Source: Spirochaetota bacterium (GTDB lineage: Bacteria; Spirochaetota; UBA12135; COTS27; JAFLEE01). Taken from it: 64,000 nucleotides of DNA. Position 1 is the first letter of the stretch. Each line of letters opens with the position of its first letter. The stretch is from the NCBI GenBank assembly GCA_017302015.1, contig JAFLEE010000013.1, forward strand, positions 19,792 through 83,791, in the 5' to 3' direction. The translations under genes and the position numbers were made by a program. This document shows positions 1 to 64,000 of the stretch, piece after piece. The notes under the pieces are model-generated. The model was not told the origin of the DNA. It ran no database searches and was given only the letters and a program-made list of their open reading frames with translations.

Positions 1-1152
1 GCCCCCCCCGCCCTCCCCGGCAATGAAGAAAAAAAACGCGTCTGGGACGCCTACCACGCGCACCGGGCCACCCGGGTGCCGGTCCTCTTGGGGAGCAATC
101 CGCGCATCGTCCTCCTCAATCCCGCCCTGAATCCCGAGGGCACCCAGTTCCGCGCCTATTTCGAGGACCCGGCGGTGACCATCGCCGTGCAGCGCCGCCA
201 CCAGGACGAGGTCGCCACGCGCCTCAACAGGTATACCGACTCGCCGATCGGCCTCCCCGAAAAGCGCTCCTTCCATGTCGACTGGCTCAACACCTATAAC
301 GCCGCCCACCTGGGCGCCCCCATCGCCTACCGCGACAACCAGATCCCCGATACCCACCCCACCGCGGTGGACGATGCGGATGCGCCCTTCTACCACGCCG
401 ACCCGGGCAAGCCCCTGGACAACCCGTTCCTGCGCAAATCCCTCGAGCGCCACGAGGCCATGGCGGAGCAGGTGGAGCGCCTCAACCGGCAGGAAGGCGC
501 GGAAGTCCGCTACACGCTCCAGCCCTTCGTGCTCGGGTTCGATGGGCCGCTGACGGTGGCGGTGAACCTCCGCGGCGAGGCGATCTTCAGTGATATGGTG
601 GAGGATCCCGCCTACGTCCACCGCCTCCTCGGCTTCATCACCGAGGCCACCCTCGCCGCGCGTCTAGCCCTGCGTCGCCATTTCGGCCTGGATGTCCACG
701 AGCCCTTCGTCGGCCTGGCCGATGACAGCATCCAACTCATCAGCCCCGCGATGTACGCGGAGTTCGTCCTCCCCTACCACCGGCGCTGGTACGGCGCCCT
801 CGGCGGGGAGAAGCACCGCGGCATGCACCTCTGCGGCGATGCCACGCGCCATTTCCCCATGATCGCCCGGGAATTGGGCGTGAAGGCCTTCGATACCGGC
901 TTCCCGGTGGACCATGGCGCGCTCCGGCGCGCCCTCGGGCCCGACATCGAGATCAGCGGCGGGCCCGAAGTGGCCCTCCTCGTGGGCGGAACGCCCGAGG
1001 AGGTCTACGCGCGGACGAAATCGATCCTCCTCTCGGGCGTGAAGGAAGGCGGGCGGTTCATCCTACGCGAGGGGAATAATCTTCCCCCGTGCACGCCCGA
1101 GGCGAATCTCGAGGCGATGTACCGGGCGGCCCTGGACCACGGCGGCCTCTAG
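1..1152 (+). CDS. URO-D family (MtaA/CmuA-like) methyltransferase, 5' end outside window
   Basis: Cobalamin-dependent methyltransferases of the uroporphyrinogen decarboxylase (URO-D) fold move methyl groups between a corrinoid and a thiol or folate; the substrate here is unknown. The frame is open from base 1, and the residues before the first GTG (position 76) look coding (EEKKRVWDAYHA, then RVPVLLGSNPRI), so the true start lies upstream of the window. A zinc-type H-x-C motif is visible in GMHLCGDATRHFP, about two thirds of the way along, followed by the family-like AFDTGFPVDHG and EISGGPEV segments. The C-terminus (LREGNNLPPCTPEANLEAMY) is typical of the MtaA-like branch rather than of HemE. 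It ends 33 bp from the convergent PhyH gene. Family is firm; substrate is not assignable. Confidence 0.8.
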   Translation, partial: APPALPGNEEKKRVWDAYHAHRATRVPVLLGSNPRIVLLNPALNPEGTQFRAYFEDPAVTIAVQRRHQDEVATRLNRYTDSPIGLPEKRSFHVDWLNTYNAAHLGAPIAYRDNQIPDTHPTAVDDADAPFYHADPGKPLDNPFLRKSLERHEAMAEQVERLNRQEGAEVRYTLQPFVLGFDGPLTVAVNLRGEAIFSDMVEDPAYVHRLLGFITEATLAARLALRRHFGLDVHEPFVGLADDSIQLISPAMYAEFVLPYHRRWYGALGGEKHRGMHLCGDATRHFPMIARELGVKAFDTGFPVDHGALRRALGPDIEISGGPEVALLVGGTPEEVYARTKSILLSGVKEGGRFILREGNNLPPCTPEANLEAMYRAALDHGGL

Positions 1153-1185
1153 GGGATCGATGCACGGTCGGCCGTCGCCGCCCCT

Positions 1186-2016
1186 TTAGTGCCCGTTCTT
1201 GTTTCCCCGAGTCCGGGCCGCGACCAGATCGGGGCGCGCGCGGGCGGGGTCCCCGTAGCGGTTGACGCCGTGGCCCTCCCCTCGCGCCAAGAAGATCTGA
1301 TGGTAGGCATAGGCGGCCTGGGACAATTCGAGGCGGGCCGGCATGAAGCGCATGGTGTAGCCGCAGCGGCGCTTGTCGGAGGTATTGGCGTCGCTGCCGT
1401 GGATGATGCGCCCGTCGTGGAGGCTCGCTTGGTTCGCCTCGAGTTCCACGGGGACCCGTTTCGAGGCGTCCATCTGGGCCGCCCGGACCTCCGTCGCGAA
1501 GACGTTCTTCGCCGGATCCACCGGATCGTAATCGCTATAGCCGTTTCGGTGCGTGCCCGGGATCACCTGCATGCAGCCGTTCTCCAGGTTGGAGGGATCG
1601 ATGGCGAGCCACACGGTAACGACCTCCGCGGGGTAGATCATGCCCCTCCAGTAGGCGGAATCTTCGTGCCAGGGCACGCGTTTGCCGTTCCCCCGGGGCT
1701 TGCAGATGAAGTGGCTCGAGAAGAGCGCGATGTCCGGCCCGATGAGCGGCTCCACCAGGTCGAGGAGCTCCGGGGCCAGCAGCCACTCGAAGAGGGCCAG
1801 GTCGGTGAAATGGGGCACGTCCATCCCCTCCGGCCGTTCCCCCGGGGGCAGCGCGGCGAGCTTCGCCTCGAAATGTTCCTTGAGGCGACGGAATTTCTCG
1901 GGGGCGAAAATGGGGCGGTCGACTTTCACCCAGCCCTCCCGCCGGTAGCGTTCCACGGCGGATTCGGGCAGGGACATAGACGAGGTGGGGAGGGTTGGGG
2001 ATGCGGTGAGGAGCAT
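1186..2016 (-). CDS. phytanoyl-CoA dioxygenase (PhyH) family protein
   Basis: Non-haem Fe(II)/2-oxoglutarate oxygenase of the PhyH family, 276 residues, the usual length. The iron triad is visible as H117-x-D119 (PWHEDSAYW) and H206 (RIIHGSDAN), with R217 following as the likely 2-oxoglutarate carboxylate ligand. The double-stranded beta-helix core runs roughly from residue 95 to 225. The ATG at 2016 is preceded by AAGGA six bases upstream, which supports this start over the internal Met14. It is cytoplasmic, with no signal peptide. The substrate cannot be told. In PVC and marine bacteria such proteins often act on small carbon compounds rather than phytanoyl-CoA. An oxygen-requiring enzyme beside a glycyl radical enzyme system further along suggests a facultative lifestyle, but that is inference. 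Confidence 0.88.
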   Translation of the reverse strand: MLLTASPTLPTSSMSLPESAVERYRREGWVKVDRPIFAPEKFRRLKEHFEAKLAALPPGERPEGMDVPHFTDLALFEWLLAPELLDLVEPLIGPDIALFSSHFICKPRGNGKRVPWHEDSAYWRGMIYPAEVVTVWLAIDPSNLENGCMQVIPGTHRNGYSDYDPVDPAKNVFATEVRAAQMDASKRVPVELEANQASLHDGRIIHGSDANTSDKRRCGYTMRFMPARLELSQAAYAYHQIFLARGEGHGVNRYGDPARARPDLVAARTRGNKNGH

Positions 2017-2329
2017 ATGGTTTCCTTAAAATTTATAATGATTCTAATTCCCGATTTTCGCTTCCGCTCCATTGAGGTGGGATTCCGTTCCGTTGATGCG
2101 GGAAAATGGCTCGGTCTCCTTGCGCCGAAAGTGCGTGGACCGGGAACGTGCGCCGGGAATACTTACTGTTCCTTCCCTAAGCGGTCGATCCAGGGGAATC
2201 TTGGAGGGGCTTCCGCAAGGCTGTGGATTTTAGTGCCTACGGAGGAAGTTCCCGCATATCGCGTGTTTTGAAAAAGGCCGCGCCGGGGGGTATAGTAGAC
2301 GGGCCCGAACTGCGGGCGGGGGGAGTCCA
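2017..2329. other. divergent intergenic region between PhyH and SulP genes
   Basis: This 313-bp gap separates two divergent genes. The PhyH side (about 2017-2060) is AT-rich and could hold its promoter, but I find no convincing -35/-10 pair there. The SulP side holds the strong promoter listed at 2268-2296. I see no RNA gene or credible short coding frame in the middle. Confidence 0.5.
2268..2296 (+). promoter_or_regulatory. sigma70-type promoter for the SulP transporter
   Basis: TTGAAA (2268-2273) and TATAGT (2291-2296) are separated by exactly 17 bp, each one or two bases from consensus. The predicted start near 2303 leaves a leader of about 27 nt before the TTG start codon at 2330, with GGGAG at 2321-2325 as ribosome binding site. 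Confidence 0.75.
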
Positions 2330-4540
2330 TTGCCGAAACCGAGGCTCCGAACCCTCTTGGCCGCTCTCCCGGGCGATCTGCGCGGCGGGTTCGTCGCGGC
2401 CATCATCACCATCCCCACGAGCATCGCCTACGGCGTCCTCGTCTTCTCCGTCCTCGGACCCGAGTACCGGGGCCTCGGCGCGGTGGCCGGCCTCACGGGC
2501 CTCGTCTTCCTCAACCTCGCCTCGGCGATCCTGGGACGCTCCGAGTTCCTGCAGAGCGGGCCCATCGCCCTCGCCGCGCTCATGCTCGCGTCGTCCGCCG
2601 CGGTGGTGAAGGCCCTCCCGATCGATGGGGCCCAGGCGCCCCTGGTGCTCTTCTTCATCGTCTTCCTCGCCGGCGTCTTCCAGATTTTATTGGGCTTCTT
2701 GAAACTGGGGAACCTCATCCAGTTCATCCCCTACCCCGTGGTCTCGGGGCTCATCAACGGGACCCTCGTCACCATCATCCTCTCCGAATACCATGCGATG
2801 TTCGGGCTGCCCAGCGGCCTCACCCTCCTCGAACTGCCGCACCGCTTCGGCGAGATCCAACCGCTCACCGCGCTCACCGCAGCCTCGGTCATCGCGGTCT
2901 TCCTCTTCGGCAGAAAATGGAAGGGGGTCCCGGCCTCCCTGGCGGCCCTCGCCGTCGGCATCCTGGTCTACCATCTTCTGGATGCGGCGGCGCGGCAAGG
3001 GGTCTTCGCCGCCCTGCCTTTCTCCCGCCAAATGGGGCCGCTCCTGGGCGAACTTCCGCCCGTGTCGTTGGTCCCCCGCTCCGGCCTCGCCTTCGCCGGC
3101 CTCGTGCAATCCGCCGCGTTCCCGACCGTGGCCCTGAGGATCATCCCCCTCGCCCTGAGCCTGGCCCTCGTGGCCTCGCTCTATTCACTGCTGAGCCTCG
3201 TTTCCGTACAGGGCCTCTTCGCAAGGCGGCCCGACGCCAACCGGGAACTCACCGCCCAGGGGCTCGGGAACCTGGCGAGCGCCTTCTTCGGCGGCATCGC
3301 CGGGGCGGCGCTCTATCCGCGCACGCGCTCCGCCTGGCAGGCCGGGGCGCGGTCGGGCTTCGCCCGGGTGTTCAGCGGACTCAGCGTGCTGGCTCTGGTT
3401 CTCCTGGCGGGAAAGTACCTGGCTCTCGTGCCCGAGGTCGTGATCTCCGCCTTCCTCGTGGTCTTCTGCCTCACCACCTTCGACGCTTGGAGCCTCGGCC
3501 TGGTGCGGGGCCTGGGAAAGCGCTCGCCCCTGGGTCGCCGACGCGATCTCATCGATCTCTCGGTGATGCTCCTCGTCGCGGGGGTCCTGGTGATGGCGGG
3601 GATCTTCCCCGCCGTGGTCGCGGGCCTCCTCCTCTCCATGCTGGTCTTCGTCATGGATTCGGGCCGCGATATCCTGCGCGGCGATTATACGGCCGACCGC
3701 CTGCGCTCCAATGTCGAGCGGCGCGCCGAAGACCTCCGCCTCTTGGCGGCGCGCGGCCGCGCCATCCGCATCGCCGACCTTGACGGCTCGCTCTTCTTCG
3801 CCACCGCCGACAAGGTGCGGCGCTTCGCCGAGACCGTCCTCGATTCCGACGCCGAGTTCCTCATCCTCAATTTCAAGCGGGTCAAGAGCCTCGATGCCAC
3901 GGGGGCCCAGATCCTGCGCCACCTGGGCGCCGGCTTCTCGGCCCGGGGGAAGCGCCTCCTCTTGGCGTTCCTCTCCAAGGAGCACGAGGGGCATTTCCAC
4001 GGGGGCGACGCGGGAATCTTCCCGGATTTCCAGCAGGCCCTCGCCTGGGCGGAAGACCGGCTCCTCGAGCGCGGCAAGCCCGCCGCGGCGGAGGAGGAAC
4101 TCCCGCTGTCGAAGGTCGACGCCCTTTCCCGCTTCCGCCCCCGCGAACTGGCCGTCTTGGCCCGGTTCCTGCAGAGGAAGCGCTACCCCGCGGGCACGCG
4201 GATCTTCCGGGAAGGGAAGCCGGGCGACCGGGCGTACTTCCTCACCCTCGGCCGCGCCGACGTCTACATCGATTTCCACGGGGGCGAACTCTCGGACAAG
4301 CGCAGCACCATCTGCGCGGGCACGACCTTCGGCGAGATGTCCATCATCGACGCCGCGCCCCGTTCCGCCAGCGTGGTCGCGGCCACGGACGTCGTCTGCT
4401 TCGCGCTCTCCCGCCGCGGCCTCGCCCGCTTGCGCGCGGGGCATCCGGCCCTCGCCCTGAAACTCACCGAAGGCATCGCCCGGGAGATCTCCAAGCGCCT
4501 GCGCATCGTCCACGGGATCCTCAGCGAGATCCAGCGCTAG
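2330..4540 (+). CDS. SulP family anion transporter with STAS and cyclic-nucleotide-binding domains
   Basis: Inner-membrane anion transporter (sulfate, bicarbonate or dicarboxylate; substrate not decidable), 736 residues. Residues about 10-440 form the hydrophobic SulP core (SIAYGVLVFSVLGPEYRGL near the start). A STAS domain follows at about 470-570 (IADLDGSLFFATADKV, then KSLDATGAQIL). The C-terminus is a cyclic-nucleotide-binding domain at about 600-730, with FREGKPGDRAYF and the phosphate-binding-cassette-like stretch TFGEMSIIDAAPRSASV, whose E and R are the usual cNMP contacts. The start is TTG, placed by GGGAG five bases before it and a strong upstream promoter. The domain order implies transport gated by cAMP or cGMP; an adenylate cyclase is encoded at 27911-29752. 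Domain assignments are firm; cNMP control is inferred. Confidence 0.92.
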   Translation: MPKPRLRTLLAALPGDLRGGFVAAIITIPTSIAYGVLVFSVLGPEYRGLGAVAGLTGLVFLNLASAILGRSEFLQSGPIALAALMLASSAAVVKALPIDGAQAPLVLFFIVFLAGVFQILLGFLKLGNLIQFIPYPVVSGLINGTLVTIILSEYHAMFGLPSGLTLLELPHRFGEIQPLTALTAASVIAVFLFGRKWKGVPASLAALAVGILVYHLLDAAARQGVFAALPFSRQMGPLLGELPPVSLVPRSGLAFAGLVQSAAFPTVALRIIPLALSLALVASLYSLLSLVSVQGLFARRPDANRELTAQGLGNLASAFFGGIAGAALYPRTRSAWQAGARSGFARVFSGLSVLALVLLAGKYLALVPEVVISAFLVVFCLTTFDAWSLGLVRGLGKRSPLGRRRDLIDLSVMLLVAGVLVMAGIFPAVVAGLLLSMLVFVMDSGRDILRGDYTADRLRSNVERRAEDLRLLAARGRAIRIADLDGSLFFATADKVRRFAETVLDSDAEFLILNFKRVKSLDATGAQILRHLGAGFSARGKRLLLAFLSKEHEGHFHGGDAGIFPDFQQALAWAEDRLLERGKPAAAEEELPLSKVDALSRFRPRELAVLARFLQRKRYPAGTRIFREGKPGDRAYFLTLGRADVYIDFHGGELSDKRSTICAGTTFGEMSIIDAAPRSASVVAATDVVCFALSRRGLARLRAGHPALALKLTEGIAREISKRLRIVHGILSEIQR

Positions 4541-4552
4541 GGCGGGCGGCCC

Positions 4553-4888
4553 CTACCGGTGGCGCCTTCTGAACTGGCGCGGGTAGAGGGACGCCCCCTC
4601 GAATCCGAGATCGAAGGCGATCGCCTCGATGGAGCGGTCCGATTCCAGCAAGCGCCGGCACGAGGCGCGGATGCGCTCCCGGGCCGGCCAAGTTCGCGGG
4701 ATTTCGCCCGTGGTCCGGTGGAAGACCTGGGCCTCGGTGGAGCGGCCCCCTTGCATGTCTTCCCAAAAACGCGAAACCCGCGGTCCGCAGCCGTACCGCG
4801 CCTTGACGAGGAGGGCAAAAGGGGATATTTTCTGTCCCACGAGCGGAGGCTTCACCGGCCCATCCGCCTCCATAGCGACTTTGTCCAT
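4553..4888 (-). CDS. small AraC-type helix-turn-helix protein (no sensor domain)
   Basis: A 111-residue protein whose second half matches an AraC-family DNA-binding domain: HRTTGEIPRTWPARERI, then RRLLESDRSIEAIAFDLGF, then SLYPRQFRRRHR. These correspond to the linker, the second HTH with its typical I-x-x-I-A-x-x-L-G-F core, and the terminal arginine-rich segment. There is no N-terminal ligand domain, and the first HTH is poorly conserved. The ATG at 4888 follows a GGAAGG element on the minus strand, which favours real translation. It is convergent with the SulP gene (12 bp apart) and its start lies 67 bp from the divergent exported-protein gene at 4956. It could be a regulator of that neighbour or a degenerating remnant of a full-length AraC protein. 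Confidence 0.55.
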   Translation of the reverse strand: MDKVAMEADGPVKPPLVGQKISPFALLVKARYGCGPRVSRFWEDMQGGRSTEAQVFHRTTGEIPRTWPARERIRASCRRLLESDRSIEAIAFDLGFEGASLYPRQFRRRHR

Positions 4889-4955
4889 CGAACCCTTCCG
4901 CCCCCACGACACGTTTTCGGATGCGAGGAGCCCCTCCATCCGCCCAGGAGCTCCC

Positions 4956-6062
4956 TTGACCCTTCTCCATGCCCGACGCCTCGCCGTCCTCCTCGCCGCG
5001 TTCCTCGCCTTCCCGCTCTTCAGCCAGACGCCGGCGGGGGAAGGTTCCTGGCACGAGCGGTCCCTCTTCATCGCGGGCCTCACCAAGCCCGATGGCCAGG
5101 GCCTGGGCGCCTTCGCCAAGAACCCCGGCTACGCCAACCACGCCCAACTCATGGGCGCCGCCTGGGCCTTCGAGAAGACCAATAGCCTCGACCGCATCAC
5201 GGAATGGCGCAAGGCCGAACTCCCCGGGGTGCCCGCCGACCAGGAAGTCTTCTACCCCCTCGGCGGCGCCGATCTGCCCAACGCCATGACCTTCTTCCCC
5301 GACGCCCCCCGCTACACCTTCATCGCCCTCGAGGCCGTGGGCCAGATGCCCCCCCTCACCGCCGCCAACCACGACGCCTGGATGAAGGGCCTCCCCGGCA
5401 TCCGCCAGACCTTCCAGGCCATGTGCGGGCTCAATTATTTCGAGAGCCGGATGCTCCGCGTGGCGTGGAGCAACCAGACCGTCAACGGGGTGCTGCCGCT
5501 CTTCCTCTCGTTCATCGTGCGCATGGACGGCGAAGTGCTCTCGGTCTCCAATTTCACCCTCGACGCCTCCGGCCAAAAAGTCTACACCACCGAAACCGGC
5601 AAGCCCGGCCTCGAGATCCGCTTCAAGAAGGGCGAGGCGATCAAGACGGTGGAGTACCACCAGATGTACCTCGACGACAAGCTCCTCACCAACCATACCC
5701 CCGAGGGCCAGTACCTGAAGAACCGCCCCACGGGCATCACGCTCCTCAAGAGCGCCGTCTACCTCTATTTCTGGGATAGCGAGGCGCTGCTGAAGGAACT
5801 CACCCTGCAGAAGAGCACCCTCGTGCTCCAGGACGACTCGGGCATCCCCTACGCCAGCTTCAATTCCCCCGCATGGAAGGGATCCTTCTACGGCATGTAC
5901 TCCAAGCCCGGGCCCGTCGGCGGCATCGAAAAAGTCCCCTACCAAAAAGACCTGGAAGCCGCCTACGCCAAGGGCGCCAAACCCTTCAACTTCAATTACG
6001 GTTACGGCATCCTCTGGGGCAAGAACCGCGCCAACATGATGGTGTTCCGGAGGAGCGAGTAG
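4956..6062 (+). CDS. conserved exported protein of unknown function
   Basis: A 368-residue protein with a cleavable signal peptide (LLHARRLAVLLAAFLAFPLFS, cleavage expected near residue 25). The start is a TTG at 4956, chosen because AGGAG sits five bases upstream at 4946-4950 and the signal peptide begins immediately after it; longer in-frame extensions overlap the antisense AraC-type gene. Recognisable conserved-looking blocks are VFYPLGGADLPNAMTFFPDA, VNGVLPLFLSFIVRM and LVLQDDSGIPYASF. I recall this pattern from uncharacterised exported proteins in several phyla but can give no function. The C-terminus (MMVFRRSE) ends exactly where the hairpin repeat array begins, the stop codon lying inside the first repeat. 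Confidence 0.8.
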   Translation: MTLLHARRLAVLLAAFLAFPLFSQTPAGEGSWHERSLFIAGLTKPDGQGLGAFAKNPGYANHAQLMGAAWAFEKTNSLDRITEWRKAELPGVPADQEVFYPLGGADLPNAMTFFPDAPRYTFIALEAVGQMPPLTAANHDAWMKGLPGIRQTFQAMCGLNYFESRMLRVAWSNQTVNGVLPLFLSFIVRMDGEVLSVSNFTLDASGQKVYTTETGKPGLEIRFKKGEAIKTVEYHQMYLDDKLLTNHTPEGQYLKNRPTGITLLKSAVYLYFWDSEALLKELTLQKSTLVLQDDSGIPYASFNSPAWKGSFYGMYSKPGPVGGIEKVPYQKDLEAAYAKGAKPFNFNYGYGILWGKNRANMMVFRRSE

Positions 6063-6566
6063 GCAGGAGGCCTGCTAACATCACCGCAGCCCGGAGGGGC
6101 GAAAAGCGGTGCCGACAGCAGGTCGGCGGTCCACCGCGCGCCAGGAGGGCGCAATCTGCGGTGGACGGTGATGCGAGTAGGCAGGAAGCCTGCTAACATC
6201 ACCGTAGCCCCGGAGGGGCGGAAAGCGGTGCCGACAGCAGGTCGGCGGTCCACCGCGCGCCAGGAGGGCGCAATCTGCGGTGGACGGTGATGCGAGTAGG
6301 CAGGAGGCCTGCAAACATCACCGCAGCCCAGGAGGGGCGATAAGCGGTGATGCGAGTAGGCAGGAGGCCTGTTAACATCACCGCAGCCCAGGAGGGGCGA
6401 TAGGCGGTGATGCGAGTAGGCAGGAAGCCTGCTAACATCACCGCAGCCTAGGAGGGGCGAGTAGCGGTGCCGACAGCAGGTCGGCGGTCCACCGCGCGCC
6501 AGGAGGGCGCAATCTGCGGTGGACGGTGATGCGAGTAGGCAAAATGCCGTCTACCCGCATTGCAGA
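6055..6566. repeat. modular tandem array of hairpin repeats (units of 118/119 and 60 bp)
   Basis: Five head-to-tail units starting GCGAGTAGG begin at 6055, 6173, 6292, 6352 and 6412, with lengths 118, 119, 60, 60 and 119 bp; a degenerate sixth start at 6531 closes in a hairpin. The 60-bp unit is module A. The long units are A plus an inserted 59-bp module B, giving the order AB, AB, A, A, AB. Each module is made of inverted repeats: GCAGG-AGG-CCTGC and GCCC-AGGA-GGGGC in A; GCCGAC-AGCAG-GTCGGC and the nested GTCCACCGC / GCGGTGGAC enclosing GCGCC-AGGAG-GGCGC in B. Most hairpins carry AGGAG at the tip. It resembles REP/BIME-type intergenic elements. Open frames across it on the minus strand are repeat artefacts. 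Confidence 0.9.
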
Positions 6567-6594
6567 TTCGGCGATGAACCCTGGAGTTTTATAT

Positions 6595-7179
6595 ATGCCC
6601 CTTGAATCAAGACCGAAGAGATTTTTCCGGTCCACCATGCTTTTCTTCGCGTTAGCGCCGCTGCTGGGGCTCGCATTACCCGCGGATTCCAATGAGATCG
6701 TACAGAACGTGACCAGCAAATCTATCCATAGTTCCATTAACAGAATGGGGGGTTTCGTCTTCCACATTGAACAGAGCGGCCAAGAATTTCCCGCCCCCTT
6801 TTTCGGAATTTCGAGGACGTTTTCCGAGATTCTTCGGTCATATCCGGGACCATCGAACGCGATGCTGAATTATCGCACGGACATCATCGCTGGAAATGCC
6901 CTTTATTGGGGCGGCTTCGCGGGTTATATTGGATTCAACGTGATCGGGGCCTATTCGATACCGGGGTACACCAACTCGAATAACGGGCTCCTTATCTCGG
7001 CCGCCGTATTCTTGGCCGTGGAGATCGCTGGGGTCCTCTTCCTGACGAGGGGCTACCGGAAGGTATTCGAAGCGGTCAAATTTTATAATCGCGAAGTCCT
7101 CGAAAGGGAATTAGGGATGAAAGCCTCGGGATCGAGGCAATCTTTTTCTGTCTTTTTTTGCGGCGTGCGACTCCAATAA
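6595..7179 (+). CDS. hypothetical membrane protein
   Basis: A 194-residue protein, not recognised. A signal peptide or membrane anchor is at residues 12-33 (STMLFFALAPLLGLALPA), and two more hydrophobic segments follow near residues 105-125 (LYWGGFAGYIGFNVIGAY) and 133-153 (LLISAAVFLAVEIAGVLFL). The C-terminal part is charged (FYNREVLERELG) and probably cytoplasmic. The ATG at 6595 has GGAG eight bases upstream; earlier in-frame ATGs fall inside the tail of the repeat array and are not used. Base composition is visibly less GC-rich than the flanking genes, so it may be a recent acquisition or a fast-evolving gene. Confidence 0.6.
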   Translation: MPLESRPKRFFRSTMLFFALAPLLGLALPADSNEIVQNVTSKSIHSSINRMGGFVFHIEQSGQEFPAPFFGISRTFSEILRSYPGPSNAMLNYRTDIIAGNALYWGGFAGYIGFNVIGAYSIPGYTNSNNGLLISAAVFLAVEIAGVLFLTRGYRKVFEAVKFYNREVLERELGMKASGSRQSFSVFFCGVRLQ

Positions 7180-7596
7180 GGGCGATCGCAAGCGCTGGCA
7201 CCAGCGCGCCACGACCGGGCCTCAAGGAGTTGCCCCTCCCCCAACCAGACCCCGCGCGACCGTAATGCACCCTGGAGTTCCGCCACCGGCAGGTCCCGCG
7301 GCGTGCAACCCATTTCAGGCTGAGCCCCGGCGGCAGCGAAGGTTTCCCTAGCGCGAGGCTGGCGGAGGGGGGTAGTAAGCAGCGTTTTCCCGGATTAAAC
7401 CTGCGGGCGGAGCAGATCCGCCAATCGGGCCACCAACTATGGGCGTCCAAGGAAGGCCCCATCAACGGTGTTTCCCGTGCTCGCCCCAAGCGCCATTGCC
7501 CCGGGCACGTTAAAATAGCGTAACGTTTCCCTCCCGGAGCCCCGCCCGGAATTTTGTCCCGAGCGTGAACCATTCCCGGGACGCCAGGAGCCCACG
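7180..7596. other. 417-bp intergenic region, no gene recognised
   Basis: No convincing coding frame on either strand; the minus-strand frame across it continues into the antisense of the preceding gene and lacks protein-like composition. The only structure I can support is the palindrome at 7507-7530, close to the start of the downstream operon. Confidence 0.5.
7507..7530. promoter_or_regulatory. operator-like palindrome upstream of the CBM9-like/LacI operon
   Basis: ACGTTA (7507-7512) and TAACGT (7521-7526) form a perfect inverted repeat with an 8-bp spacer. The right half also contains an AACGTT core (7522-7527) with partly symmetric flanks, the central-CG layout favoured by LacI-family regulators. 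It lies 71 bp before the ATG at 7597, and a LacI-family gene is the second gene downstream, so autoregulation is a reasonable inference. Confidence 0.4.
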
Positions 7597-8247
7597 ATGA
7601 AAAAAGCCGTCATTCCCCGGGTCGCCGTGGAGAATCCCGCCGACCTCAAGGCACTCGCGCAACTCCTCGGAGCGCGGGAGCCCGTCCTCGCCCTCGACAC
7701 CGTGAACTGGACCCCCCCCAAGCACGTGCCCGAAGTGCGCCTCCACGCCGGATACGACGCGGCCCATCTTTACCTCCATTTCAAGGTGAAGGAAGAGAGC
7801 GTCATCGCCCTGGCGGGATCCCACCATGGAACGGTTTGGCTCGACAGCTGCGTCGAGATGTTCATCGCGCCTCCGGGCGACGGGAAGTACTATAACCTCG
7901 AGATGAATTGCATCGGCAAGGCCCTCATGGCCTGCGGCACTTCGCGGGCCACCTCCCATCGCCTCCCCCTCGAGACGTTTTCCCTGGTGAAACTCGAATC
8001 CTCCCTCGGCGGGGCGCCCTTCGCCGAACGCGCCGGCGGGGTCTCCTGGACGCTCACCGCCTCGGTGCCGCTGGCGGCCTTCGCCCGCCATCACCTCGGC
8101 GACCCCCGGGGCCAGACCTGGCGTGGCAATTTCTACAAATGCGGCGAAGACCTCCGCGATCCCCATTTCCTCTCCTGGAACCTCGTGGACTATTTCGAGC
8201 CCGATTTCCACCGCCCCGAGCATTTCGGGGAAATCTCCTTCGCCTGA
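7597..8247 (+). CDS. CBM9-like carbohydrate-binding protein
   Basis: A 216-residue protein with the features of the CBM9-like (DOMON-related) beta-sandwich: a conserved acidic strand DSCVEMFIAPPGDGKYYNLE, the aromatic block TWRGNFYKCGEDLRDPHFLSW, and the C-terminal FHRPEHFGEISF seen in many stand-alone family-9-like modules. There is no signal peptide, so it appears cytoplasmic, which is unusual for a carbohydrate-binding module but common for this subfamily. The ATG at 7597 follows a CAGGAG element. A LacI regulator starts 26 bp downstream, suggesting a co-transcribed sugar-responsive unit. Family assignment is good; the ligand is unknown. Confidence 0.8.
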   Translation: MKKAVIPRVAVENPADLKALAQLLGAREPVLALDTVNWTPPKHVPEVRLHAGYDAAHLYLHFKVKEESVIALAGSHHGTVWLDSCVEMFIAPPGDGKYYNLEMNCIGKALMACGTSRATSHRLPLETFSLVKLESSLGGAPFAERAGGVSWTLTASVPLAAFARHHLGDPRGQTWRGNFYKCGEDLRDPHFLSWNLVDYFEPDFHRPEHFGEISFA

Positions 8248-8273
8248 TCCGCGCGAAGGTCCCGGCCCTCCCC

Positions 8274-9281
8274 ATGGGGAAGAAGAAAGCGGATTCGGTC
8301 ACCACCATCCGGGACGTGGCGCGCCTAGCCGGCACGGGGACCACGGCCGTCTCCCGCTTCTTCTCCTCCAAGGGCTACCTCGCCGCCGCCACGCGGGAGC
8401 GCATCGCCAAGGTGGTGGAGGCCACGGGCTTCCGCCTCAACCGCAACGCCAGCCTGCTCAAGAGCCGCACCAACCGCCAACTCGCCCTCATCATCGGCGG
8501 CCGAGACCGCGTGCGCGCCTGGACCACCCACTTCTTCATGGGGGAGAAATTCATCGGCGTGGTGGAGGAGGCCGTGGCCCAGGGTTGGGAAGTCCTCCTC
8601 CTTCCCCTCGATCCCTGGGAACAGGATGCCGCCGAGGCCGAACTCCGCCGCCAACATTTCGCCGGGGCCCTCCTCTTCGAGCCGGTGCCCGAAGCCTTCA
8701 CCGCCATGCTCTCGAGGTGGCGCATCCCGTTCGTCACCTCCAATTTCGAGATGGGGCGGGGCGAAGGCCGCCTCCAATTCTATGGGGAGGGCACCCACGC
8801 CGTCGTCACCGATTACGGGGGCATCCCCGCCGTGGCCGCTTCCTTCGCCGCCTCCCGCGGGTACGCGGGGGTCGCCTTCTCGCCGGGTTGGTACCCGATG
8901 GTCCACGATTTTGATCGCCTCGTGGGGAAGGCCGCGGCGGCCCATGGCCTCGTGGACCTCCGGGAACCCTTCGCCGCCGCCCTTCAAGACCGGAAGGCCC
9001 CCGAGCCCAGCGGACGCCTCCTCCTCGTTTGCGATTCGCCCGAGGCCGTCCAAATCGCCCACCCGTGGCTCGCGCCGGCCGCGGGGAAACTCGGGCTTCT
9101 GGCCTTCAATAATTATCCGCAATTCGCGGCCTTGGATCCCCAGGTCTCGTTCCTCTACCAGGACGGGGGCGCCATCGGCCGCGAATCCGTGCGGCGCCTG
9201 CTTTCTTGGATCGGGGAGGAGGCCATGGCGCCGGCGAGCGTCTACCTTCCGGTCACCCTGGAAGACCGGGGAAGCGCCTGA
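8274..9281 (+). CDS. LacI family transcriptional regulator
   Basis: A 335-residue regulator. The N-terminal HTH is clear at residues about 9-55 (TIRDVARLAGTGTTAVSRFF, then YLAAATRERIAKVVEATGF), followed by the hinge region (NASLLKSRTNRQLALI) and a periplasmic-binding-protein-like sensor domain to the end. The start ATG at 8274 places the HTH at the usual distance from the N-terminus. Its stop codon overlaps the ATG of the next gene (TGATG), so translation is coupled to the 91-residue protein and, through it, to an AraC regulator. Likely represses a sugar-use operon; the palindrome at 7507-7530 is a candidate site. The inducer cannot be inferred. Confidence 0.92.
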   Translation: MGKKKADSVTTIRDVARLAGTGTTAVSRFFSSKGYLAAATRERIAKVVEATGFRLNRNASLLKSRTNRQLALIIGGRDRVRAWTTHFFMGEKFIGVVEEAVAQGWEVLLLPLDPWEQDAAEAELRRQHFAGALLFEPVPEAFTAMLSRWRIPFVTSNFEMGRGEGRLQFYGEGTHAVVTDYGGIPAVAASFAASRGYAGVAFSPGWYPMVHDFDRLVGKAAAAHGLVDLREPFAAALQDRKAPEPSGRLLLVCDSPEAVQIAHPWLAPAAGKLGLLAFNNYPQFAALDPQVSFLYQDGGAIGRESVRRLLSWIGEEAMAPASVYLPVTLEDRGSA

Positions 9282-9556
9282 TGGCCGGCCATAACCACGA
9301 CCACGGGGGAGGTCCCTCCGGGGTAGTGAAGATCGTCGTCCACGCGCGCCTCACCCGCTCGAGGCCCTTCCTCTTCGGCGAGCACGACGGGCCGATCCTC
9401 GAGGCCGCCGGACGCAAGCCCACCTGGTCGGGCATCTCCGACTTCGGCCGCTGCCACCTCTTCGCCATGGACGGCAGCGAGGTCCCCGATTTCGTCAACC
9501 GCCTGTCGGGCCTGGATTCAGAGCAGTACGAAGTGGCCCTCGGCATGGACCGGTGA
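9281..9556 (+). CDS. small protein of unknown function between two regulators
   Basis: A 91-residue protein, not recognised. It starts with a histidine-rich tail (MAGHNHDHGGG), which could bind metal, followed by a compact region with strand-like hydrophobic patterning (VVKIVVHARLT, then GRCHLFAMDGSEVPDFVNRL). The ATG at 9281 overlaps the stop of the LacI gene and its own TGA overlaps the ATG of the AraC gene (TGATG both times). Being locked between two transcription factors by coupled translation makes it likely to be genuine, but no function can be given. Confidence 0.65.
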   Translation: MAGHNHDHGGGPSGVVKIVVHARLTRSRPFLFGEHDGPILEAAGRKPTWSGISDFGRCHLFAMDGSEVPDFVNRLSGLDSEQYEVALGMDR

Positions 9557-10413
9557 TGGAGAGCGGCCCGCGCTCCTATTACCTCGCCCCCGCCCGGCCC
9601 GGGCCCTTCGCCCGGCTCCAACCCCGCCTCCTCTCCGTGGCCGAATACACTTCCCGGGGCCGCTGGATCATGCCGCCCCAAATCCAGGATTTCTATACCC
9701 TGAGCTTCGTCCAGGCCGGCGCCTCCTCGGTGACGGCGGGCGGCGCGACGCACCGGGCCAGTCCGGGCGAGATCCTGCTCTATTCGCCCAAGCAGCCCTA
9801 CCGGGCCAAGGGCCTGCCGCCCTTCGCCGATTACCGCACGATCATCTTCCGATTCACCACGGGCGACCGCACCCCGTACCCCGTGCGATTCCACGCGGCG
9901 GCCCTCGCTCCGGTGAGGCGGGTACTCACGCTCCTCCTCGAGACCGTCGCGCGGCCCAAGGGGGACGAGCGCGCCATCAAGGGGCTCCTCCTCGACCTCC
10001 TCGCCCTGGCCGTGGAAACCTGGACGCCCACCGAGAGCCGCGACGCCCTGCGCTGCCGGGAAGCCTCCGCCCTCATGGCGCGCCGCCTCTCGGCCCCCTT
10101 CGCGCTGTCCGAGTACGCCCGCATCGCCGAACTGAGCCCCTCCCGCTTCGCCCACGTCTTCCGGGCCCACGCGGGGGAGAGCCCCCGGGAACATTTCATG
10201 GGGCTCAAATGCCGCGAGGCCAAGCGCCTCTTGGCTGAAACCGAGGGCGGCGTGACCTCCGTCGCCGACGCCCTCGGCTTCTCCTCGATCCACCATTTCT
10301 CCCGCTGGTTCACCGCCCTCGAGGGGCGAAGCCCCACCGCCTTCCTGAAACGCCTGCGCGCCGACCTCTCCCGGGGGGAGCGCATCGTCAGGACGGACGG
10401 GCCGGGGGCATGA
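9556..10413 (+). CDS. AraC family transcriptional regulator
   Basis: A 285-residue regulator with an N-terminal cupin-type arabinose-binding-like domain (residues about 15-150: TLSFVQAGASSVTAGG, SPGEILLYSPKQPYRA) and a C-terminal double HTH (residues about 180-280: FALSEYARIAELSPSRFAHV, then GGVTSVADALGFSSIHHFSR and FTALEGRSPTAFLKR). The ATG at 9556 overlaps the stop of the preceding gene; a GTG one codon earlier is possible. It is the last gene of the short operon starting at 7597, so a LacI and an AraC protein may integrate two signals on the same target. The target genes are not evident locally. Confidence 0.9.
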   Translation: MESGPRSYYLAPARPGPFARLQPRLLSVAEYTSRGRWIMPPQIQDFYTLSFVQAGASSVTAGGATHRASPGEILLYSPKQPYRAKGLPPFADYRTIIFRFTTGDRTPYPVRFHAAALAPVRRVLTLLLETVARPKGDERAIKGLLLDLLALAVETWTPTESRDALRCREASALMARRLSAPFALSEYARIAELSPSRFAHVFRAHAGESPREHFMGLKCREAKRLLAETEGGVTSVADALGFSSIHHFSRWFTALEGRSPTAFLKRLRADLSRGERIVRTDGPGA

Positions 10414-10576
10414 AGCGGGTCATGCACGAGGATCGCATCTCGAAGCATGGAAAAAATGACGCAATGCTTTTTTCGATACGATTGACCTGGAGACATTCTA
10501 ACAACAATAATGACCCTACGACGCACGCACCTGATACTTTGTGGTGCGGGCATCCTGATGAAACCCGAAAATCGGG

Positions 10577-10603
10577 CCAAAAGAGAGAAGCCTGAGCGGC
10601 TTC
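10577..10603 (-). terminator. intrinsic terminator downstream of the HAD phosphatase
   Basis: On the minus strand a perfect 6-bp stem GAAGCC / GGCTTC (10587-10592 and 10598-10603) with a 5-nt loop is followed by a T-rich tract (TCTCTTTT). It sits 19 bp beyond the stop of the HAD gene. A second small hairpin (CCCGA-TTT-TCGGG, 10564-10576) lies just after it. Confidence 0.55.
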
Positions 10604-10621
10604 GTTGAGCCAAAGAGTCTG

Positions 10622-11386
10622 TTAAACGAAATTTTCGATATATTTCGCCACCCCGTCATCGTCATTCGAATTCGTATGGTGTGTGGCGAGGGCCTTGATC
10701 TCTTCGATGGAGTTTTCCATGGCGACGCTCTTCCCGCATTTCTTGAAAAGCCCGATGTCGTTATGATCGTCACCGAAACAAGTGGCATCCGAAAACGAGC
10801 CCCCGTGGCGCTCCAGAAGAAGTTCTACGGCATTCTCTTTCGAAGCGGACTTCGGCATCATCTGGACCAAGCTCCCTTGGTCGGTCACGAGGACATTCAC
10901 AGAATCGCCAAATTTTATCTTTAGTTCCCCGGAGATCGAACTGCAATTAACCAGGATCTTATTGGGGCTTCTTTCGGCGATGCGGGATGCCGACACAATC
11001 GTTGGGCCTTCTACAATGCCAAAGAATTTGCAGAAGTCGAACGCATTCGACGTGAGCCAACTGTCGGCATCCTCGATGGATACGACGGAATCAGGATCAT
11101 GGACGGCCAGCCAATCTATTATTTTAGATGAAGTTTCCCTCGGGATCGAAACGGACGTTTCTCCGAAGGCGGGGGAATGGATCAGCGACCCGTTATAAAA
11201 AACCGCCTCCGCCGGAAACTGGAATCGACTCATCACGGATCGCGTCGCCCTCGGCGGTCGCGCCGTGGCAATGACCAATCGATGGCCCGCCTGCGCAAGC
11301 CCCTCCAGGGCTTTGAGTGAGCGCGACGTCAGTTCCTTATTGGAATTCAGCAGCGTGCCGTCCAGGTCAAAAACGAAGAAACTCAT
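10622..11386 (-). CDS. HAD superfamily (Cof-type) phosphatase
   Basis: A 254-residue hydrolase of the Cof/SupH-like class IIB HAD group. Motif I is FVFDLDGTLLNS (nucleophile D7, acid D9), motif II lies in VIATARP, motif III is the conserved lysine region around KILVN/SASKENAVELL, and motif IV is CFGDDHNDIGLF. Such enzymes dephosphorylate sugar phosphates, FMN or nucleotides in the cytoplasm; the substrate is unknown. The ATG at 11386 has an AGGGAAAG purine tract upstream and starts right at motif I. Base composition is clearly lower in GC than most of the window, shared with the kinase gene 130 bp upstream, suggesting the two arrived together. Confidence 0.88.
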   Translation of the reverse strand: MSFFVFDLDGTLLNSNKELTSRSLKALEGLAQAGHRLVIATARPPRATRSVMSRFQFPAEAVFYNGSLIHSPAFGETSVSIPRETSSKIIDWLAVHDPDSVVSIEDADSWLTSNAFDFCKFFGIVEGPTIVSASRIAERSPNKILVNCSSISGELKIKFGDSVNVLVTDQGSLVQMMPKSASKENAVELLLERHGGSFSDATCFGDDHNDIGLFKKCGKSVAMENSIEEIKALATHHTNSNDDDGVAKYIENFV

Positions 11387-11516
11387 CGCGAACTTTCCCT
11401 CCCCTTGAAAGGCCCACCGAAAAGCGGATCTCAGGTGCGAAAACGGTCCCACAGGCACGGCGCGCCCATTGGCAATAAGTCGACTGGAAAAACAATGTGT
11501 TCATGCCAGAGATCCG

Positions 11517-12017
11517 TCACGACGTTTCGAGGCCTTTCATGCTCGAAAGTATCGCGTCGCAAACACCGGCCGCAGACAAAGTCGATGTATCGACGCGAAA
11601 ATCACATTCCGACTTAAGATTTTCATTGTTCAATTTACTTATCACTTGGAGGTAGGGATCCATTCGACTCCCGCCGGTTCTCTCGTAGCGTTCCTTCAAG
11701 ATGGATTCGTCTGCGACAAGAGAGGCCACCCAGACGTCAAAACCAAATTCCACCAATCGTGACTTCAAGTCGATCACATGCTCGATATGGGCGAAAGTCA
11801 ATATGAAAAGATGGACTCCTGCCCTGCTGTAATTTTTGGCGCATGCGCACATGTTTTCGATCATGATCGTCGGCCTATTAAGACTATTCAACGGGGCGTA
11901 GCAAGCCGCCCATTCGCTATCGAGAAATGCAGAACGACACTTTGCCCGCTCAAGAACAAGATTCGCCGCCGTCGTTTTCCCGACACACGACGAACCGGTG
12001 ATCACTAAAACGAGCAT
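11517..12017 (-). CDS. P-loop kinase-like NTPase
   Basis: A 166-residue protein with a Walker A motif GSSCVGKTT at residues 8-16 (K14 binds phosphate) directly after a hydrophobic strand, the layout of small kinases of the AAA_33/shikimate-kinase-like group. An aspartate-containing strand (SAFLDSEW) follows, and an LID-like arginine stretch is suggested by ILKERYERTGGSRM. It is short enough to be a single-domain phosphotransferase; the acceptor (nucleoside, sugar or antibiotic) is unknown. An adjacent phosphatase of similar base composition suggests a kinase/phosphatase pair. Codon use differs from its GC-rich neighbours. Confidence 0.72.
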   Translation of the reverse strand: MLVLVITGSSCVGKTTAANLVLERAKCRSAFLDSEWAACYAPLNSLNRPTIMIENMCACAKNYSRAGVHLFILTFAHIEHVIDLKSRLVEFGFDVWVASLVADESILKERYERTGGSRMDPYLQVISKLNNENLKSECDFRVDTSTLSAAGVCDAILSSMKGLETS

Positions 12018-12086
12018 AGGCCCCTACCTTTCATTGAGAAAATGAGGCCCCGGCTCCAATAATTAAACGCATTCACTCCCCCCCCT

Positions 12087-13001
12087 TCAAGAAATCACCC
12101 GAATCCCCCACGCCCCCGCAAACGATTCCCCCGACTCAAGCCAAAGGGCGCCGAAACCGTCCCCATTGAAGGCGAAGGGGGTCACGGTGGAGGGTTCGAT
12201 GGCGAGGCCCCCGCGGGGGTTTCGAACGAGCACTTCGCCGGTATAGATCTGTACGAAGGGAAAGCCGCCATCCTGCCAAACCACCGCCTTTCGGCGATGG
12301 GAGGGTTCCTCCAAAGTGATCCAGGCGAGGCCAGCGTGGTCCCGGGGGAGTTTGCCGTAGCAGCCGTTGACGACGTGGTCGCCAATCCGCTTCGGGTGGG
12401 TGAAATCGAGGCCCAATCGGGCGGGCGGCAATACGGGAGCCAATCCATCGAGGTTCTCGTTGAATTTGTAAAGATCGCCCGCGGAGAGCGTGAGCACCGC
12501 ATCGTCGATCTTTCCCGCCAGGGCCAAGTACGGATGGAAGGCGAGCCCGAAGGGCGCCCGGTTCGAGCCCTTGTTTTCCGCCCGCGCCTCCACCATTAGA
12601 CCGTCGGGTTCCAAGCGGTAGCGCAGGCGCAGCTGGAGCGTATAGGGGTAGCCCCGCGGGGCGAACGAAGACGCCGTGACATCAAGATCCGCATGGATGG
12701 CGGCGCCGACCGTTTCGAGCTTCCAAGGGAGTTCCCGGGCGAAAGCATGGACCGAATGGCCGTCTTTGCGGGAGAAGCCGGTGATCTCGCGCACCGTGGC
12801 GCCGTCGGTGTAGCGGGAATCCCGCACCCGGTTGGGGAACGGGGCGAGCACGTCGCCCATGGCGCCCTCATATTCGTCTTCTCGATCATAACCGAGGAGC
12901 ACTTCCCGGGGCCCGGCGGCGCCGAGGAGCGTATAGCGGGCCAGGCCGCCGCCGCGGGGATTGACGGTGACACGTTGACCATGGGCTTCAAGGGAGAGCA
13001 T
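12087..13001 (-). CDS. aldose 1-epimerase (galactose mutarotase family)
   Basis: A 304-residue beta-sandwich protein of the GalM family, which interconverts alpha and beta anomers of hexoses in the cytoplasm. The likely catalytic pair is visible: H156 in GLAFHPYLAL (acid) and E269 in GLAIEPSTVTPFAFN (base); H85 in GHSVHAFAR matches the first conserved histidine. NRVRDSRYT is the usual family arginine region. Divergent from the GH13 gene, with which it shares a 163-bp intergenic region, so both probably serve alpha-glucan or galactoside catabolism. The enzyme could belong to the broader YihR-like or glucose-6-phosphate 1-epimerase-type branch; exact sugar not decidable. Confidence 0.88.
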   Translation of the reverse strand: MLSLEAHGQRVTVNPRGGGLARYTLLGAAGPREVLLGYDREDEYEGAMGDVLAPFPNRVRDSRYTDGATVREITGFSRKDGHSVHAFARELPWKLETVGAAIHADLDVTASSFAPRGYPYTLQLRLRYRLEPDGLMVEARAENKGSNRAPFGLAFHPYLALAGKIDDAVLTLSAGDLYKFNENLDGLAPVLPPARLGLDFTHPKRIGDHVVNGCYGKLPRDHAGLAWITLEEPSHRRKAVVWQDGGFPFVQIYTGEVLVRNPRGGLAIEPSTVTPFAFNGDGFGALWLESGESFAGAWGIRVIS

Positions 13002-13164
13002 AGCCTATTGTACTCCGAGACCCGCCACCGCCCCGTCGCCGCCCCACCGCGCAGCCGTTTCGTGCAAACTCCCGGCGCCTCCCGCGCTTCCCCTCCCGGG
13101 GAAACCGGCCTATCCTTCCTGCGAACGGCGCGGCGGCCCGAGTCCCCCGCGCTCAGGAGCCCCC

Positions 13165-14502
13165 ATGACCCCCGACACGACCCGTCCGAGCGCGCGGCCG
13201 ACCCCCGAATGGTTCGCCAATGGGGTGGTCTACCAGATCTGGCTGCGCTCCTTCACCCCCGAGGGCACCCTCGCGGCGGCGGCCAAGCGCCTTGGGAGCA
13301 TCGCCGAATTGGGGGCCAATCTCGTGTACTTGAGCCCCGTCATGCTCGCCGACCCCGACCCGCGGCGCGAGTTCTGGAGCGTTCGCCAATGCGCCTCCGT
13401 CGCCCAAAATCCGCGCAATCCCTACCGCACCTCCAACTTCAACCGCATCGACCCCGAATACGGAACGGAAGCGGACCTTCGGGCCTTTCTCGCCGAGGCC
13501 CACCGCGCGGGGCTCAAGGTGCTCATGGATCTCGTCTACCACCACACCGGGCCGACCTGCGACCTCCTCTCCCGGCCCGGCTTCTACCAGTTGGGGGAGG
13601 ACGGCAAGCCCCTGTGCAACTCGTGGCATTTCCTCAGACTAAACCTGGCCAACGCCGAGCTCCGCCGCTATTTCATGGACGATATGCGACATTGGCTCTC
13701 CTGCGGCGCCGACGGGTTCCGCTTCGACGTCTCCGGCGCCGTGCCCCTGGATTTTTGGGAAGAGGCGCGCCGGACCCTCGGGAAGGAGAAGGCCGACCTG
13801 ATCATGGTCGCCGAGAACGAGGGCCTGGCCGAGGAACAGGCATTAGCGTTCGACGCCAGTTATTCCTTCGGTTGGTACGACCGGCTGCGCCAAGTCGTCG
13901 TCGAGGGGGCCGACGCGGCCGTGCTGCGGGAGCACCACGACCGCCTCGAAGCCGCCTATCCCCGGGGGTCGCGCTTCCTGCGCTATAGCGACAACCACGA
14001 CCTCCACCGCGCCGATGTGGTCTTCGGCGAGGCGGCCTCCCGTGCGCTGACGGTGCTCCATTTCTCCATGGACGGCATCCCCTTCCTCTATAACGGCCAG
14101 GAGATCGGCGACACGACTCCCCAGGATCTTTTCTCCCATTGGCCCGTGCGCTGGGAAACTTCCGGTACGCCGACGGCGAAGGCAAAGAGAGAATTCGTAC
14201 GCAAATGTTGCGCGGTGCGCCGGGGCCCCGATTCCCCCGCGACGGCCGATTTCGCGTGGATCGAGAACGACCGGGCGGATTCGGTCTTATGCTTCCGCCG
14301 TCGCGAGGGAAAGCGCGCCTGGTTCACCGCAATCAACCTGAGGAATCGACCGGTCCAAATCCGCCTCGCCTCCCGAGCCGAAGACCCCCATGGGTTCCGC
14401 GACCTCCTCGATGAGGGGAAGGAAATCGCCCTGGGGGCTGAAGGCCGCCTCGACCTGCCCTCTTTCGGCGCGGTTTGGGGGATCCAAAAGGCCCGGGGAT
14501 GA
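13165..14502 (+). CDS. GH13 alpha-amylase family enzyme
   Basis: A 445-residue glycoside hydrolase family 13 (beta/alpha)8 barrel. All catalytic landmarks are present: D122 region I (VLMDLVYHH), nucleophile D188 (GFRFDVSG), acid/base E217 (IMVAENEG) and transition-state D279 (RYSDNHD). No signal peptide, so it acts in the cytoplasm on imported oligosaccharides. It lacks obvious extra starch-binding domains, and the small C-terminal beta domain (about 370-445) is the only accessory module. Its short length and SPVMLADPDPRREFW loop suggest an oligo-alpha-glucosidase, transglycosylase or similar activity rather than a secreted amylase. Divergent aldose epimerase upstream and glycogen synthase nearby support an alpha-glucan role. 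Confidence 0.9.
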   Translation: MTPDTTRPSARPTPEWFANGVVYQIWLRSFTPEGTLAAAAKRLGSIAELGANLVYLSPVMLADPDPRREFWSVRQCASVAQNPRNPYRTSNFNRIDPEYGTEADLRAFLAEAHRAGLKVLMDLVYHHTGPTCDLLSRPGFYQLGEDGKPLCNSWHFLRLNLANAELRRYFMDDMRHWLSCGADGFRFDVSGAVPLDFWEEARRTLGKEKADLIMVAENEGLAEEQALAFDASYSFGWYDRLRQVVVEGADAAVLREHHDRLEAAYPRGSRFLRYSDNHDLHRADVVFGEAASRALTVLHFSMDGIPFLYNGQEIGDTTPQDLFSHWPVRWETSGTPTAKAKREFVRKCCAVRRGPDSPATADFAWIENDRADSVLCFRRREGKRAWFTAINLRNRPVQIRLASRAEDPHGFRDLLDEGKEIALGAEGRLDLPSFGAVWGIQKARG

Positions 14503-14536
14503 GGAGCGCCTGGCCCCGTGGGCGCGCGAAATCGGC

Positions 14537-14875
14537 TCAGTCTTGCGCCATGGAGGCCTCGCCGGTGTTGGCGATCGTCACCGTCCATTTATGGACCCCG
14601 GTCCCGCTGACCGAGACCGTACCGGTGAGTTTCGCCCCGCCGGGGGTAGTCCCGGACATGGCATGGCTTCCTTCCGCCAGCGCCTTGTAGGAAGTGAGCG
14701 CCCCCGAGGACACGGTCCCGAACTCAACGGCGCCGATCTTCACGTCGTTGATCGACTCGATGAAATTATTCCGCATCCGTATCGAATGGTCGGCCACGGT
14801 GGGGTCGGTCACGTTCGCCGCGCACCCGGCAAGGAGCAGAGCGGTCAAGCCGATCCAGAAGGCGCTTCGTATCAT
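14537..14875 (-). CDS. small lipoprotein
   Basis: A 112-residue lipoprotein: signal peptide MIRSAFWIGLTALLLAGC with a textbook lipobox (LAGC, lipidated Cys18). The mature part (DPTVADHSIRMRNNFIES, then a threonine/serine/glycine-rich C-terminal half with KWTVTIANTG) looks like a short beta-rich domain, but I do not recognise the family. AAGGAG lies six bases before the ATG, a strong ribosome binding site. Convergent with the GH13 gene and downstream of the membrane protein and glycogen synthase on the same strand. Confidence 0.75.
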   Translation of the reverse strand: MIRSAFWIGLTALLLAGCAANVTDPTVADHSIRMRNNFIESINDVKIGAVEFGTVSSGALTSYKALAEGSHAMSGTTPGGAKLTGTVSVSGTGVHKWTVTIANTGEASMAQD

Positions 14876-14961
14876 GGGATTCTCCTTGGGCCGATTGGCT
14901 TGCGTTTAGGCCGGCTTTCCTTCGACCGGACTCTCGGGAGAGATCGGGACCCTATCCACGG

Positions 14962-15912
14962 TCAAAACCCGCCCGTACCGAGGAGGACGATCGCCGCCCC
15001 CCCCATGGCCCAGTGGAGGATCCTCGGGCCCATCACCCCGCCGAGGTAAGCCCGAAAAATCAGCAGGCCACTTAAGGCGAGCATCGTCCATCCCCGAGCG
15101 CTCCCCGCCATCCCCTCGAACCATCCACGGCCAACCACGGTCGGAGCGGCGCACGCCATCACGAACAGGATCGCCAGGGCCGGCGGGAAGAAGAGTTCCT
15201 CCCCCTGCGCCAGAAACCGCAGGCGGCGCAGCGGCCGCACGAGTTTCCCGAAGCCCGCTTGGAGGCCCAGGACGAGGATCACCGTGGCGATGCCCCCGAG
15301 GAAGATGAGCGCCGAGACGCCGATGCCCGTGAGCGTGCCCCAGAGGCCGCGCTTGTCGAGGGTGGCCTGCCAGGGATTATCGAGGAAAAGGTAGAACATG
15401 GGCAGCACGCCCACGATGATGGAGGCGAGCACCTGGTCGACGCCCAGTTCCTTCTCCGAGCCGGGGCGGCCGCGCAGGCGATCGACCTCGCGGTCGCGGG
15501 CCAGGTAGCCGTTGAGGCACCCCATGGCGAACAAGATGATGGAGGCGACCATGGAGAACGCCTCGATCTTCTCGCCGGCCTGGGCCATGGCGCACAGGCG
15601 GGGGATGCGCGAGTACATGAGGGCGAAGAGCGCGAAGAGGGAGACGGCCGAGACGGCGGAAACGAGGCGGCGCACGGCGGCATCCCAGGCGCCGGTGCGC
15701 GCGTGGAGGATCCCCGCGTACCAGGGCGTGAAGAAGAACAGGAGGATCAGGCCGAGGACGGAAAGGAGTGGGAAATGGGCCAGGGTGCCCCCGGGCGATT
15801 CCCCGAAGCGCCACCTCCAAAAAAGCGCGCAGACGAGGAGCGCCGCGTCGAACAGGAGCGTACCGGGATGGACGGCGAAGAACCGCCGAATCCCCGCGCC
15901 TTCAGCCGGCAC
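14962..15912 (-). CDS. polytopic membrane protein of unknown function
   Basis: A 316-residue integral membrane protein with about eight hydrophobic segments (for example LLFDAALLVCALFW, LLSVLGLILLFFFTPWYAGI, VSAVSLFALFALMY, FSMVASIILFAMGCLNGYL, ALIFLGGIATVILVLGLQAG, PALAILFVMACAAPTVVG). No conserved catalytic motif is recognisable. Its start codon lies inside the last codons of the glycogen synthase gene (11-bp overlap), so the two are translated from one message. Function unknown. Confidence 0.7.
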   Translation of the reverse strand: MPAEGAGIRRFFAVHPGTLLFDAALLVCALFWRWRFGESPGGTLAHFPLLSVLGLILLFFFTPWYAGILHARTGAWDAAVRRLVSAVSAVSLFALFALMYSRIPRLCAMAQAGEKIEAFSMVASIILFAMGCLNGYLARDREVDRLRGRPGSEKELGVDQVLASIIVGVLPMFYLFLDNPWQATLDKRGLWGTLTGIGVSALIFLGGIATVILVLGLQAGFGKLVRPLRRLRFLAQGEELFFPPALAILFVMACAAPTVVGRGWFEGMAGSARGWTMLALSGLLIFRAYLGGVMGPRILHWAMGGAAIVLLGTGGF

Positions 15913-17755
15913 GCTGGCCCGCCAGGGCGTAGGCCTCGTCGTAATAGCGCCCGAGTTCCGACCAGTCGAAGCGGTCCGAGATCGACTCGACGTCGTTGCG
16001 CACCTTGATGCGGTCGCGCCGGGATTGGGTGGCGAATTGGAAGAGGTACTCGGCCATCTGGTTGGCCGTCTCGTCCCATGAGAAGAGGCGGCGCTTCGAG
16101 ATGAAGACGCCCTTCTCCTGGATCTCGGGCATGTACTTCAGGAGCCAGGAGCCGAGCCCCGAGAGGTCGCTGGTCACCGCCGGGATGCCCCGGGCGATGC
16201 ATTCGAGGGGCGTGTAGCCCCAGGGCTCGTAGTAGGAGGGGAAGATGCCCATATGGCAGCCGCGCACGAACTGGTCGTAGTCCATCCCGAAGAGGGGGCT
16301 ATTGGCGGTGACGAAATCGGGGTGGTAGACCACCTTCACGGGGTCCGAGGGCAGGTTCACCAATTGGCTGACGCGGAGTTGGTTGAGGATCTCGTCCTTG
16401 TCCTCGTCGGGCACGTGGTGGGTGACCACCGGCGGAAGCTTCTTCGATTTCCACGCCTGCTGGTTGCGCCGCAGCCGCAGCGACCAGTAATCGTCGACGA
16501 GGTCGTTGAGGTCGGGATCCTGGCCCATGGCCGTCTGGGTGAAGAGGCGCTCCTTGATCTGCTCGCCGATGGCGTCGACCGTCTTGTGCATCTCGTCCAT
16601 GATGCCCATATTGGAGAGCACCTCGGCGAGGAAGCGGCTGCCGGGCTTCTTCGTGATGAAGAAGCACACCACCGTCACCGGCGATTGGGCCTGCTTGAGG
16701 CGCCAATTGAGCCGGGCGAGGGCCTCGAGGGTGAGGTCGAAGCCCTTGTTGCGGTACTCGTAGCGCCCCGAGGTGAAGAGGTAGAGCGTGTTGTCGAGGT
16801 CGAAGGAGTAGCTGGGGAAGAAATGCCCCATGGTGAAGCGGTGGATGCGGTCCTTGAAGGTCTTGTGGAGGACCTGGCTCTCGTGGAGCGCGACAAAGCG
16901 CTCGATGTTGAGGCCGTTGGGCAGCAGCACGTCGACCTCGCGGCCGATGAGGTGGCGGCACTCCAGCGCCGTGAGGTCGCTGACGGTGGTGAAGACGTGG
17001 GCGGCGTGGGCGGCGAAGCGCTCCAGCAGGTTCTGCGGCTCGATGTTGAAGCGCTTGGCCTCGTCTTCCCAATGGTAGAAACCCAGGTGCTCGTAGAAGC
17101 GCGAGTCGTTCATGGCCAGGCAACGCCCCAGGAACGTGGCGTGGGTCGTGAAGACCGTGGTGACGGGGAGGTTCTGACGGCGGATGCTGGGCAGGTGGCT
17201 TCCCGCCATCCACTCGTGGAAATGGGCGATGAGGAGCTTCTTGCCGCGCTGCTGCTCCCCGATGACCCGGAGGAACTCCTGCACCATCCACCCGAAGGTC
17301 ACGACCTCGTTATAGAGGAAATCGTTGTCGGGGGAACGCACCCCGTGGTGCTTGAACAGGTCGAACTTGATCTCCCCCAATTTCGGGTAGTGGGGGTTCA
17401 TGTCCATGAGGATCACCCGGGGCCGGCCCGAGATGAGCCAGCGTCCGTACTTGGCGTTGAAGCCGGCGGCCTGGAACGCGCGGAAGGCCTCGCCGAATTG
17501 GCCCTCGGGGGTCCCTTCCTCGAATTCTTGGGGCGAGGTGGCGGGGTTCCACGGGCCCACCAGGAGGTAATCGTCCCCGTATTTGGCCACCGCGCTGGGG
17601 ACCTTGCTGCGGATGACCGTGTAGATCCCGCCCACTTGCTGGCAGACCTCGTAGGCGATCTCCACGAGGAGAAACGGTTTCTGCGCCCCGACGGCCTCCA
17701 CCACGGTGGGGGCGATTTTGACCTTCGTTTTGACCGGCTTCGCGCTTTTCGCCAT
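15902..17755 (-). CDS. glycogen synthase, GT3 (eukaryote-like) family
   Basis: A 617-residue glycosyltransferase of family GT3, the animal/fungal glycogen synthase type that adds glucose from UDP-glucose, rather than the usual bacterial GT5 GlgA. Support: the N-terminal KVGGIYTVI-type loop (QQVGGIYTVIRSK, residues about 40-52), the long insert regions typical of GT3, HEWMAG in the first Rossmann domain, and the catalytic E-x7-E pair E510 and E518 in YYEPWGYTPLECIARG. The C-terminal arginine-rich phosphorylation and glucose-6-phosphate control region of eukaryotic enzymes is reduced. GT3 members are known from a limited set of bacteria (for example Bacteroidota and Fibrobacterota), which is a taxonomic clue. 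A promoter is visible just upstream (17774-17802). Confidence 0.93.
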   Translation of the reverse strand: MAKSAKPVKTKVKIAPTVVEAVGAQKPFLLVEIAYEVCQQVGGIYTVIRSKVPSAVAKYGDDYLLVGPWNPATSPQEFEEGTPEGQFGEAFRAFQAAGFNAKYGRWLISGRPRVILMDMNPHYPKLGEIKFDLFKHHGVRSPDNDFLYNEVVTFGWMVQEFLRVIGEQQRGKKLLIAHFHEWMAGSHLPSIRRQNLPVTTVFTTHATFLGRCLAMNDSRFYEHLGFYHWEDEAKRFNIEPQNLLERFAAHAAHVFTTVSDLTALECRHLIGREVDVLLPNGLNIERFVALHESQVLHKTFKDRIHRFTMGHFFPSYSFDLDNTLYLFTSGRYEYRNKGFDLTLEALARLNWRLKQAQSPVTVVCFFITKKPGSRFLAEVLSNMGIMDEMHKTVDAIGEQIKERLFTQTAMGQDPDLNDLVDDYWSLRLRRNQQAWKSKKLPPVVTHHVPDEDKDEILNQLRVSQLVNLPSDPVKVVYHPDFVTANSPLFGMDYDQFVRGCHMGIFPSYYEPWGYTPLECIARGIPAVTSDLSGLGSWLLKYMPEIQEKGVFISKRRLFSWDETANQMAEYLFQFATQSRRDRIKVRNDVESISDRFDWSELGRYYDEAYALAGQRAG

Positions 17756-17773
17756 GGGGGCTCCCGTGGGGGG

Positions 17774-17802
17774 ATTTTATCAAGAGGCGGGCCGTTTGAA
17801 AA
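17774..17802 (-). promoter_or_regulatory. sigma70-like promoter for glycogen synthase
   Basis: On the minus strand TTTTCA (17802-17797) and TAAAAT (17779-17774) are 17 bp apart, matching consensus at four and five of six positions. The predicted transcript starts only about 10 nt before the ATG at 17755. Confidence 0.45.
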
Positions 17803-17838
17803 CGCTTACGTCCCCTAAAAAATCCACTCAGCGCGCCG

Positions 17839-17872
17839 AAAAGCTCCCCGAGATTCCAGCGAAGCCGGGAGC
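17839..17872 (-). terminator. intrinsic terminator after the DUF3187-like gene
   Basis: Immediately after the stop codon, on the minus strand, GCTCCC (17872-17867) and GGGAGC (17848-17843) form a perfect 6-bp stem with an 18-nt loop, followed by TTTT (17842-17839). The long loop lowers confidence. Confidence 0.45.
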
Positions 17873-19039
17873 CTAGCGGCGAGTTTTCACCTCCCAGCGA
17901 TAGGACCCGCCGAGCCCGAGGGTCAGGTCCGGCCCGTCGCAGACGACGTCCAGGTTCCCGGGCTTGGCCCCGGGCCAGAGGTCTTCGACCAGGCTCAGGT
18001 GGAGCGAGGCCCGGGGCCCGTCCCAACGCAGCGCCGTGAAGAATTGCCGCCGTGTATCGAAGAGGGTCGCCGTCCCGCTGGAAATGTATTCGTTCTCGCC
18101 CACGGCGCCCGCGCGGGGCACGTAGGTCCAACCCTCCCGGTAGAGGGGACCGGCGAAGCGGTGGCCCAGCACCAGGGCGACGCCCCGGCCCAGGCCGACG
18201 GTGAGGGAGGCATCATAGAAGAACCTCACCGGCGTCGGGGTCAGCGATTCGATGGCGTCCATCCAGGGGGAACTCCCCGCAAGGCCCGCCCCGAGATCCC
18301 ATTGAAAACGGCCGCCGCGGCCGGAATACCGCAGGCCTCCCCCGAGTTGGAGGCCGGCCCGCACACCCCGTTGGACCAACCCTAGGGGAAGACCGAGATC
18401 GGCGCGCAGGGCCAGCGCGTGCCGGGCATTCTGGAGCGCGACCCACTGAATCCTCGCCGTCCCCATACCCAAAAGGCCCTCGGAGGCCGACGCCGTCCAG
18501 GAGCCGTTCTCGACGCGCAATTGGTCCCGGGGTCCGCTCGGGCGATCGTGGTCCCGGATGCCCATGGCACGGTGGAAGTCCTCGATGAGGCCGTCCATCC
18601 ATCCCCCCGACCAGAGGCCCACCGAGCCCTCCAAGGAGATCGCCCAACGCTTTCCCAAGGGAACCGTCAGGCTGATCCCGAGGGAATCGATTTCCCCGTC
18701 CGCCGCGTAGCGGGCCTCGCCCCCCGTCCCGTTGGTGAAGCGCGCGGGTCGATTCCAATTATTATCCGAGCGCACCCGCGCCGAGAACTCGATGGCCTCG
18801 GGCTGGAAGGCGCTCCCGTTCACGAAGTCGAGCCGGTTCTGGTTCGCGGGAGACAGGCTTCCCTGCGGGATCGCCGACCGCCAGGGATCCCCGTGGAGCT
18901 CGGGCATTCCCACGATCGCCAGCCAGGCGAACCCTATGCTCCATGCAAATGCTCGCCCCCGCCAGAAAGCCCGCGCGCGCGTCCATCCAGCCGTTCCAAA
19001 CCGCGCGGACGCCCCATGAAGTCGTTCCTCGATTTCCAT
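17873..19039 (-). CDS. DUF3187-like outer-membrane beta-barrel protein
   Basis: A 388-residue exported protein. The N-terminal hydrophobic segment is at residues about 28-46 (RGRAFAWSIGFAWLAIVG), and NQNRLDFVNGSAF follows close to the mature N-terminus, resembling the NQNPF start of the DUF3187 family. The rest alternates beta-strand-like stretches rich in glycine and aromatic residues (GKRWAISLEGSVGLWSGGW, GLGRGVALVLGHRFAGPLY), ending in WEVKTRR. DIEDFHRAMGIRDHDRP-type spacing also fits that family. The start at 19039 is set by AGGAG five bases upstream and avoids overlap with the divergent gene at 19197. Probably a pore or scaffold of the outer membrane; exact role unknown. Confidence 0.72.
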   Translation of the reverse strand: MEIEERLHGASARFGTAGWTRARAFWRGRAFAWSIGFAWLAIVGMPELHGDPWRSAIPQGSLSPANQNRLDFVNGSAFQPEAIEFSARVRSDNNWNRPARFTNGTGGEARYAADGEIDSLGISLTVPLGKRWAISLEGSVGLWSGGWMDGLIEDFHRAMGIRDHDRPSGPRDQLRVENGSWTASASEGLLGMGTARIQWVALQNARHALALRADLGLPLGLVQRGVRAGLQLGGGLRYSGRGGRFQWDLGAGLAGSSPWMDAIESLTPTPVRFFYDASLTVGLGRGVALVLGHRFAGPLYREGWTYVPRAGAVGENEYISSGTATLFDTRRQFFTALRWDGPRASLHLSLVEDLWPGAKPGNLDVVCDGPDLTLGLGGSYRWEVKTRR

Positions 19040-19196
19040 ACCCGCTCCTGGATCCGGAGAACCTCGCTTAAGGGGCCCCGCGGATCGCCTTGTTCTATGA
19101 GATGGATCACCGGTCGGCCTTGGAATTGCACCGGCCCCCCAAACTTTTTTTTCGTTGCCGGGTGCAAATCTGTCCATCGCCGGTGATTCAATCGGC

Positions 19197-19868
19197 ATGA
19201 AAACACTGCAAGTCTGCTTGATCCTCGTGAGCCTCGGATTCTGCCGCGAACTGCGGGAAATTCCCGTCTCGAAGCCGAACCTGCTCGTTCCGACCGCCGT
19301 GGTCGTGGGGACCCTGGGCCTGGCCCTCGCCGCCTGGACCCAGGTCAACCCCCGCATCAGCCAATTCGAGGAAATCGGCTGGGACCGCTACGTGCGCAAT
19401 ATCACCCGGCCGCCCCGCTGGGACCACGACTATTGGGTCCTGGACTATATCGCCCACCCCTTGGTCGGCAGCGAAACCTTCCTGCTCTGCCGAAACGAGG
19501 GGTTCCCGTTCTTCACCTCCCTCCTCTTCAGCGCGGCGTCCTCCGCCCTTTGGGAGTTCGGCTTCGAGGCGGTGGCCGAGCGGCCCTCGGTGCAGGACCT
19601 CATCCTCACCCCGCTCATCGGTTCCCTCATCGGGGAGTTCCGCTTCCAATCGGGGCGCAGCCTGCGCCGCAGCGAGTCCCTCCCGCCCTTGGCGCGCACG
19701 ATCCTCTGCGCCCTCATCGATCCGATTGACCTGCTCATGGCCCCCTGGCGCGCGGCGCGGGCGCGGAGCGAAATGCGCGGACCCCGACTGGTGCAGGCGA
19801 GCGGGGGTCCGGGATGGAATCCCCAAAAGGGGCTCACCTTCGATCTCCAAACCGAGTGGTCGTTCTAA
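19197..19868 (+). CDS. DUF3943-like membrane/outer-membrane-associated protein
   Basis: A 223-residue protein with an N-terminal signal/anchor (MKTLQVCLILVSLGFC) and a second hydrophobic segment (LLVPTAVVVGTLGLALAAW). The central block IAHPLVGSETFLLCRNEGF, SALWEFGFEAVAERPSVQDL and LTPLIGSLIGEF matches the DUF3943 pattern: a membrane-embedded G-H-P-x-x-G helix followed by W-E-x-x-x-E and P-S-x-Q-D. I recall such proteins from Gram-negative bacteria without a known function. Divergent from the DUF3187-like gene and followed by another exported protein, it seems part of an envelope group. Gram-negative outer membrane implied. Confidence 0.7.
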   Translation: MKTLQVCLILVSLGFCRELREIPVSKPNLLVPTAVVVGTLGLALAAWTQVNPRISQFEEIGWDRYVRNITRPPRWDHDYWVLDYIAHPLVGSETFLLCRNEGFPFFTSLLFSAASSALWEFGFEAVAERPSVQDLILTPLIGSLIGEFRFQSGRSLRRSESLPPLARTILCALIDPIDLLMAPWRAARARSEMRGPRLVQASGGPGWNPQKGLTFDLQTEWSF

Positions 19869-19931
19869 AGGGTCCATCACCTCCCCCAACCGGAAGATTC
19901 TTCTCCGCGCAACCAACGAAAAGGAAATCCC

Positions 19932-20528
19932 ATGAAGAAATCAGGCCTTGCTTCCCTCCCGCTCTTCATCCTCGTGCTTGCGGTCCCGGCCGGGCTACTC
20001 GCCGAAACGCCCGCCTCGACCCCCTGGGTGTGGGGGCTCCAATTCGCCGTCACCTGCTCGGACCGCATGGATTCCTACGAACGGATGCAGGTGCACGGCC
20101 GCTGGCGCTTGGAGGCCCCGATGGCCACCCTGGATTTCCGGCCCGGGCGCTTTTTCCTGGCGGGCCTGCGCCTCGGCCTCGGTTTGGGCATCGCCCTCGA
20201 GAACGAAGAGATCTCCAATGCGTCCCCGGCCGTGCCCCAGGCCATGGGCGGTCTGGCCCTCGGGCTCCGTTTGCCCATGCTCGGGGGGAACGCCCGGGAA
20301 GGCGTCCTCCTCGCCACGGCCCAATTCGCCACCTCCGCGCTGGATCGATCTGTCTGGGTCGCCGAATACGGCGCGGAAATCGGCCTTTCCGAATCGCTGC
20401 GCGGGAGGGAACGCCTGGGCTTCCGCCTTCGGGCCTTCGTGACGCCCGAGGGCACCCCCGAACTTCCCGACCTGCTTCGCATCGGCCTCACCGCATCCGT
20501 CGTTCTCGAGTTCGCCCCGTCCCGATAA
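19932..20528 (+). CDS. exported protein, probable small outer-membrane barrel
   Basis: A 198-residue protein with a signal peptide (MKKSGLASLPLFILVLAVPAGLLAE, cleavage near A24). The mature part shows alternating amphipathic strands with glycine and aromatic residues (FFLAGLRLGLGLGIAL, EYGAEIGLSESLRGRERLGFR) and ends in VVLEFAPSR, consistent with an eight-stranded beta barrel. No specific family is recognised. It follows the DUF3943-like gene by 63 bp and has an AAGGAAA ribosome binding site, so it is likely co-transcribed. Confidence 0.7.
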   Translation: MKKSGLASLPLFILVLAVPAGLLAETPASTPWVWGLQFAVTCSDRMDSYERMQVHGRWRLEAPMATLDFRPGRFFLAGLRLGLGLGIALENEEISNASPAVPQAMGGLALGLRLPMLGGNAREGVLLATAQFATSALDRSVWVAEYGAEIGLSESLRGRERLGFRLRAFVTPEGTPELPDLLRIGLTASVVLEFAPSR

Positions 20529-20711
20529 TTCCTTTCAACCGGGCCACGAGAACGTCGCCGCCTTCTTTACGGAAAACGGTGCGCATGGGACACCCTTCCG
20601 CAGTTCGATGGGAAACTACGGTTGGCACCGATCGCCGCCCCGCGCATCACGTCGCGGTTTGCGGCGCATCGAAGGTCGCGGAGCAGCGGGGCTGCGGCGC
20701 GAGGGATGATT

Positions 20712-21218
20712 ATGGATGAAACAATGAATAAACCAGGCGAAGAGCGGCCCCGCGTCTACCGGATGCCCGCCGAATCCTACGATCTTTCCCTCCTGACCGA
20801 GCTCCGCCACCGGGTCGCGGACCAGATCAAGGACCTCCCGGAGGAGGTCGGCAACCGGCGGCCTCCCGGGGTCAAGAACTCCATCCATTTTCTCGTCTGG
20901 CACCTCTGCGACGGCGAAGGGCGCTGGCTCTCCACCTTCGATGCGGGCCTGAAGGAAGCCTACGCCGCGATCTTCATTCCCCCCTTCACCAAGGATGATC
21001 CCATCCCGCGAGCCGCCTTAGATGGCGTCTTCGAATCCTCCAAGCGCCTTCTCGGCCTGTACGCGGAAAGCGGGCGGCCCCGTACGATCCCCCCGCGTTT
21101 CGGCCATGAACGCGCGGCCCTCGCCCACCTCCACTGGCACTGGGCCTACCATTGCGGCCAGATCGGCCTCCTTCGGGTGATGCTCGGCTATCCGTATACC
21201 TGGAAATTCCAGGAATAG
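20712..21218 (+). CDS. DinB superfamily (four-helix, metal-binding) protein
   Basis: A 168-residue protein of the DinB/YfiT superfamily. The predicted metal histidines are H64 in FLVWHLCDGEGRW and the pair in ALAHLHWHWAYHCGQIGLLR near residues 143-151, the standard H-x(~80)-H-x3-H geometry. Family members include thiol transferases and stress proteins; no specific role can be given. The ATG at 20712 is chosen because GAGGG (20701-20705) lies six bases upstream; ATG 20706 would leave only one base. Confidence 0.82.
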   Translation: MDETMNKPGEERPRVYRMPAESYDLSLLTELRHRVADQIKDLPEEVGNRRPPGVKNSIHFLVWHLCDGEGRWLSTFDAGLKEAYAAIFIPPFTKDDPIPRAALDGVFESSKRLLGLYAESGRPRTIPPRFGHERAALAHLHWHWAYHCGQIGLLRVMLGYPYTWKFQE

Positions 21219-21356
21219 CCGGCGGCTGGATCTCCTGCGGGAGTTCCAATCGTTCGCCGCGTGAATCATCCGGACCCCTTTACACGCCTCGGAAGGACTC
21301 GGATAATGGGGCTTACGCGACGGCCGCCCGTGCGCCGTCGCCTCCGGAGCATCCCC

Positions 21357-22013
21357 ATGAAAGGCCAGCCCCTCACCGAACCGCTTTGGGAATACATCGT
21401 CTCCACCTTCGCCGAAGAAGACGCGCTCCTTCGCGCCATGGTCGAGGAGGCGAAGGCCGCGGCGATCCCCCTCATCCACATCGCCCCCGAGCAGGGAAAA
21501 TTCCTCCAGGTGCTCATGAAACTCGTCTCGGCGAAGAAGGTACTGGAAGTGGGGTCCCTCTTCGGCTATAGCGCGGTGTGGATGGGGCGGGCGCTGCCTC
21601 CCGGGGGGCGGCTCGTCACCCTCGAACTCGAGGCAAAGCACGCGGCCATGACGCGCACCAACCTCGAGCGCGCCGGCCTGGGCCCGGTCGCCCGCGTGGT
21701 CGAGGGGGATGCGCGAAAAACCCTGCCGACCCTCGCCGGCGAAGCCCCCTTCGATCTGGCTTTCGTCGACGCCGCCAAGATGCAGTACATCGAATACTTC
21801 GAGCCGGTCCTCGCTCTCTTGCGCCCCGGCGCCGTGCTCGTGGCGGATAATGCCAGCGCCCACGGCGAGGTCTGGAAATCGGACCCCATCCCCGAGCGGG
21901 CCGCGGGCGCCCGCGCCATGAACGCGCGCATGGCCGAAGACCCGCGCCTCACCTCCCTCCTCGTGCCCATCGGCGACGGGATGTGCGTGGGCGTGCTCAC
22001 GGCCGGCGGCTGA
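21357..22013 (+). CDS. O-methyltransferase (CCoAOMT-like family 3)
   Basis: A 218-residue class I SAM-dependent methyltransferase of the caffeoyl-CoA/catechol O-methyltransferase group. Motif I is KKVLEVGSLFGYSAVWMG, the acidic ribose-binding residue lies in RLVTLELE, motif IV with the metal-binding aspartate is DLAFVDAAK, and VLVADNASAHGEVW supplies the second metal-binding D-N. The N-terminal helix EPLWEYIVSTFAEEDALL is also typical. The ATG at 21357 has GGAG seven bases upstream. The substrate is likely a catechol-like small molecule; not specified by context. Confidence 0.88.
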   Translation: MKGQPLTEPLWEYIVSTFAEEDALLRAMVEEAKAAAIPLIHIAPEQGKFLQVLMKLVSAKKVLEVGSLFGYSAVWMGRALPPGGRLVTLELEAKHAAMTRTNLERAGLGPVARVVEGDARKTLPTLAGEAPFDLAFVDAAKMQYIEYFEPVLALLRPGAVLVADNASAHGEVWKSDPIPERAAGARAMNARMAEDPRLTSLLVPIGDGMCVGVLTAGG

Positions 22014-22046
22014 TCCGGCCCCGAAGGGCTTAGGCGGGCCGACCGA

Positions 22047-24446
22047 TTATTTGACGCTGGGCAGCGCCCAGACCCCGTGGTCCGAGCCGACCCCGTCGCC
22101 CCCATCGAGGCAGACGAGTTTGATTTTAGTCGCCCCGGCGAGGCCCACCTCCACCGGCAGGGGCGCATCGCCCCCGCCCACGACGGGCGATTTGAAGGCC
22201 GATTCCCATCCCCCATCCTTCCATAATTGGACCTCGAAGGACACGGAGCCCCGGCCCGCAGTTTGGTCCTCGATCCCCACGAGGGCGCGAAACGATTTTC
22301 CCTTCAGGTCCGAGAGCGAAAAGACCACCTCGCCCCGGCGGGTATCGCCCTTCGGGTGGAGCAGCAGGCTCTTCGGGTAGAAGACGCCGACGATGGAGGC
22401 GCTCTGGTTGTCGGCGTAGCGCTTATTGCGGTGGAGGGTGTCCCGATGGACGCTGAAACTCTCCTCGGTCAGATCGCTTAAGTACCGGGCCCCGGGGTCC
22501 ACTTCGGCGGTGGAAATCCCCAGGGAGGCTGAGGCCAACCGTTCGCGCACGAACGACGGGGCGCTCACCGCAGCAGTCGCCCCGTTCGCCGGGGGCACCG
22601 CCACCCAGCGTTCCCAGCCGGGCCAAGGGGCGCTTTCGGGATCCATCCAGATCGGCAATTTGGAGTAGCGTTCGATGAGGTCCGTCCAGACGGCGCCGTG
22701 GGGCCCCTCCCTTTGGGCGGTCGTGGAAACGGCTCGCACCGCCTCGGGGCCCGAGCGCTCCCCGAGTTGGGAAAGGGAGAGGGATCGGATGGGCATGAAG
22801 GCCCCGCCGTACTCCACGTGCCCCAATTCGCCGTGGTGGTGGCCCCCGCCCGCGTCTTCGGCCCGCGCCGACCGCCCGCTCCCCAGGAGCAGGCATCCCG
22901 CGGCCCAATTATTGAGCACCCCGGGCACCCGGTTGAGCCAGAGATCGGCCCAGCCGAGTTGGTCGTTGCGGATGGCGCAATTCCAGGCCAGGCTGAAGGC
23001 CGCGCATTGGCCGTGGGGCGCGTTGGTGCAGCCCCGCATGGCGATGGGCGCGTGGCAGGCCACCTGGTCGTAGAGGTGCCCGTAGCCCCAGAGTTGGTGC
23101 CACTCGATGTTGAGGTGGTCCCGCTCGCTATAGCAGTCGCGGAAGACCCCGCCTTCCCAGGTGCCGTTGCCCACGAACGCGTGGCGGGCGTAGCGGCCGT
23201 AGCAGCGTTGCACGAGCATATCGTCGGCGGTGATGTTGAAATAGTACTTGCGGGCGCCCGTATGGGTGGCGGGCGTGTCGCGGCTGACGCCGTCGAGCAT
23301 GGCGCAATCCTCCACCGTCACGCGGCTGCTCCCGTTGGGGGTCATGAGGCTCATGCTGTAGAAGAAGCCCGTGCAGCGGCGCATCCACACATCCGTCGCG
23401 CCCTCGCAGTAGAAGATCGTGAAGGGATGGTTCTCGTCGTTGAAATAGCCCGCCTTGTCCGTCTCGCCGGCGTCGTAGCCCGAGAGGAAGAGGATGTCTT
23501 CGATGCCGATATGGTAGGGGCGCGTGTCGGCGAGGATCTGGTGGACGCGGCAGCGGCCGACGAGGCCCGCCTTGCGGTCGATCGCCAGGGAGAGGGGCCG
23601 CTCGAGGGTCACGGTCTTCGCCGCGGAATCGACCGAGGCCACGCGCCGACGCAGGCGCGGCACGACGGTGCGCGTGCCCCAATCCATGGGCCGCTTGATC
23701 GCCTCGAGCCACTTGTCGGTATAGACCACCTCGAGGAGGATCTCCATGCCGGGGCGGATCCCCGAGGCGTCGACCACCGGGATCACCCGCTCCCCGCAAG
23801 CCAAGGAAGCGTCGGCGGGCACTTCGGTCAGGGCGCGGCGCTCCACGGCGCCCTTGGCGGTGAGCAGGAAGGTCGGCACCATCCCGCCCTCCACCGAGAT
23901 CCCGCCGAGGTACTGCATCTCGGTGGATTTCTGCACCACGGGACGGTGGTAGATCCAGGTTCCGCCGAAGCCCGCCCCGCTGCCGCGCACGACCACGCCG
24001 CTGGCGGGGATGCGCAGGGTCTCGCGCAGCGTGAAATTCCCCTTGCCGAGGAGCAGCGCGCCGCGGAACCCGTCGGGGCCCATCGGCAGGGCCGCCAGGG
24101 CATCGAGGGCCTTCTGGATATCGGCGCTGCGGTCCCTGGAGGGGTCGGCCGCATCCGCCTCCACCGTCTGGCGGATCGCGACGGTCGGGATCGGCACCCC
24201 GCCGCCCATATAGCCGGCGAAGGAGAAATCGGGGAGCCGGTTCCCGTCCTCGTCCGGGGTATAACGGAGCCGCTTCCCTTCTTGAATCGCGAGCGCCTTG
24301 GGGGTCGATCGGTGGACGTTTTGGGCGTTGGACCGCAGGAAATCCAGGTCGGGGTTGGGATCGGGCGCGCTCCCGTTGACCGGAGCGGACGCCGAAAGGG
24401 CCCACGCGAAAGGAAGGCATAGGAGGGGAAAAAGTCGCGCGCGCAT
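22047..24446 (-). CDS. exported right-handed beta-helix (pectate-lyase-like) protein with C-terminal NPCBM-type domain
   Basis: A 799-residue secreted protein. Signal peptide MRARLFPLLCLPFAWALSASA, then a beta-helix of the pectate-lyase_3 type from about residue 85 (PSRDRSADIQKALDALAALP is the usual entry, DGFRGALLLGKGNFTL the first coil) to about 560, with many turns carrying N and G. The last 130 residues (SLLLHPKGDTRRGEVVFSL, RALVGIEDQTAGRGSVSFEV, KLVCLDGGDGVGSDHGVW) match an NPCBM/NEW2-type galactose-binding domain. It is likely a polysaccharide lyase or hydrolase acting on an extracellular glycan, exact family not decidable. Start at 24446 follows GAGGTGG. A promoter with a palindromic site lies at 24493-24531. 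Confidence 0.85.
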   Translation of the reverse strand: MRARLFPLLCLPFAWALSASAPVNGSAPDPNPDLDFLRSNAQNVHRSTPKALAIQEGKRLRYTPDEDGNRLPDFSFAGYMGGGVPIPTVAIRQTVEADAADPSRDRSADIQKALDALAALPMGPDGFRGALLLGKGNFTLRETLRIPASGVVVRGSGAGFGGTWIYHRPVVQKSTEMQYLGGISVEGGMVPTFLLTAKGAVERRALTEVPADASLACGERVIPVVDASGIRPGMEILLEVVYTDKWLEAIKRPMDWGTRTVVPRLRRRVASVDSAAKTVTLERPLSLAIDRKAGLVGRCRVHQILADTRPYHIGIEDILFLSGYDAGETDKAGYFNDENHPFTIFYCEGATDVWMRRCTGFFYSMSLMTPNGSSRVTVEDCAMLDGVSRDTPATHTGARKYYFNITADDMLVQRCYGRYARHAFVGNGTWEGGVFRDCYSERDHLNIEWHQLWGYGHLYDQVACHAPIAMRGCTNAPHGQCAAFSLAWNCAIRNDQLGWADLWLNRVPGVLNNWAAGCLLLGSGRSARAEDAGGGHHHGELGHVEYGGAFMPIRSLSLSQLGERSGPEAVRAVSTTAQREGPHGAVWTDLIERYSKLPIWMDPESAPWPGWERWVAVPPANGATAAVSAPSFVRERLASASLGISTAEVDPGARYLSDLTEESFSVHRDTLHRNKRYADNQSASIVGVFYPKSLLLHPKGDTRRGEVVFSLSDLKGKSFRALVGIEDQTAGRGSVSFEVQLWKDGGWESAFKSPVVGGGDAPLPVEVGLAGATKIKLVCLDGGDGVGSDHGVWALPSVK

Positions 24447-24492
24447 CGGGCCACCTCGGGAAGGCCATGGGTATCTAAGCGGATGGCCATCC

Positions 24493-24531
24493 ACTACCAA
24501 GTAGTATGAACCCTGGGGATTCCTTTGTCAA
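24493..24531 (-). promoter_or_regulatory. promoter with overlapping palindromic operator for the beta-helix lyase
   Basis: On the minus strand a perfect TTGACA (24531-24526) is 17 bp from CATACT (24508-24503). The inverted repeat ACTAC-CAA-GTAGT (24493-24505) covers the end of the -10 box and the start site, where a repressor would block initiation. A second perfect 12-bp palindrome, GGATGGCCATCC, lies next to it at 24481-24492. Confidence 0.6.
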
Positions 24532-24730
24532 TCGGGATCCAACCGAATGTTTGGGTCGCCGATGGCCCCCATCATCCCGGGGCGCCGCGCTTCCGCCGTA
24601 CCTTCGCCGCGGCCCGCGGCGCCCGAGGCGGGGTGCCGCAAGGGGCGAAGCGCCGTTGATGAAATCCAACCCGTGGAGTACCATGGCGTTCCAGGTTTTC
24701 CCCCGCCCAAGACCCCTCCCCGAGGCCCCC

Positions 24731-25078
24731 ATGATCGTGAAACCCGCCCCCGAGAACCATTACACCTGGGGCGAACAATGCGACGGATGGAAGCTCACCT
24801 CCGGCGATGCGCTCAGCGTCATCGAGGAGCGCATGCCCCCGAGCACGAGCGAGACTTCCCACCACCACCGGGACGCCACCCAATTCTTCCGGGTGCTCAA
24901 GGGCGTGCTGATCCTGGAAGTGGAGGGCGAACGCTATTCCCTCAAGGCCGGGGAAGGCCTCGAAGTCTCCCCGGGGGAACGCCATAAGGCGATCAACGCC
25001 TCGCCCCAGCCCTGCGTCTTCCTCGTCTGCTCCGCCCCGTCCACCGAAGGCGATCGCATCGAGGCGAAATCCCGTTAA
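24731..25078 (+). CDS. cupin domain protein
   Basis: A 115-residue single-domain cupin. Cupin motif 1 is seen as H44-H45-H46 followed by Q51 and G58 (SHHHRDATQFFRVLKG), with glutamine where a glutamate ligand is usual; motif 2 is G76...P81-G82-x-x-H85-x3-N89 (VSPGERHKAIN). It therefore keeps three histidine ligands. The family includes small sugar isomerases, dioxygenases and ligand-binding proteins; the role here is unknown. Divergent from the beta-helix lyase and convergent with the heparinase-like gene (16 bp apart), so a role in uronate or sugar metabolism is possible but only inferred. Confidence 0.8.
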   Translation: MIVKPAPENHYTWGEQCDGWKLTSGDALSVIEERMPPSTSETSHHHRDATQFFRVLKGVLILEVEGERYSLKAGEGLEVSPGERHKAINASPQPCVFLVCSAPSTEGDRIEAKSR

Positions 25079-25094
25079 GCGGCGCGGCCGTCGC

Positions 25095-27773
25095 CTATTC
25101 GATTTTCCAGCCCTCGGAGGCGCCTTCGGCCTTCCAAGCCCCCGCGGCCCGTCGCAAGACCAGGGGCCCCGATTTCGCGCTCAAGGTTCCGATCTCGCTC
25201 TTTAACCTCTTGCCCGAGAGGCCCGCGGCGACCACGTTTTTCCCCTCGCGCAGCACGAAGGCGAACGCGCCGTCGAGGTCGGCCTGGGGCCCGATCCAGA
25301 TGCGGCAGGACGCGGCGCCGCTTCGGATTTCCACCACGCCCTCCCCCGCCTTCTGCGCGCTGAAGGATTTTTCTTCCTCGCCCGCCGCCTGGATGGCCAA
25401 GGCGGTCAAGAAGACCGTCCCGCGGGAGGCCGAGGCGCCCAGTTCCAGGTGGTAGCCCCGCTGTTGGGGACGGGGCGGTCCCGGATAGATCTGGGTCTCC
25501 ACGACGGTGGGCTCGACCTTGGAGGCCTTGAAATCGGAGAGTACCTGGAGGCAGAGGCGGGAGCCCGCATGCTCCGAGATCCAACGTCCGCGCCCGCTCT
25601 CCCGGGGTTCCCGGTCGCCGTGGAGGAAGGAGGCGAAGGTATGGGCCTTCGCCGCCGAGACCTCGTCGAGGACGACCAGGAAGCGCCCGTCCACGAGGAT
25701 CAGGTGCCGTCGCAAGGAGTCGAGTTCCAGGCTCTCGGGGTAAGCGTCTTCCAAGACCGCCGTTCCCGCGGCCACGGCGCTGGCGAGCCACGTATTCGTG
25801 AGGCGGATGCGGTTGAGCCGGTCGTAGGGCATGCCCGCCCATTGGGAGAAGGGGGAGTTCTCCCGGGCGATCTGGCCCTGCCCGTCGATGACGAGGGTGT
25901 TATGCCATTCGGTGCGCTTCGTCCCGTAGCCCGTATCGCCGGCGAGGAAACCGCCCCGGCTCCACAAGAGGAAGGATCCCGCGTCGGGATGGGCGTGGCC
26001 CAGGCCGGGGCGCCATTCGGGGTAGAGCGGATAGAGCGTGGCGATGTGGTGGCCCGCCGGCGGCCCGCTCTTGAAGGCCAGGGCGGTGGCGTTCCCATCG
26101 CCGAAGGCGCTCCTCCAATGGAGGACATCCACGTCCTCGAAATGGTGCCAGGGCGGGAACTCGGCGCGCGCCGGCATCGGCACGGATTTTTTCGGCACCT
26201 CGATGCCGCTCATCAGGAAGAACAGGGAATCATCCGAGCTGTAATTGGTCAGGCGCGCGGTCTGGCACTTGACGAAATCGCTTAGGAGGGGCGACGGGCG
26301 CTCCTGGAGGAGGAGGACGGGCAGGAGCGAAGCGATGCGCGTGGGCAGGGTGTGCCAGGGCAGGTCGTAGCCCCGCTGGAAGCCGTCCCCGTGCTCCACC
26401 CGGGGGCCCCAATCGGCGAAGTCGAACACGAAGTCGGGATCGGGGAGGAAGGTATGGACGAGGTATTCGGGGATGCCGCGGAAGGGCGGCTCTCCGAGGA
26501 GGTCGACCCCCGTGGTCCGCTTCAAGGCGACGGCGTAGCTGAGGGGATAGACCATGGTGAACGACCAATAGTTGATCCCCTCGAAGAACCAGCCGTCGTG
26601 GGAGAGGGCCGGAAAACTGCGGGCGTTCATATTGCGGGCGAAGACGCCCCAAGCGGCGGCCTCGGGCAATTCATCGGCCAAAACCATCGCCGCGAGGCCC
26701 AGGGCGCAGACGGGGATGATAAGGTGGTTCTGCTCGTAGGCGTAGCTCCCGTAGGAGCTCAGGCTCTCGTAGGCTTGGCGCCCCTGGGAAACGAGCGCCC
26801 TTCGGACGACGGCCAACTCCTCTTCCGGGACTTTTCCGTGGAGCGCGTCGTAGAGGATCGAGAAACCCAGGAGCATCCCGCCCGTGGTGAGATCCCGGTT
26901 CCCGGAAGTCGGGCTCTTCAGGTCGATGACGATGGGCTGGAAGCCCTCGATCATCGGGCGCCATTTGCGCAGCGCCTCGAGGTAGGCCGCCTCGCCCGTC
27001 ACCCGCCAGCACACCGCCATCCACGCGAGTTTCGTCGCGAACCAGGCGTTCTCCTTCTCCTGGAGGGGGATCGGCGCCGTCGAGAGAATTTTCCCCTCGA
27101 TGGGCGGAAGCAGGCGCTCGAAGGCCCGGGGATCCTTTTGGAAACGCCCGGCCAAGGTTCCCAGCGTCTTGGCGTCGGTGAAGAGCCGGGGATGGACGCC
27201 CCGAGCGGCGGGGTTTAGTTCGAAGCGGCCCTCGAAGAGCGCCGCGCGCGTCGGCGTCTGCGCCGGCTTCGCCTTCGCACTGGCCACCTTTTCGTCTTCC
27301 ACGAGTTCGACCCCCTCCAGGTCCACCCGCGAGGGCCCGGCCTGCTTGAACTTGGCGTAGACGGTGAACTCCTTGATGAGATCCTCCGCCGTCCACGCGC
27401 CGGCGACGGGCGATTTTCCGTCGGTGACGAGGTCTTTGAGGGGGACGGCGAACGAGAGATCCTTGACCACCGGCCCGTCGGCCACCTTGGCGAACCCGCG
27501 TTTGCCCGAAACCGCGGTGAAGTTCATCGCGACGTAGACGAGGGGAAGCTCGCTCTCGATGCGGATGCGGCCCTTGGCCGCCAGGGCGGCCTTCCAGGCG
27601 ATGGGCGAAGGCGGACTAAACTTGACGGTGTTGAAGGTATCCGACGAGGCCTGCTGCGCGGGGGACGACTGGCGAAAGTAGACCTCGCCCTGGGCGGCGG
27701 AAGCCGGCAAACCGAAAACGATCCAGAGCGCGATCCACGGGAAGAACGCTCGGCATCCAGGTCGCGGTTTCAT
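25095..27773 (-). CDS. heparinase II/III-like exported protein
   Basis: An 892-residue secreted protein: signal peptide (FFPWIALWIVFGLPASAAQG), an alpha/alpha-toroid region from about 190 to 560 (HPRLFTDAKTLGTLAGRF is the typical entry of the alginate-lyase/heparinase toroid), and the heparinase II/III beta-sandwich signature about 600-700: GLGHAHPDAGSFLLWSRGGF and DTGYGTKRTEWHNTLVIDGQ. The latter H and Y residues are the expected catalytic group. It probably cleaves acidic polysaccharides (alginate, heparin-like or related) outside the cytoplasm. Start at 27773 with GGAGGTG upstream. It lies among other glycan-active proteins but no SusC/SusD pair is present in the window. Confidence 0.87.
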   Translation of the reverse strand: MKPRPGCRAFFPWIALWIVFGLPASAAQGEVYFRQSSPAQQASSDTFNTVKFSPPSPIAWKAALAAKGRIRIESELPLVYVAMNFTAVSGKRGFAKVADGPVVKDLSFAVPLKDLVTDGKSPVAGAWTAEDLIKEFTVYAKFKQAGPSRVDLEGVELVEDEKVASAKAKPAQTPTRAALFEGRFELNPAARGVHPRLFTDAKTLGTLAGRFQKDPRAFERLLPPIEGKILSTAPIPLQEKENAWFATKLAWMAVCWRVTGEAAYLEALRKWRPMIEGFQPIVIDLKSPTSGNRDLTTGGMLLGFSILYDALHGKVPEEELAVVRRALVSQGRQAYESLSSYGSYAYEQNHLIIPVCALGLAAMVLADELPEAAAWGVFARNMNARSFPALSHDGWFFEGINYWSFTMVYPLSYAVALKRTTGVDLLGEPPFRGIPEYLVHTFLPDPDFVFDFADWGPRVEHGDGFQRGYDLPWHTLPTRIASLLPVLLLQERPSPLLSDFVKCQTARLTNYSSDDSLFFLMSGIEVPKKSVPMPARAEFPPWHHFEDVDVLHWRSAFGDGNATALAFKSGPPAGHHIATLYPLYPEWRPGLGHAHPDAGSFLLWSRGGFLAGDTGYGTKRTEWHNTLVIDGQGQIARENSPFSQWAGMPYDRLNRIRLTNTWLASAVAAGTAVLEDAYPESLELDSLRRHLILVDGRFLVVLDEVSAAKAHTFASFLHGDREPRESGRGRWISEHAGSRLCLQVLSDFKASKVEPTVVETQIYPGPPRPQQRGYHLELGASASRGTVFLTALAIQAAGEEEKSFSAQKAGEGVVEIRSGAASCRIWIGPQADLDGAFAFVLREGKNVVAAGLSGKRLKSEIGTLSAKSGPLVLRRAAGAWKAEGASEGWKIE

Positions 27774-27910
27774 CGGCACCTCCGGCCCCCGGGGCCCGGC
27801 CCATATATTAGGGGGCAAACCCGCCGTCCGTTTGGCGAAAACGGGCGCGCCACAGGCATTTTAAGGGAAGAAGGCGGGAAGCCGCGCGGGGCGGAACCCG
27901 GGCCGGCCCC

Positions 27911-29752
27911 TTAGGGCGCGGCGGTATAGCGCCGCAGCGAGGCCTCCGTCGGCACCACGCGCATCAAGGAGACCGTATCCTCGAAGCCCTTGAGCTTCGT
28001 CTCCACAGCTTCGACCCGGGCCCCCGATCCGTCGAGGAAGGCCCGCACCGCCTCCCGGTCGTAGAGCGTCCGGCTGAGGATGAGCTCGTTGCCCCGGCCG
28101 ACGCCTTCCGTGCGCGCCGCAAGATTCACCGTTTGCCCGAAATAATCCAGGCGCTCGTTGAGCGTGACGGCGAGGGCCGGCCCGGTGTGGAGCCCGAGTT
28201 TCACCAGGAGGGGCGTCGCCCCGCTTCGTCGGTTGAGTTCGGCCATGCCGGCGAGCATGCGGAAGGCGGCCTCCACCCCCCGCTCCGGAAGGGTGAAGAC
28301 GGCCATGACCGCGTCGCCGATGGTCTTCACCACCGCCCCGTCGGAGGCGCGCACCGCGGCGAGCAGCACGTCGAAATGGCGGTTCACCGCGGCGAAAGCC
28401 CGCGGATCCCCGTGCTCGTTGTAGAAGCGCGTGGAATCCTTGAGGTCGGTGAAGAGGATCGTGACGGATTTGAGGGCCAATTCCTGCCCCGGCCGCAGGA
28501 CTTCGGAGGAGAAGAGCTCCCGGAACCCCTGGTGGGCCGCGGCGTCCGCGGCGGTGACGATATCATCGAGCCACTCCGCCCGCTCGAGGCGCACGAGGAG
28601 TTCCGCGTCGGTAGATCCCCCCTCCAATTGGAACTCGACCCGCCCGGGCGCCACGGCGAGGTCGGCCGCGCCCGGCTCGGGGAATCGGGCCGTCACGAGG
28701 CGCCCTTCGGCGCCCGCGTCCACGTGGAGGAGGCGGCTGCCGGCGCCCGGCAGGCCGACGAGGCGGTACATCCCGGGCTCGAGGTCGAGGGCGAGGCGGC
28801 GCGGGCCTCGGAGGCGCACCTGGAACCAAACGTGGGCGGTGGCCCCCGGGCCCCCGGTGCAATACACCTGGCGCTCGACCTTGCGCAGCGACTCGTGGGG
28901 GGTGAAATTCAGTTCCACCGACTCGTCGAAATTCGCGGTAAAGTCGATATTGCAGGAGGGGCAATGCCCCTCGCGCTTCAGGTCGGAGAGGGTCTCGGTG
29001 CCATCCTTCGGCCCGCGGCAGGAGGGGCACAGCAGGTTCCAGCCCAGCTCGAAGAGGCCGGCGCGCACGCCCTTGAGGAAGACCGAGAGCACCTCCCCCC
29101 GGTCGAACCCGTGCTGGCGCGCGAAGCGCCAGGGGCGGATCTTGGCCAGATCGCCGTCGTCGGCGGTGAGGAGGAATCGGGCGAGTCCATCCGCAAGGGC
29201 GCTCCCGGCCCCGAGCGCCGCGAGTTTGGCGCGCAGGGCTTCGCGTTCGGCGGGCGCCGCTTCCCGGGCCGGCCGGAAGGGGTCGACCGGGGCCACCGCG
29301 CGCCCCAGGGAAGCTTCCAACTCCCGGTAGGTCGCCGTGAAGCCGGGGGCGATGCGGCGGTCGAAGACCAGGCGGGTGAGCCACGAGGCGACCGCATTGC
29401 GCGCCAGGAAATGGATCGAATTGCGCACGGCCGTCGCCCCGTTTTCTTCCCGGAACTCGCTGCGCAGTTTAAGCCAATGGAGGGTGCCGCTTGAAAAAAC
29501 GCGCTCCACCTCGAACCAAGCGTGCCGGACCCACTCGAAGGGCCGCTCTTCGTATTTCATGCGCAGGCCCAGGATGGGCTCTTCGCCGAACACGCGGCTG
29601 CCCCCCCGAGGGTCGGGGCGGAACGCGAAGGTCCGCGGGGCCAGGCCGGCGCGCCGATTGAAGCGCCCGGTCTGGATCACCCAGGGCCAGAGCCGGGCGA
29701 GCGGAGCGGCCACCCGGTTGTCGTAGGATTTCGTCTCCGGGTGCGGGCTCAT
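27911..29752 (-). CDS. adenylate/guanylate cyclase with N-terminal DUF5939-like region
   Basis: A 613-residue class III nucleotide cyclase. Residues about 1-260 resemble the DUF5939/SRPBCC-like region seen before bacterial cyclase domains (FEWVRHAWFEVERVF, then FTATYRELEASLG). A zinc-ribbon-like pair of CPSC knuckles follows at about 260-290. The catalytic domain spans about 425-595: ILFTDLKDSTRFYN carries the first metal aspartate, VKTIGDAVMAVF the second, KLGLHTGPALAVTLNERLDYFGQTVNLAARTEG the transition-state N/R region. No membrane segment, so it is soluble. Its start is 27 bp after the PLP enzyme gene. A cNMP-binding SulP transporter at 2330-4540 is one conceivable effector. Confidence 0.9.
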   Translation of the reverse strand: MSPHPETKSYDNRVAAPLARLWPWVIQTGRFNRRAGLAPRTFAFRPDPRGGSRVFGEEPILGLRMKYEERPFEWVRHAWFEVERVFSSGTLHWLKLRSEFREENGATAVRNSIHFLARNAVASWLTRLVFDRRIAPGFTATYRELEASLGRAVAPVDPFRPAREAAPAEREALRAKLAALGAGSALADGLARFLLTADDGDLAKIRPWRFARQHGFDRGEVLSVFLKGVRAGLFELGWNLLCPSCRGPKDGTETLSDLKREGHCPSCNIDFTANFDESVELNFTPHESLRKVERQVYCTGGPGATAHVWFQVRLRGPRRLALDLEPGMYRLVGLPGAGSRLLHVDAGAEGRLVTARFPEPGAADLAVAPGRVEFQLEGGSTDAELLVRLERAEWLDDIVTAADAAAHQGFRELFSSEVLRPGQELALKSVTILFTDLKDSTRFYNEHGDPRAFAAVNRHFDVLLAAVRASDGAVVKTIGDAVMAVFTLPERGVEAAFRMLAGMAELNRRSGATPLLVKLGLHTGPALAVTLNERLDYFGQTVNLAARTEGVGRGNELILSRTLYDREAVRAFLDGSGARVEAVETKLKGFEDTVSLMRVVPTEASLRRYTAAP

Positions 29753-29779
29753 GGGGCGGGTCTCTTCCCGGGGGCGGGC

Positions 29780-30952
29780 CTACACCTTCGAGAGCGCCTT
29801 GTGGAGCAGGTCGATCTCGCGGCGGATGTCGAAGGGGTGGTTGCCCACGAAGAAGCCCCGGTCGTGCACCAGGTCGGCGTTCTTCGAACCGGTGTCGACG
29901 AGGTCGACGTATTTCGCCACGTCATGCCGCAGGAAATTGCCGCCGGTGACGACCCGATAATGGATGCCGGCGCGCTTCAGGTGGGGCAGGGCGCGCTCCC
30001 GGCTGAAGGGCAATTCCGGGCGCACGATGAAGGTGAAGGCGAACCAGGAACTTTCGCCGATCTCGCGCTGGATGATGAAGGTGGGGTGCCCGGCGAAGAG
30101 CGCCTGGAAATGGGCGGCGTTCTTGCGCCGTACGGCCACGAAATGGTCGAGTTTCTTGAGTTGCACGAGCCCCACGGCGCCCTGGAGTTCCCCCGGGCGC
30201 ACGTTGTAGCCGGGGAGGATGAAACGGTAGGCCTCGAAGAAATCCCGCGGGCGCTTCTTAAAGATCGGGCTCCCGGGATCCTGGTCGCGCGTCCAGCCGT
30301 GGTTGCGCAGGCTGCGCAGCAGGCAATACGTCTCGAAGTCGTCGGTGCAGGTGAGGCCGCCCTCCATGGTCGAGATGTGGTGGCTGAAGAAGGTGGAGAA
30401 GGTGGAGACGTCGCCGAAGGTGCCCGTCGGCTTCCCCCGGTAGCGCGCCCCGAGGGATTCGCAATTGTCCTCGAAGAGGTAGAGGCCGTGCTTCTTGCAC
30501 AGGGCGAGGATGGGGTCGAACTCGCAGGGGTTGCCCAGGATGCTCACGGCGGCGATCATGCGCGTCTTGCGCGTGATGGCGCGCTCGAGGGAGGGCAGGT
30601 GGTAATTGAGGGTCTCGAGGTCGACGTCGACGAAGCGGAGCTTCAGCCCGTACTGGTGCAGCGGATAATAGGTCGTCGCCCAGGAGACGCAGGGCACGAT
30701 GACCTCGTCGCCCGCCTGGAGCGGCCGCTTCTTGCGGAAGAAATAGGACGCGATGCCGATGAGGTTGGCCGAGGAACCGCTGTTCGACATGACGGCGTAC
30801 TTGCGCCCGATCTTCTTCGCGAAGGCTTGCTCGAACGCGAGCACCTTCGGCCCCATGGTGAAGCGCCGCGAGCGGATCACTTCGTTGAGGGCGCGCACTT
30901 CCCGGTGGTCCCAGGAGTCGGCGGCGAGTTCGAGTCGGTTCTTGGTGGGCAT
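29780..30952 (-). CDS. DegT/DnrJ/EryC1 family PLP enzyme, 3-dehydratase-like (ColD/RfbH type)
   Basis: A 390-residue PLP-dependent sugar enzyme. The fold markers are NSGSSANLIGIASY, GDEVIVPCVSWATT and the PLP aspartate strand GLYLFEDNCESLGARY. At the position of the Schiff-base lysine there is histidine H191, in FSHHISTMEGGLTC. That substitution is the hallmark of ColD (GDP-4-keto-6-deoxymannose 3-dehydratase) and of the E1/RfbH 3-dehydrases, which remove the C3 hydroxyl instead of transaminating. Expected product: a nucleotide-linked 3,6-dideoxy-4-ketohexose for a surface glycan. Divergent from an SDR gene and near a split transketolase. Distinguishing ColD from the iron-sulfur E1 type needs alignment of the cysteines. 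Confidence 0.88.
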   Translation of the reverse strand: MPTKNRLELAADSWDHREVRALNEVIRSRRFTMGPKVLAFEQAFAKKIGRKYAVMSNSGSSANLIGIASYFFRKKRPLQAGDEVIVPCVSWATTYYPLHQYGLKLRFVDVDLETLNYHLPSLERAITRKTRMIAAVSILGNPCEFDPILALCKKHGLYLFEDNCESLGARYRGKPTGTFGDVSTFSTFFSHHISTMEGGLTCTDDFETYCLLRSLRNHGWTRDQDPGSPIFKKRPRDFFEAYRFILPGYNVRPGELQGAVGLVQLKKLDHFVAVRRKNAAHFQALFAGHPTFIIQREIGESSWFAFTFIVRPELPFSRERALPHLKRAGIHYRVVTGGNFLRHDVAKYVDLVDTGSKNADLVHDRGFFVGNHPFDIRREIDLLHKALSKV

Positions 30953-31120
30953 GGAAACCTCGCGGGTGGCTTTGGCGCTCGGGGGCGCCCCGGGCCCGCC
31001 TTTGCAGGCGGCGCCCTTTTCAGTGGGCGATTATAGTATGCTCGCCCGGCCCCTTCCCGCGGAAACCCCCTGAATTCCCGGGAATGACGGCCCTTTCGCG
31101 GCGGAGACGCCGCGGGGGCC

Positions 31121-32077
31121 ATGGTAAATTTCCCCATGGCCAAACAACATATCCTCGTCACCGGCGGCGCCGGCTATCTCGGCGGGATCCTCGTCCCGGT
31201 GCTCCTCCAAGCGGGCTACCGCGTCACGGTCCTCGACAACCTGATGTGGCGGCAGAGCATCCACCTCGACCTCTGCGCGCTCCCCGATTTCGATTTCGTG
31301 CGCGGCGATTGCCGCGACGAGGCCCTCCTGACCCGGCTGCTGAAAGACGTCGACTTCGTCTTCCCCCTCGCGGCCCTGGTGGGCGCGCCGCTTTGCGATA
31401 AAGACCAGGTGGGGGCCGTCACGACCAACCGCGACGCCATCGCGAGCCTCGTGAAGATCGCTTCCCGCCAAACCCGCCTCGTCATCCCCATCACCAATTC
31501 GGGCTACGGTATCGGCGAGAAGGGCAAGGAATGCACCGAAGACAGCCCGCTGCGCCCCATCTCCCTCTACGGGCGCACCAAGGTCGAGGCCGAGAAGATC
31601 GCCCTCGACCGGGGGAACGCCATCAGCCTGCGCCTGGCCACCGTCTTCGGCGCCGCCCCGCGCATGCGCCTCGACCTGCTCGTCAACGAGTTCGTCTGGC
31701 GCGCGTTGGCCGACCGCTGCATCGTCATCTTCGAGGGCCACTTCAAGCGCAATTACATCCACATCCGCGACGTCGCCCGCGCCTTCCTCCACGCCCTGGG
31801 GCATTTCGACGCCATGAACGGGCAGCCCTACAACGTGGGCCTCTCCGACACCAATATCTCCAAACTCGAACTGTGCGAGCGCATCAAGCCCCACGTGCCC
31901 GGGTTCGTCTGGTTCGAATCGAAGGTGGGGGAAGATCCCGACAAGCGCGACTACGTCGTCTCCAACGCGAAGATCGAGAAGACCGGCTTCCAGCCCGCCG
32001 TCTCCCTCGACGACGGCATCCGGGAACTCCTCAAGGCCTACCGCATCCTGCGGCTCAACGAGCACCGCAACGCCTGA
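31121..32077 (+). CDS. NAD-dependent epimerase/dehydratase (extended SDR)
   Basis: A 318-residue nucleotide-sugar SDR: Rossmann motif VTGGAGYLGG at the N-terminus, acidic end of beta2 VLDN, and catalytic Tyr-x3-Lys in SLYGRTKVEAEKIAL (Y about residue 153) with the serine/threonine in ITNSGYG. FKRNYIHIRDVARAF and QPYNVGL are standard for NDP-sugar epimerases and reductases. Start ambiguous: ATG 31121 has a GGGGG tract before it, ATG 31136 (MAKQHILVTGG) is closer to the Rossmann motif. It is the only plus-strand gene in the cluster, divergent from the 3-dehydratase-like gene and convergent with the transketolase genes, and could make or reduce the same 4-keto sugar. Confidence 0.88.
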   Translation: MVNFPMAKQHILVTGGAGYLGGILVPVLLQAGYRVTVLDNLMWRQSIHLDLCALPDFDFVRGDCRDEALLTRLLKDVDFVFPLAALVGAPLCDKDQVGAVTTNRDAIASLVKIASRQTRLVIPITNSGYGIGEKGKECTEDSPLRPISLYGRTKVEAEKIALDRGNAISLRLATVFGAAPRMRLDLLVNEFVWRALADRCIVIFEGHFKRNYIHIRDVARAFLHALGHFDAMNGQPYNVGLSDTNISKLELCERIKPHVPGFVWFESKVGEDPDKRDYVVSNAKIEKTGFQPAVSLDDGIRELLKAYRILRLNEHRNA

Positions 32078-32091
32078 GGGCGCCGCGGGCT

Positions 32092-33060
32092 TCAGGCCCG
32101 CTCGGCCAGGGTTTCGAGCAGGAAGGCCTCGAGGCTCGCCTCGTCGAGGCCGTTGGCCTCATGGAGGAACTCGCGGGGCCCGATCTCGAAGGTGTAGCGC
32201 TCGGCGAAGCCCCGGGGCCGGATGCGCGTCGGCGCGCCGTCGAGGAGCGAGCGTACGAGGGTATCGAGGCCGCCGCGGTGGGGAAAGCCCTCTTCGAGGG
32301 TCACCACCGTCGCGACGCCATGCAGCGCCTCGCGGAAACGGACCCCGTCGGGGTCGCGCAAGTTAAAGACGTCGACGACGCCGATGGCCACGCCCCGAGC
32401 GGCCAGCCGCTCGCGCAGGCGCAGCGCCTTCTGCGTCATGAAGCCGGTCGCCACCACGGTCAGCGGGGCGCTGACCGAAAAGGCGTGGAATCCGATGCGG
32501 TAGTCCGCCGCCGCGAGGGCCGCGTCGTCGTAGAGCCGCGCCACGGGTTTTCCGTCGAGGCGGATATAGCCCGTGCCCCCGGCGTCCACGGCATGGTCGA
32601 CCCATTTGCGCGCGAGCACCCAATCCGAGGGGCAGGCCACGGCGAAGCGCGGCATGGCGCGCACCGCCGCGAGTTCTTCCATGCCGTGGTGGGTGGGGCC
32701 CGAGACGTCGTAACTCACCCCGGCGCCGACGCCGATCATGTGCACGCTCATCGGGCGGAGTTGGGCGAGGACGCCCAGGTTCACGCGGAGTTGCTCGTAG
32801 CAGCGCAGGGTGGCGAAAACGGCGATGGCGTAGGCGAAGACCTTGTAGCCCTCGAGAGCCAGGCCCGTGGCGATGTTCACCATGTTCTGCTCGGCGATGC
32901 CCACGTTGAGGAACCGGTCGGGGAACTCGGCGCGCAGGCGATCGAGGGCGGGACTCCCGAAATCGGCGGTGAGGAAGAAGACCCCGGCGTCGTCGTGCAT
33001 GCGCTCCCGGATGCGCTCGATGACCGGCTCGCGCATGGCGCGGATCTCGGGGGCGCTCAC
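32092..33060 (-). CDS. transketolase-like protein, C-terminal (Pyr and C) subunit
   Basis: A 322-residue half-transketolase containing the pyrimidine-binding domain with the catalytic glutamate in FLNVGIAEQNMVNIA and the C-terminal transketolase domain (SAPLTVVATGFMTQKALRL, TVVTLEEGFPHRGGLD). It must pair with the ThDP-binding N-terminal subunit encoded just upstream. The GTG at 33060 overlaps the stop of that gene (GTGA) and has a GGGGGA element before it; ATG 33036 is an alternative. Such split pairs occur both in pentose metabolism and in sugar-nucleotide clusters; the surrounding glycan genes favour transfer of a two-carbon unit onto an activated sugar, which is inference. Confidence 0.9.
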   Translation of the reverse strand: MSAPEIRAMREPVIERIRERMHDDAGVFFLTADFGSPALDRLRAEFPDRFLNVGIAEQNMVNIATGLALEGYKVFAYAIAVFATLRCYEQLRVNLGVLAQLRPMSVHMIGVGAGVSYDVSGPTHHGMEELAAVRAMPRFAVACPSDWVLARKWVDHAVDAGGTGYIRLDGKPVARLYDDAALAAADYRIGFHAFSVSAPLTVVATGFMTQKALRLRERLAARGVAIGVVDVFNLRDPDGVRFREALHGVATVVTLEEGFPHRGGLDTLVRSLLDGAPTRIRPRGFAERYTFEIGPREFLHEANGLDEASLEAFLLETLAERA

Positions 33061-33908
33061 GGGCGTTCCCCCATCGCGGCGCGCAGGCGGTCGACCTCCT
33101 CGCCCTTGAGCGAGGTGATATGGCTGAGGGGGTTTCCCTCGAGGGTCGGCGCGCCCTTGCCCTTCACGGTCCGGGCGATGAGGCAGCGCGGGAAGGGGCT
33201 GGGGGAGGCGCGCAGTTCGGTGAGGGCGTTCCAGACCGCCTCGACGTCGTGCCCGTCGACCTCGCGGGTCTCCCAGCGGAAGGCCCGGAACTTGTCGGCC
33301 AGGGGCTCGAGTTCGGCGATTTTTTCGGTGAAGTTCAGCATGGCGGTGTCGTTGCGGTCGACGATGAAGGTGAGGTTGTCGAGGCGCTGGCTCGGGGCGT
33401 AGAGAATCGCTTCCCACACGCTCCCCTCGTAGAGTTCCCCGTCGCCGGTGACCACCACGACCTGGGCCGGGTTGCCGCGGCGCTTGAGGCCGAGGGCCAT
33501 GCCGGTCGCGACGCCGGGGCCGTGGCCGAGGCTGCCGTTGACGGTCTCGAAACCGGGGATGATGGGGTCGGGGATGCCGCCGAGGAAGGTGCCGGGCTTG
33601 CAGATGTTCTCGAGTTCCGACGCGGGGAAAAAGCCCTTCTCCGCCAGGATGGGGTACATCGAAAGCCCGCCATGGCCCTTGCTGAGGAGGAAGCGGGTGC
33701 GGTCCTTCCCGAAGCGGTCCCGGGGGTCGACCGCGACGAGACCGCCGTACCAGAGCGCGGTGAAGATCTCGACGTCGGAGAGCGAGGAGGCGACGCGCGT
33801 CTCGGGGGCCACCTTGTGCAGGCGCAGCGTCTCGCGGCGCAGCCAATGCGCCTTCTCCCGGAGGTAGCGGAAGCGGTCGGCGCCGCGGAGCGCGGGGAAG
33901 GCGTCCAT
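33057..33908 (-). CDS. transketolase-like protein, N-terminal (ThDP-binding) subunit
   Basis: A 283-residue ThDP-binding half. The family motif GDG...N is seen as VTGDGELYEGSVWEA with NLTFIVDRNDT after it; SKGHGGLSMYPILAEKG and NGSLGHGPGVATGMAL are the usual transketolase substrate-channel residues. ATG 33908 is preferred because GGAGG lies seven bases upstream; the ATG at 33914 overlaps the radical SAM stop (ATGA) but would have only one base of spacing. Translated together with the C-terminal subunit. See that entry for role. Confidence 0.9.
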   Translation of the reverse strand: MDAFPALRGADRFRYLREKAHWLRRETLRLHKVAPETRVASSLSDVEIFTALWYGGLVAVDPRDRFGKDRTRFLLSKGHGGLSMYPILAEKGFFPASELENICKPGTFLGGIPDPIIPGFETVNGSLGHGPGVATGMALGLKRRGNPAQVVVVTGDGELYEGSVWEAILYAPSQRLDNLTFIVDRNDTAMLNFTEKIAELEPLADKFRAFRWETREVDGHDVEAVWNALTELRASPSPFPRCLIARTVKGKGAPTLEGNPLSHITSLKGEEVDRLRAAMGERP

Positions 33909-33910
33909 GC

Positions 33911-35389
33911 TCATGCCTCCAGGAGGCGCCGTCGCAGCGGGATCTGGACCATGGCGTGGATCTCGTCGACCGTCCCCTGGCCGAAGGTGGCCTTCACGTG
34001 GGCCAGATAGCCCGGATCGCGGTAGTAGGTTTGGAAGGCCCGGTCGCGGAAGCGCAGCACGTCGGCGGCGCCCAGGTGCTTCGTCGGGAGCGGTTGGCAC
34101 TCGTAGGCGTGCTGGCTGAAGCCCTCGTAGGAGGCGGGGAGCTCCAGTTTTTGGGCCACGGCGGAGGCGTGGAGCGCGCTGCCCGGGTACGCCATGCACG
34201 AATAGAAATTGCCGAACTCGCACTTGAGTTCCAGGGCCATGTCGAGGGTCTGCTGCATGGTCTCGAGCGTATCCTCGGGGAGGCCGAAGATGAAATTGCC
34301 GATGACGTTTATGCCGTGGGCGCGGATCTTGCCCACGATATCGACGATATTGAGCTCGTCGAAGCGGCCCTTCACCACGTCGGCCCGCACGTTCTTCACG
34401 CCGCTCTCGATGCCGAGGGCCAGCCAATTCACGCCGGCCTTCTTCAGGGCGTCGAGGTAGGCCTCCTTCACCGTGTCGATGCGCGCGTAGGCCCAGATAT
34501 TGAAGCGGTGCTTGCGCGCGGCGATCTTCTCGCACAGGCGCAGGAAATGCTCCTGCTTGAGCACGAACATCTCGTCGGCGATCTTGATGTTGGTGATCCC
34601 CATCTCGGCGATCTTGTCGAATTGCCCGATCATGAAATCGGGGCTCCAATGGCGGAAACTGGAGCCGCCGAAGGGCGCGTTGATGCAGCAGAAACTGCAG
34701 TGGTAGGGGCAGCCCAGGCTCGTGTACAGCGAGGCGAAAGGCGCCTTCTGGTTGCCGTTCGAGAAGGCGTGCCAATTGGAGGTTCGGTAGCGGTCCATGG
34801 GAAGGAGATCCCAGGCCATGCCGGGGAGGTCCCGGTCGAGGTTCGCGGCGGCGGTGAGGCCCGCGGGCGGGCCGTGGACCGCCCGCCCATCCTCGCGGAA
34901 CCAGAGGCCGGGGACCTTGCGCAATTGGCCCGCATCGCGGAGGTCGGTGACCGACAGCAGGCCGTCGACCGTCTCGGGGCCCTCGCCCTGGCAGACGAAA
35001 TCCACCGGCTCATCGGCCAGGCATTTCTCGGGCAGGGCGCTTGGGTAGAGGCCGATGAGCAGGATCGGCGCCCCGGGCATGAGGCCCTTGAGTTCGGCGG
35101 CGAGGAGGTGCACCCCGGTCATATTCTGGGCCGAAGCGGAGGGCTGCTGCCCGTAGACCACGATGGCGGTGAGGCGCGCGCCGGCCTCGCCCACGGCCTT
35201 CGCCGAGGCGGCCGGATCCAGGCGCAGGGCCTCGCAATCGAGGATCGCGACGGAGCGCCCCTTCGCGCGGGCCTGGTTGGCCAATAGGGCCGCCCAGATC
35301 GGGGGCTCGATGGCGGAATGGTCCTTGCTGAGGTCTTGGTAAATTTTTTTGGAGGCGTTGGGGTGGACGAAAAGGATATCCAGGGGCAT
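33911..35389 (-). CDS. B12-binding domain/radical SAM enzyme
   Basis: A 492-residue enzyme with an N-terminal cobalamin-binding-like domain (residues about 1-170, VHPNASKKIYQDLS, then ILLIGLYPSALPEK) and a radical SAM barrel with the cluster motif C-x3-C-x2-C in LGCPYHCSFCCINAP at about 225. Downstream SAM-barrel landmarks: IKIADEMFVL, NWLALGIESG, GNFIFGLPEDT. Members of this class (B12-radical SAM) methylate or rearrange unreactive carbons in glycans, lipids or antibiotics. The classical B12-binding DxHxxG signature is not evident, so cobalamin use is uncertain. Located inside the surface-glycan cluster, so a sugar methylation or ring modification is plausible. Confidence 0.87.
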   Translation of the reverse strand: MPLDILFVHPNASKKIYQDLSKDHSAIEPPIWAALLANQARAKGRSVAILDCEALRLDPAASAKAVGEAGARLTAIVVYGQQPSASAQNMTGVHLLAAELKGLMPGAPILLIGLYPSALPEKCLADEPVDFVCQGEGPETVDGLLSVTDLRDAGQLRKVPGLWFREDGRAVHGPPAGLTAAANLDRDLPGMAWDLLPMDRYRTSNWHAFSNGNQKAPFASLYTSLGCPYHCSFCCINAPFGGSSFRHWSPDFMIGQFDKIAEMGITNIKIADEMFVLKQEHFLRLCEKIAARKHRFNIWAYARIDTVKEAYLDALKKAGVNWLALGIESGVKNVRADVVKGRFDELNIVDIVGKIRAHGINVIGNFIFGLPEDTLETMQQTLDMALELKCEFGNFYSCMAYPGSALHASAVAQKLELPASYEGFSQHAYECQPLPTKHLGAADVLRFRDRAFQTYYRDPGYLAHVKATFGQGTVDEIHAMVQIPLRRRLLEA

Positions 35390-35467
35390 GGCGGATTTTA
35401 CCTTGGAACCCCCCGGTCGGCCGTCCGCGTCCCGCCGCGGGGTGGCGGACCCCGGGCATCGGATTCC

Positions 35468-36637
35468 TTAGATCAGCTCGTGCACCAGCGTCGCTTCCCG
35501 CTGGAGTTCGATATGGGCGCGGATGGACCGGCGCCAGGCGGCGAAATCGGCCTCGATCTCCCGGGCCGCGCGGCAGACGTCCTGCGGGGTCGCGGGGATC
35601 ACGAGGCCGGTGCGCGAGGCGACGATCGTCTGGGCGACCGCGCCCACATGCTCGGTGCACAGCGAGGGCAGGCCGAATTGCATGTAGTCGAAGACCTTCG
35701 CGGGGATCGAATTGGTGGTGTAGGACCCCCCCCGCGTGATGAGGTTGGCCCCGAAAAGGCAATCCCGCGTGAGGTCGGGGAACTCCCGGCGCTCGGTGAA
35801 GCCGTGGACGTCGATGCGCGGCCCCAGGCCGCGCGCCCGCGCGGCGCCCAAGAGCCGCTCCCGCTCCTCGCTGGCGGGTCCGATGAGGCGCAAGCGCGCC
35901 CCGGCCGATTCGGGGAGGGCGAGCGCTTCGAGCAGCAGATCGACCCCGGAATCGGGCCGGACGAGGCCGAGGAAGAGCCAGGTGCGCCGGCCCGCGCCGT
36001 CTTCCGACCCCGTGGCGAGCCAGGACGCCGATGTCTTCATCACCCGCTGGCGCCGCGCGAGGGCCCTTCCCCAATGGGCGTCGCGGCACCGGGAGATGTT
36101 CTCGCTCATATCGATGGTGCAGTCGGCGTTGGAGACCATCCACCGGTCGAACCAGGGGTGGACGGCCCGTTGCCCCAGGCGGCTCCAGATCCCCCGGCGC
36201 TCGCTCGTATTGGCGAACCAATCCCCGCCGATATAGATGAGGTTGCGGATGAGGCCGAGGCGGCGCATCACGACCAGCCCGCTTCCCTGGTACGGATTGA
36301 TGACGATCACGTTGACCAGGCGCACCCGCCTCGCCAGACGGAGCCAGGCGAAGGCGAAGAAGGTCCTCAGGATGCTCTCCACCAGGTAGAACGGATAGAG
36401 CGCGTAGAAGAGACGGGCGCTGCGGGTGTAGAACCAGGCGCGCACGCTCGGGATGCGCACGCCCGGCGGCGTCTGGCGGGTCTGCAGCAGCCACTGCGGG
36501 TTGACGATGACGAGGGCGGAGGCGGGATCGTGGGCCTTGAGCTGCTCGAATTGGGGCTGGGTATCGAAGTTCTCCCAGACGAAGAGCAGGTTCCGCAGCG
36601 ACCGCCCGCGTCGGGCGGAATCGGGGGCGTCACCCAT
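35468..36637 (-). CDS. glycosyltransferase (GT4-like, GT-B fold)
   Basis: A 389-residue GT-B glycosyltransferase. The C-terminal nucleotide-sugar-binding half shows WLFLGLVRPDSGVDLLLEAL, RLRLIGPASEERERLL, IDVHGFTERREFPDL and KVFDYMQFGLPSLCTEHVG, the last being the usual donor-binding loop, though the E-x7-E motif of GT4 is modified (KVFDYMQFGLP). The N-terminal half lacks an obvious membrane anchor. It overlaps the methyltransferase gene by 8 bp and probably transfers a sugar during assembly of the polysaccharide made by this cluster. Confidence 0.82.
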   Translation of the reverse strand: MGDAPDSARRGRSLRNLLFVWENFDTQPQFEQLKAHDPASALVIVNPQWLLQTRQTPPGVRIPSVRAWFYTRSARLFYALYPFYLVESILRTFFAFAWLRLARRVRLVNVIVINPYQGSGLVVMRRLGLIRNLIYIGGDWFANTSERRGIWSRLGQRAVHPWFDRWMVSNADCTIDMSENISRCRDAHWGRALARRQRVMKTSASWLATGSEDGAGRRTWLFLGLVRPDSGVDLLLEALALPESAGARLRLIGPASEERERLLGAARARGLGPRIDVHGFTERREFPDLTRDCLFGANLITRGGSYTTNSIPAKVFDYMQFGLPSLCTEHVGAVAQTIVASRTGLVIPATPQDVCRAAREIEADFAAWRRSIRAHIELQREATLVHELI

Positions 36638-37286
36638 GGGCCGCGGCGGGGCGCTCCGGGACGCGGTACTCGGCTAGGAGGTTATGGCACATCGGCATCA
36701 GACCCAGCCGGTCGATGCCGAGGCGGGAGGTGAGGCCGTAGAAGAGGCGGTGCATGCGGCGAAGCTCGAAGCCCGCGGCCGCGCCGAAGGCGGCGAGTTC
36801 CCCGGCGGTGTATTCCATGATGTGCACGGGATAGGGCCAGCCGATGGAGGCCGGGTGGATGGGCGCCGGGAAGCGCCGCAGTCCGAGGGGAATCAGGAGG
36901 ACCCCCGCCGGCCGCCATTTATTGGGGGTGGAGAGGAGGAAGACCCCCCCGGGGGCCAGCACGCGCTTCGCCTCGGACATGATCCGTTCGGGGTGGGGCA
37001 CGTGCTCGAAGACGTCGAACGAGAAGACGAGGTCGAAAAATCCGTCGGGGTACGGGAGGGGCTCGGTCATCATATCGCCGAGGCGGAACGCGATGCGGTC
37101 CTTGAGAGCGGGCTCCCGCCAATCCTTGGCGTCGAAACCATGGATCTCGCGGCCGGGACCCTCGAACAGCACCGTGCGGTTTCCGCCCCCGCAGCCGATG
37201 TCGAGGAACCGTTTCTTGTCGGCGTGCGCGCGGGAGAGGTCGGTGAGGGCCGCGGCGATGAGCGGTCCGTGCTGGCCTAGGCGCAT
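36630..37286 (-). CDS. class I SAM-dependent methyltransferase
   Basis: A 218-residue methyltransferase with motif I KRFLDIGCGGGNRTVLF (residues about 25-42), the acidic ribose contact in IHGFDAKD, motif II/III region FDLVFSFDVFEHVPHPER and the Methyltransf_11-like LAPGGVFLLSTPN. Such enzymes methylate sugars, lipids or quinones. The C-terminal half (YTAGELAAFGAAAGFELRRM) is common in glycan-cluster methyltransferases. It precedes and overlaps the glycosyltransferase gene. Confidence 0.87.
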   Translation of the reverse strand: MRLGQHGPLIAAALTDLSRAHADKKRFLDIGCGGGNRTVLFEGPGREIHGFDAKDWREPALKDRIAFRLGDMMTEPLPYPDGFFDLVFSFDVFEHVPHPERIMSEAKRVLAPGGVFLLSTPNKWRPAGVLLIPLGLRRFPAPIHPASIGWPYPVHIMEYTAGELAAFGAAAGFELRRMHRLFYGLTSRLGIDRLGLMPMCHNLLAEYRVPERPAAAHG

Positions 37287-37342
37287 GGCAACCCCCTTCG
37301 GGCGAGGCGGATCATGGGAATGGGTCGTTTCATGCGGCCTCC

Positions 37343-39784
37343 CTAGGCTCCCGAAGCTTCTTTGCCTTCACGGCGGCGGGCGGCGAACCAGAGCCCGAGC
37401 ACGGCCACGAGGGCCAACCACGACGCCGCGCCCACTGTGCGCGAGGCGCCCTTGGCGGGGAGGGTGAAGGCGAGCTCATGGGACCCGGCGGGCACGAAGA
37501 CCCCGCGCGTGAGGTAATTGGCCCGGCGGATCGGGACCTCTTTCCCGTCGAGGCGGGCGACCCAATCGCCCTGGTAATAGTCGGCGAGCACGACGATCCC
37601 GGGGGCCTCGGATTCGGTCTTCAGGCGGACTTCGTTGTACTTCCGGACCGCGATCTCCACGCGCCCGTTGCGCGGCGGTGCGAATGTGGGCAGGGCGACT
37701 TCGGGAAGGTCGGCGCGCGTGAGCAGCACCGTCTTGGAGGGATCGAAGGCGGAGTGGTTGAGGATCTGGAAGATGCGGTCGAGGTTGGTCTCGAGAACCG
37801 CTTGGTGCACCATGTAGGCCCGCGGCAGCCCGTTGGTGTCCTCGTAATAGTAGATCCCCCGCCCCTGCTGGAAGGGATCGCGGAACGCCCCCAAGGGTTG
37901 GAGGCCGAAGACGTCGTAGGGCTCCTCGCTCAGATAATGGCGCACGCCCTGGAGCCGGAAATACTTGAGGCCGTTGGGGACGAGGCGCGCCTGGAAGGTG
38001 GCGATGTCGTCGGGGGTCCGGCTGGACGCCGGGATATCCACCGTCTCGAGCTGGTGGTTGAGGACGAGGTGGGTCAGGTGGAAATGCAGGTAGGGCCCGC
38101 GGGTGAGGTACTTGATGCGCCCGAACGTCTCCTTGCGGCGGTCCTGGAGGAACTTGTTCATCTCGTCGAGGCGGTAGACGGGCATGGAGGGCTCGCTGAC
38201 CACAAAGTGCTTGTCGACGCGCAGCTGGTCGAAGACCCCGAGGCAGACGAGGGCCACGAGGATCGCCGAAGCGACTTTCGCGGGCGTGCGCGACCAGAAG
38301 GCCAAGCGCAGCCCGACGGCGAAGAGCGCGAGGAGCAGGAGGTACACGAGGAGGGAGCCGATCATGGTGCCGGGAGCCTTGTCGCCGGCCGCGCCGCCCA
38401 CCCGTTCCGCCACATGGGTCATGAGGTTGTCCTGGAACACCACGATGGCGAGCAAGCCCGCGAGGGCCAGCCCCCCGAGGATCCATACCAGCCGGTTCCA
38501 CATTTTGGCGGACAAGGGCGACAGGCGCTCTTTCGCCAGGCGCCACGCGTGCTCGAGGCCGTAGGCCGCCAGGATCGTCGCGGAAAGATGGGCCAAATGG
38601 AGGAAGCGGTTGGGATTGCGGAACTTGTCAATGAGCGGGAGATGCCAGACGCCGGCGTAGGTGAAGAAATGCCGCCCCCAAGCCAGGGAAAGGGCGAGGA
38701 GGAACATCGCCAGCCAGAACCAGACTTCCTTGCGCCGCACGCCCGCCACGGCGAAGAGCGCGAAGAAGAACACGGCGAAGCCGAGGTAGCCCGTGGTCTG
38801 GCTGAGGTTGACCATGCCCTGGCTTCCCGGCGTCCACCCGGGAGTCTGCCCGGTCCGCCCCCAATAGGGGTTTTCGGCGTCGCCGCTCTTCCAGCCGAAG
38901 AGGCCCGCGACGAAGAGTTCGGGGGTCTCCTCGATCGGGAAGGACCATTGGGTCGCCCAATCCCAGCCCTTGGCGCCGGGGTCCTCGGCCCGCGTCGGAT
39001 TCACCGCGACGGCGTCGCCCGTGGGTTTGCTGACCGCGACGTTATAGTATTGGGAGAGGAAGGTGTCGTAGGAGAACGGCAGCGTCGCGAGGGGGATGAG
39101 GGCGAAGAGGGCCAGGGGGAGGGCCGCCGCGCGCACTTTGGCGAGTCCCTTGCCCTCCGCCGCGGTGAGCACCTGGAAAAAATAATAGGCGGTGAGGAGG
39201 ACGGCGAAATAGAGGGTCGTCGGCGTCTCGCCGTGCATGAACGCGAAACCGAGGAAGAGGCCGGCCAAGAGGAAGTCCCAGATCCGCCGCTTGCCCGTCG
39301 CCGCGCGGTGGGTGAAATAGAGCGCGAGCGGGAAGAAGGCGATGGACCAGAGTTTCGCCGTGTGCCCGGCGTTGACGAAGGTGAGGTGCACGGGGGCGAG
39401 GGCGGTGAGGAAGGCCATGGCGGCCGCGGGGAAGGCGGAGAGCCCGAGGCCGCGGAAAAGCAGCAGGGAGGTCAGCAGGAAGACGAGGATGGCGCCGACG
39501 GGCACGAGCCAATAGCTCCAGCGGGGCGGCAGAACCTCCATCATCGTGGTGTTGAGGGTGGGGCTGATATTCCCCAAGTTCATCCCCAGCCAGAAATTGT
39601 CCATCCAATAGGGGGCATAGAACGCCGGCTTCAGGGCGTGGATCATCTCCATGTTGGCGTAGCTATGGTCGCCGGAGGAGAGCAGATTCTTGTCGTCCCA
39701 CATCGCCGCGAAGAGGACGCCCAGGACCACGAGGCCGGCGAGGGCGGTGGCGAGGAGGAGGCGGAGGTTGACGTTTGGCTTCAT
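37343..39784 (-). CDS. YfhO-like polytopic membrane protein (GT-C type)
   Basis: An 813-residue membrane protein with about 12-13 hydrophobic segments in residues 1-510 and a large C-terminal extracytoplasmic domain. The N-terminus (LLSSGDHSYANMEMIHALKP, NFWLGMNLGN, TAKLWSIAFFPLALYF) and C-terminus (VLADYYQGDWVARLDGKEV, LTRGVFVPAGSHELAF) are typical of the YfhO family, implicated in Gram-positive bacteria in adding sugars to lipid-linked or wall polymers and structurally related to GT-C transferases. Here, in a Gram-negative-type glycan cluster, it is a good candidate for the periplasmic step. Start at 39784 with GAGGAA upstream. Confidence 0.82.
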   Translation of the reverse strand: MKPNVNLRLLLATALAGLVVLGVLFAAMWDDKNLLSSGDHSYANMEMIHALKPAFYAPYWMDNFWLGMNLGNISPTLNTTMMEVLPPRWSYWLVPVGAILVFLLTSLLLFRGLGLSAFPAAAMAFLTALAPVHLTFVNAGHTAKLWSIAFFPLALYFTHRAATGKRRIWDFLLAGLFLGFAFMHGETPTTLYFAVLLTAYYFFQVLTAAEGKGLAKVRAAALPLALFALIPLATLPFSYDTFLSQYYNVAVSKPTGDAVAVNPTRAEDPGAKGWDWATQWSFPIEETPELFVAGLFGWKSGDAENPYWGRTGQTPGWTPGSQGMVNLSQTTGYLGFAVFFFALFAVAGVRRKEVWFWLAMFLLALSLAWGRHFFTYAGVWHLPLIDKFRNPNRFLHLAHLSATILAAYGLEHAWRLAKERLSPLSAKMWNRLVWILGGLALAGLLAIVVFQDNLMTHVAERVGGAAGDKAPGTMIGSLLVYLLLLALFAVGLRLAFWSRTPAKVASAILVALVCLGVFDQLRVDKHFVVSEPSMPVYRLDEMNKFLQDRRKETFGRIKYLTRGPYLHFHLTHLVLNHQLETVDIPASSRTPDDIATFQARLVPNGLKYFRLQGVRHYLSEEPYDVFGLQPLGAFRDPFQQGRGIYYYEDTNGLPRAYMVHQAVLETNLDRIFQILNHSAFDPSKTVLLTRADLPEVALPTFAPPRNGRVEIAVRKYNEVRLKTESEAPGIVVLADYYQGDWVARLDGKEVPIRRANYLTRGVFVPAGSHELAFTLPAKGASRTVGAASWLALVAVLGLWFAARRREGKEASGA

Positions 39785-39838
39785 CGGGGTTCCTCGGATC
39801 GGATGGATGGGGCGCGGCGGGGATCGGGCTCGGGACGC

Positions 39839-40870
39839 TCAGCCCTTCTTCTCGGCGAGGTGGAGGGGCTTCGGGTCGTCGAGCCTGGAAAAAAAGACGA
39901 TGGAGCCGTCAAACTCGAAGCGGAAATCCACCTGGACGAAATGGGAGAGGGCGGCGGCCACCTCCGCCCGGCGCTCGGGCTCGACGTAGACGAGGAAGAA
40001 ACCGCCGCCGCCGGCGCCCAGGAGTTTCCCGCCGAGGGCCCCGTGGGCGCGCGCCCGGGCGTAGGCCTCATCGATGGCCCCGGTGGTGATGCGCGACGTC
40101 AGGCCGCGTTTCAGGAGCCAGGCCTCGTGGAGCAGCCGGCCGAAATCGGGGAGGGCCGCGGGGCCCCGGGCGAGCAGGCCGCGGGCCTCCTCGACCATGG
40201 TCAGCAGGGTCTTCATCTCGGCGGTCTTCTGGTGGATGGTGCGGATCTGCTCGATGGCGATGGTGTTCGCCTCCCGGGAGATGCCCGTGTAGAAGAGGAG
40301 CAGGCGCGATTCGAGGGCCGTGAGGCATTCGCGGGTGAGGATGGCCGGCTCGACCGTCACGCGCCCGTCGGGGTGGAAGCGGATGTACTGCAGCCCGCCG
40401 TGGGCGGCGAAGGCCTGGTCTTGGTTGCCCACGTTCTCGCCGATGAGGTCCTGCTCCACGTGCCAGGCGGCCGCGGCGAGTTCGGTGGGGGAGAGGCGCT
40501 TGCCCTCGAGGGCGGTCAGCGCGTTGAGGAGCCCGACGGTAAAGGAGGAGGAGGAGCCCATGCCGCTGCGGGCCGGGAGGTCGCCATCGTGGCTGATGGA
40601 GAGGCCGGTGCGCTCGTGGATGCCCAGGTAGCGAAGCGTCTCGCGCACCGAGGGGTGCTTGACCTCGCCGGGGTCGTCGAAATTCTCGATGATCGAATAG
40701 GCCAACCGGTGGTGTCGCTCGAAGAACGGGGGGAGTTGCCGCACCGAAAGCCAGCAGTATTTATCGATCGTCCCGCCGAGGACGGCCCCGCCGTGCTCGC
40801 GCCACCAGGCTGGATAATCGGTCCCGCCGCCAAAAAAGGAGATTCGATAGGGCGTTCGGCTGATGACCAT
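39839..40870 (-). CDS. GHMP kinase, heptose-7-phosphate-kinase (HddA)-like
   Basis: A 343-residue GHMP-superfamily kinase. The substrate-binding N-terminus RTPYRISFFGGGTDYPAWW, the ATP loop PARSGMGSSSSFTVGLLNAL and the third motif KLLGAGGGGFFLV are all present, as in D-glycero-D-manno-heptose 7-phosphate kinase (HddA) and related sugar kinases. Expected role: forming an anomeric sugar phosphate on the way to a GDP- or ADP-heptose-type precursor. No guanylyl- or adenylyltransferase partner is encoded in the cluster, so the specific sugar remains open. Confidence 0.85.
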   Translation of the reverse strand: MVISRTPYRISFFGGGTDYPAWWREHGGAVLGGTIDKYCWLSVRQLPPFFERHHRLAYSIIENFDDPGEVKHPSVRETLRYLGIHERTGLSISHDGDLPARSGMGSSSSFTVGLLNALTALEGKRLSPTELAAAAWHVEQDLIGENVGNQDQAFAAHGGLQYIRFHPDGRVTVEPAILTRECLTALESRLLLFYTGISREANTIAIEQIRTIHQKTAEMKTLLTMVEEARGLLARGPAALPDFGRLLHEAWLLKRGLTSRITTGAIDEAYARARAHGALGGKLLGAGGGGFFLVYVEPERRAEVAAALSHFVQVDFRFEFDGSIVFFSRLDDPKPLHLAEKKG

Positions 40871-40983
40871 CGGTTGGGGCGCGGCGTGTGTTGCCCTGAT
40901 TCTAACATGTTGGATTGCGCATCCGGCCTGACTCCGGCCCCTTCAGGTCATGGAACGCCGCTTTGACCCGCGGTGCGCCGATC

Positions 40984-41841
40984 CTAGATCCGGGGGAGGT
41001 CGACCCACGACTCCGACCGCGCGAGAGCCTTCACCCCCGCCTCGATGGCCGCGATGATCTGGAGCGTCTCGGCCTTGGAGGCCGGGCTCTTCGATGGGTC
41101 CGCGAAAAAGGCGAGCATGGCCTCGATGAAACGCGGGAAGAAGACGCCCTTCACCTCGCTGGTCTGGAAGGCGGCCTCGCCCTGGGCCGCCAATTGGAAC
41201 GGGAGCCCGTCGAGCATCGTCATCTGGGCGCGGCGGCCGTCCTCCCACTCGAAAACGAAATGGGGCGCGCCCTGGGGCCCGGTCTGCATCACGCGGCGGA
41301 GGCCGGGGCCCATGAGCGAGACGATCAGCTCGACCTGGTGGATGCCGTAGCGCGCCATCTGGCCGGGGCCCCGGGTGGTGACCGAGCGGGCCGTTCCCCG
41401 GGCGATGCCCTTGGCGGCGAGGGCCTCGAACTCCTCGGCGAAGCGCAGCGCCGAGGAGGAGAACATGGGCGTGCCGCCCCTCTCGAAATTCCCGAAGATG
41501 CGCGCCGCGGTGGCGAGGTCGGGGGCGAAGGTCTTGTCGATGTAGACGGGCTTTCGGCAGGCCGAGGCCACGCGGGAGAGGTCTTCGTGCCGTTCGGGAT
41601 TGTCGGGGGAGAGGACCACGATGGCGTCGCAATCGGCGACGAGCCTCTCCAATGAAGCCGCCCGCTTCACCCCGAACTTCGCGCACCAAGCATCGGTGCT
41701 GAGGCCCCCGTCGCGGTCTTTTTCGGCCCAGACGTAGGCCAGTTCAAAATCGCTCCGCCGCGAACTTTCGCGGATCCAAGCGGGGTAATTGTTCGCATGC
41801 CATTCGTCGATGAAATGGTCGATAAAGCCGATTTTCTTCAT
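40984..41841 (-). CDS. Gfo/Idh/MocA-like oxidoreductase
   Basis: A 285-residue NAD(P)-dependent sugar oxidoreductase-like protein. The Rossmann part is CDAIVVLSPDNPERHEDL and ACRKPVYIDKTFAPDLATA, where K of the conserved E/D-K-P-x dyad is visible as DKTFA. A second alpha/beta domain follows from about 130 (PMFSSSALRFAEEFEALA; YGIHQVELIVSLMGPG), with the family histidine in GIHQVE. It is shorter than typical members (about 340-380) and lacks the usual N-terminal GxGxxG, so the cofactor site may be altered. First gene of the minus-strand glycan cluster. Confidence 0.78.
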   Translation of the reverse strand: MKKIGFIDHFIDEWHANNYPAWIRESSRRSDFELAYVWAEKDRDGGLSTDAWCAKFGVKRAASLERLVADCDAIVVLSPDNPERHEDLSRVASACRKPVYIDKTFAPDLATAARIFGNFERGGTPMFSSSALRFAEEFEALAAKGIARGTARSVTTRGPGQMARYGIHQVELIVSLMGPGLRRVMQTGPQGAPHFVFEWEDGRRAQMTMLDGLPFQLAAQGEAAFQTSEVKGVFFPRFIEAMLAFFADPSKSPASKAETLQIIAAIEAGVKALARSESWVDLPRI

Positions 41842-41905
41842 GGTTCCTCCCGGGCCCCGTTAGCATAGACCCGGCCGCGGCCCGCGACTAGGGGAAAAGG
41901 AACCG

Positions 41906-41936
41906 AAAAATACCGGGATTCGGCCCCTCCCGATAC
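41906..41936 (-). terminator. intrinsic terminator after the small exported-protein gene
   Basis: On the minus strand GTATCGGGA (41936-41928) pairs with TCCCGGTAT (41918-41910) as a 9-bp stem with two G-U pairs and a 9-nt loop, followed by TTTTT (41910-41906). It lies 62 bp beyond the stop of the gene at 41999. Confidence 0.6.
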
Positions 41937-41998
41937 GGCCGAGGGATCCCATGGACGACCAGGGCGCGCTCGGTGCCCGAAGCGCGCCTTGCGGACGC

Positions 41999-42553
41999 TT
42001 ACGGCTTCTTGACGACCTCGCCGATATAGAGGGTGCCTTTGATTTCTTTTTCGCCGAGCGCCACATCGTTGATCAGGCCCGAAATCGTATAGGCGCCTGC
42101 GCCGGAAGCCGGAATCGCCCCGGCGAGCGCCTCGCCCAATTTTCCCCGGTAAAAAGCCATATAGGCCTTCACCTCGACGAAGGACTCGAGATTGAGGGAG
42201 TCGGGGTAGGTGAAACTCACCGCCACCTTCTTGAACTTGGACAGGTCGATGGGCAATTCGCAGCTGGCTTCGACCAGGATACCCGCGGTCTTCAACTTCT
42301 GCTTGGACGCGTCGAGGTTCACGCTCCCAGAACTGCCCATGCCGACGATCTTTCCGTTCTCATCGATCTTCACCTCGAGCCCCGTGAGCGCCTGCATCGC
42401 CTCGCGCGCGAGGACCACCCCGGCGGCCCGGGCGCCGTCATCGGGCCGTCGTTTGGTGTTTTCAGGGGAGAGGTTCGGGAATCCATAGCCGCGCAGGGTG
42501 ATGCCAAGACACGGAAGGACGAGGAGCAGCGCGAGCAAACCGAATCGTTTCAT
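41999..42553 (-). CDS. exported protein of unknown function
   Basis: A 184-residue protein with a signal peptide (MKRFGLLALLLVLPCLGITLRG). The mature part reads as a repeated beta-alpha pattern: ALTGLEVKIDENGKIVGMG, PIDLSKFKKVAVSFTYPDSL and TISGLINDVALGEKEIKGT; it does not match a family I recognise. Start at 42553 with GAGG six bases upstream. A perfect palindrome lies 49 bp upstream (42602-42623) and an intrinsic terminator follows the gene, so it looks like a stand-alone, regulated transcript. Confidence 0.7.
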   Translation of the reverse strand: MKRFGLLALLLVLPCLGITLRGYGFPNLSPENTKRRPDDGARAAGVVLAREAMQALTGLEVKIDENGKIVGMGSSGSVNLDASKQKLKTAGILVEASCELPIDLSKFKKVAVSFTYPDSLNLESFVEVKAYMAFYRGKLGEALAGAIPASGAGAYTISGLINDVALGEKEIKGTLYIGEVVKKP

Positions 42554-42601
42554 CGAAGACCTCATGGGGGGCGTTTTAAACCGGGGGATTCCGGGCAAGA
42601 G

Positions 42602-42623
42602 CCCGTTTATGCCATTAAACGGG
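42602..42623. promoter_or_regulatory. perfect inverted repeat, candidate operator
   Basis: CCCGTTTA (42602-42609) and TAAACGGG (42616-42623) are exact reverse complements with a 6-bp spacer. It lies between the flavoprotein gene and the small exported-protein gene, 49 bp before the ATG of the latter. No T-tract follows the stem on either strand, so an operator is more likely than a terminator. Confidence 0.45.
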
Positions 42624-42702
42624 GAAGGATCGATTTCGGGAAAAAAAAATCCGCGGAGATCTGCGCAACGACGATCGAATGAAATCGGGTGCCACACCTC
42701 CC

Positions 42703-44694
42703 CTACCCGAACACCTTCCCCTTCACGAAATCCCCCCACACGTTCTCGAACCAGGAGTCGTCCTCGGGGATCGGCCGCCGCGGCGCGAAGGTCGACGTGT
42801 AGCGCCTCGACCCGGCGTCGAAGGCGGTGAGGAGCAGCTTCTCCCGGAAGGCGGGATCCTCCGGCTTGAAGCGCCAGGAGCTGAGTTTCCCGGGGAGCAC
42901 TTCCAGGCCGCCCGCGTCCGCCACCAGGTAGGAACCGCGGGAGCCCCCGCCCGCCTCGAGATAGGCGCGGATCGCCTCGAGGTAGGCCGCATGGGCCAGG
43001 GCGAGTTGGCGCACCTTGAGGGCATCGGCGATCTCGGCGGGCTTGCGCACGCGCACGCTGCCGTATCGGTCGATCTGGGCGTAGGCTTCGGCGAGGGCCC
43101 GCTTCGCGCTTTCTTCCGAACGGATATGGCTGGCGCTGGCGGTCATGCGGGTCTGGAGTTCATCGAGGTAGGGGCCGACGCCGGAGGCCGACGCCACGTT
43201 CTTCTTGAGGGACTGAATCAGGGGCACGAGGGTCGAGAGCCGGGCCGACGCCTGCTTCTTGAATTGGGCCGCGGATTGGGTGCCCGTGGTATACACCTGG
43301 GCGATGCGTTGGGCCGCGCGCAGCGACCCCACTTGCCCAGCGTTGAGCGCCGACCCGCCGGGGCGGTAGACGCCATGGCTGCCGTTGACCTCCCCGATGG
43401 GGAAGAGATGCTTCAGGTTGGTGGATTCCCACCACAGATCTCCCGCGAGCCCGCCGTTATTGTGCTGGGCGCACACGGCCACCCGCAGGGGCTTCACGTG
43501 CAGGTCGATGTTGTGGCTCTTGTAGAGCGCGATGGCCATGGCGTTCATCTTTTCGAGGCGCTGGATGGGCGTGCCGAAGAGCGCCCCCGAGCGCTCGAGG
43601 TAGCCCCGGGCCTCGGGCGAGAGGGCCGAAAAATCCAGCGCGCCGAGGCCCGAACCCGGCCGGGGATTCTCGCGGAAGTCCATGTAGACCTTGCGGCCCT
43701 TCACCGCCGTCTCGATGTAGACGAGGAGGTCGATGAGGGAGGAGCCGTGGTCCTGGATCTTGCGCGGGTCGAAGGGCCATTGGTAGCCCTTCAGGAAGAT
43801 GGCGCTGGCGAGTTGGCCCATGCTCTCGAAATGCTCGTTGAGGAACTCCTTCTCGTCCGAGCCGTCCATCGCGCAGGAGAAATAGCGCGGGAGCACCTGC
43901 TGGTAGGTCCCCGAGACGTTCCACCGGAAATCGATGGACGCGAGGCCGTACTGGCTCTCGGTGAGGTTCACCGCCTCGGCCCCCGCCTCGAGGGCGAGGC
44001 CGATGGCGCCGCTATGCACCACGGGGTAGACCGAGGTCTTGTAGAGCCCCCCCGGCCCGCCCACGCCGAAGACCACGTTCTCGGCCTTGAAGATCGTGAG
44101 GCCATGGCCCGGGCCGCCGGCCTTCTTCTTGTCGAGGGCGACGACGCCGCCGACGCGCCCGTCCCCCGCGATGAGCCCCACCACATCGTAGCCGTCGAAG
44201 ATCGGGATCTCTCGGCGCTTCACCTCGGCCAGGAGGCAGCGCACCATCTGGTTGGAGGTCCACGGGCCGGCGGAGGTGGCCCTCTGGGCCGGGTCGTGGT
44301 CGGTCTTGTAGCCGACATAGCCCCCGAAGCGGTCGTGGGGGAAGGGCATGCCCAATTCCACGAGGCGGAAGAAGCCCCGGCTCGAGCAGATGGATTCCAC
44401 GAGGGCGAGGTCGCCGTGCATCGAACCGCCCGCGAAGAGCGAGTCGGCCATGCGCCGCGGGGAGTCGCCCTCGGCGCCGTGGACCGAGAGTTTGTAGTAG
44501 GTCTGCTTGTCGCTCCCCGTATTGTTCGAGGTGCCCCCGCCCACGCGCTCGGTGACGATGGCGAGGTCGGTTTGCCCGAACTTATGCAGGTGGTCCGCGG
44601 CGGAAAGGGAGGCGGCCCCCGTGCCCACCACCAGGGTATTCACCTCGAGGAGGGGGTATTTTCTGCCGCCGAAGGCGAAGGTCGACTTTTTCAT
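42703..44694 (-). CDS. FAD-dependent oxidoreductase of the fumarate reductase/succinate dehydrogenase flavoprotein superfamily
   Basis: A 663-residue flavoprotein. FAD-binding signature VNTLVVGTGAASLSAADHL near residue 20, a mid-protein substrate-domain region, and the C-terminal FAD-binding block LKHLFPIGEVNGSHGVYRPGG followed by ALNAGQVGSLRAA are typical of the FrdA/SdhA/AprA superfamily, as is the histidine-rich CAQHNNGGLAGDLWW. The long C-terminal helical domain (about 530-663) also matches that group. No iron-sulfur or membrane-anchor subunit gene is adjacent, so it is probably a soluble stand-alone reductase or dehydrogenase, substrate unknown. The regulator gene just upstream may co-transcribe with it. 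Confidence 0.85.
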   Translation of the reverse strand: MKKSTFAFGGRKYPLLEVNTLVVGTGAASLSAADHLHKFGQTDLAIVTERVGGGTSNNTGSDKQTYYKLSVHGAEGDSPRRMADSLFAGGSMHGDLALVESICSSRGFFRLVELGMPFPHDRFGGYVGYKTDHDPAQRATSAGPWTSNQMVRCLLAEVKRREIPIFDGYDVVGLIAGDGRVGGVVALDKKKAGGPGHGLTIFKAENVVFGVGGPGGLYKTSVYPVVHSGAIGLALEAGAEAVNLTESQYGLASIDFRWNVSGTYQQVLPRYFSCAMDGSDEKEFLNEHFESMGQLASAIFLKGYQWPFDPRKIQDHGSSLIDLLVYIETAVKGRKVYMDFRENPRPGSGLGALDFSALSPEARGYLERSGALFGTPIQRLEKMNAMAIALYKSHNIDLHVKPLRVAVCAQHNNGGLAGDLWWESTNLKHLFPIGEVNGSHGVYRPGGSALNAGQVGSLRAAQRIAQVYTTGTQSAAQFKKQASARLSTLVPLIQSLKKNVASASGVGPYLDELQTRMTASASHIRSEESAKRALAEAYAQIDRYGSVRVRKPAEIADALKVRQLALAHAAYLEAIRAYLEAGGGSRGSYLVADAGGLEVLPGKLSSWRFKPEDPAFREKLLLTAFDAGSRRYTSTFAPRRPIPEDDSWFENVWGDFVKGKVFG

Positions 44695-44805
44695 GGGGCT
44701 TCCTTCCCGGGCTTGGATCCCGTTTCTACTATTGAACTACATCCCGCGCCCCCTGGCTATGGGGGGATGGGCGCTGTGATTGGCATTCTGGGAAACGGGT
44801 GGCCT

Positions 44806-45855
44806 TCAGTAGACGACCGCCCGGGCCTGGAGCTCCACCGCCGGGAACGGGCGCCCCTCGCCCCGGGCGATGTGTTCGCAGCCCTCCACCAATTTCTCCC
44901 CGATCTCCGGGTAGGGCACCTCCACCGTCGGAAAGCGTGGCGAATAGGCGCGGGCCTCGGGGGAATGGTCGTAGCCGACCAGGCTGACGTCTCGGGGGAT
45001 GGAGAGTCGGTGGGATTTCAGGAAATCGGCGGCGCCCATGGCGAGTTCGTCCGTGGCGCAGACCACGGCGTCGAAACCGGGAGCGCCCTCGGGGAAGCGC
45101 GCCTCCAGTGCGGTGGCCACGCCTCGGACCCCTTCGCTGCCGACCCACTCGACCGCCTGGGCTCCCCGGCCCTCGAGCGCGTCCCGGAATGCGGCGGTCT
45201 TGTGGGGGGATTGGAGGCGGGGATCCGCTTGCTGCAGGTAGAGGAAACGCCGGCGCCCGCGGAGGAAGAGGAGCGAGATGAGCTCGCGGAAGGCCGTGCT
45301 CCCATCCACGCGGACGTGGGGGCCCGCCACCGCCTCGTACCCAGCATACGCCATGCGGGGGAGATTGTGGGCGTCGAGGTGGGCGAGGAGCCCCGCATAT
45401 TCGCGCAGGGAACTCAAGAGGAAGACCGGCCGCATGGAATGGCGCACCAGGAGATCGACCTTCGAGGCGAAATCCCCGGGCGGGATGAGGCTTAAGTTGA
45501 GCAGGCAGGGCCGCTTCTGGGCCGCGGCCATGACGCCCTTGAGCAGGTGGAGATTCACCCGGTAATTATTCGGGTCCGCGTACTGGTCGAGGGCGTTCAT
45601 GTCCGGCAGCACGTAATGGATCGTAAACGATTCTTCCACCGTCCGCCCGTGGAGGTAGGTGGGGCGGCCCTTCTTCCGGTTGGCGTGGCCCGTGAGGGCG
45701 AGGTCGGCGAGGATGCGATTGGCGGTGGAGGGGCTCACGCCGAACTCTTTAGAGAGGGCGTGCTCTGAAATGCGCAGGCCCCCCGGGGTGGATCGGGCCC
45801 GTTCCACCAACTCGTCCTTGATGGCGCGGGCGTCCGGCTTTTTCTTTCTTGACAA
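44806..45855 (-). CDS. GntR-type HTH/LacI-type sensor transcriptional regulator
   Basis: A 349-residue hybrid regulator: winged HTH of the GntR type at residues about 10-70 (LRISEHALSKEFGVSPSTANRI, then GRPTYLHGRTVEES) joined to a LacI/periplasmic-binding-protein sensor (FLYLQQADPRLQSPHKTAAF, VVCATDELAMGAADFLKSH, VSLVGYDHSPEA, FPTVEVPYPEIGEKLVEG). Start is TTG at 45855, fixed by GGAGG eight bases upstream on the minus strand. The -35 box of the divergent glycosidase promoter overlaps this start codon, and a perfect palindrome at 45877-45896 lies between them, strong evidence for repression of both genes. Likely inducer: a breakdown product of the glycosidase substrate. Confidence 0.9.
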   Translation of the reverse strand: MSRKKKPDARAIKDELVERARSTPGGLRISEHALSKEFGVSPSTANRILADLALTGHANRKKGRPTYLHGRTVEESFTIHYVLPDMNALDQYADPNNYRVNLHLLKGVMAAAQKRPCLLNLSLIPPGDFASKVDLLVRHSMRPVFLLSSLREYAGLLAHLDAHNLPRMAYAGYEAVAGPHVRVDGSTAFRELISLLFLRGRRRFLYLQQADPRLQSPHKTAAFRDALEGRGAQAVEWVGSEGVRGVATALEARFPEGAPGFDAVVCATDELAMGAADFLKSHRLSIPRDVSLVGYDHSPEARAYSPRFPTVEVPYPEIGEKLVEGCEHIARGEGRPFPAVELQARAVVY

Positions 45856-45878
45856 GGCGCGATCCTCCCGCCTATAAT
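45849..45878 (+). promoter_or_regulatory. consensus sigma70 promoter for the 45933 glycosidase
   Basis: Perfect TTGACA (45849-45854) and TATAAT (45873-45878) with an 18-bp spacer, the strongest promoter in the window. The -35 box overlaps the TTG start of the divergent regulator. Confidence 0.9.
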
Positions 45879-45899
45879 ACTTATGTATATAAGTATACT
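45877..45899. promoter_or_regulatory. operator palindrome over the -10/+1 of the glycosidase promoter
   Basis: ATACTTA (45877-45883) and TAAGTAT (45890-45896) are exact reverse complements separated by 6 bp; the first two bases belong to the -10 box. The 8-bp palindrome AGTATACT (45892-45899) overlaps the right arm. Binding here would block initiation at +1. Confidence 0.75.
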
Positions 45900-45932
45900 C
45901 GATTTATATCAATAAGTTCAAGAGGTCCCGCC

Positions 45933-48900
45933 ATGAGATGGATTTTCGCATTCCTCGCCTGCCTGCTCCCCCTCGCCGGGGCCGACCTGCTCAGGGCCGA
46001 CTTCGAGACCGATGCCCGGGCCCGGGCGGGAGACGCCTGGATCCTCCCAAACGGCCATGCGGCGCTCGGCGAGGTCGGCGGGAAGCGCGCCCTCCAGGCT
46101 TGGGGGGCCTTCGCCCCGATCCGCTACGCCACCCGCGGCCTGCTGCCCAAAGAGAAGGGCTTCCTCCGCTTCGACTACTCGCCGCGCCTGAAAGCCCGCC
46201 AGGCTTCGGGCACCCCCAAGGTCATGGCCACCTTCCTCTCCGTGAAATCCCCCTCCCCGCCCGACTACGCGGGATTCTCCATCGGCGCCAACCTGCAGGA
46301 GAACGGAAAGGTCTACCTCTGGCTCATCGTCGCCGGGAAAAACGGGGGCCAGATCTACCGTGAAGTTTCCCTCCCCGACGGCGTCTGGTGCGAGATCGCC
46401 GCCTCGTGGGGCCCGCGCACCCTCACGCTCTTCCTCGACGGGAAACCCGTGGGCGACATGGCCCGGCCCGAGTCGATCTTCGCCGAGGTCGATCTCTGCG
46501 TGGGCGGCTACGGCGCCGCCATCGCCGACGGCGCGATCCGGGGTCTCGCGGTCCGCGATGCCAGCCCCTACCCCGCGGGCACCGATGAGATCGACTTCGA
46601 GTTCCCCGGAAAGAAAGGCGTCGCCACGCTCTTGCGGCATACCGGCATGGCCATCACCGCCGAGCGCCTCGCCCTCGTGGTGGCCGCCAGCGAACCCTGC
46701 ACGATGACGGTGCGCTCCGCGGTCTTCCAAGTGAAGCCCGGGCAGGGGTACGCCGTGAACTACTCGGGGCGGCCCCATGATTTCCTGGTCGCCGACGCCC
46801 GGGGCGTGCTGCGCATCCCGCTTCCCGACTTCCACACCTATAACACCCTCGTCGCCGTCCCCCAGGATATCCGCGACCTGCTGGGTGGGGCGTCCTGGAA
46901 GGGGGTCGTCGATGACCGGGCCGTGGCGACCCTGGGTTGGGGGCACGAAGGGGGCGCCGCCCTCACCGGCGCGTCTTCCCTTCCCGCGGGGGCCTACTCC
47001 CGCGACGCCAAGGCGACCCGCACGGGCGCACCCGCCTTCCGCCTCGAGAAACTTCGCCAGGGCGGCGAAGTCCGGTGGGAGAGTTCGCCGGTGATCCTCG
47101 AGGCCGGGAAAGAATACCTGCTCTCGGGCTGGTACCAAACCGAGCGCAGCGAGTTCGGCGCCGTCGCCCTGTTCGGGGTGACCCTGCGAACGGCCGATGG
47201 CAAGAGCCAAACCATCCACCAGACCTACCTCAACCCCCTCATCGCCCCGCTCCTCGGTGCCCGTTGGAGATACGCTTATCTGCGCGTGAAAGCCCCGGCG
47301 AACATCGCGGAAGCGGTCGCCGTGCTCGGGCTGCGCGGCAGCGCGGGCCAGGCGATTTCATGGGACGGGCTCGGCCTGCGCCTCGCGCCCCCGACCTCCG
47401 CCAATATCGTCCAAGAACTCCCCGCCGCGGACACGGCCCCGGCCCTCCCCCTCGAGGAACTCCGCTCGCTCTGGGCCGGCCGAGAGGGCGTGCGCGTGGA
47501 GACCGCGCCCGGCCCCTTCCCCGTGCTGCGCGTCGACGGCAAGCCGGTACCGTCCCTCGTCTATAACGCCTACGTCGTAGACCCGAAGGAAGCCGAGCTC
47601 GGGCCCATGCTCGCCGCCGGCATCCGCTGGCTCTACGTGCGCATCGCGCCCCACAACAAAGAATGGTGGATCGGGGAGGACCGCTACGATTTCAGCGACG
47701 TGCAGCCGAGCCTGGAAGCCGCGCTGCAGCGGGATCCGGGCGCGGTCGTCATGCTCGAGGTGCCCATCTCCCCGCGCTACCGGGAATGGGGCGATCTCCA
47801 TCCCGAGGCGATCTGGCGCGACCACGACGGCGAGAAGATCGCGGGGCTCAAGAAAACCATCCGGGCGCTCCAGACCCTGGACAACGGCAAAGACGCCTTC
47901 TGGGCCCACAGCTATGCCGCCTCCCAGTACCGGGAGAGCGCCGCGCGGGCCCTGGAGGCGCTGGCGGCCCACCTTAAATCCTTCCCCACCGGCAAGGCGG
48001 TGGCGGGGATCAATTTCCATTGCGGCACCGACAACCAATGGTTCCCCCACGTCAACTACGTGGGCTTCGACTATTCCACCGGCGCCCAGAAGGATTTCAG
48101 GGAACGCCTGCGCAAGCGCTACGGGGGGGACGTCGCCCGCCTGCGCGCCGCGTGGGCCAACCCCGAGGTCGACTTCGAGACGGCCACGCTCGCGCCCTTC
48201 GCCATGCGCAACCGCGCCAGCGTTTCCTTCCTCGACCCCGAGCGCGGCGCCGACCGGTGGATTCTGGATTCCAACCGCTACAACGACGACGGGGCCACCG
48301 AGACGGCGAAATTTCTGGGGGCCGCGGTGAAGAAGGCCTTCGGCCGCAATGTATTCATCAATCTCTACGCGCCGGACATCGCCCAGGGCTATAGCGGGCG
48401 CGGGGGAAAGGCCGCCGCCCTCGAGGGGCCCGGGGTGGACGGGTTCGTGAGCGTGCCCGAGTACGGCCTTTGGCGCCAAGCGGGGCGCACCGGCACCTTC
48501 GCCTCGGCCTTCGGTTCCCTCGCGCTCCACGGGAAGATCTTCCTCTCCGAACTCGATTACCGCACCCACACCTGCTGGATCTCCGCCGACGCCTTCGATT
48601 ACCTCTATTACTACCACGGCGGCGTGCAGAGCGAAGCCGAGTTCGCCGGCCAGGCTCGACGGGATCTGGGGGCGCTCCTGGCCGGGGGCCAGGGGGCCTG
48701 GTTCCTCGCCATGAACCGCCATCTTTTCTCCACGCCCGCCTACCGCGGCGTCGTGGCGGAACTCGCCCGCGCCGCGCGCCTCGCCGCCGAGAAGCCCATG
48801 CCCGCCGACCGGGCGCAAATGGCCGTCTACATCGACGAAGACACCCGCCACGCGGCCTCCTATCCCTACGGCCCCGGCCTCAATAACCTCTCCATCGGGG

Positions 48901-49646
48901 TGGGAAAACTCCCGCTCTTCCGCTCGGGCGTCTCCTGGGATCTCTACTACCTCTCCGATCTCGACCATCCGGCCCGCCCCGCCTATAAGGTCCATTATTT
49001 CGCCGCCGCGCCCACCCTCCCGGCGCGCCAGATCGAGTACGTCCGAAAGAACCTGCAAAAAGACGGCAACATCCTCGTCTTCTGCAACGCGGCCGCCGCC
49101 GTCTCCGATGCGGGCCGTTTCGAGGAGAATATCCATGCCCTCACGGGGATGCGGATCCGCATGGACCGCGCGGCGGTGGATGTCTATCGGGTCCGCCCGG
49201 TTCCCTGCGACGACCCGATCGCCAAGGGGCTGCGGGATAACGTGCTCACCGAGATGAAGCAGCCCCTGGTATGGGTGGAGGACCCCCAGGCGATCCGCTT
49301 CGGCGAGATCCCCGGCACGGGCAAGGCCGGCTGGGCGATCCGGCGCTTCCCCGGCTGGACGAGCGTCTACCTCGCCCTGCCCGGGTCGATCACCCCCGAA
49401 CTCGTGCGCAATCTTATCCGGGAAGCCGGCCTGGAGCCCCTCGGGCCCGTCGGGGACGTCTGCTCCGGGGGCAACGGCTTCCTCAGCCTCCACGCGCTTT
49501 CGGACGGAGAGAAGACCCTGAGTTGGAAGGGCGCCTGCGATGTGGAAGATCTCGCCACCGGAACTCTCGCGGCGAAAAACGCCCATTCGCTGCGCTTCCC
49601 CATGCTCGCGGGGGAGACGCGATGGTTCCGGAAGAAAGAGCAGTAG
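45933..49646 (+). CDS. large exported glycoside hydrolase-like protein (GH42-like/clan A) with N-terminal beta-sandwich
   Basis: A 1237-residue secreted protein. Signal peptide MRWIFAFLACLLPLAG. Residues about 20-210 resemble a LamG/concanavalin-type sandwich (AGFSIGANLQENGKVYLWLI, CEIAASWGPRTLTLFLDGK), about 350-500 a second galactose-binding-like domain, and about 540-950 a GH42-type barrel (LAAGIRWLYVRIAPHNKEWW, DFRERLRKRYGGDVARLRAAW). The probable nucleophile is E873 in KIFLSELDYRTH. At the expected acid/base position, where relatives have E, I read Q702 (CGTDNQWF). The C-terminus (about 1000-1237) is a glutamine-amidotransferase-like domain typical of GH42 relatives. AAGAGG precedes the ATG. 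Strong regulated promoter upstream. Confidence 0.83.
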   Translation: MRWIFAFLACLLPLAGADLLRADFETDARARAGDAWILPNGHAALGEVGGKRALQAWGAFAPIRYATRGLLPKEKGFLRFDYSPRLKARQASGTPKVMATFLSVKSPSPPDYAGFSIGANLQENGKVYLWLIVAGKNGGQIYREVSLPDGVWCEIAASWGPRTLTLFLDGKPVGDMARPESIFAEVDLCVGGYGAAIADGAIRGLAVRDASPYPAGTDEIDFEFPGKKGVATLLRHTGMAITAERLALVVAASEPCTMTVRSAVFQVKPGQGYAVNYSGRPHDFLVADARGVLRIPLPDFHTYNTLVAVPQDIRDLLGGASWKGVVDDRAVATLGWGHEGGAALTGASSLPAGAYSRDAKATRTGAPAFRLEKLRQGGEVRWESSPVILEAGKEYLLSGWYQTERSEFGAVALFGVTLRTADGKSQTIHQTYLNPLIAPLLGARWRYAYLRVKAPANIAEAVAVLGLRGSAGQAISWDGLGLRLAPPTSANIVQELPAADTAPALPLEELRSLWAGREGVRVETAPGPFPVLRVDGKPVPSLVYNAYVVDPKEAELGPMLAAGIRWLYVRIAPHNKEWWIGEDRYDFSDVQPSLEAALQRDPGAVVMLEVPISPRYREWGDLHPEAIWRDHDGEKIAGLKKTIRALQTLDNGKDAFWAHSYAASQYRESAARALEALAAHLKSFPTGKAVAGINFHCGTDNQWFPHVNYVGFDYSTGAQKDFRERLRKRYGGDVARLRAAWANPEVDFETATLAPFAMRNRASVSFLDPERGADRWILDSNRYNDDGATETAKFLGAAVKKAFGRNVFINLYAPDIAQGYSGRGGKAAALEGPGVDGFVSVPEYGLWRQAGRTGTFASAFGSLALHGKIFLSELDYRTHTCWISADAFDYLYYYHGGVQSEAEFAGQARRDLGALLAGGQGAWFLAMNRHLFSTPAYRGVVAELARAARLAAEKPMPADRAQMAVYIDEDTRHAASYPYGPGLNNLSIGVGKLPLFRSGVSWDLYYLSDLDHPARPAYKVHYFAAAPTLPARQIEYVRKNLQKDGNILVFCNAAAAVSDAGRFEENIHALTGMRIRMDRAAVDVYRVRPVPCDDPIAKGLRDNVLTEMKQPLVWVEDPQAIRFGEIPGTGKAGWAIRRFPGWTSVYLALPGSITPELVRNLIREAGLEPLGPVGDVCSGGNGFLSLHALSDGEKTLSWKGACDVEDLATGTLAAKNAHSLRFPMLAGETRWFRKKEQ

Positions 49647-49918
49647 CCGCCCTGGGGTCTTGAGGACGGATCCTTGGCGAAAGCTGGTCTTTGTGCTTCT
49701 GGATTCGATCGGAACGCAACGTGGTGGGCATGGCAATGCGCAACAGCGGGGACTGGAGGAATAATGCCCCGTGGCGGCCGGGAAAAAGATAAAATCACGG
49801 TACGCTTGGAAGGGATCCCGGGACAACGCCGTCTCGAAGAGAGGTACCCCATGGCCATCAGAATCAAATCACCCGCCAATTCGAGCCTTACGGCCCCCGC
49901 TCCTCGGGGGAACTAGCC

Positions 49919-50848
49919 ATGCTCACCCTCCCCGGAAAGTGGATCGGCGACCCCTGGTTCTATGTGGACGGCGATACGGTCCACTGCTATTTCCTCACCG
50001 CCTCCGATACGAACCCCCCGTCGACGCGCCACACCAATTGGGAGATCGGCCATGCCGTCAGCGGCGATCTTTCGACCTGGACCGACCGGGGGATCGTGCT
50101 CCGGCCCGGGCCCCGGGATTGGGACGGGCACCACCTCGCCACCGGCTCGGTCCTCCGCTTCCAGGGCAGGTTCTGGATGGCCTATACCGGGCATCCCCGC
50201 GGCGAAGACCCCACGATCCAACGCGTCGGGCTCGCCGTGTCCGACGACCTCCATGCCTGGGAAAAGTTCGGGGACAAGCCCGTCACCGAGGTCGATGAGC
50301 GCTACTACGAACGCGCGACCAGCGGCCAGAGGCCGTTCATGCATTGGCGCGACCCGGCGTTGTTCCGCCACGGCGACCACGTCTATCACGTCGTCTGTGC
50401 CCGATGCCGCCAAGGCGAGGCCGCGGGCCGGGGAAGCGTGGGCGTCGCGCGCACCGCGGATATGGCGCATTGGGAGGTGCTTCCCCCCTTCGCACTCGAG
50501 CCCTTCGCGGAGGAGCTCGAATGCCCCTCCATCCTCACGCTCAACCAAAAATGGTTCCTGGTGTTCTCCACCCACCGCCACCTCATCGCCCCGTCACAGC
50601 GGGAAGCGGGGCCCGAGGCGTCGCTTCGATCGGGGACCTACTCGATGGTTTCCGACTCGCCCTTGGGCCCCTACCGCTTCTGCGGCATGATCGAGCGCAC
50701 GAGCGCCCCGGTGTATGCCGGGCAGATCGTCGTGTGGAAAGGACGCCCCTACCTGCTCGGCACCCGCACGGATCGCCGCGACACCATCTCCGACCCACTA
50801 CCGGTGACGGCCGATGCGCACGGGATCGTGGCGGCGACCGGCGACTGA
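49919..50848 (+). CDS. GH32-like five-bladed beta-propeller glycosidase
   Basis: A 309-residue protein with the three acidic landmarks of clan GH-J: D11 in KWIGDPWFYV (nucleophile region WxxDP), D145 in HWRDPALF (RDP transition-state motif) and E201 in LECPSIL (EC acid/base). That points to GH32-like fructosidases or sucrose-cleaving enzymes. It lacks the C-terminal beta-sandwich of classic GH32 enzymes and has no signal peptide, so it is a compact cytoplasmic version. Repeated bladed motifs such as GLAVSDDLHAWEKFG and GVARTADMAHWEVL are clear. A related GH43-like activity cannot be excluded. Confidence 0.82.
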   Translation: MLTLPGKWIGDPWFYVDGDTVHCYFLTASDTNPPSTRHTNWEIGHAVSGDLSTWTDRGIVLRPGPRDWDGHHLATGSVLRFQGRFWMAYTGHPRGEDPTIQRVGLAVSDDLHAWEKFGDKPVTEVDERYYERATSGQRPFMHWRDPALFRHGDHVYHVVCARCRQGEAAGRGSVGVARTADMAHWEVLPPFALEPFAEELECPSILTLNQKWFLVFSTHRHLIAPSQREAGPEASLRSGTYSMVSDSPLGPYRFCGMIERTSAPVYAGQIVVWKGRPYLLGTRTDRRDTISDPLPVTADAHGIVAATGD

Positions 50849-50921
50849 ACGAATAGGTCCCGCGAACGGCGAGGACGCCGCAGGCACCGTTTCCCCAGGA
50901 AGCATCCGCGTCCCAACGCGG

Positions 50922-50957
50922 GAAGGCGCGGCGAGATTCCCCCGGGCGCTTCTTTTT
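50922..50957 (+). terminator. intrinsic terminator after the GH32-like gene
   Basis: GAAGGCGC (50922-50929) pairs with GCGCTTC (50946-50952) with one bulged G, followed by TTTTT (50953-50957). A tight hairpin CCGCGT-CCCA-ACGCGG (50906-50921) lies just before it. The T-tract abuts the stop codon of the convergent AraC gene. Confidence 0.5.
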
Positions 50958-51837
50958 AGGCCTCCCGGCGCCAGGCCCTCGGCGACATGCCGTAGCACGC
51001 CTTGAAATGCCGGTTGAAGCTGGAGAGGGTCTCGAAACCCGTGGCCCCCGCGATCTCCACGATGGGTCGCGCGCTATTTTTGAGCAGCACCCCCGCGGCG
51101 CGCAGGCGGAATTGGATGAGGTAGGAGAGCGGGGCGCCGCCGACGGCCGCGGCGAACTCCCGGCGGAAATGGGTCGCGCTCAGGCCGCAATGGTCGGCCA
51201 ATCGCCTGATGGAGATGGCCTCGTGGTAATGCTCGGCGATGTACTCCAGGGCGGGCCGGATCTTCCCGAGTTCCCGCCGGCCGCTTCCCTTTCCGCCCGA
51301 GGGGGGCCGAAGGCGCCGCGCCTGGTGGATGCGCACGAGGATGAGCCAGGTCAGGGCGCGCACGGCGGAACTCCGGCCCGGCGACTTGGACAAGAGTTCT
51401 TCCATGAGCGCGCCCACCGAGGCGGCCAGGAACGGGTGTTCGGCCGCCGAAAAGACGTTGTGGAACCCCGGCCCGGTCATGGCCGCCGTCTCGAGGTAGC
51501 GCTCCTCGACGGGCGCGAAGCCGGCAAGGAGCGCGCTGGGATCGAGATTGGTGAAGGACCAATGGCTCACGACGCCGGGGCTCGAGACCACCATGTGGAG
51601 CTCCCGGGGCGGGATGGCCACCACATCCCCCGCCCCGTAGGGGAGCGCCTTGTTCTCGATGACGCAGAGGCCGGACCCGCGGGCGCAATAGCCGAGTTCG
51701 AAGCAATCGTGCACGTGGGGCTGGACTTTCTGCCCGCCCCGGCGATCGTGGGGGATGGGGACGGTGATGGGAAAGTCCGCTGCCAAGGCGATGGGATCGT
51801 ACTGGGAACTGGCGGCGAGATAGGGTCGTTTTTGCAT
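50956..51837 (-). CDS. AraC family transcriptional regulator
   Basis: A 293-residue regulator counted from ATG 51837 (GTG 51876 would add 13 residues). The N-terminal cupin-like sensor holds VHDCFELGYCARGSGLCVIE and GDVVAIPPRELHMV. The C-terminal double HTH is clear: ISIRRLADHCGLSATHFRREF, then RPIVEIAGATGFETLSSFNRH and MSPRAWRRE. It is divergent from the MDR dehydrogenase gene, and an 8-bp palindrome AGTATACT at 51880-51887, identical to part of the operator at 45892-45899, lies between them. Likely controls the dehydrogenase and possibly the glycyl radical enzyme locus nearby. Confidence 0.88.
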   Translation of the reverse strand: MQKRPYLAASSQYDPIALAADFPITVPIPHDRRGGQKVQPHVHDCFELGYCARGSGLCVIENKALPYGAGDVVAIPPRELHMVVSSPGVVSHWSFTNLDPSALLAGFAPVEERYLETAAMTGPGFHNVFSAAEHPFLAASVGALMEELLSKSPGRSSAVRALTWLILVRIHQARRLRPPSGGKGSGRRELGKIRPALEYIAEHYHEAISIRRLADHCGLSATHFRREFAAAVGGAPLSYLIQFRLRAAGVLLKNSARPIVEIAGATGFETLSSFNRHFKACYGMSPRAWRREA

Positions 51838-51879
51838 ACTTTTTAAGTCTTTTTGGCGAAGATCAGGCTCTTTCACTCA

Positions 51880-51887
51880 AGTATACT
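51880..51887. promoter_or_regulatory. AGTATACT palindrome, -10-like on both strands
   Basis: The self-complementary AGTATACT gives TATACT on each strand. For the minus strand a TTGTGT lies 17 bp upstream (51908-51903), a weak -35, which would place the AraC start downstream at ATG 51837. The same octamer is part of the glycosidase operator at 45892-45899, so it may instead be a regulator site. Confidence 0.4.
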
Positions 51888-51971
51888 GATTCCATGAACT
51901 CCACACAAGCCGCCCTTTTAGATCGCCCGAAAGCCTCCCCGTCCGCCCGCCCGGCCTCCGGGGGAAACCCG

Positions 51972-52970
51972 ATGGTCGTCTTCACCGGCCCCGGGAAGGT
52001 GGAACTCCAGGACCATCCGATCCCCGCGGCCTTCCCGGGGCAGGTGCTCATCCGAACCTCGAAGACCCTCATCAGCACGGGTACGGAGCTCACGGTGCTC
52101 TCCGGCGATTTCCCGCAGGGATCGCGGTGGGAAGAGTACGCCCGCTTCCCGTTCCTCGCGGGCTACGACAACGTGGGCACCATCGTCGAGACCGGTGAGG
52201 GCGTCGATGCGACGCTTACGGGGCGCAAGGTCGCCACCTACGGCAAGCACGCCCGCTTCACCACCTGCGCCGCGGCGGACCTCCGACTCCTCCCTGAGGG
52301 CATCCGCGAAGAGCAGGCGGTGTTCTTCACCATCGCCGAGATCGCCATGAACGGCGTACGCCGGGGCGGCGTTGAGTGGGGCGAGGCGGTGGCCGTCTAC
52401 GGGCAGGGCCTCCTGGGCCAACTCGCGGCGCGCATCTGCCGCCTCGCGGGGGCGAAACCCGTCCTCGCCATCGATCCGGCGGAGAGCCGCCTCGCGCGCC
52501 TGCCGAATGATCCGGCGATCCTCCGGGTGAACCCGAAGCGGGAAGAGGTGGAGGCGCGCATCCAGTCGGCCACGGGGGGCCGCCTGGTGGACGTGGTCTT
52601 CGAAGTCACCGGCGCCGCCGACCTCATCGCCGGCGAGTTCCGGGGCCTGCGCCCCCAGGGCCGCTTCGTGGTGCTCAGCAGCCCCCGGGGCAAGAGCCTC
52701 CTCGATCTCCACGACCTGTGCAACGCGCCGAGTTTCACCATCATCGGCGCCCATAACGGGTCCCATCCCGCCCAAGCCACGCCCCAGACGCCGTGGACGA
52801 AGGCGCGGCATAATGAACTCTTCTTCGATCTCCTGGTGGATGGATCCCTCGACCTCTCGCCCTTAATCAGCGACCGGGCCTCCTACCGGGAGGCCCCGGC
52901 GCTCTACGCCCAGCTCTTGGCAGACCGCAGCGCGTCGATGGGCGTCGTGCTGGATTGGGAAGGGGACTAA
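51972..52970 (+). CDS. medium-chain dehydrogenase/reductase (zinc-site-less MDR)
   Basis: A 332-residue MDR oxidoreductase. Start ATG 51972 is preferred (GGGGGA upstream; MVVFTGPGKVELQDHPIP is the usual MDR beginning); an ATG at 51894 would add a low-complexity 26-residue tail. The catalytic domain has the ISTGTELTVLSG segment where zinc enzymes carry C-G-T/S-D, and no H-E pair follows (FLAGYDNVGTIVETG), so the catalytic zinc site looks absent, as in BchC/sorbitol-type relatives of the I-S-x-G-T-E group. NAD-binding: VYGQGLLGQLAARICRLAGA. Probably oxidises a sugar or polyol; divergent from an AraC gene. Confidence 0.82.
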   Translation: MVVFTGPGKVELQDHPIPAAFPGQVLIRTSKTLISTGTELTVLSGDFPQGSRWEEYARFPFLAGYDNVGTIVETGEGVDATLTGRKVATYGKHARFTTCAAADLRLLPEGIREEQAVFFTIAEIAMNGVRRGGVEWGEAVAVYGQGLLGQLAARICRLAGAKPVLAIDPAESRLARLPNDPAILRVNPKREEVEARIQSATGGRLVDVVFEVTGAADLIAGEFRGLRPQGRFVVLSSPRGKSLLDLHDLCNAPSFTIIGAHNGSHPAQATPQTPWTKARHNELFFDLLVDGSLDLSPLISDRASYREAPALYAQLLADRSASMGVVLDWEGD

Positions 52971-52996
52971 GCGGCGGGATCGGGAACGTTCCAGCC

Positions 52997-53017
52997 TCGC
53001 CGTTGGGAACGGACGAG
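52997..53017. terminator. hairpin between convergent dehydrogenase and activase genes
   Basis: CTCGCCGTT (52997-53004 with one extra base) pairs with AACGGACGAG through CCGTT-GGG-AACGG (53000-53012), a 9-bp stem with a bulge in the 55-bp gap between two convergent stops. No T-tract follows on either strand, so terminator function is uncertain. Confidence 0.35.
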
Positions 53018-53025
53018 CCGGGCGA

Positions 53026-53793
53026 CTAAAGAATCTTCCAGCGGAGCGCGCCGAGGCGTTGGAGGGAAGCTTCCCATGCTTTCTTCTGGCCCTCCTCCGG
53101 CTCGCGAGCCCCGAGGTCGGGCGCGTCCATCCCCAATTCCGCCCATTTGGACTCCCCGCTTCGGTGGTAGGGGAGGATCTCGATCCCCGTGATGCCCGGA
53201 TGCTTTCGACTGAGCGCCGCGATGGCCGAGAAATGCTCCTCGAAATCGTTCACGCCGGGGACCATGGGGCAGCGCAGGAGCACCTTCCCCCCGCGCTCGA
53301 GGATCGCTTCGAGGTTCGTAAGTGGGACGGAAGCCGGGATGCCCGTGAGTTCACGGTGGCGTTCTTCGCCCGTGGCCTTCAAATCATAGAGGAAAAGATC
53401 CACGAAGCGCAGGAGTCGGTCGAGCAGGTTCGATGGGAAGCATCCGCAGGTGTCCAGGCAGGTGTGGATGCCTTCGCCGCGGGCGGCCTCGAGGAGGGCG
53501 AGGCAGAAATCGGCCTGCCGGGTAGGTTCGCCGCCGGAGAGGGTCATCCCGCCGCCGCTTACTTGGTGGAAGCGGCGATCCTTGCGCACGACCGCCATCA
53601 CCTCCTCCACCGACCACTCCCGGCCCCAGGTCCGCGGGGGATCCCCGCTGACGGCGGACTGGGGTTCCAGCTCCCAGGATTCTGGGTTATGGCACCAGCG
53701 GCAACGCATCGGGCAGCCCTTCAGGAACACGGTGGTGCGGATGCCCGGGCCGTCCTGGAGCGCCGAACGCTGGAGATCGAAGACGATGCCCAT
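53026..53793 (-). CDS. glycyl radical enzyme activating enzyme (PflA-like radical SAM)
   Basis: A 255-residue radical SAM activase. The N-terminus GIVFDLQRSALQDGPGIRTT is the PflA substrate-binding signature, and the iron-sulfur motif is C27-x3-C31-x2-C34 in KGCPMRCRWCHNPE. SAM/GGEP motif: MTLSGGEPTRQADF. It lacks the eight-cysteine ferredoxin insert found in activases of most dehydratase-type glycyl radical enzymes, thus resembling short PflA. It would install the glycyl radical on the enzyme encoded directly upstream; a GTG at 53805 overlapping that stop (GTGA) is an alternative start. Requires anoxic conditions. Confidence 0.92.
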   Translation of the reverse strand: MGIVFDLQRSALQDGPGIRTTVFLKGCPMRCRWCHNPESWELEPQSAVSGDPPRTWGREWSVEEVMAVVRKDRRFHQVSGGGMTLSGGEPTRQADFCLALLEAARGEGIHTCLDTCGCFPSNLLDRLLRFVDLFLYDLKATGEERHRELTGIPASVPLTNLEAILERGGKVLLRCPMVPGVNDFEEHFSAIAALSRKHPGITGIEILPYHRSGESKWAELGMDAPDLGAREPEEGQKKAWEASLQRLGALRWKIL

Positions 53794-53801
53794 GGCGCGC
53801 G

Positions 53802-56024
53802 TCACTCGTTGAGCGTGCGCTCGAGGATGTGGCGCTGCACGTCGTTGGGGAGTTCGACGAACCGGGCGCTGAAGCCCCCGACCCGCACCATGAGGTGGCC
53901 CCACTTCTCCGGCCCCCGCATGGCGGCCTCGAGGTCGCCCCGGTTGACCACCGTGAGCATGGCCTGGGCCCCGCCCGCGGCGAAATAACCCGACAGGAGC
54001 GCCTCGAGTTTGGGGCGATGGGCGGTGAACATCGACTTCGAGAACTTCATGTTCTGCACCGCCCCCGCGTGGTGGTCGGTGCGCAGTTTCACGAGGGAAT
54101 TGAGGAAGGCCGTCACGCCCTGGCGGTCGCGCCCCGCCACGGGGTTATTCCCGTTGGCCAGGGGGTCCCCGGCCTTGCGCCCATCGGGCAGGGCCCCGAC
54201 CATCTTCCCCAAGGCCACGTTCATGGAATTATTGATGACCACCACGAGGTAATAGGCGAGGCCAACGGCCGCGGCCTGGTCGCGGGTGAAGCCGCAGACA
54301 TGGTCGTGGACGCGGGCGGCCATGGCATCGGCCACGTCGTCGTCATTCCCGTATTTCGGCAGGGCGAGGAGATGTTTCCTCAGCCCCTCGGCTTCCTCCC
54401 AATCGTTCCCCATCGCCGTAAGCAGGCTTTCCATCGTCTCCGTTTTATTTTCGAAGACGGCGGCGCGGATGGCGGTGAGCGCGTCGGCCACGTCGGTATT
54501 CCCGTAGGTCTCCAGGGTGCCCGCGAGGTAGCGCACGCCGCCGCGGAGGGCCGCCTTGCGCCGGGAAAGGCAATCGTCGGTGAGGAGCGTGGTGAAGAGG
54601 CAGGGGGCCTCGCGACCCAGGGTGTCGTACTCGATTTTTTCCTGGGCCGTCAGGGCCGCCACGCTGTATTCCACCTGCGCCGCATAGGCACGCCAGAGGT
54701 CTTCGAACGAGGCGAACGAAGCGGCCTCGCCGGTGCGCGGTCCCATGACCTTGCCGCTTATGGGGCAACGCCCGTCGTTCAGGGCGATCTCGAGGCATTT
54801 GGCCAGGTTGATGGCGCCGCTGGGCGTGGCGAACCCCTTCTTCCACAGCATGTACTCGCCGCAGCCGAAGGGCAGGTACTCGACGGCTTCGGCCTCGGAG
54901 ATGCCCATGGCCTTGGCGGCGGCGGGGATATTCACCTCGTCGTTGTAGAGCATGGGGAAGGTGACCCCCTCGGCCAAGACATCCAGGGCCTTCGCCATGA
55001 GGGCCGGATTTTGCCCGTCATGGAAGCGAAGCGTGAGTTGGGGCACGATGACCCGGGCGCGCCGCGTGGCTTCCATCGCCAGGAGCGCGAACCGGTCGCC
55101 GGCCTCCTCGTTCTCGCGGCCCTTGCCGCCGACGATGATGCGGGCGTCCCAGCAGGGGACGGTGGCGTCCATGAGTTTCCACAGCGAGACGAGGAGATCG
55201 GTCGCCGCGGCTTCGTCGAGGAGGCCCGCGTCGAGGTCGCGGGCGAGGAAGGGCCCGAGCACCTCGTCGAGCCGGCCATAATTCCAACTACCCGCGGCCC
55301 AGGAAGCGAGCCAGAATAATTGGGCGGCCTCGCGGAAAGTTCGGGGAGGGCGGTTGGGGAGGGATTCCAGGGCCTCGGCGAGGGACCGCACCTCGCCCAT
55401 GGCGGAGCCCGCATCCCGAATCTCCCCGGCGTACCGGCGCGCCACATCGGCCAGCAGGTCGAGGCACCCGCACAGGGCCTCCCCCAGCGCCGCCTCTCCG
55501 CCCTCCGCGCCCTCGAAGTTCCGGGAGACCTCCGCTTTCATGCCCGGGATGCCCAGGGCGAGCAGCCGCCCATAATCCAATTGGGTGCCCCCGAGGCGAT
55601 AGAGCGGATAGGCCGGGTGGACGATCGCGAGGCTATCCACGGGCAGGGCTTGCGATACCCATGGCGGATACGCCGCCCGGGTTTTGGCGGTGGTGTTCTC
55701 GACGCGCCAGAAGGCGAGCATCGCCTCGACATGTTCGCGCAGGGCCGCATCGGCCGGGGAGGATTCGAGAACGTTCCGGATCGCGGCCTCGTGGCAATAA
55801 TAGCCGAACCCCCCGGGTTGGGTCGAAAAGCCGCACAGGGGATGGCGAATGCGCCCGGCGAATAAATCGCCCGGCTTCATCGCCTGGAAAAACGCGGGCA
55901 GGAGAACCTCGAGGCACCGCCATTCCCGGATCGCCGGGTGGACATCCCGGTTTTCCCGATAAACCCGCGTGAACTCCAATTCGGTGGCGAGGGGGCGGAG
56001 GGCGGTTTTCTGGAGGGTCGGCAT
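53802..56024 (-). CDS. glycyl radical enzyme of unassigned substrate (pyruvate formate-lyase family)
   Basis: A 740-residue glycyl radical enzyme. The radical-bearing glycine is G717 in MVRVGGFSARFVELPNDVQ, the C-terminal Gly-radical domain. The active-site loop is C388 in LPFGCGEYMLWKKG, so thiyl radical cysteine and E390 are present as in the C-x-E dehydratase/lyase type, but the residue after is Y, not the usual P/N. PFL itself has adjacent C-C, so this is not a pyruvate formate-lyase. ATPSGAINLAKCLEIALNDG is another recognisable segment. Co-transcribed with its activase; AraC genes on both sides. Substrate unknown; probably a sugar-derived polyol or acid. Start at 56024 after AAGGGAG. Confidence 0.9.
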   Translation of the reverse strand: MPTLQKTALRPLATELEFTRVYRENRDVHPAIREWRCLEVLLPAFFQAMKPGDLFAGRIRHPLCGFSTQPGGFGYYCHEAAIRNVLESSPADAALREHVEAMLAFWRVENTTAKTRAAYPPWVSQALPVDSLAIVHPAYPLYRLGGTQLDYGRLLALGIPGMKAEVSRNFEGAEGGEAALGEALCGCLDLLADVARRYAGEIRDAGSAMGEVRSLAEALESLPNRPPRTFREAAQLFWLASWAAGSWNYGRLDEVLGPFLARDLDAGLLDEAAATDLLVSLWKLMDATVPCWDARIIVGGKGRENEEAGDRFALLAMEATRRARVIVPQLTLRFHDGQNPALMAKALDVLAEGVTFPMLYNDEVNIPAAAKAMGISEAEAVEYLPFGCGEYMLWKKGFATPSGAINLAKCLEIALNDGRCPISGKVMGPRTGEAASFASFEDLWRAYAAQVEYSVAALTAQEKIEYDTLGREAPCLFTTLLTDDCLSRRKAALRGGVRYLAGTLETYGNTDVADALTAIRAAVFENKTETMESLLTAMGNDWEEAEGLRKHLLALPKYGNDDDVADAMAARVHDHVCGFTRDQAAAVGLAYYLVVVINNSMNVALGKMVGALPDGRKAGDPLANGNNPVAGRDRQGVTAFLNSLVKLRTDHHAGAVQNMKFSKSMFTAHRPKLEALLSGYFAAGGAQAMLTVVNRGDLEAAMRGPEKWGHLMVRVGGFSARFVELPNDVQRHILERTLNE

Positions 56025-56169
56025 GGGGAACTCCCTTGGGCTTCTTATCCAAAGTCTAAGCCTCCAGGGGGAATCTTGCTTCCGGGGAATTGATCGCCGA
56101 TTCCGGCCGGTTGACCCGCCCATCAAGGGGCGAAAACCGGGTAAAATCCATCGGCCCACCGCCCTGCCC

Positions 56170-57009
56170 ATGCCCGAAATCCTACGCCTCAAGAACGTGC
56201 TGCGGCCGAAGGCCGCCTTCCACATCGGCCGGACCTACCTCCCGGCCGGCCGCGGTTTCCGCGCCCACCGCCACGATTTCAGCGAGTTCTTCCTGGTGGA
56301 ATCGGGGCGGGGGGTGCACGAAGTCAATGGGAAGCGGGTGCCCCTCGAAGCCGGTTCACTGGTGTGGATGCGCCCGAGGGATCTCCACGCCGTCCTCGGC
56401 GAGGAACTGCGCATGGTGAACATCGCCTTCGACACGAAAGAGGTCCTCGCCTTCCTGCGCCGCTACCTCGACCCCCTGCCCGCCTTCTTCGTCGGCGGGG
56501 CCCTCCCCGGTCTCCTGCGCCTCGAGCCCGATGCCGTGCGTTGGTTCGGCCTTCGGCTGGGCCGCATCGGCGCCTCCCGCACGCGCCTCGACCGCGACCT
56601 GCTGCTCTTGGAACTCCTCGAGCGCCTGGCGTTCCGGGGATCTTCGGGGATGGGTTCCCCCGCCGTGCCGCCCTGGATCCTCGAACTCCTCGACCTCGCC
56701 CGCGACCCCGCGGTCTTCATCCATGGCACCCGTGGCCTGGTGGAGAAGAGCGGCCACAGCGCGGAGCACCTCGCCCGCGAGATGCGCCGCCACACCGGCA
56801 AGACGCCGACCCAGATCGTCAACGAAGCCCGCCTCGCCTGGGCGGCCCAGAGGCTCGAGGTCTCCGACGACGACCCCGGCGATTTGGCCCATGCCTGCGG
56901 CTTCTCCAGCGCCGCCCATTTCTATGAATTATTCGGTAGGCGCTTCGGCGCCTCGCCGGTGAGGTGGCGCAAGAACGCGCGCTCGGTCTTCGCCCCGGTG
57001 GTCGGCTAG
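56170..57009 (+). CDS. AraC family transcriptional regulator
   Basis: A 279-residue regulator with N-terminal cupin sensor ([41 protein letters not shown]) and C-terminal HTH pair ([21 protein letters not shown], then [22 protein letters not shown]). Divergent from the glycyl radical enzyme gene with a 145-bp intergenic region, so it is the prime candidate to control that operon. The ATG at 56170 is preferred. Its TAG stop overlaps the TAG stop of convergent PdxJ within CTAG. Confidence 0.88.
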
Positions 57010-57725
57010 GCCAGGAGCAGGGCCCGCATGTCGCGCACGGCCCGGTCGAGGCCGGTGAAGACCGCGCGGCTGATGATGGCGTGGCCGATATTGAACTCTT
57101 CGAAGAGGCCCATGGCGACGAGCGGTTGCACGTTGTGGTAATTGAGGCCGTGACCGGCGTTCACCACGAGGCCGAGTTTCCGCCCCGTTTCGGCGCTGCG
57201 GGCGAGGAGCGCCAGATCGGCTTCGACCTCGGCCGGCTTGCGCAGGTTGGCGTAATGCCCGGTATGGATCTCGATATGGGTGGCCCCCACCTTGGCCGAC
57301 GCCTCGATCTCTTTGGGGTCGGGATTGATGAAGAGGGAGACGAACATCCCGGCCTTGCGGAGTTTTTCCACGGCGGCGCCTACCTCTTTCTCGCGCCCGG
57401 CGACGGCCAGGCCGCCCTCGGTCGTCACCTCTTGCCGGTTCTCGGGAACCACGCAGGCGCTATCGGGCTTCACGTCGCAGGCGATGGCGAGGATCTCGTC
57501 GCGCAGGGCGAGTTCGAGGTTGAGGCGCGTGTGGATGCGCTGGCGAAGCAGGCGCACGTCGGCGTCTTGGATGTGGCGCCGGTCTTCGCGCAGGTGCACC
57601 GTGATGCCGTCGGCCCCCGCCTGCTCGCAGACCAGGGCCGCCTGGAGGGGCTCGGGTTCGTAGGTGCGCCGGGCCTGGCGCAGGGTGGCGACGTGGTCGA
57701 TATTCACTCCGAGCAGGACGGCCAT
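57006..57725 (-). CDS. pdxJ: pyridoxine 5'-phosphate synthase
   Basis: A 239-residue PdxJ, condensing 3-amino-2-oxopropyl phosphate with deoxyxylulose 5-phosphate to form pyridoxine 5'-phosphate in the cytoplasm. Conserved blocks: [14 protein letters not shown] at the N-terminus, [15 protein letters not shown] with catalytic H and [28 protein letters not shown] and HTGHYAN, then [11 protein letters not shown] and [12 protein letters not shown]. Full length, with no missing motif. Start ATG 57725 with GGAG upstream. It is convergent with an AraC gene and divergent from an exported-protein gene; no pdx partner is nearby. Confidence 0.97.
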
Positions 57726-57839
57726 TTGGAACTCCGTGGAGGACGCCCGCGTGCGGCCTCCCGCCGCGGCGTCGTGGCCGGAGGCGTCCCGCCTCCGGGA
57801 TTCAGAATATACTATATGGATGAATGCCGGGGGGTCCCC

Positions 57840-58499
57840 ATGAACGCCTTCAAACGCCTCTGCATCGCCGGTCTCCTGGCCGTCTCGGCCCCCGCCCAGG
57901 GCGCCATGGGGGAGGGAGCCGCCGACGAGGCGCTGGCCCATATCCCCACCGCCACCCAACTCCTGGAAGACGGCGACGACCAACTCAAGTTCACCGACGT
58001 CTCCAAGTTCAAATGGGACAAGATGAAGACCCAATGGTACCTCCCCGAGGGGGAGCTCCTGGGGCCGATCTGCCGCTACCAAGTCCCGACCAAGGGGAAG
58101 GACGCCTGGGATAAACTGGGCCGCGCCACCCTCGGCGAGGGCATCCAGTCCAACGAGTACTACGCCCTGGCCCTCTTCGTGCGCCTCCTGCCCGAGGAGG
58201 GCGACAAGGAACCCGGCTCGCTCAAGATCGTGGTGCGCGAGAGCGCCGCGCCGGGGCGCACCTTCTTCGACGAGCAACTCACCTTCGGCAGCGACTGGAA
58301 GCCCTTCTATTTCCTCGCCAAGGCCTCCGAGAATTGGCCCCTGGCCGAGTTCCTCATCGGGTTCTCGTCGCGGGTGCAGACCTTCGAGATCAAGGGCCTG
58401 GTATTGGCCCGTTTCATCGGCGAACCGCGGCTGGCCGACATCATGCCCGGGAAATTCCCCGTGGACCATTTCATCCGGAAGGTGCGCGGGAAGCACTGA
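57840..58499 (+). CDS. exported protein, possible CBM-like domain
   Basis: A 219-residue protein with a signal peptide ([21 protein letters not shown]). The mature part carries a strand-rich domain: [46 protein letters not shown] and [18 protein letters not shown], a pattern reminiscent of galactose-binding-like carbohydrate-binding modules (CBM4/9), but I cannot place it firmly. ATG 57840 follows a GGGGGG tract; a TATACT box at 57808-57813 could be a -10 but no -35 is visible. It precedes an NlpC/P60-like gene by 53 bp. Confidence 0.65.
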
Positions 58500-58552
58500 G
58501 TCCCTGCGCGCCCTCCGAGGCGGGAAGGACCTTCCGCGTAGGCGGCCGCTGG

Positions 58553-59269
58553 ATGGAAGCAATCGTTCGCGTTTCGCTCCTACTTTGGCTGGGGCACTCC
58601 CTCCTCACGGCCAACGCTTCCCCCCTCCAACTCGCCCGTGAAATGGTCGACCGGGTCGCCGTGGATTCCAACGCCTATACGCACCGGCCCCTGGTGTGGC
58701 AGTTGCCCGAGACGGGGCCCGCCTGCTTCCGCGGGGATTGCTCCGGTTTACTGGTCCTGACCTTCCGGGAGGCGTTCGGTTGGAACGGGGCGAGTTTCCG
58801 GTCGAATACCGGCGCCGAACGGCCGCTGGCCAAGCATCTCTTCGATGCCGTCGGGCCGGGACGTGCGTTTCTCCCCGTCATGAAGGTGGATGAACTGCGC
58901 GCCGGGGATTGGGTTTTCGTGCGCTACCAGGAGACGAATGCCGGGCGGGATACGGGGCACGTCATGCTGGTGGCCGCCGACTTCTCCGCCGATTGGGGCC
59001 GGTCGGCGACCCCGCCCATCCTCCCGGGCGCCCGGCAATATTCCCTGCCGATCATCGACTCTACGATCGGGCCCCACGGCGCGGGCGATTCCCGCGAGGG
59101 ACGTTCGACCAACGGAGGTATCGGCCGGGGAAACCTCCGCCTCTACGCTTCGGGGGACGGGATCCCGCTCGGCTACGCCTGGTCGCTATCGGAACGTTCG
59201 ATCTACCGGGATGCTTCACGCGCCCCCCTTCGACTGGCGAGGCTCTCCCCTTCGATTCTTGACCCGTAA
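58553..59269 (+). CDS. NlpC/P60-like cysteine peptidase domain protein
   Basis: A 238-residue exported protein: signal peptide ([22 protein letters not shown]), then an NlpC/P60-type fold. The likely catalytic triad is C63 in [19 protein letters not shown]136 in [12 protein letters not shown], and D169 in [11 protein letters not shown], with the third residue less certain. Such enzymes usually cut peptidoglycan stem peptides or act as amidases in the periplasm; here the long insert between Cys and His suggests a non-canonical substrate. It ends 147 bp before a sigma54 promoter. Confidence 0.75.
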
Positions 59270-59287
59270 TCCCACCGAGAGCCGAAC

Positions 59288-59306
59288 GCGTCGTTTTTTC
59301 CGACGC
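59288..59306. repeat. inverted repeat GCGTCG-N7-CGACGC with T-rich loop
   Basis: GCGTCG (59288-59293) and CGACGC (59301-59306) flank TTTTTTC. It lies 18 bp after the NlpC/P60-like stop and about 110 bp upstream of the sigma54 -24 element. Either a weak terminator or a dyad for an activator of the downstream operon. Confidence 0.4.
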
Positions 59307-59415
59307 ACTGGCGAAATATTTGGCAAGACAACCAAAATCCACAAGGCCATTCCCATCCCCATCGCCCTCATTCGCCCACGCATCGGTTTTCCCGGTCGCA
59401 TTCGCCTCTGAAAAC

Positions 59416-59431
59416 TTGGCACACTCTTTGC
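59416..59431 (+). promoter_or_regulatory. sigma54 (-24/-12) promoter of the Amt-sensor operon
   Basis: TTGGCAC (59416-59422) and TTTGC (59427-59431) put the invariant GG (59418-59419) and GC (59430-59431) exactly 10 bp apart, the sigma54 geometry. Predicted start near 59443, 34 nt before the ATG at 59477. No sigma70-type box competes in this gap. An enhancer-binding activator would be required. Confidence 0.8.
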
Positions 59432-59476
59432 CTAGTATCAGGTGGACGAGCCAATCGGACGGCCCGCCCGCCGAAC

Positions 59477-59872
59477 ATGAGCAAGATTCATCCATCAACC
59501 GCCGCCCGAAACTTCGTCGCCGGCCTTTCCCTGCTCGCCACGCTCTCCGCCGCCCCGGCCTACCGGGTCACCCGAGTAGAGGGGCGGGTCTTCTGGGTCC
59601 AAGCCGACCAGAAGGAACGTCGACCGGCCCTGCCCGGAACTCCCCTCGCCGCGGGCGATCTGCTGGTGGCCCTCGAGGGCGGCTCCTGCCTCTTCTCCCG
59701 TGAATCCGGCCCGGGCGCCTGGTGGCTCGGCCCCCGCAGCGCGGCGCGGATGGCGGCGAGCGCGGGGGCGGTCGGACCGGCTTGCCTCGCGGGCTCCTTG
59801 CACCCGGTGGAAAAGAACCGAGAGGGCGAGGAAGGGGCCCGGGCCGAGAACCGGGCGGGAGCGGCCCCGTGA
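59477..59872 (+). CDS. small exported protein, first gene of the signalling operon
   Basis: A 131-residue protein with a signal peptide (AARNFVAGLSLLATLSAAPAY). The mature part begins VTRVEGRVFWVQADQKERRP and PLAAGDLLVALEGGSCLF, which resembles the start of FecR-type domains (a V-x-G-x-V strand followed by L-x-x-G-D) but is too short for a complete one. The C-terminus is charged. The TGA overlaps the GTG of the receiver gene (GTGA). It may be a periplasmic accessory of the sensor; this is inference. Confidence 0.65.
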   Translation: MSKIHPSTAARNFVAGLSLLATLSAAPAYRVTRVEGRVFWVQADQKERRPALPGTPLAAGDLLVALEGGSCLFSRESGPGAWWLGPRSAARMAASAGAVGPACLAGSLHPVEKNREGEEGARAENRAGAAP

Positions 59873-60258
59873 AGAACCGCCTCCTGATCGTCGACGATAG
59901 CGTCATCATGCGCCGGGTGCTGGAGAAGTACGCCCGCGCCTTGGGCCTGGAGATCGTCGGCACCGCGGCCAACGGCCGCGACGCCCTCGGGCTCTTCGAT
60001 CGGCACAAGCCCGACCTGGTGTCCCTCGACATCACCATGCCGCTGCTCGACGGCCTCGGCTGCCTCAAGGAGATCATGGACCGTCGGCCCGAGACGAAGG
60101 TGGTGATCATCACCGCCCTCGCCGACCGGGAGACCGGCCTCGCGGCCATGCGCCTGGGCGCCAAGGGGTTCATCCAGAAGCCGTTCACCGAAGCCCAGGT
60201 TCGCGACGAGTTCGCCCAGGTGCTCGGCCTGGCGGGGGGCGCCCTTGTTGGAGACTGA
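59869..60258 (+). CDS. CheY-like single-domain response regulator
   Basis: A 129-residue receiver domain: acidic pair in RLLIVDDSVIMRRVL, phosphoacceptor D54 in PDLVSLDITMPLLDG, T in VVIITALA, and K104 in GAKGFIQKPF. No output domain, so it acts by protein-protein contact or as a phosphate relay. GTG start at 59869 overlaps the previous stop and follows GGGAG. Its stop lies inside the start region of the CheX-like gene, and the kinase fusion is the third gene down, making it the natural receiver partner. Confidence 0.93.
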   Translation: MKNRLLIVDDSVIMRRVLEKYARALGLEIVGTAANGRDALGLFDRHKPDLVSLDITMPLLDGLGCLKEIMDRRPETKVVIITALADRETGLAAMRLGAKGFIQKPFTEAQVRDEFAQVLGLAGGALVGD

Positions 60259-60691
60259 GCTCAAGGCGTTCATCGATGTCGTCATCCGCTATTTCTCCCA
60301 GGTGACGGGCGAGACCGTGGCCATGGGCGTGCCCTACGTGAAGGCCCAAGACCCCGTGCTCCTCGATTTCACCGGGGTCATCGGCATCAGCGGGGCGCGC
60401 CGCGGCTGCCTCTGCGTGACCTCCCCGCGGGAGATGCTCCAGGCCCTCGCCGAGTCGCTCCTGGGGCCCGACGGGCGGGACGAGGCGGCGGTGGCCGACG
60501 TGGTGGGCGAGATGGCCAACACCATCGCCGGCAACGCCCGCGAGGCCTTCGGGAGCGCCTTCATGATCTCGGTGCCGGTGGTGCTCCACGGCGCGCCGAG
60601 CGACATCACGATCAAACTGAAGCCGCCGGTCTTCGTCGTCCCGATCCAGTGGCGCGCCTGGCGAAGCTTCCTGCTCATCGGGCTGGAATAG
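60245..60691 (+). CDS. CheX-like receiver phosphatase
   Basis: A 148-residue CheX-family protein. The catalytic E-x-x-N signature is seen in VADVVGEMANTIAGNAREAF, and the fold context (FSQVTGETVAMGVPY at the N-terminus, IGISGARRGCLCVTSP in the middle) agrees. CheX proteins dephosphorylate CheY~P. Start TTG 60245 or 60248, overlapping the receiver gene by about 10 bases; the RR stop at 60256-60258 is inside. Together with the receiver and kinase it completes a phosphorylation-removal arm. Confidence 0.88.
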   Translation: MLETELKAFIDVVIRYFSQVTGETVAMGVPYVKAQDPVLLDFTGVIGISGARRGCLCVTSPREMLQALAESLLGPDGRDEAAVADVVGEMANTIAGNAREAFGSAFMISVPVVLHGAPSDITIKLKPPVFVVPIQWRAWRSFLLIGLE

Positions 60692-60693
60692 CC

Positions 60694-63450
60694 ATGGAGA
60701 AGCGGCTCATCGACATCCTCTGGGTGCTCACCTCGGGGTGCCTCGTGTTCGTCATGCAGGCGGGCTTCGCCATGCTCGAGACCGGCATGACGCGCTCCAA
60801 GAACAGCATCAACGTCGCCATCAAGAATCTCACCGACTTCGGCGTCGCGGTGGTCGCCTATTGGGCCGTCGGCTTCGCCCTCATGTTCGGCCCCTCCGCC
60901 GCCGGCCTCGTCGGCGCGGGGTATTTCGCCTTCGACGCCCGCGGCGGCACCTGGCTCGCGGCCTTCTTCTTCTTCCAGGTCATGTTCTGCGGCACCGCGG
61001 CCACCATCGTCTCGGGGGCGGTGGCCGAGCGCATGCGCTTCTCGGCCTATCTCCTCAGCACGCTCCTTATCTCGGCCCTCCTCTACCCGGTCTTCGGCCA
61101 CTGGGCCTGGGGCGGGGCTCTGGAGGGCAAGGCGGCCGGCTGGCTCAACACCCTGGGTTTCGTCGATTTCGCCGGCTCCACCGTCGTGCATTCTATGGGG
61201 GGCTGGATGTCGCTGGCCCTCCTCCTCATCCTCGGCCCCCGCACGGGGCGCTTCCCGGCCGGCGGCGCCCCCCGCGCCATCCCCGGAAGCAATATCCCCG
61301 GGGCGGTCCTGGGCGCCATGCTGCTCCTCTTCGGCTGGTTCGGCTTTAACGGCGGCAGCGTGCTGGCCTTCAACGCCGACGTAGCTCCCATCATCCTCAA
61401 CACCACCCTGGCGGGCTGCAGCGGCATGGTGATGAGCCTCTTCGTCGGTTTCGCGCTGACGCGCCGCTGGAACACCGCTTTTGCCATCAACGGCTGCCTG
61501 GCGGGCCTGGTGGCCATCACCGCCGGCTGCCATGCGGTCAACGAGTGGCAGGCCCTCGTGATCGGGGCGATCGGTGGCATGGTGACCCTGGGCCTCGAGG
61601 CCCTCCTCGAGCGCCTTCGCATCGACGATGCCGTGGGCGCGATCCCCGTGCACCTCGGCGCCGGGGTCTGGGGCACCCTAGCCGTCGCCCTCTTCGGAAA
61701 CCCGGAACTCCTCAAGACCGGCCTCGGCTTCTGGGGGCAACTCGGGGCGCAAGCCCTCGGGGTGGCGGTTTGCGGGGCATGGACCTTCAGCCTCACCTGG
61801 CTCATCATGAAGGGCATCGACCGCTTCTTCCCGCTTAGGGTCACGCCCCAGGAGGAGCAGGACGGGCTCAATATCAGCGAGCACGGCTCGTCGACGGAGA
61901 TCTTCGACCTCTACCGGGTCATGGACGAGCAATCCCGCACCGGCGACCTCTCGCTTCGCGTGCCGGAGGAGCCCTTCACGGAAGTCGGCCAGATCGCCCG
62001 CCACTATAACCGGGTCATCGGGGGGCTCCAGACCCAGACCGTCGCCAAGAGCGAGTACCTCGACATCCTCGACCATGTCGCCGACGGGCTGCTCCTGGTG
62101 GACCGCGAGCTGCGCATCGGTCCCTATTACGCCAAGGCCACCGAGCAGATCCTCGAGCGCCCCGGCCTCGCGGGCCAGGGCCTCCTCGACCTCCTCGGCC
62201 CCCGCCTCCTGGAGAAGGACCGCCCGACGGTGCGCCTCTTTTTCGACATGCTCCTCGACGGGGGGAAGCCCCTGCGTTCGGTGCTCAAGCTGAGCCCCCT
62301 GCGCAAGATCGAATGCTTCTTCGAGGCCGGCGCCGCCCTGCGCAGCAAGCACCTGGATTTCCATTTCCGGCGCATCGAGCGGGGGGGGAAGGTGGAGCGC
62401 CTCATGGTGCTGGTGCGCGACGTGAGCGAGGAGGCGCGCCTGGGGGAGGCCGTGCGCCTGGAGCGCGACCGAGGCCGAAGCGAAATGGAACTCTTCTACC
62501 GCATGCTCCACGTCGATCCCGGGCTGCTGTCGGAGTTCCTCGCCGGCCTGCGGGACGGCCTGCGCGCCATCGGCTCCCTCCTGGAGGAGGAGGGCGCGGA
62601 GCGCTTACGCGAGCGCCTGCAAACGCTCCTGCGCCACGCCCACGCCTTGAAGGGCGATGCGCTCCTCCTCGACCTGGGCTTCATCGCCGACCAGGCCCAC
62701 GCCTTCGAAACCCGCATCCAGGGGCTGCTGTCGAACCCGGGGGAGATCCAGCCGGGGGATTTCCTCTCCCTCGCCATCGGCCTGAGCGAACTTCAGAAGA
62801 CCCAGGGGCAGATGGAGGCGCTGCTGGCGCGGCTTCGGGATTTCGAGAAGACCTTGGCAAGCCTCCCCGAGCGGCCCGAATCGCTCCTGGCGGCCGCCCT
62901 GCGGAATCTCGGGGAGCGAGCGGCCCGCGACGCGCAGAAAAAGGTGGACCTCGACGTCAGCGAACTCGGCGCGGTGGCCATCCCCGCCCCGGGGCGGAAA
63001 CTCGTGCGCGAACTTCTCGTCCAACTCGTGCGCAACGCCATCGCCCACGGGATCGAAGCCCCCGCCGCCCGGCGGGAAGCGGGCAAGGGGGAAACGGGCC
63101 GTATCCAGGTGGGATTCGCCCATCGGGGGCCCGGCTGGCTCCTGTGGTGCCGCGACGACGGCGGCGGCATCCGGGTGGCGGAGCTGCGGGCGCGGGCCGT
63201 CGCCTCGGGGCGCCACTCCGCCGAGGCGGTCGCCGCGCTCTCCCCCGCCGAATTGCGCGACCTGGTGTTCGAGCCCGGGATCAGCACCGCCGAGGGCGTC
63301 GACCTCCACGCGGGGCGCGGCGTCGGCCTCGATCTCGTGAAACGCTGGGTCGAGGGGATCCGGGGGAAGGTGGCGCTCTTGACCGAGCCCGGCGCCTTCA
63401 CCGAGTTCCGCATCGAACTCCCCGAAGACGCCTTCGCCGGCGAAGCCTGA
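60694..63450 (+). CDS. ammonium transporter (Amt)-PAS-Hpt-CheA-type ATPase fusion sensor kinase
   Basis: A 918-residue membrane sensor. Residues about 1-395 are an Amt/Rh channel with about 11 transmembrane helices, keeping the conserved pore twin histidines H166 (STVVHSMGG) and H320 (AIPVHLGAG). A linker (HAMP-like, RVPEEPFTEVGQIARHYNRV) and a PAS-like domain (about 455-575) follow. Then an Hpt-type helical bundle with the phosphoacceptor H650 in HALKGD, and a CheA-type HATPase with N781 (LVRNAIAHGIE), D821-D822 (RDDGGGIRVAELR) and GRGVGLDLVK. No CheW-like domain and no dimerisation domain are visible. Likely autophosphorylates on H650 in response to ammonium. Confidence 0.93.
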   Translation: MEKRLIDILWVLTSGCLVFVMQAGFAMLETGMTRSKNSINVAIKNLTDFGVAVVAYWAVGFALMFGPSAAGLVGAGYFAFDARGGTWLAAFFFFQVMFCGTAATIVSGAVAERMRFSAYLLSTLLISALLYPVFGHWAWGGALEGKAAGWLNTLGFVDFAGSTVVHSMGGWMSLALLLILGPRTGRFPAGGAPRAIPGSNIPGAVLGAMLLLFGWFGFNGGSVLAFNADVAPIILNTTLAGCSGMVMSLFVGFALTRRWNTAFAINGCLAGLVAITAGCHAVNEWQALVIGAIGGMVTLGLEALLERLRIDDAVGAIPVHLGAGVWGTLAVALFGNPELLKTGLGFWGQLGAQALGVAVCGAWTFSLTWLIMKGIDRFFPLRVTPQEEQDGLNISEHGSSTEIFDLYRVMDEQSRTGDLSLRVPEEPFTEVGQIARHYNRVIGGLQTQTVAKSEYLDILDHVADGLLLVDRELRIGPYYAKATEQILERPGLAGQGLLDLLGPRLLEKDRPTVRLFFDMLLDGGKPLRSVLKLSPLRKIECFFEAGAALRSKHLDFHFRRIERGGKVERLMVLVRDVSEEARLGEAVRLERDRGRSEMELFYRMLHVDPGLLSEFLAGLRDGLRAIGSLLEEEGAERLRERLQTLLRHAHALKGDALLLDLGFIADQAHAFETRIQGLLSNPGEIQPGDFLSLAIGLSELQKTQGQMEALLARLRDFEKTLASLPERPESLLAAALRNLGERAARDAQKKVDLDVSELGAVAIPAPGRKLVRELLVQLVRNAIAHGIEAPAARREAGKGETGRIQVGFAHRGPGWLLWCRDDGGGIRVAELRARAVASGRHSAEAVAALSPAELRDLVFEPGISTAEGVDLHAGRGVGLDLVKRWVEGIRGKVALLTEPGAFTEFRIELPEDAFAGEA

Positions 63451-63457
63451 GCCGGCG

Positions 63458-64000
63458 ATGGAAACCCCCTCCGCCATCGAGCGCGTGCAGCGCGAAGGCT
63501 ACCGGATCTTCTTCCATGCCCACGGCCACGGGATGTACCTCACGAGCCGCGAGGGCCGCTTCCTCGAGGTGAACGCGAGCCTCTGCCGCATCCTCGGCTA
63601 TTCCCGGGAGGATTTCGCCGCCCTCCACGTGAACGAGACCTATGCCTTCCCCTTGGCGCGCCGCCGCTTCCAGGCGGCGGTGGAGCGCCACGGCCGGGTG
63701 GAGCGCTACCCCGTGCGCCTGCGCCGAAAGGACGGCTCCCACGTCCAGGCCTTCCTCGACGCCTTCGTGTGGACGCTCGAGGACGGGAAGCCCGGCGGCT
63801 ATATGGGGCACGTCGTCGAACGCGTGGAGGCCCTCGACGAGGAGCATGCCGGCGCCCTCAAGTCCGGTGCGTCCCCGTTCAGCCACGCGGTGGGCGCCGC
63901 CAACGACGGCCTTTGGCAATGGATGCTCCCCGAGAAGCGCATCGCCTATAGCGCGCGATGGAAGGAGATCCTCGGCTACCGCGAAACGGAGGTGGAGGAC
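63458..64000 (+). CDS. PAS-domain sensor protein, 3' end outside window
   Basis: Begins with ATG 63458, seven bases after the kinase-fusion stop, and is open to the window edge (181 codons seen). Two PAS domains are recognisable: one in EGYRIFFHAHGHGMYLTSREG, EVNASLCRILGYSREDFA and GSHVQAFLDAFVW; the second starting at AANDGLWQWMLPEKRIAYS and ending in WKEILGYRETE at the edge. The output domain (kinase, GGDEF or other) lies beyond the window, so its action is unknown. Placement directly after the ammonium sensor suggests the same pathway. Confidence 0.8.
   Translation, partial: METPSAIERVQREGYRIFFHAHGHGMYLTSREGRFLEVNASLCRILGYSREDFAALHVNETYAFPLARRRFQAAVERHGRVERYPVRLRRKDGSHVQAFLDAFVWTLEDGKPGGYMGHVVERVEALDEEHAGALKSGASPFSHAVGAANDGLWQWMLPEKRIAYSARWKEILGYRETEVED

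Follow-up and report, generated by a model that had tools for sequence, protein, structure and literature searches.

A predicted sigma-54-linked operon of Spirochaetota encodes a putative ammonium receptor fused to a CheA-type kinase core

The analysed stretch of 64,000 nucleotides (the window) ends with a series of forward-strand genes whose largest member encodes AmtK, a protein of 918 residues that combines an ammonium transporter (Amt) domain with the catalytic parts of a CheA-like kinase (Table 1). The reading frame of AmtK is single and free of internal stops. As the preliminary description of this DNA had held, an Amt domain bearing H166 and H320 therein runs unbroken into PAS, Hpt and HATPase regions, for all of which there are Pfam matches, that of the PAS domain being weak.

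Table 1. Features of the amtK locus, numbered from the first nucleotide of the window
Feature	Position	Strand	Evidence
Sigma-54 (RpoN) -24/-12 promoter motif (predicted), TGGCACACTCTTTGC	59417..59431	+	Exact match
131-aa exported-looking ORF, FecR-like by eye	59477..59872	+	ORF call, DNA
Lone CheY-like receiver, phospho-acceptor D54	59869..60258	+	Response_reg 5.4e-27
CheX-type CheY-P phosphatase (predicted), ExxN motif E89, N92	60245..60691	+	CheX PF13690 5.4e-19, 68.5 bits
AmtK (Amt-HAMP-PAS-Hpt-P4 kinase), 918 aa	60694..63450	+	Translation, Pfam, PDB matches
Amt receptor domain (putative), residues 1-400	60694..61893	+	PF00909, AlphaFold2 model, Foldseek, residues
HAMP-like linker, residues 402-461	61897..62076	+	Weak HAMP match 415-446, helix-coil-helix in model
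PAS domain, residues 465-576	62086..62421	+	Weak PAS_4 match, PAS-like strand/helix order in model
Hpt domain, residues 611-715, phospho-acceptor H650 (62641-62643)	62524..62838	+	PF01627 5e-6
CheA-type P4 ATPase, residues 773-912	63010..63429	+	HATPase_c 1.2e-9, phmmer, Foldseek
Start of PAS-PAS-class III cyclase-homology protein, 498 aa	63458..64000	+	PAS and Guanylate_cyc matches

The Ammonium_transp match of AmtK spans residues 10-400 (Pfam, E 4.5e-117), and an AlphaFold2 model (pLDDT 87.6) gives it 11 membrane helices. Besides the twin histidines H166 (61189) and H320 (61651), the domain carries W139, F98 and F218; the Phe gate, the Trp/Ser filter and the twin His are all retained. Two modelled helices (402-416 and 430-461) form the HAMP-like linker, and the PAS_4 match that follows (459-582, E 0.0066) lies below the Pfam cut-off. 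Profile searches recovered both an Hpt domain, above the cut-off, and a HATPase_c domain in the C-terminal half, as had been anticipated. H650 sits in the motif HALKG, and HisKA was not found by Pfam, Hpt standing in its place. The P4 domain displays N781 in the N box, D821 in the G1 box (DDGGGI) and GRGVG as the G2 box, and the chain stops directly after it. The assignments of H650, N781 and D821 made in the preliminary description stand: these residues, like H166 and H320, are invariant in 13 of 13 aligned AmtK proteins, the relatives being 42-51% identical.

The kinase core of AmtK resembles CheA in its P1-type Hpt with HxxKG, in a P4 with CheA-type N, G1 and G2 boxes, and in its CheY and CheX partners. 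Among kinases, phmmer matches of the P4 domain are to CheA only (6e-21), and Foldseek aligns it with CheA P4 at TMt 0.70-0.76. Unlike CheA, however, AmtK has its own membrane receptor in the chain; P5/CheW is absent (Pfam, no CheW match at E<=1), no P2 domain was found by Pfam, and P3 is undetectable, with no Pfam match and with one long and one short helix modelled there at modest confidence. The profile match to a CheA of the same genome (99.9%) begins only past the CheA P3 domain. A survey from 2023 reported P1, P3, P4 and P5 in all CheA proteins (PMC10782961). Because AmtK lacks P5/CheW, has no detectable P3 and contains a built-in sensor, it is not a CheA as currently defined. The absence of CheW/P5 from this kinase had been pointed out before and is borne out by the Pfam search, and the same genome encodes three CheA proteins of the ordinary kind, which do have CheW domains.

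The receiver and CheX genes, previously recognized as overlapping, share 14 nt and lie directly upstream of the AmtK gene. The receiver has the acidic pair D9 and D10, the acceptor D54, T in ITAL and K in KPF; D54 is invariant, and its partner residues are conserved, in 13 aligned operons, and the CheX ExxN motif (E89, N92) is likewise retained in 13 of 13. Between the sigma-54 motif and cheY, with which it has a GTGA overlap, lies the 131-aa ORF, which has no Pfam match and for which no counterpart was seen at the same place in related operons. This ORF, the sigma-54 motif, the HAMP-like linker and the downstream cyclase homology add to what had been described for the locus.

The AmtK operon occurs in scattered spirochaetes and is not a one-off. 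Among 393 sampled Spirochaetota genomes, 19, belonging to 18 genera, have full-length relatives (42-51% identity); a sample of 648 genomes from three other phyla yielded none. The same domain order with adjacent receiver and CheX genes, proposed as a check on the preliminary description, recurs throughout: in every one of the 19 loci, cheY followed by cheX immediately precedes the kinase gene, as it does in one broken locus as well. No description of an Amt-CheA/Hpt fusion or of the operon was found in the open-access literature. A single origin of Amt-kinases, with non-Amt kinases as separate cousins, was considered and rejected; in the tree, four non-Amt kinases fall beside one AmtK relative (L052) within the Amt group (100/98; deep forks weak), so their sensor was probably swapped later. 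The nesting of related kinases with Cache or other sensors in the AmtK group may point to a general, sensor-swappable cassette.

The Amt part of AmtK belongs alongside Ks-Amt5 and Sd-Amt1, both of them known sensor Amts. Like AmtK, Ks-Amt5 of Candidatus Kuenenia stuttgartiensis (PDB 6eu6) unites an Amt receptor and a histidine kinase in a single chain, and it has been found experimentally to respond to ammonium (PMC5764959). Its kinase is of the HisKA/DHp type, with HAMP and PAS absent according to the authors (PMC5764959), whereas AmtK has a HAMP-like linker, PAS, Hpt and CheA-type P4, and a receiver and CheX in its operon. The twin His, filter and gate are common to the two proteins. Of the residues that form the ammonium site, most are shared: Q24, E31, N47, D50 and T109 of Ks-Amt5 are kept, while T112 is replaced by S and T51 by F (AmtK positions Q22, E29, N45, D48, T104 and S107). 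In contrast, the bulky pore-plug residues Y30 and F34 of Ks-Amt5 are not kept but correspond to L28 and M32 in AmtK, so AmtK may transport as well. The site residues were also considered as a receptor diagnostic, which first seemed decisive against the two Amts of the same genome but was dropped when the pattern appeared in 8 of 10 further stand-alone Amts from related genomes. Since plain Amts have the same pattern, these residues do not prove a receptor function for AmtK.

The solved Amt nearest to AmtK is Sd-Amt1 of Shewanella denitrificans (PDB 8qj3, 8qj4, 8qpf; 47% identity, Foldseek), which the PDB describes as a receptor in ON and OFF states. The best Foldseek matches of the Amt model are to Sd-Amt1 (8qj3/8qj4, TM 0.95-0.96) and Ks-Amt5 (6eu6, 0.94). 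The sequence match to Sd-Amt1 reaches into the AmtK linker, to residue 447. The output domain of Sd-Amt1, which we take to be a diguanylate cyclase, is unlike that of AmtK. Other Amt fusions likewise attach this receptor-type Amt to different outputs, in most cases together with the HAMP-like linker seen in AmtK: class III cyclase (L018, L063, L066), MCP (L065, L023, L024), HisKA-REC-REC (L064, L019) and PAS-GGDEF-EAL (L017, L020). The linker motif FTEVGQIA is common to most of them regardless of output. Because it is fused elsewhere to such diverse outputs, the Amt domain with its linker behaves as a transferable receptor.

This comparison bears on whether the Amt domain might instead be mainly a transporter, with the kinase reading flux or under the control of the PAS domain (redox or a small ligand), so that ammonium binding itself is not the signal. 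The retained gate, filter and histidines speak for such a role, as do the lost plug, the site residues shared with plain Amts and the position of PAS between Amt and kinase. It is nevertheless improbable: the nearest structures are of receptors, not transporters; two plain Amts are already encoded in the genome; and in the alignment of 13 proteins the PAS domain is highly divergent, whereas the Amt domain and linker are the conserved input.

We favour, with moderate confidence, a dedicated sigma-54-linked ammonium-sensor operon working without arrays. The Amt domain would serve as the receptor, whether or not it also transports, and ammonium binding would change its conformation. This change would be relayed through the HAMP-like linker and the PAS domain to the P4 ATPase, which would phosphorylate H650 in the same chain; the phosphate would then pass to D54 of the neighbouring receiver, from which CheX would strip it, giving a fast, reversible signal. 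Lacking P5/CheW, AmtK would be switched by its own receptor rather than by chemoreceptor arrays. Domains, catalytic residues, the conserved gene order and the promoter motif are seen directly, whereas the ligand of this relay, the direction in which it responds, each step of phosphotransfer and its output are inferred; phosphotransfer and dephosphorylation are predicted from homology. The Amt-gated Hpt/CheA-type relay proposed initially, with its receiver and CheX phosphatase, is well supported by the anatomy, the conserved catalytic residues and the strictly kept gene order; the two pore histidines are proof of neither sensing nor transport. Amts are trimers, and CheA kinases function as dimers via P3; a trimeric Amt joined to a kinase without detectable P3 speaks against the proposed mechanism, as do the 9 of 19 loci in which no effector gene was recognized next to the operon and the prospect that the receiver might serve the motor.

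The operon is predicted to be sigma-54-linked. Defined as GG-N10-GC with TGGCAC and TTGC, the motif has its sole exact match in the window here (0.09 expected by chance), occurs upstream of the operon in 13 of 20 loci (this one, and comparable sites in 12 relatives; shuffles, 0.04), and RpoN is encoded in the same genome. Such a motif suits nitrogen control and in this respect counts against a side input to flagellar chemotaxis, in which AmtK would phosphorylate the CheY-like protein for binding to the motor and so produce ammonium taxis without MCP arrays; sigma-54 can serve motility too. The chemotaxis-type kinase core, receiver and CheX argue for this motor reading, and FliM, CheW and ordinary CheA are encoded in the genome. 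No adjacent effector is recognized in 9 of 19 loci (one further locus lies at a contig end), yet a cyclase-type gene adjoins in 8 and a SpoIIE phosphatase gene in one, and control of the motor appears rather unlikely.

In the sensor operon favoured here, the phosphorylated receiver would act on an effector, which in some relatives would be the adjacent cyclase or SpoIIE phosphatase and in this genome might be the PAS-PAS-pseudocyclase or else the flagellar motor. The downstream gene, described initially as encoding a PAS protein, does encode PAS, but its fuller identity is a PAS-PAS-class III cyclase homologue; it directly follows AmtK and ends at contig position 84745, 954 bases beyond the window. 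With an effector-like fourth gene often in the operon, the earlier label "self-contained" is not borne out. A nucleotide second messenger, with the phosphorylated receiver controlling the neighbouring class III cyclase (ammonium to cAMP/cGMP through two proteins), is a tentative possibility. Catalytic residues of the downstream cyclase are intact in four of the eight loci (L048, L051, L052, L077), the closest Amt relatives of AmtK are fused straight to cyclases, and same-group kinases with other sensors retain the cyclase gene as well. Against this, neither the first metal Asp nor the transition-state Asn is present in the cyclase domains here and in L015, L050 and L080; where a class III cyclase has its two metal Asp and then the transition-state Asn and Arg, the protein encoded in the window has E (or A), D, L and R. 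The domain in this genome consequently looks catalytically dead and should not make cyclic nucleotide, and an ammonium-gated cyclase operon was demoted to a rival explanation for this genome. The output is best read as a nucleotide cyclase encoded by the adjacent gene in many cases, though not in every one.

To our knowledge, CheA has been described as always carrying a CheW-type domain while lacking any sensor of its own; in AmtK, the CheA catalytic pair of Hpt and P4 would be run by a built-in receptor. AmtK thus offers a small system for studying how a trimeric membrane protein switches a kinase family known as dimers. We know of few identified partners of ammonium receptors, and of no response regulator for Ks-Amt5. 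Since the receiver, the phosphatase and a candidate effector all lie within the AmtK operon, the entire relay could be rebuilt in vitro. It is conceivable, if doubtful, that receptor-fused CheA-type kinases independent of arrays form a class in Spirochaetota, in which a trimeric ammonium receptor drives a kinase lacking P3 and P5, and the receiver controls a class III cyclase, turning ammonium into a nucleotide second messenger. Ammonium sensing in the spirochaetes that carry AmtK is probably served by a dedicated switch, independent of the usual chemoreceptor arrays.

The Amt-kinase is encoded as one uninterrupted frame of 918 residues (window 60694-63450), in which profile searches recover the ammonium transporter, Hpt and HATPase_c domains that the preliminary description had read there; the PAS it also named, and HAMP, give weak Pfam matches between Amt and Hpt. 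An AlphaFold2 model of residues 1-600 (12 sequences, mean pLDDT 87.6) places 11 membrane helices in the Amt part, a HAMP-like helix-coil-helix at residues 402-461 and a PAS fold at residues 465-576, from which a helix runs into the Hpt. Residues 396-918 were modelled with less confidence (pLDDT 66, 3 sequences), and the last domain of that model resembles CheA P4 (Foldseek TMt 0.70-0.76). CheA is also the sole kinase family matched in the PDB by the sequence (best 6e-21). As expected earlier for CheW/P5, Pfam finds no CheW domain, and the protein ends directly after P4. By its sequence, the protein counts as a sensor Amt-kinase if that term is taken broadly, but not as one of the HisKA type. 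It is predicted to work like CheA, yet is not a CheA as surveyed (PMC10782961), because it lacks P5 and has a sensor, and because no P3 was detected in it. No description of this architecture was found in the open-access literature; because a subscription paper may describe it, the architecture is called new with that reserve.

The Amt-kinase starts 2 nt past cheX, which overlaps the receiver gene as first described, and is followed after 7 nt by a gene for a 498-residue PAS-PAS-class III cyclase-homology protein, read from the remainder of the contig. A small upstream ORF appears translationally coupled to cheY; no counterpart was seen at the same place in related operons.

Features of the operon, the Amt-kinase and Amt fusions to other outputs
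Feature	Location	Remarks
131-aa ORF	59477-59872	upstream of cheY, 4-nt overlap; exported-looking, FecR-like by eye
cheY-like	59869-60258	14-nt overlap with cheX
cheX	60245-60691	14-nt overlap with cheY-like
Ammonium transporter domain	residues 10-400	Pfam 4.5e-117
Hpt	residues 611-715	Pfam 5e-6
HATPase_c	residues 773-912	Pfam 1.2e-9
Amt-class III nucleotide cyclase fusions	L063:5171-7297, L066:5366-7432, L018:5962-8037	Leptospiraceae-type genomes; Guanylate_cyc about 200-220 bits
Amt-MCP signalling domain fusions	L065:4949-7498, L023:5920-8295, L024:5878-8340	spirochaetes and alphaproteobacteria

Full-length relatives occur in 19 of 393 Spirochaetota genomes and 18 of 168 genera, the window's own genome being among the 19; a twentieth, from a Spirochaetales MAG (L026), is divided between two contigs. 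Because 198 genomes from the phylum of Desulfosarcina, 201 from that of an Anaerolineae MAG and 249 from that of Ectothiorhodospira yielded none, the Amt-kinase seems to be restricted largely to Spirochaetota, as far as the sampled genomes show. The proposed arrangement with adjacent receiver and CheX genes recurs throughout, cheY and then cheX standing directly upstream at 19/19 loci. H166, H320, H650, N781 and D821 are identical in all 13 aligned Amt-kinases, and receiver D54 and the CheX ExxN motif are likewise identical in the 13 aligned operons. At L062 (genome G182), the reading frame is interrupted within the Amt part, with a TAG stop and two separate ORFs, reflecting either a pseudogene or an assembly error. 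A 1299-aa ORF adjoining the operon in genome G380 (L078:652-4551) looks like Cas9, judged by its N-terminus.

Ks-Amt5 is a non-transporting Amt in which ammonium binding alters phosphorylation of the fused kinase, as established experimentally (PMC5764959). By analogy, ammonium binding to the Amt part would be the input; the HAMP-like linker and PAS would relay the signal to P4, phosphate would move from P4 to H650 and on to D54 of the receiver, and CheX would reset the receiver. The closest fold to the Amt part is Sd-Amt1, whose receptor structures in the PDB include ON and OFF states. The ammonium-site residues of Ks-Amt5 are mostly kept, but they are present in plain Amts too, and two of its pore-plug residues are not kept, so the Amt part may still transport ammonium.

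A cyclase-type gene follows the kinase at 8/19 loci and a SpoIIE-type phosphatase gene at one of the 19. The catalytic residues of the cyclase are intact at four loci (L048, L051, L052, L077) and degenerate at four others, namely that of the window genome and L015, L050 and L080. Because the window genome's protein (L008:7250-8746) is without the first metal Asp and the transition-state Asn, it is probably a pseudocyclase rather than an active cyclase, and may bind nucleotide or protein.

Sensors and outputs are also exchanged. The Amt receptor module is fused to class III cyclases, in candidate one-protein ammonium-to-cyclic-nucleotide systems, to MCP domains, in candidate ammonium chemoreceptors, to HisKA-HATPase-REC-REC (L064, L019, L022) and to PAS-GGDEF-EAL (L017, L020). 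Conversely, four kinases of the same Hpt-P4 group (L058-L061) carry Cache/HAMP or another membrane sensor replacing Amt; cheY and cheX are kept nearby, cheX in two copies at L058-L060, and those three loci have the cyclase gene too. Because the tree places these four beside L052, within the Amt group (100/98), it suggests that their sensor was replaced late.

A full sigma-54 -24/-12 motif, TGGCACACTCTTTGC, lies upstream of the operon at 59417-59431, the only one in the window (0.09 expected); it stands before the 131-aa ORF, not directly before cheY, and RpoN is encoded in the genome. Under the same scoring scheme, applied up to 150 nt upstream of each operon and counting sites at ≥10/12, 13/20 loci have a predicted site, although L053 and L055 among them share one genus and are not independent. 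By comparison, 500 dinucleotide shuffles gave 0.04 such loci on average and never more than 2, and 24 of 4,168 control tiles scored as high. Because sites also lie upstream of the Amt-cyclase genes L063 and L018, and none was found before the four non-Amt kinases, the predicted promoter seems to go with the ammonium sensor and not with the kinase cassette.
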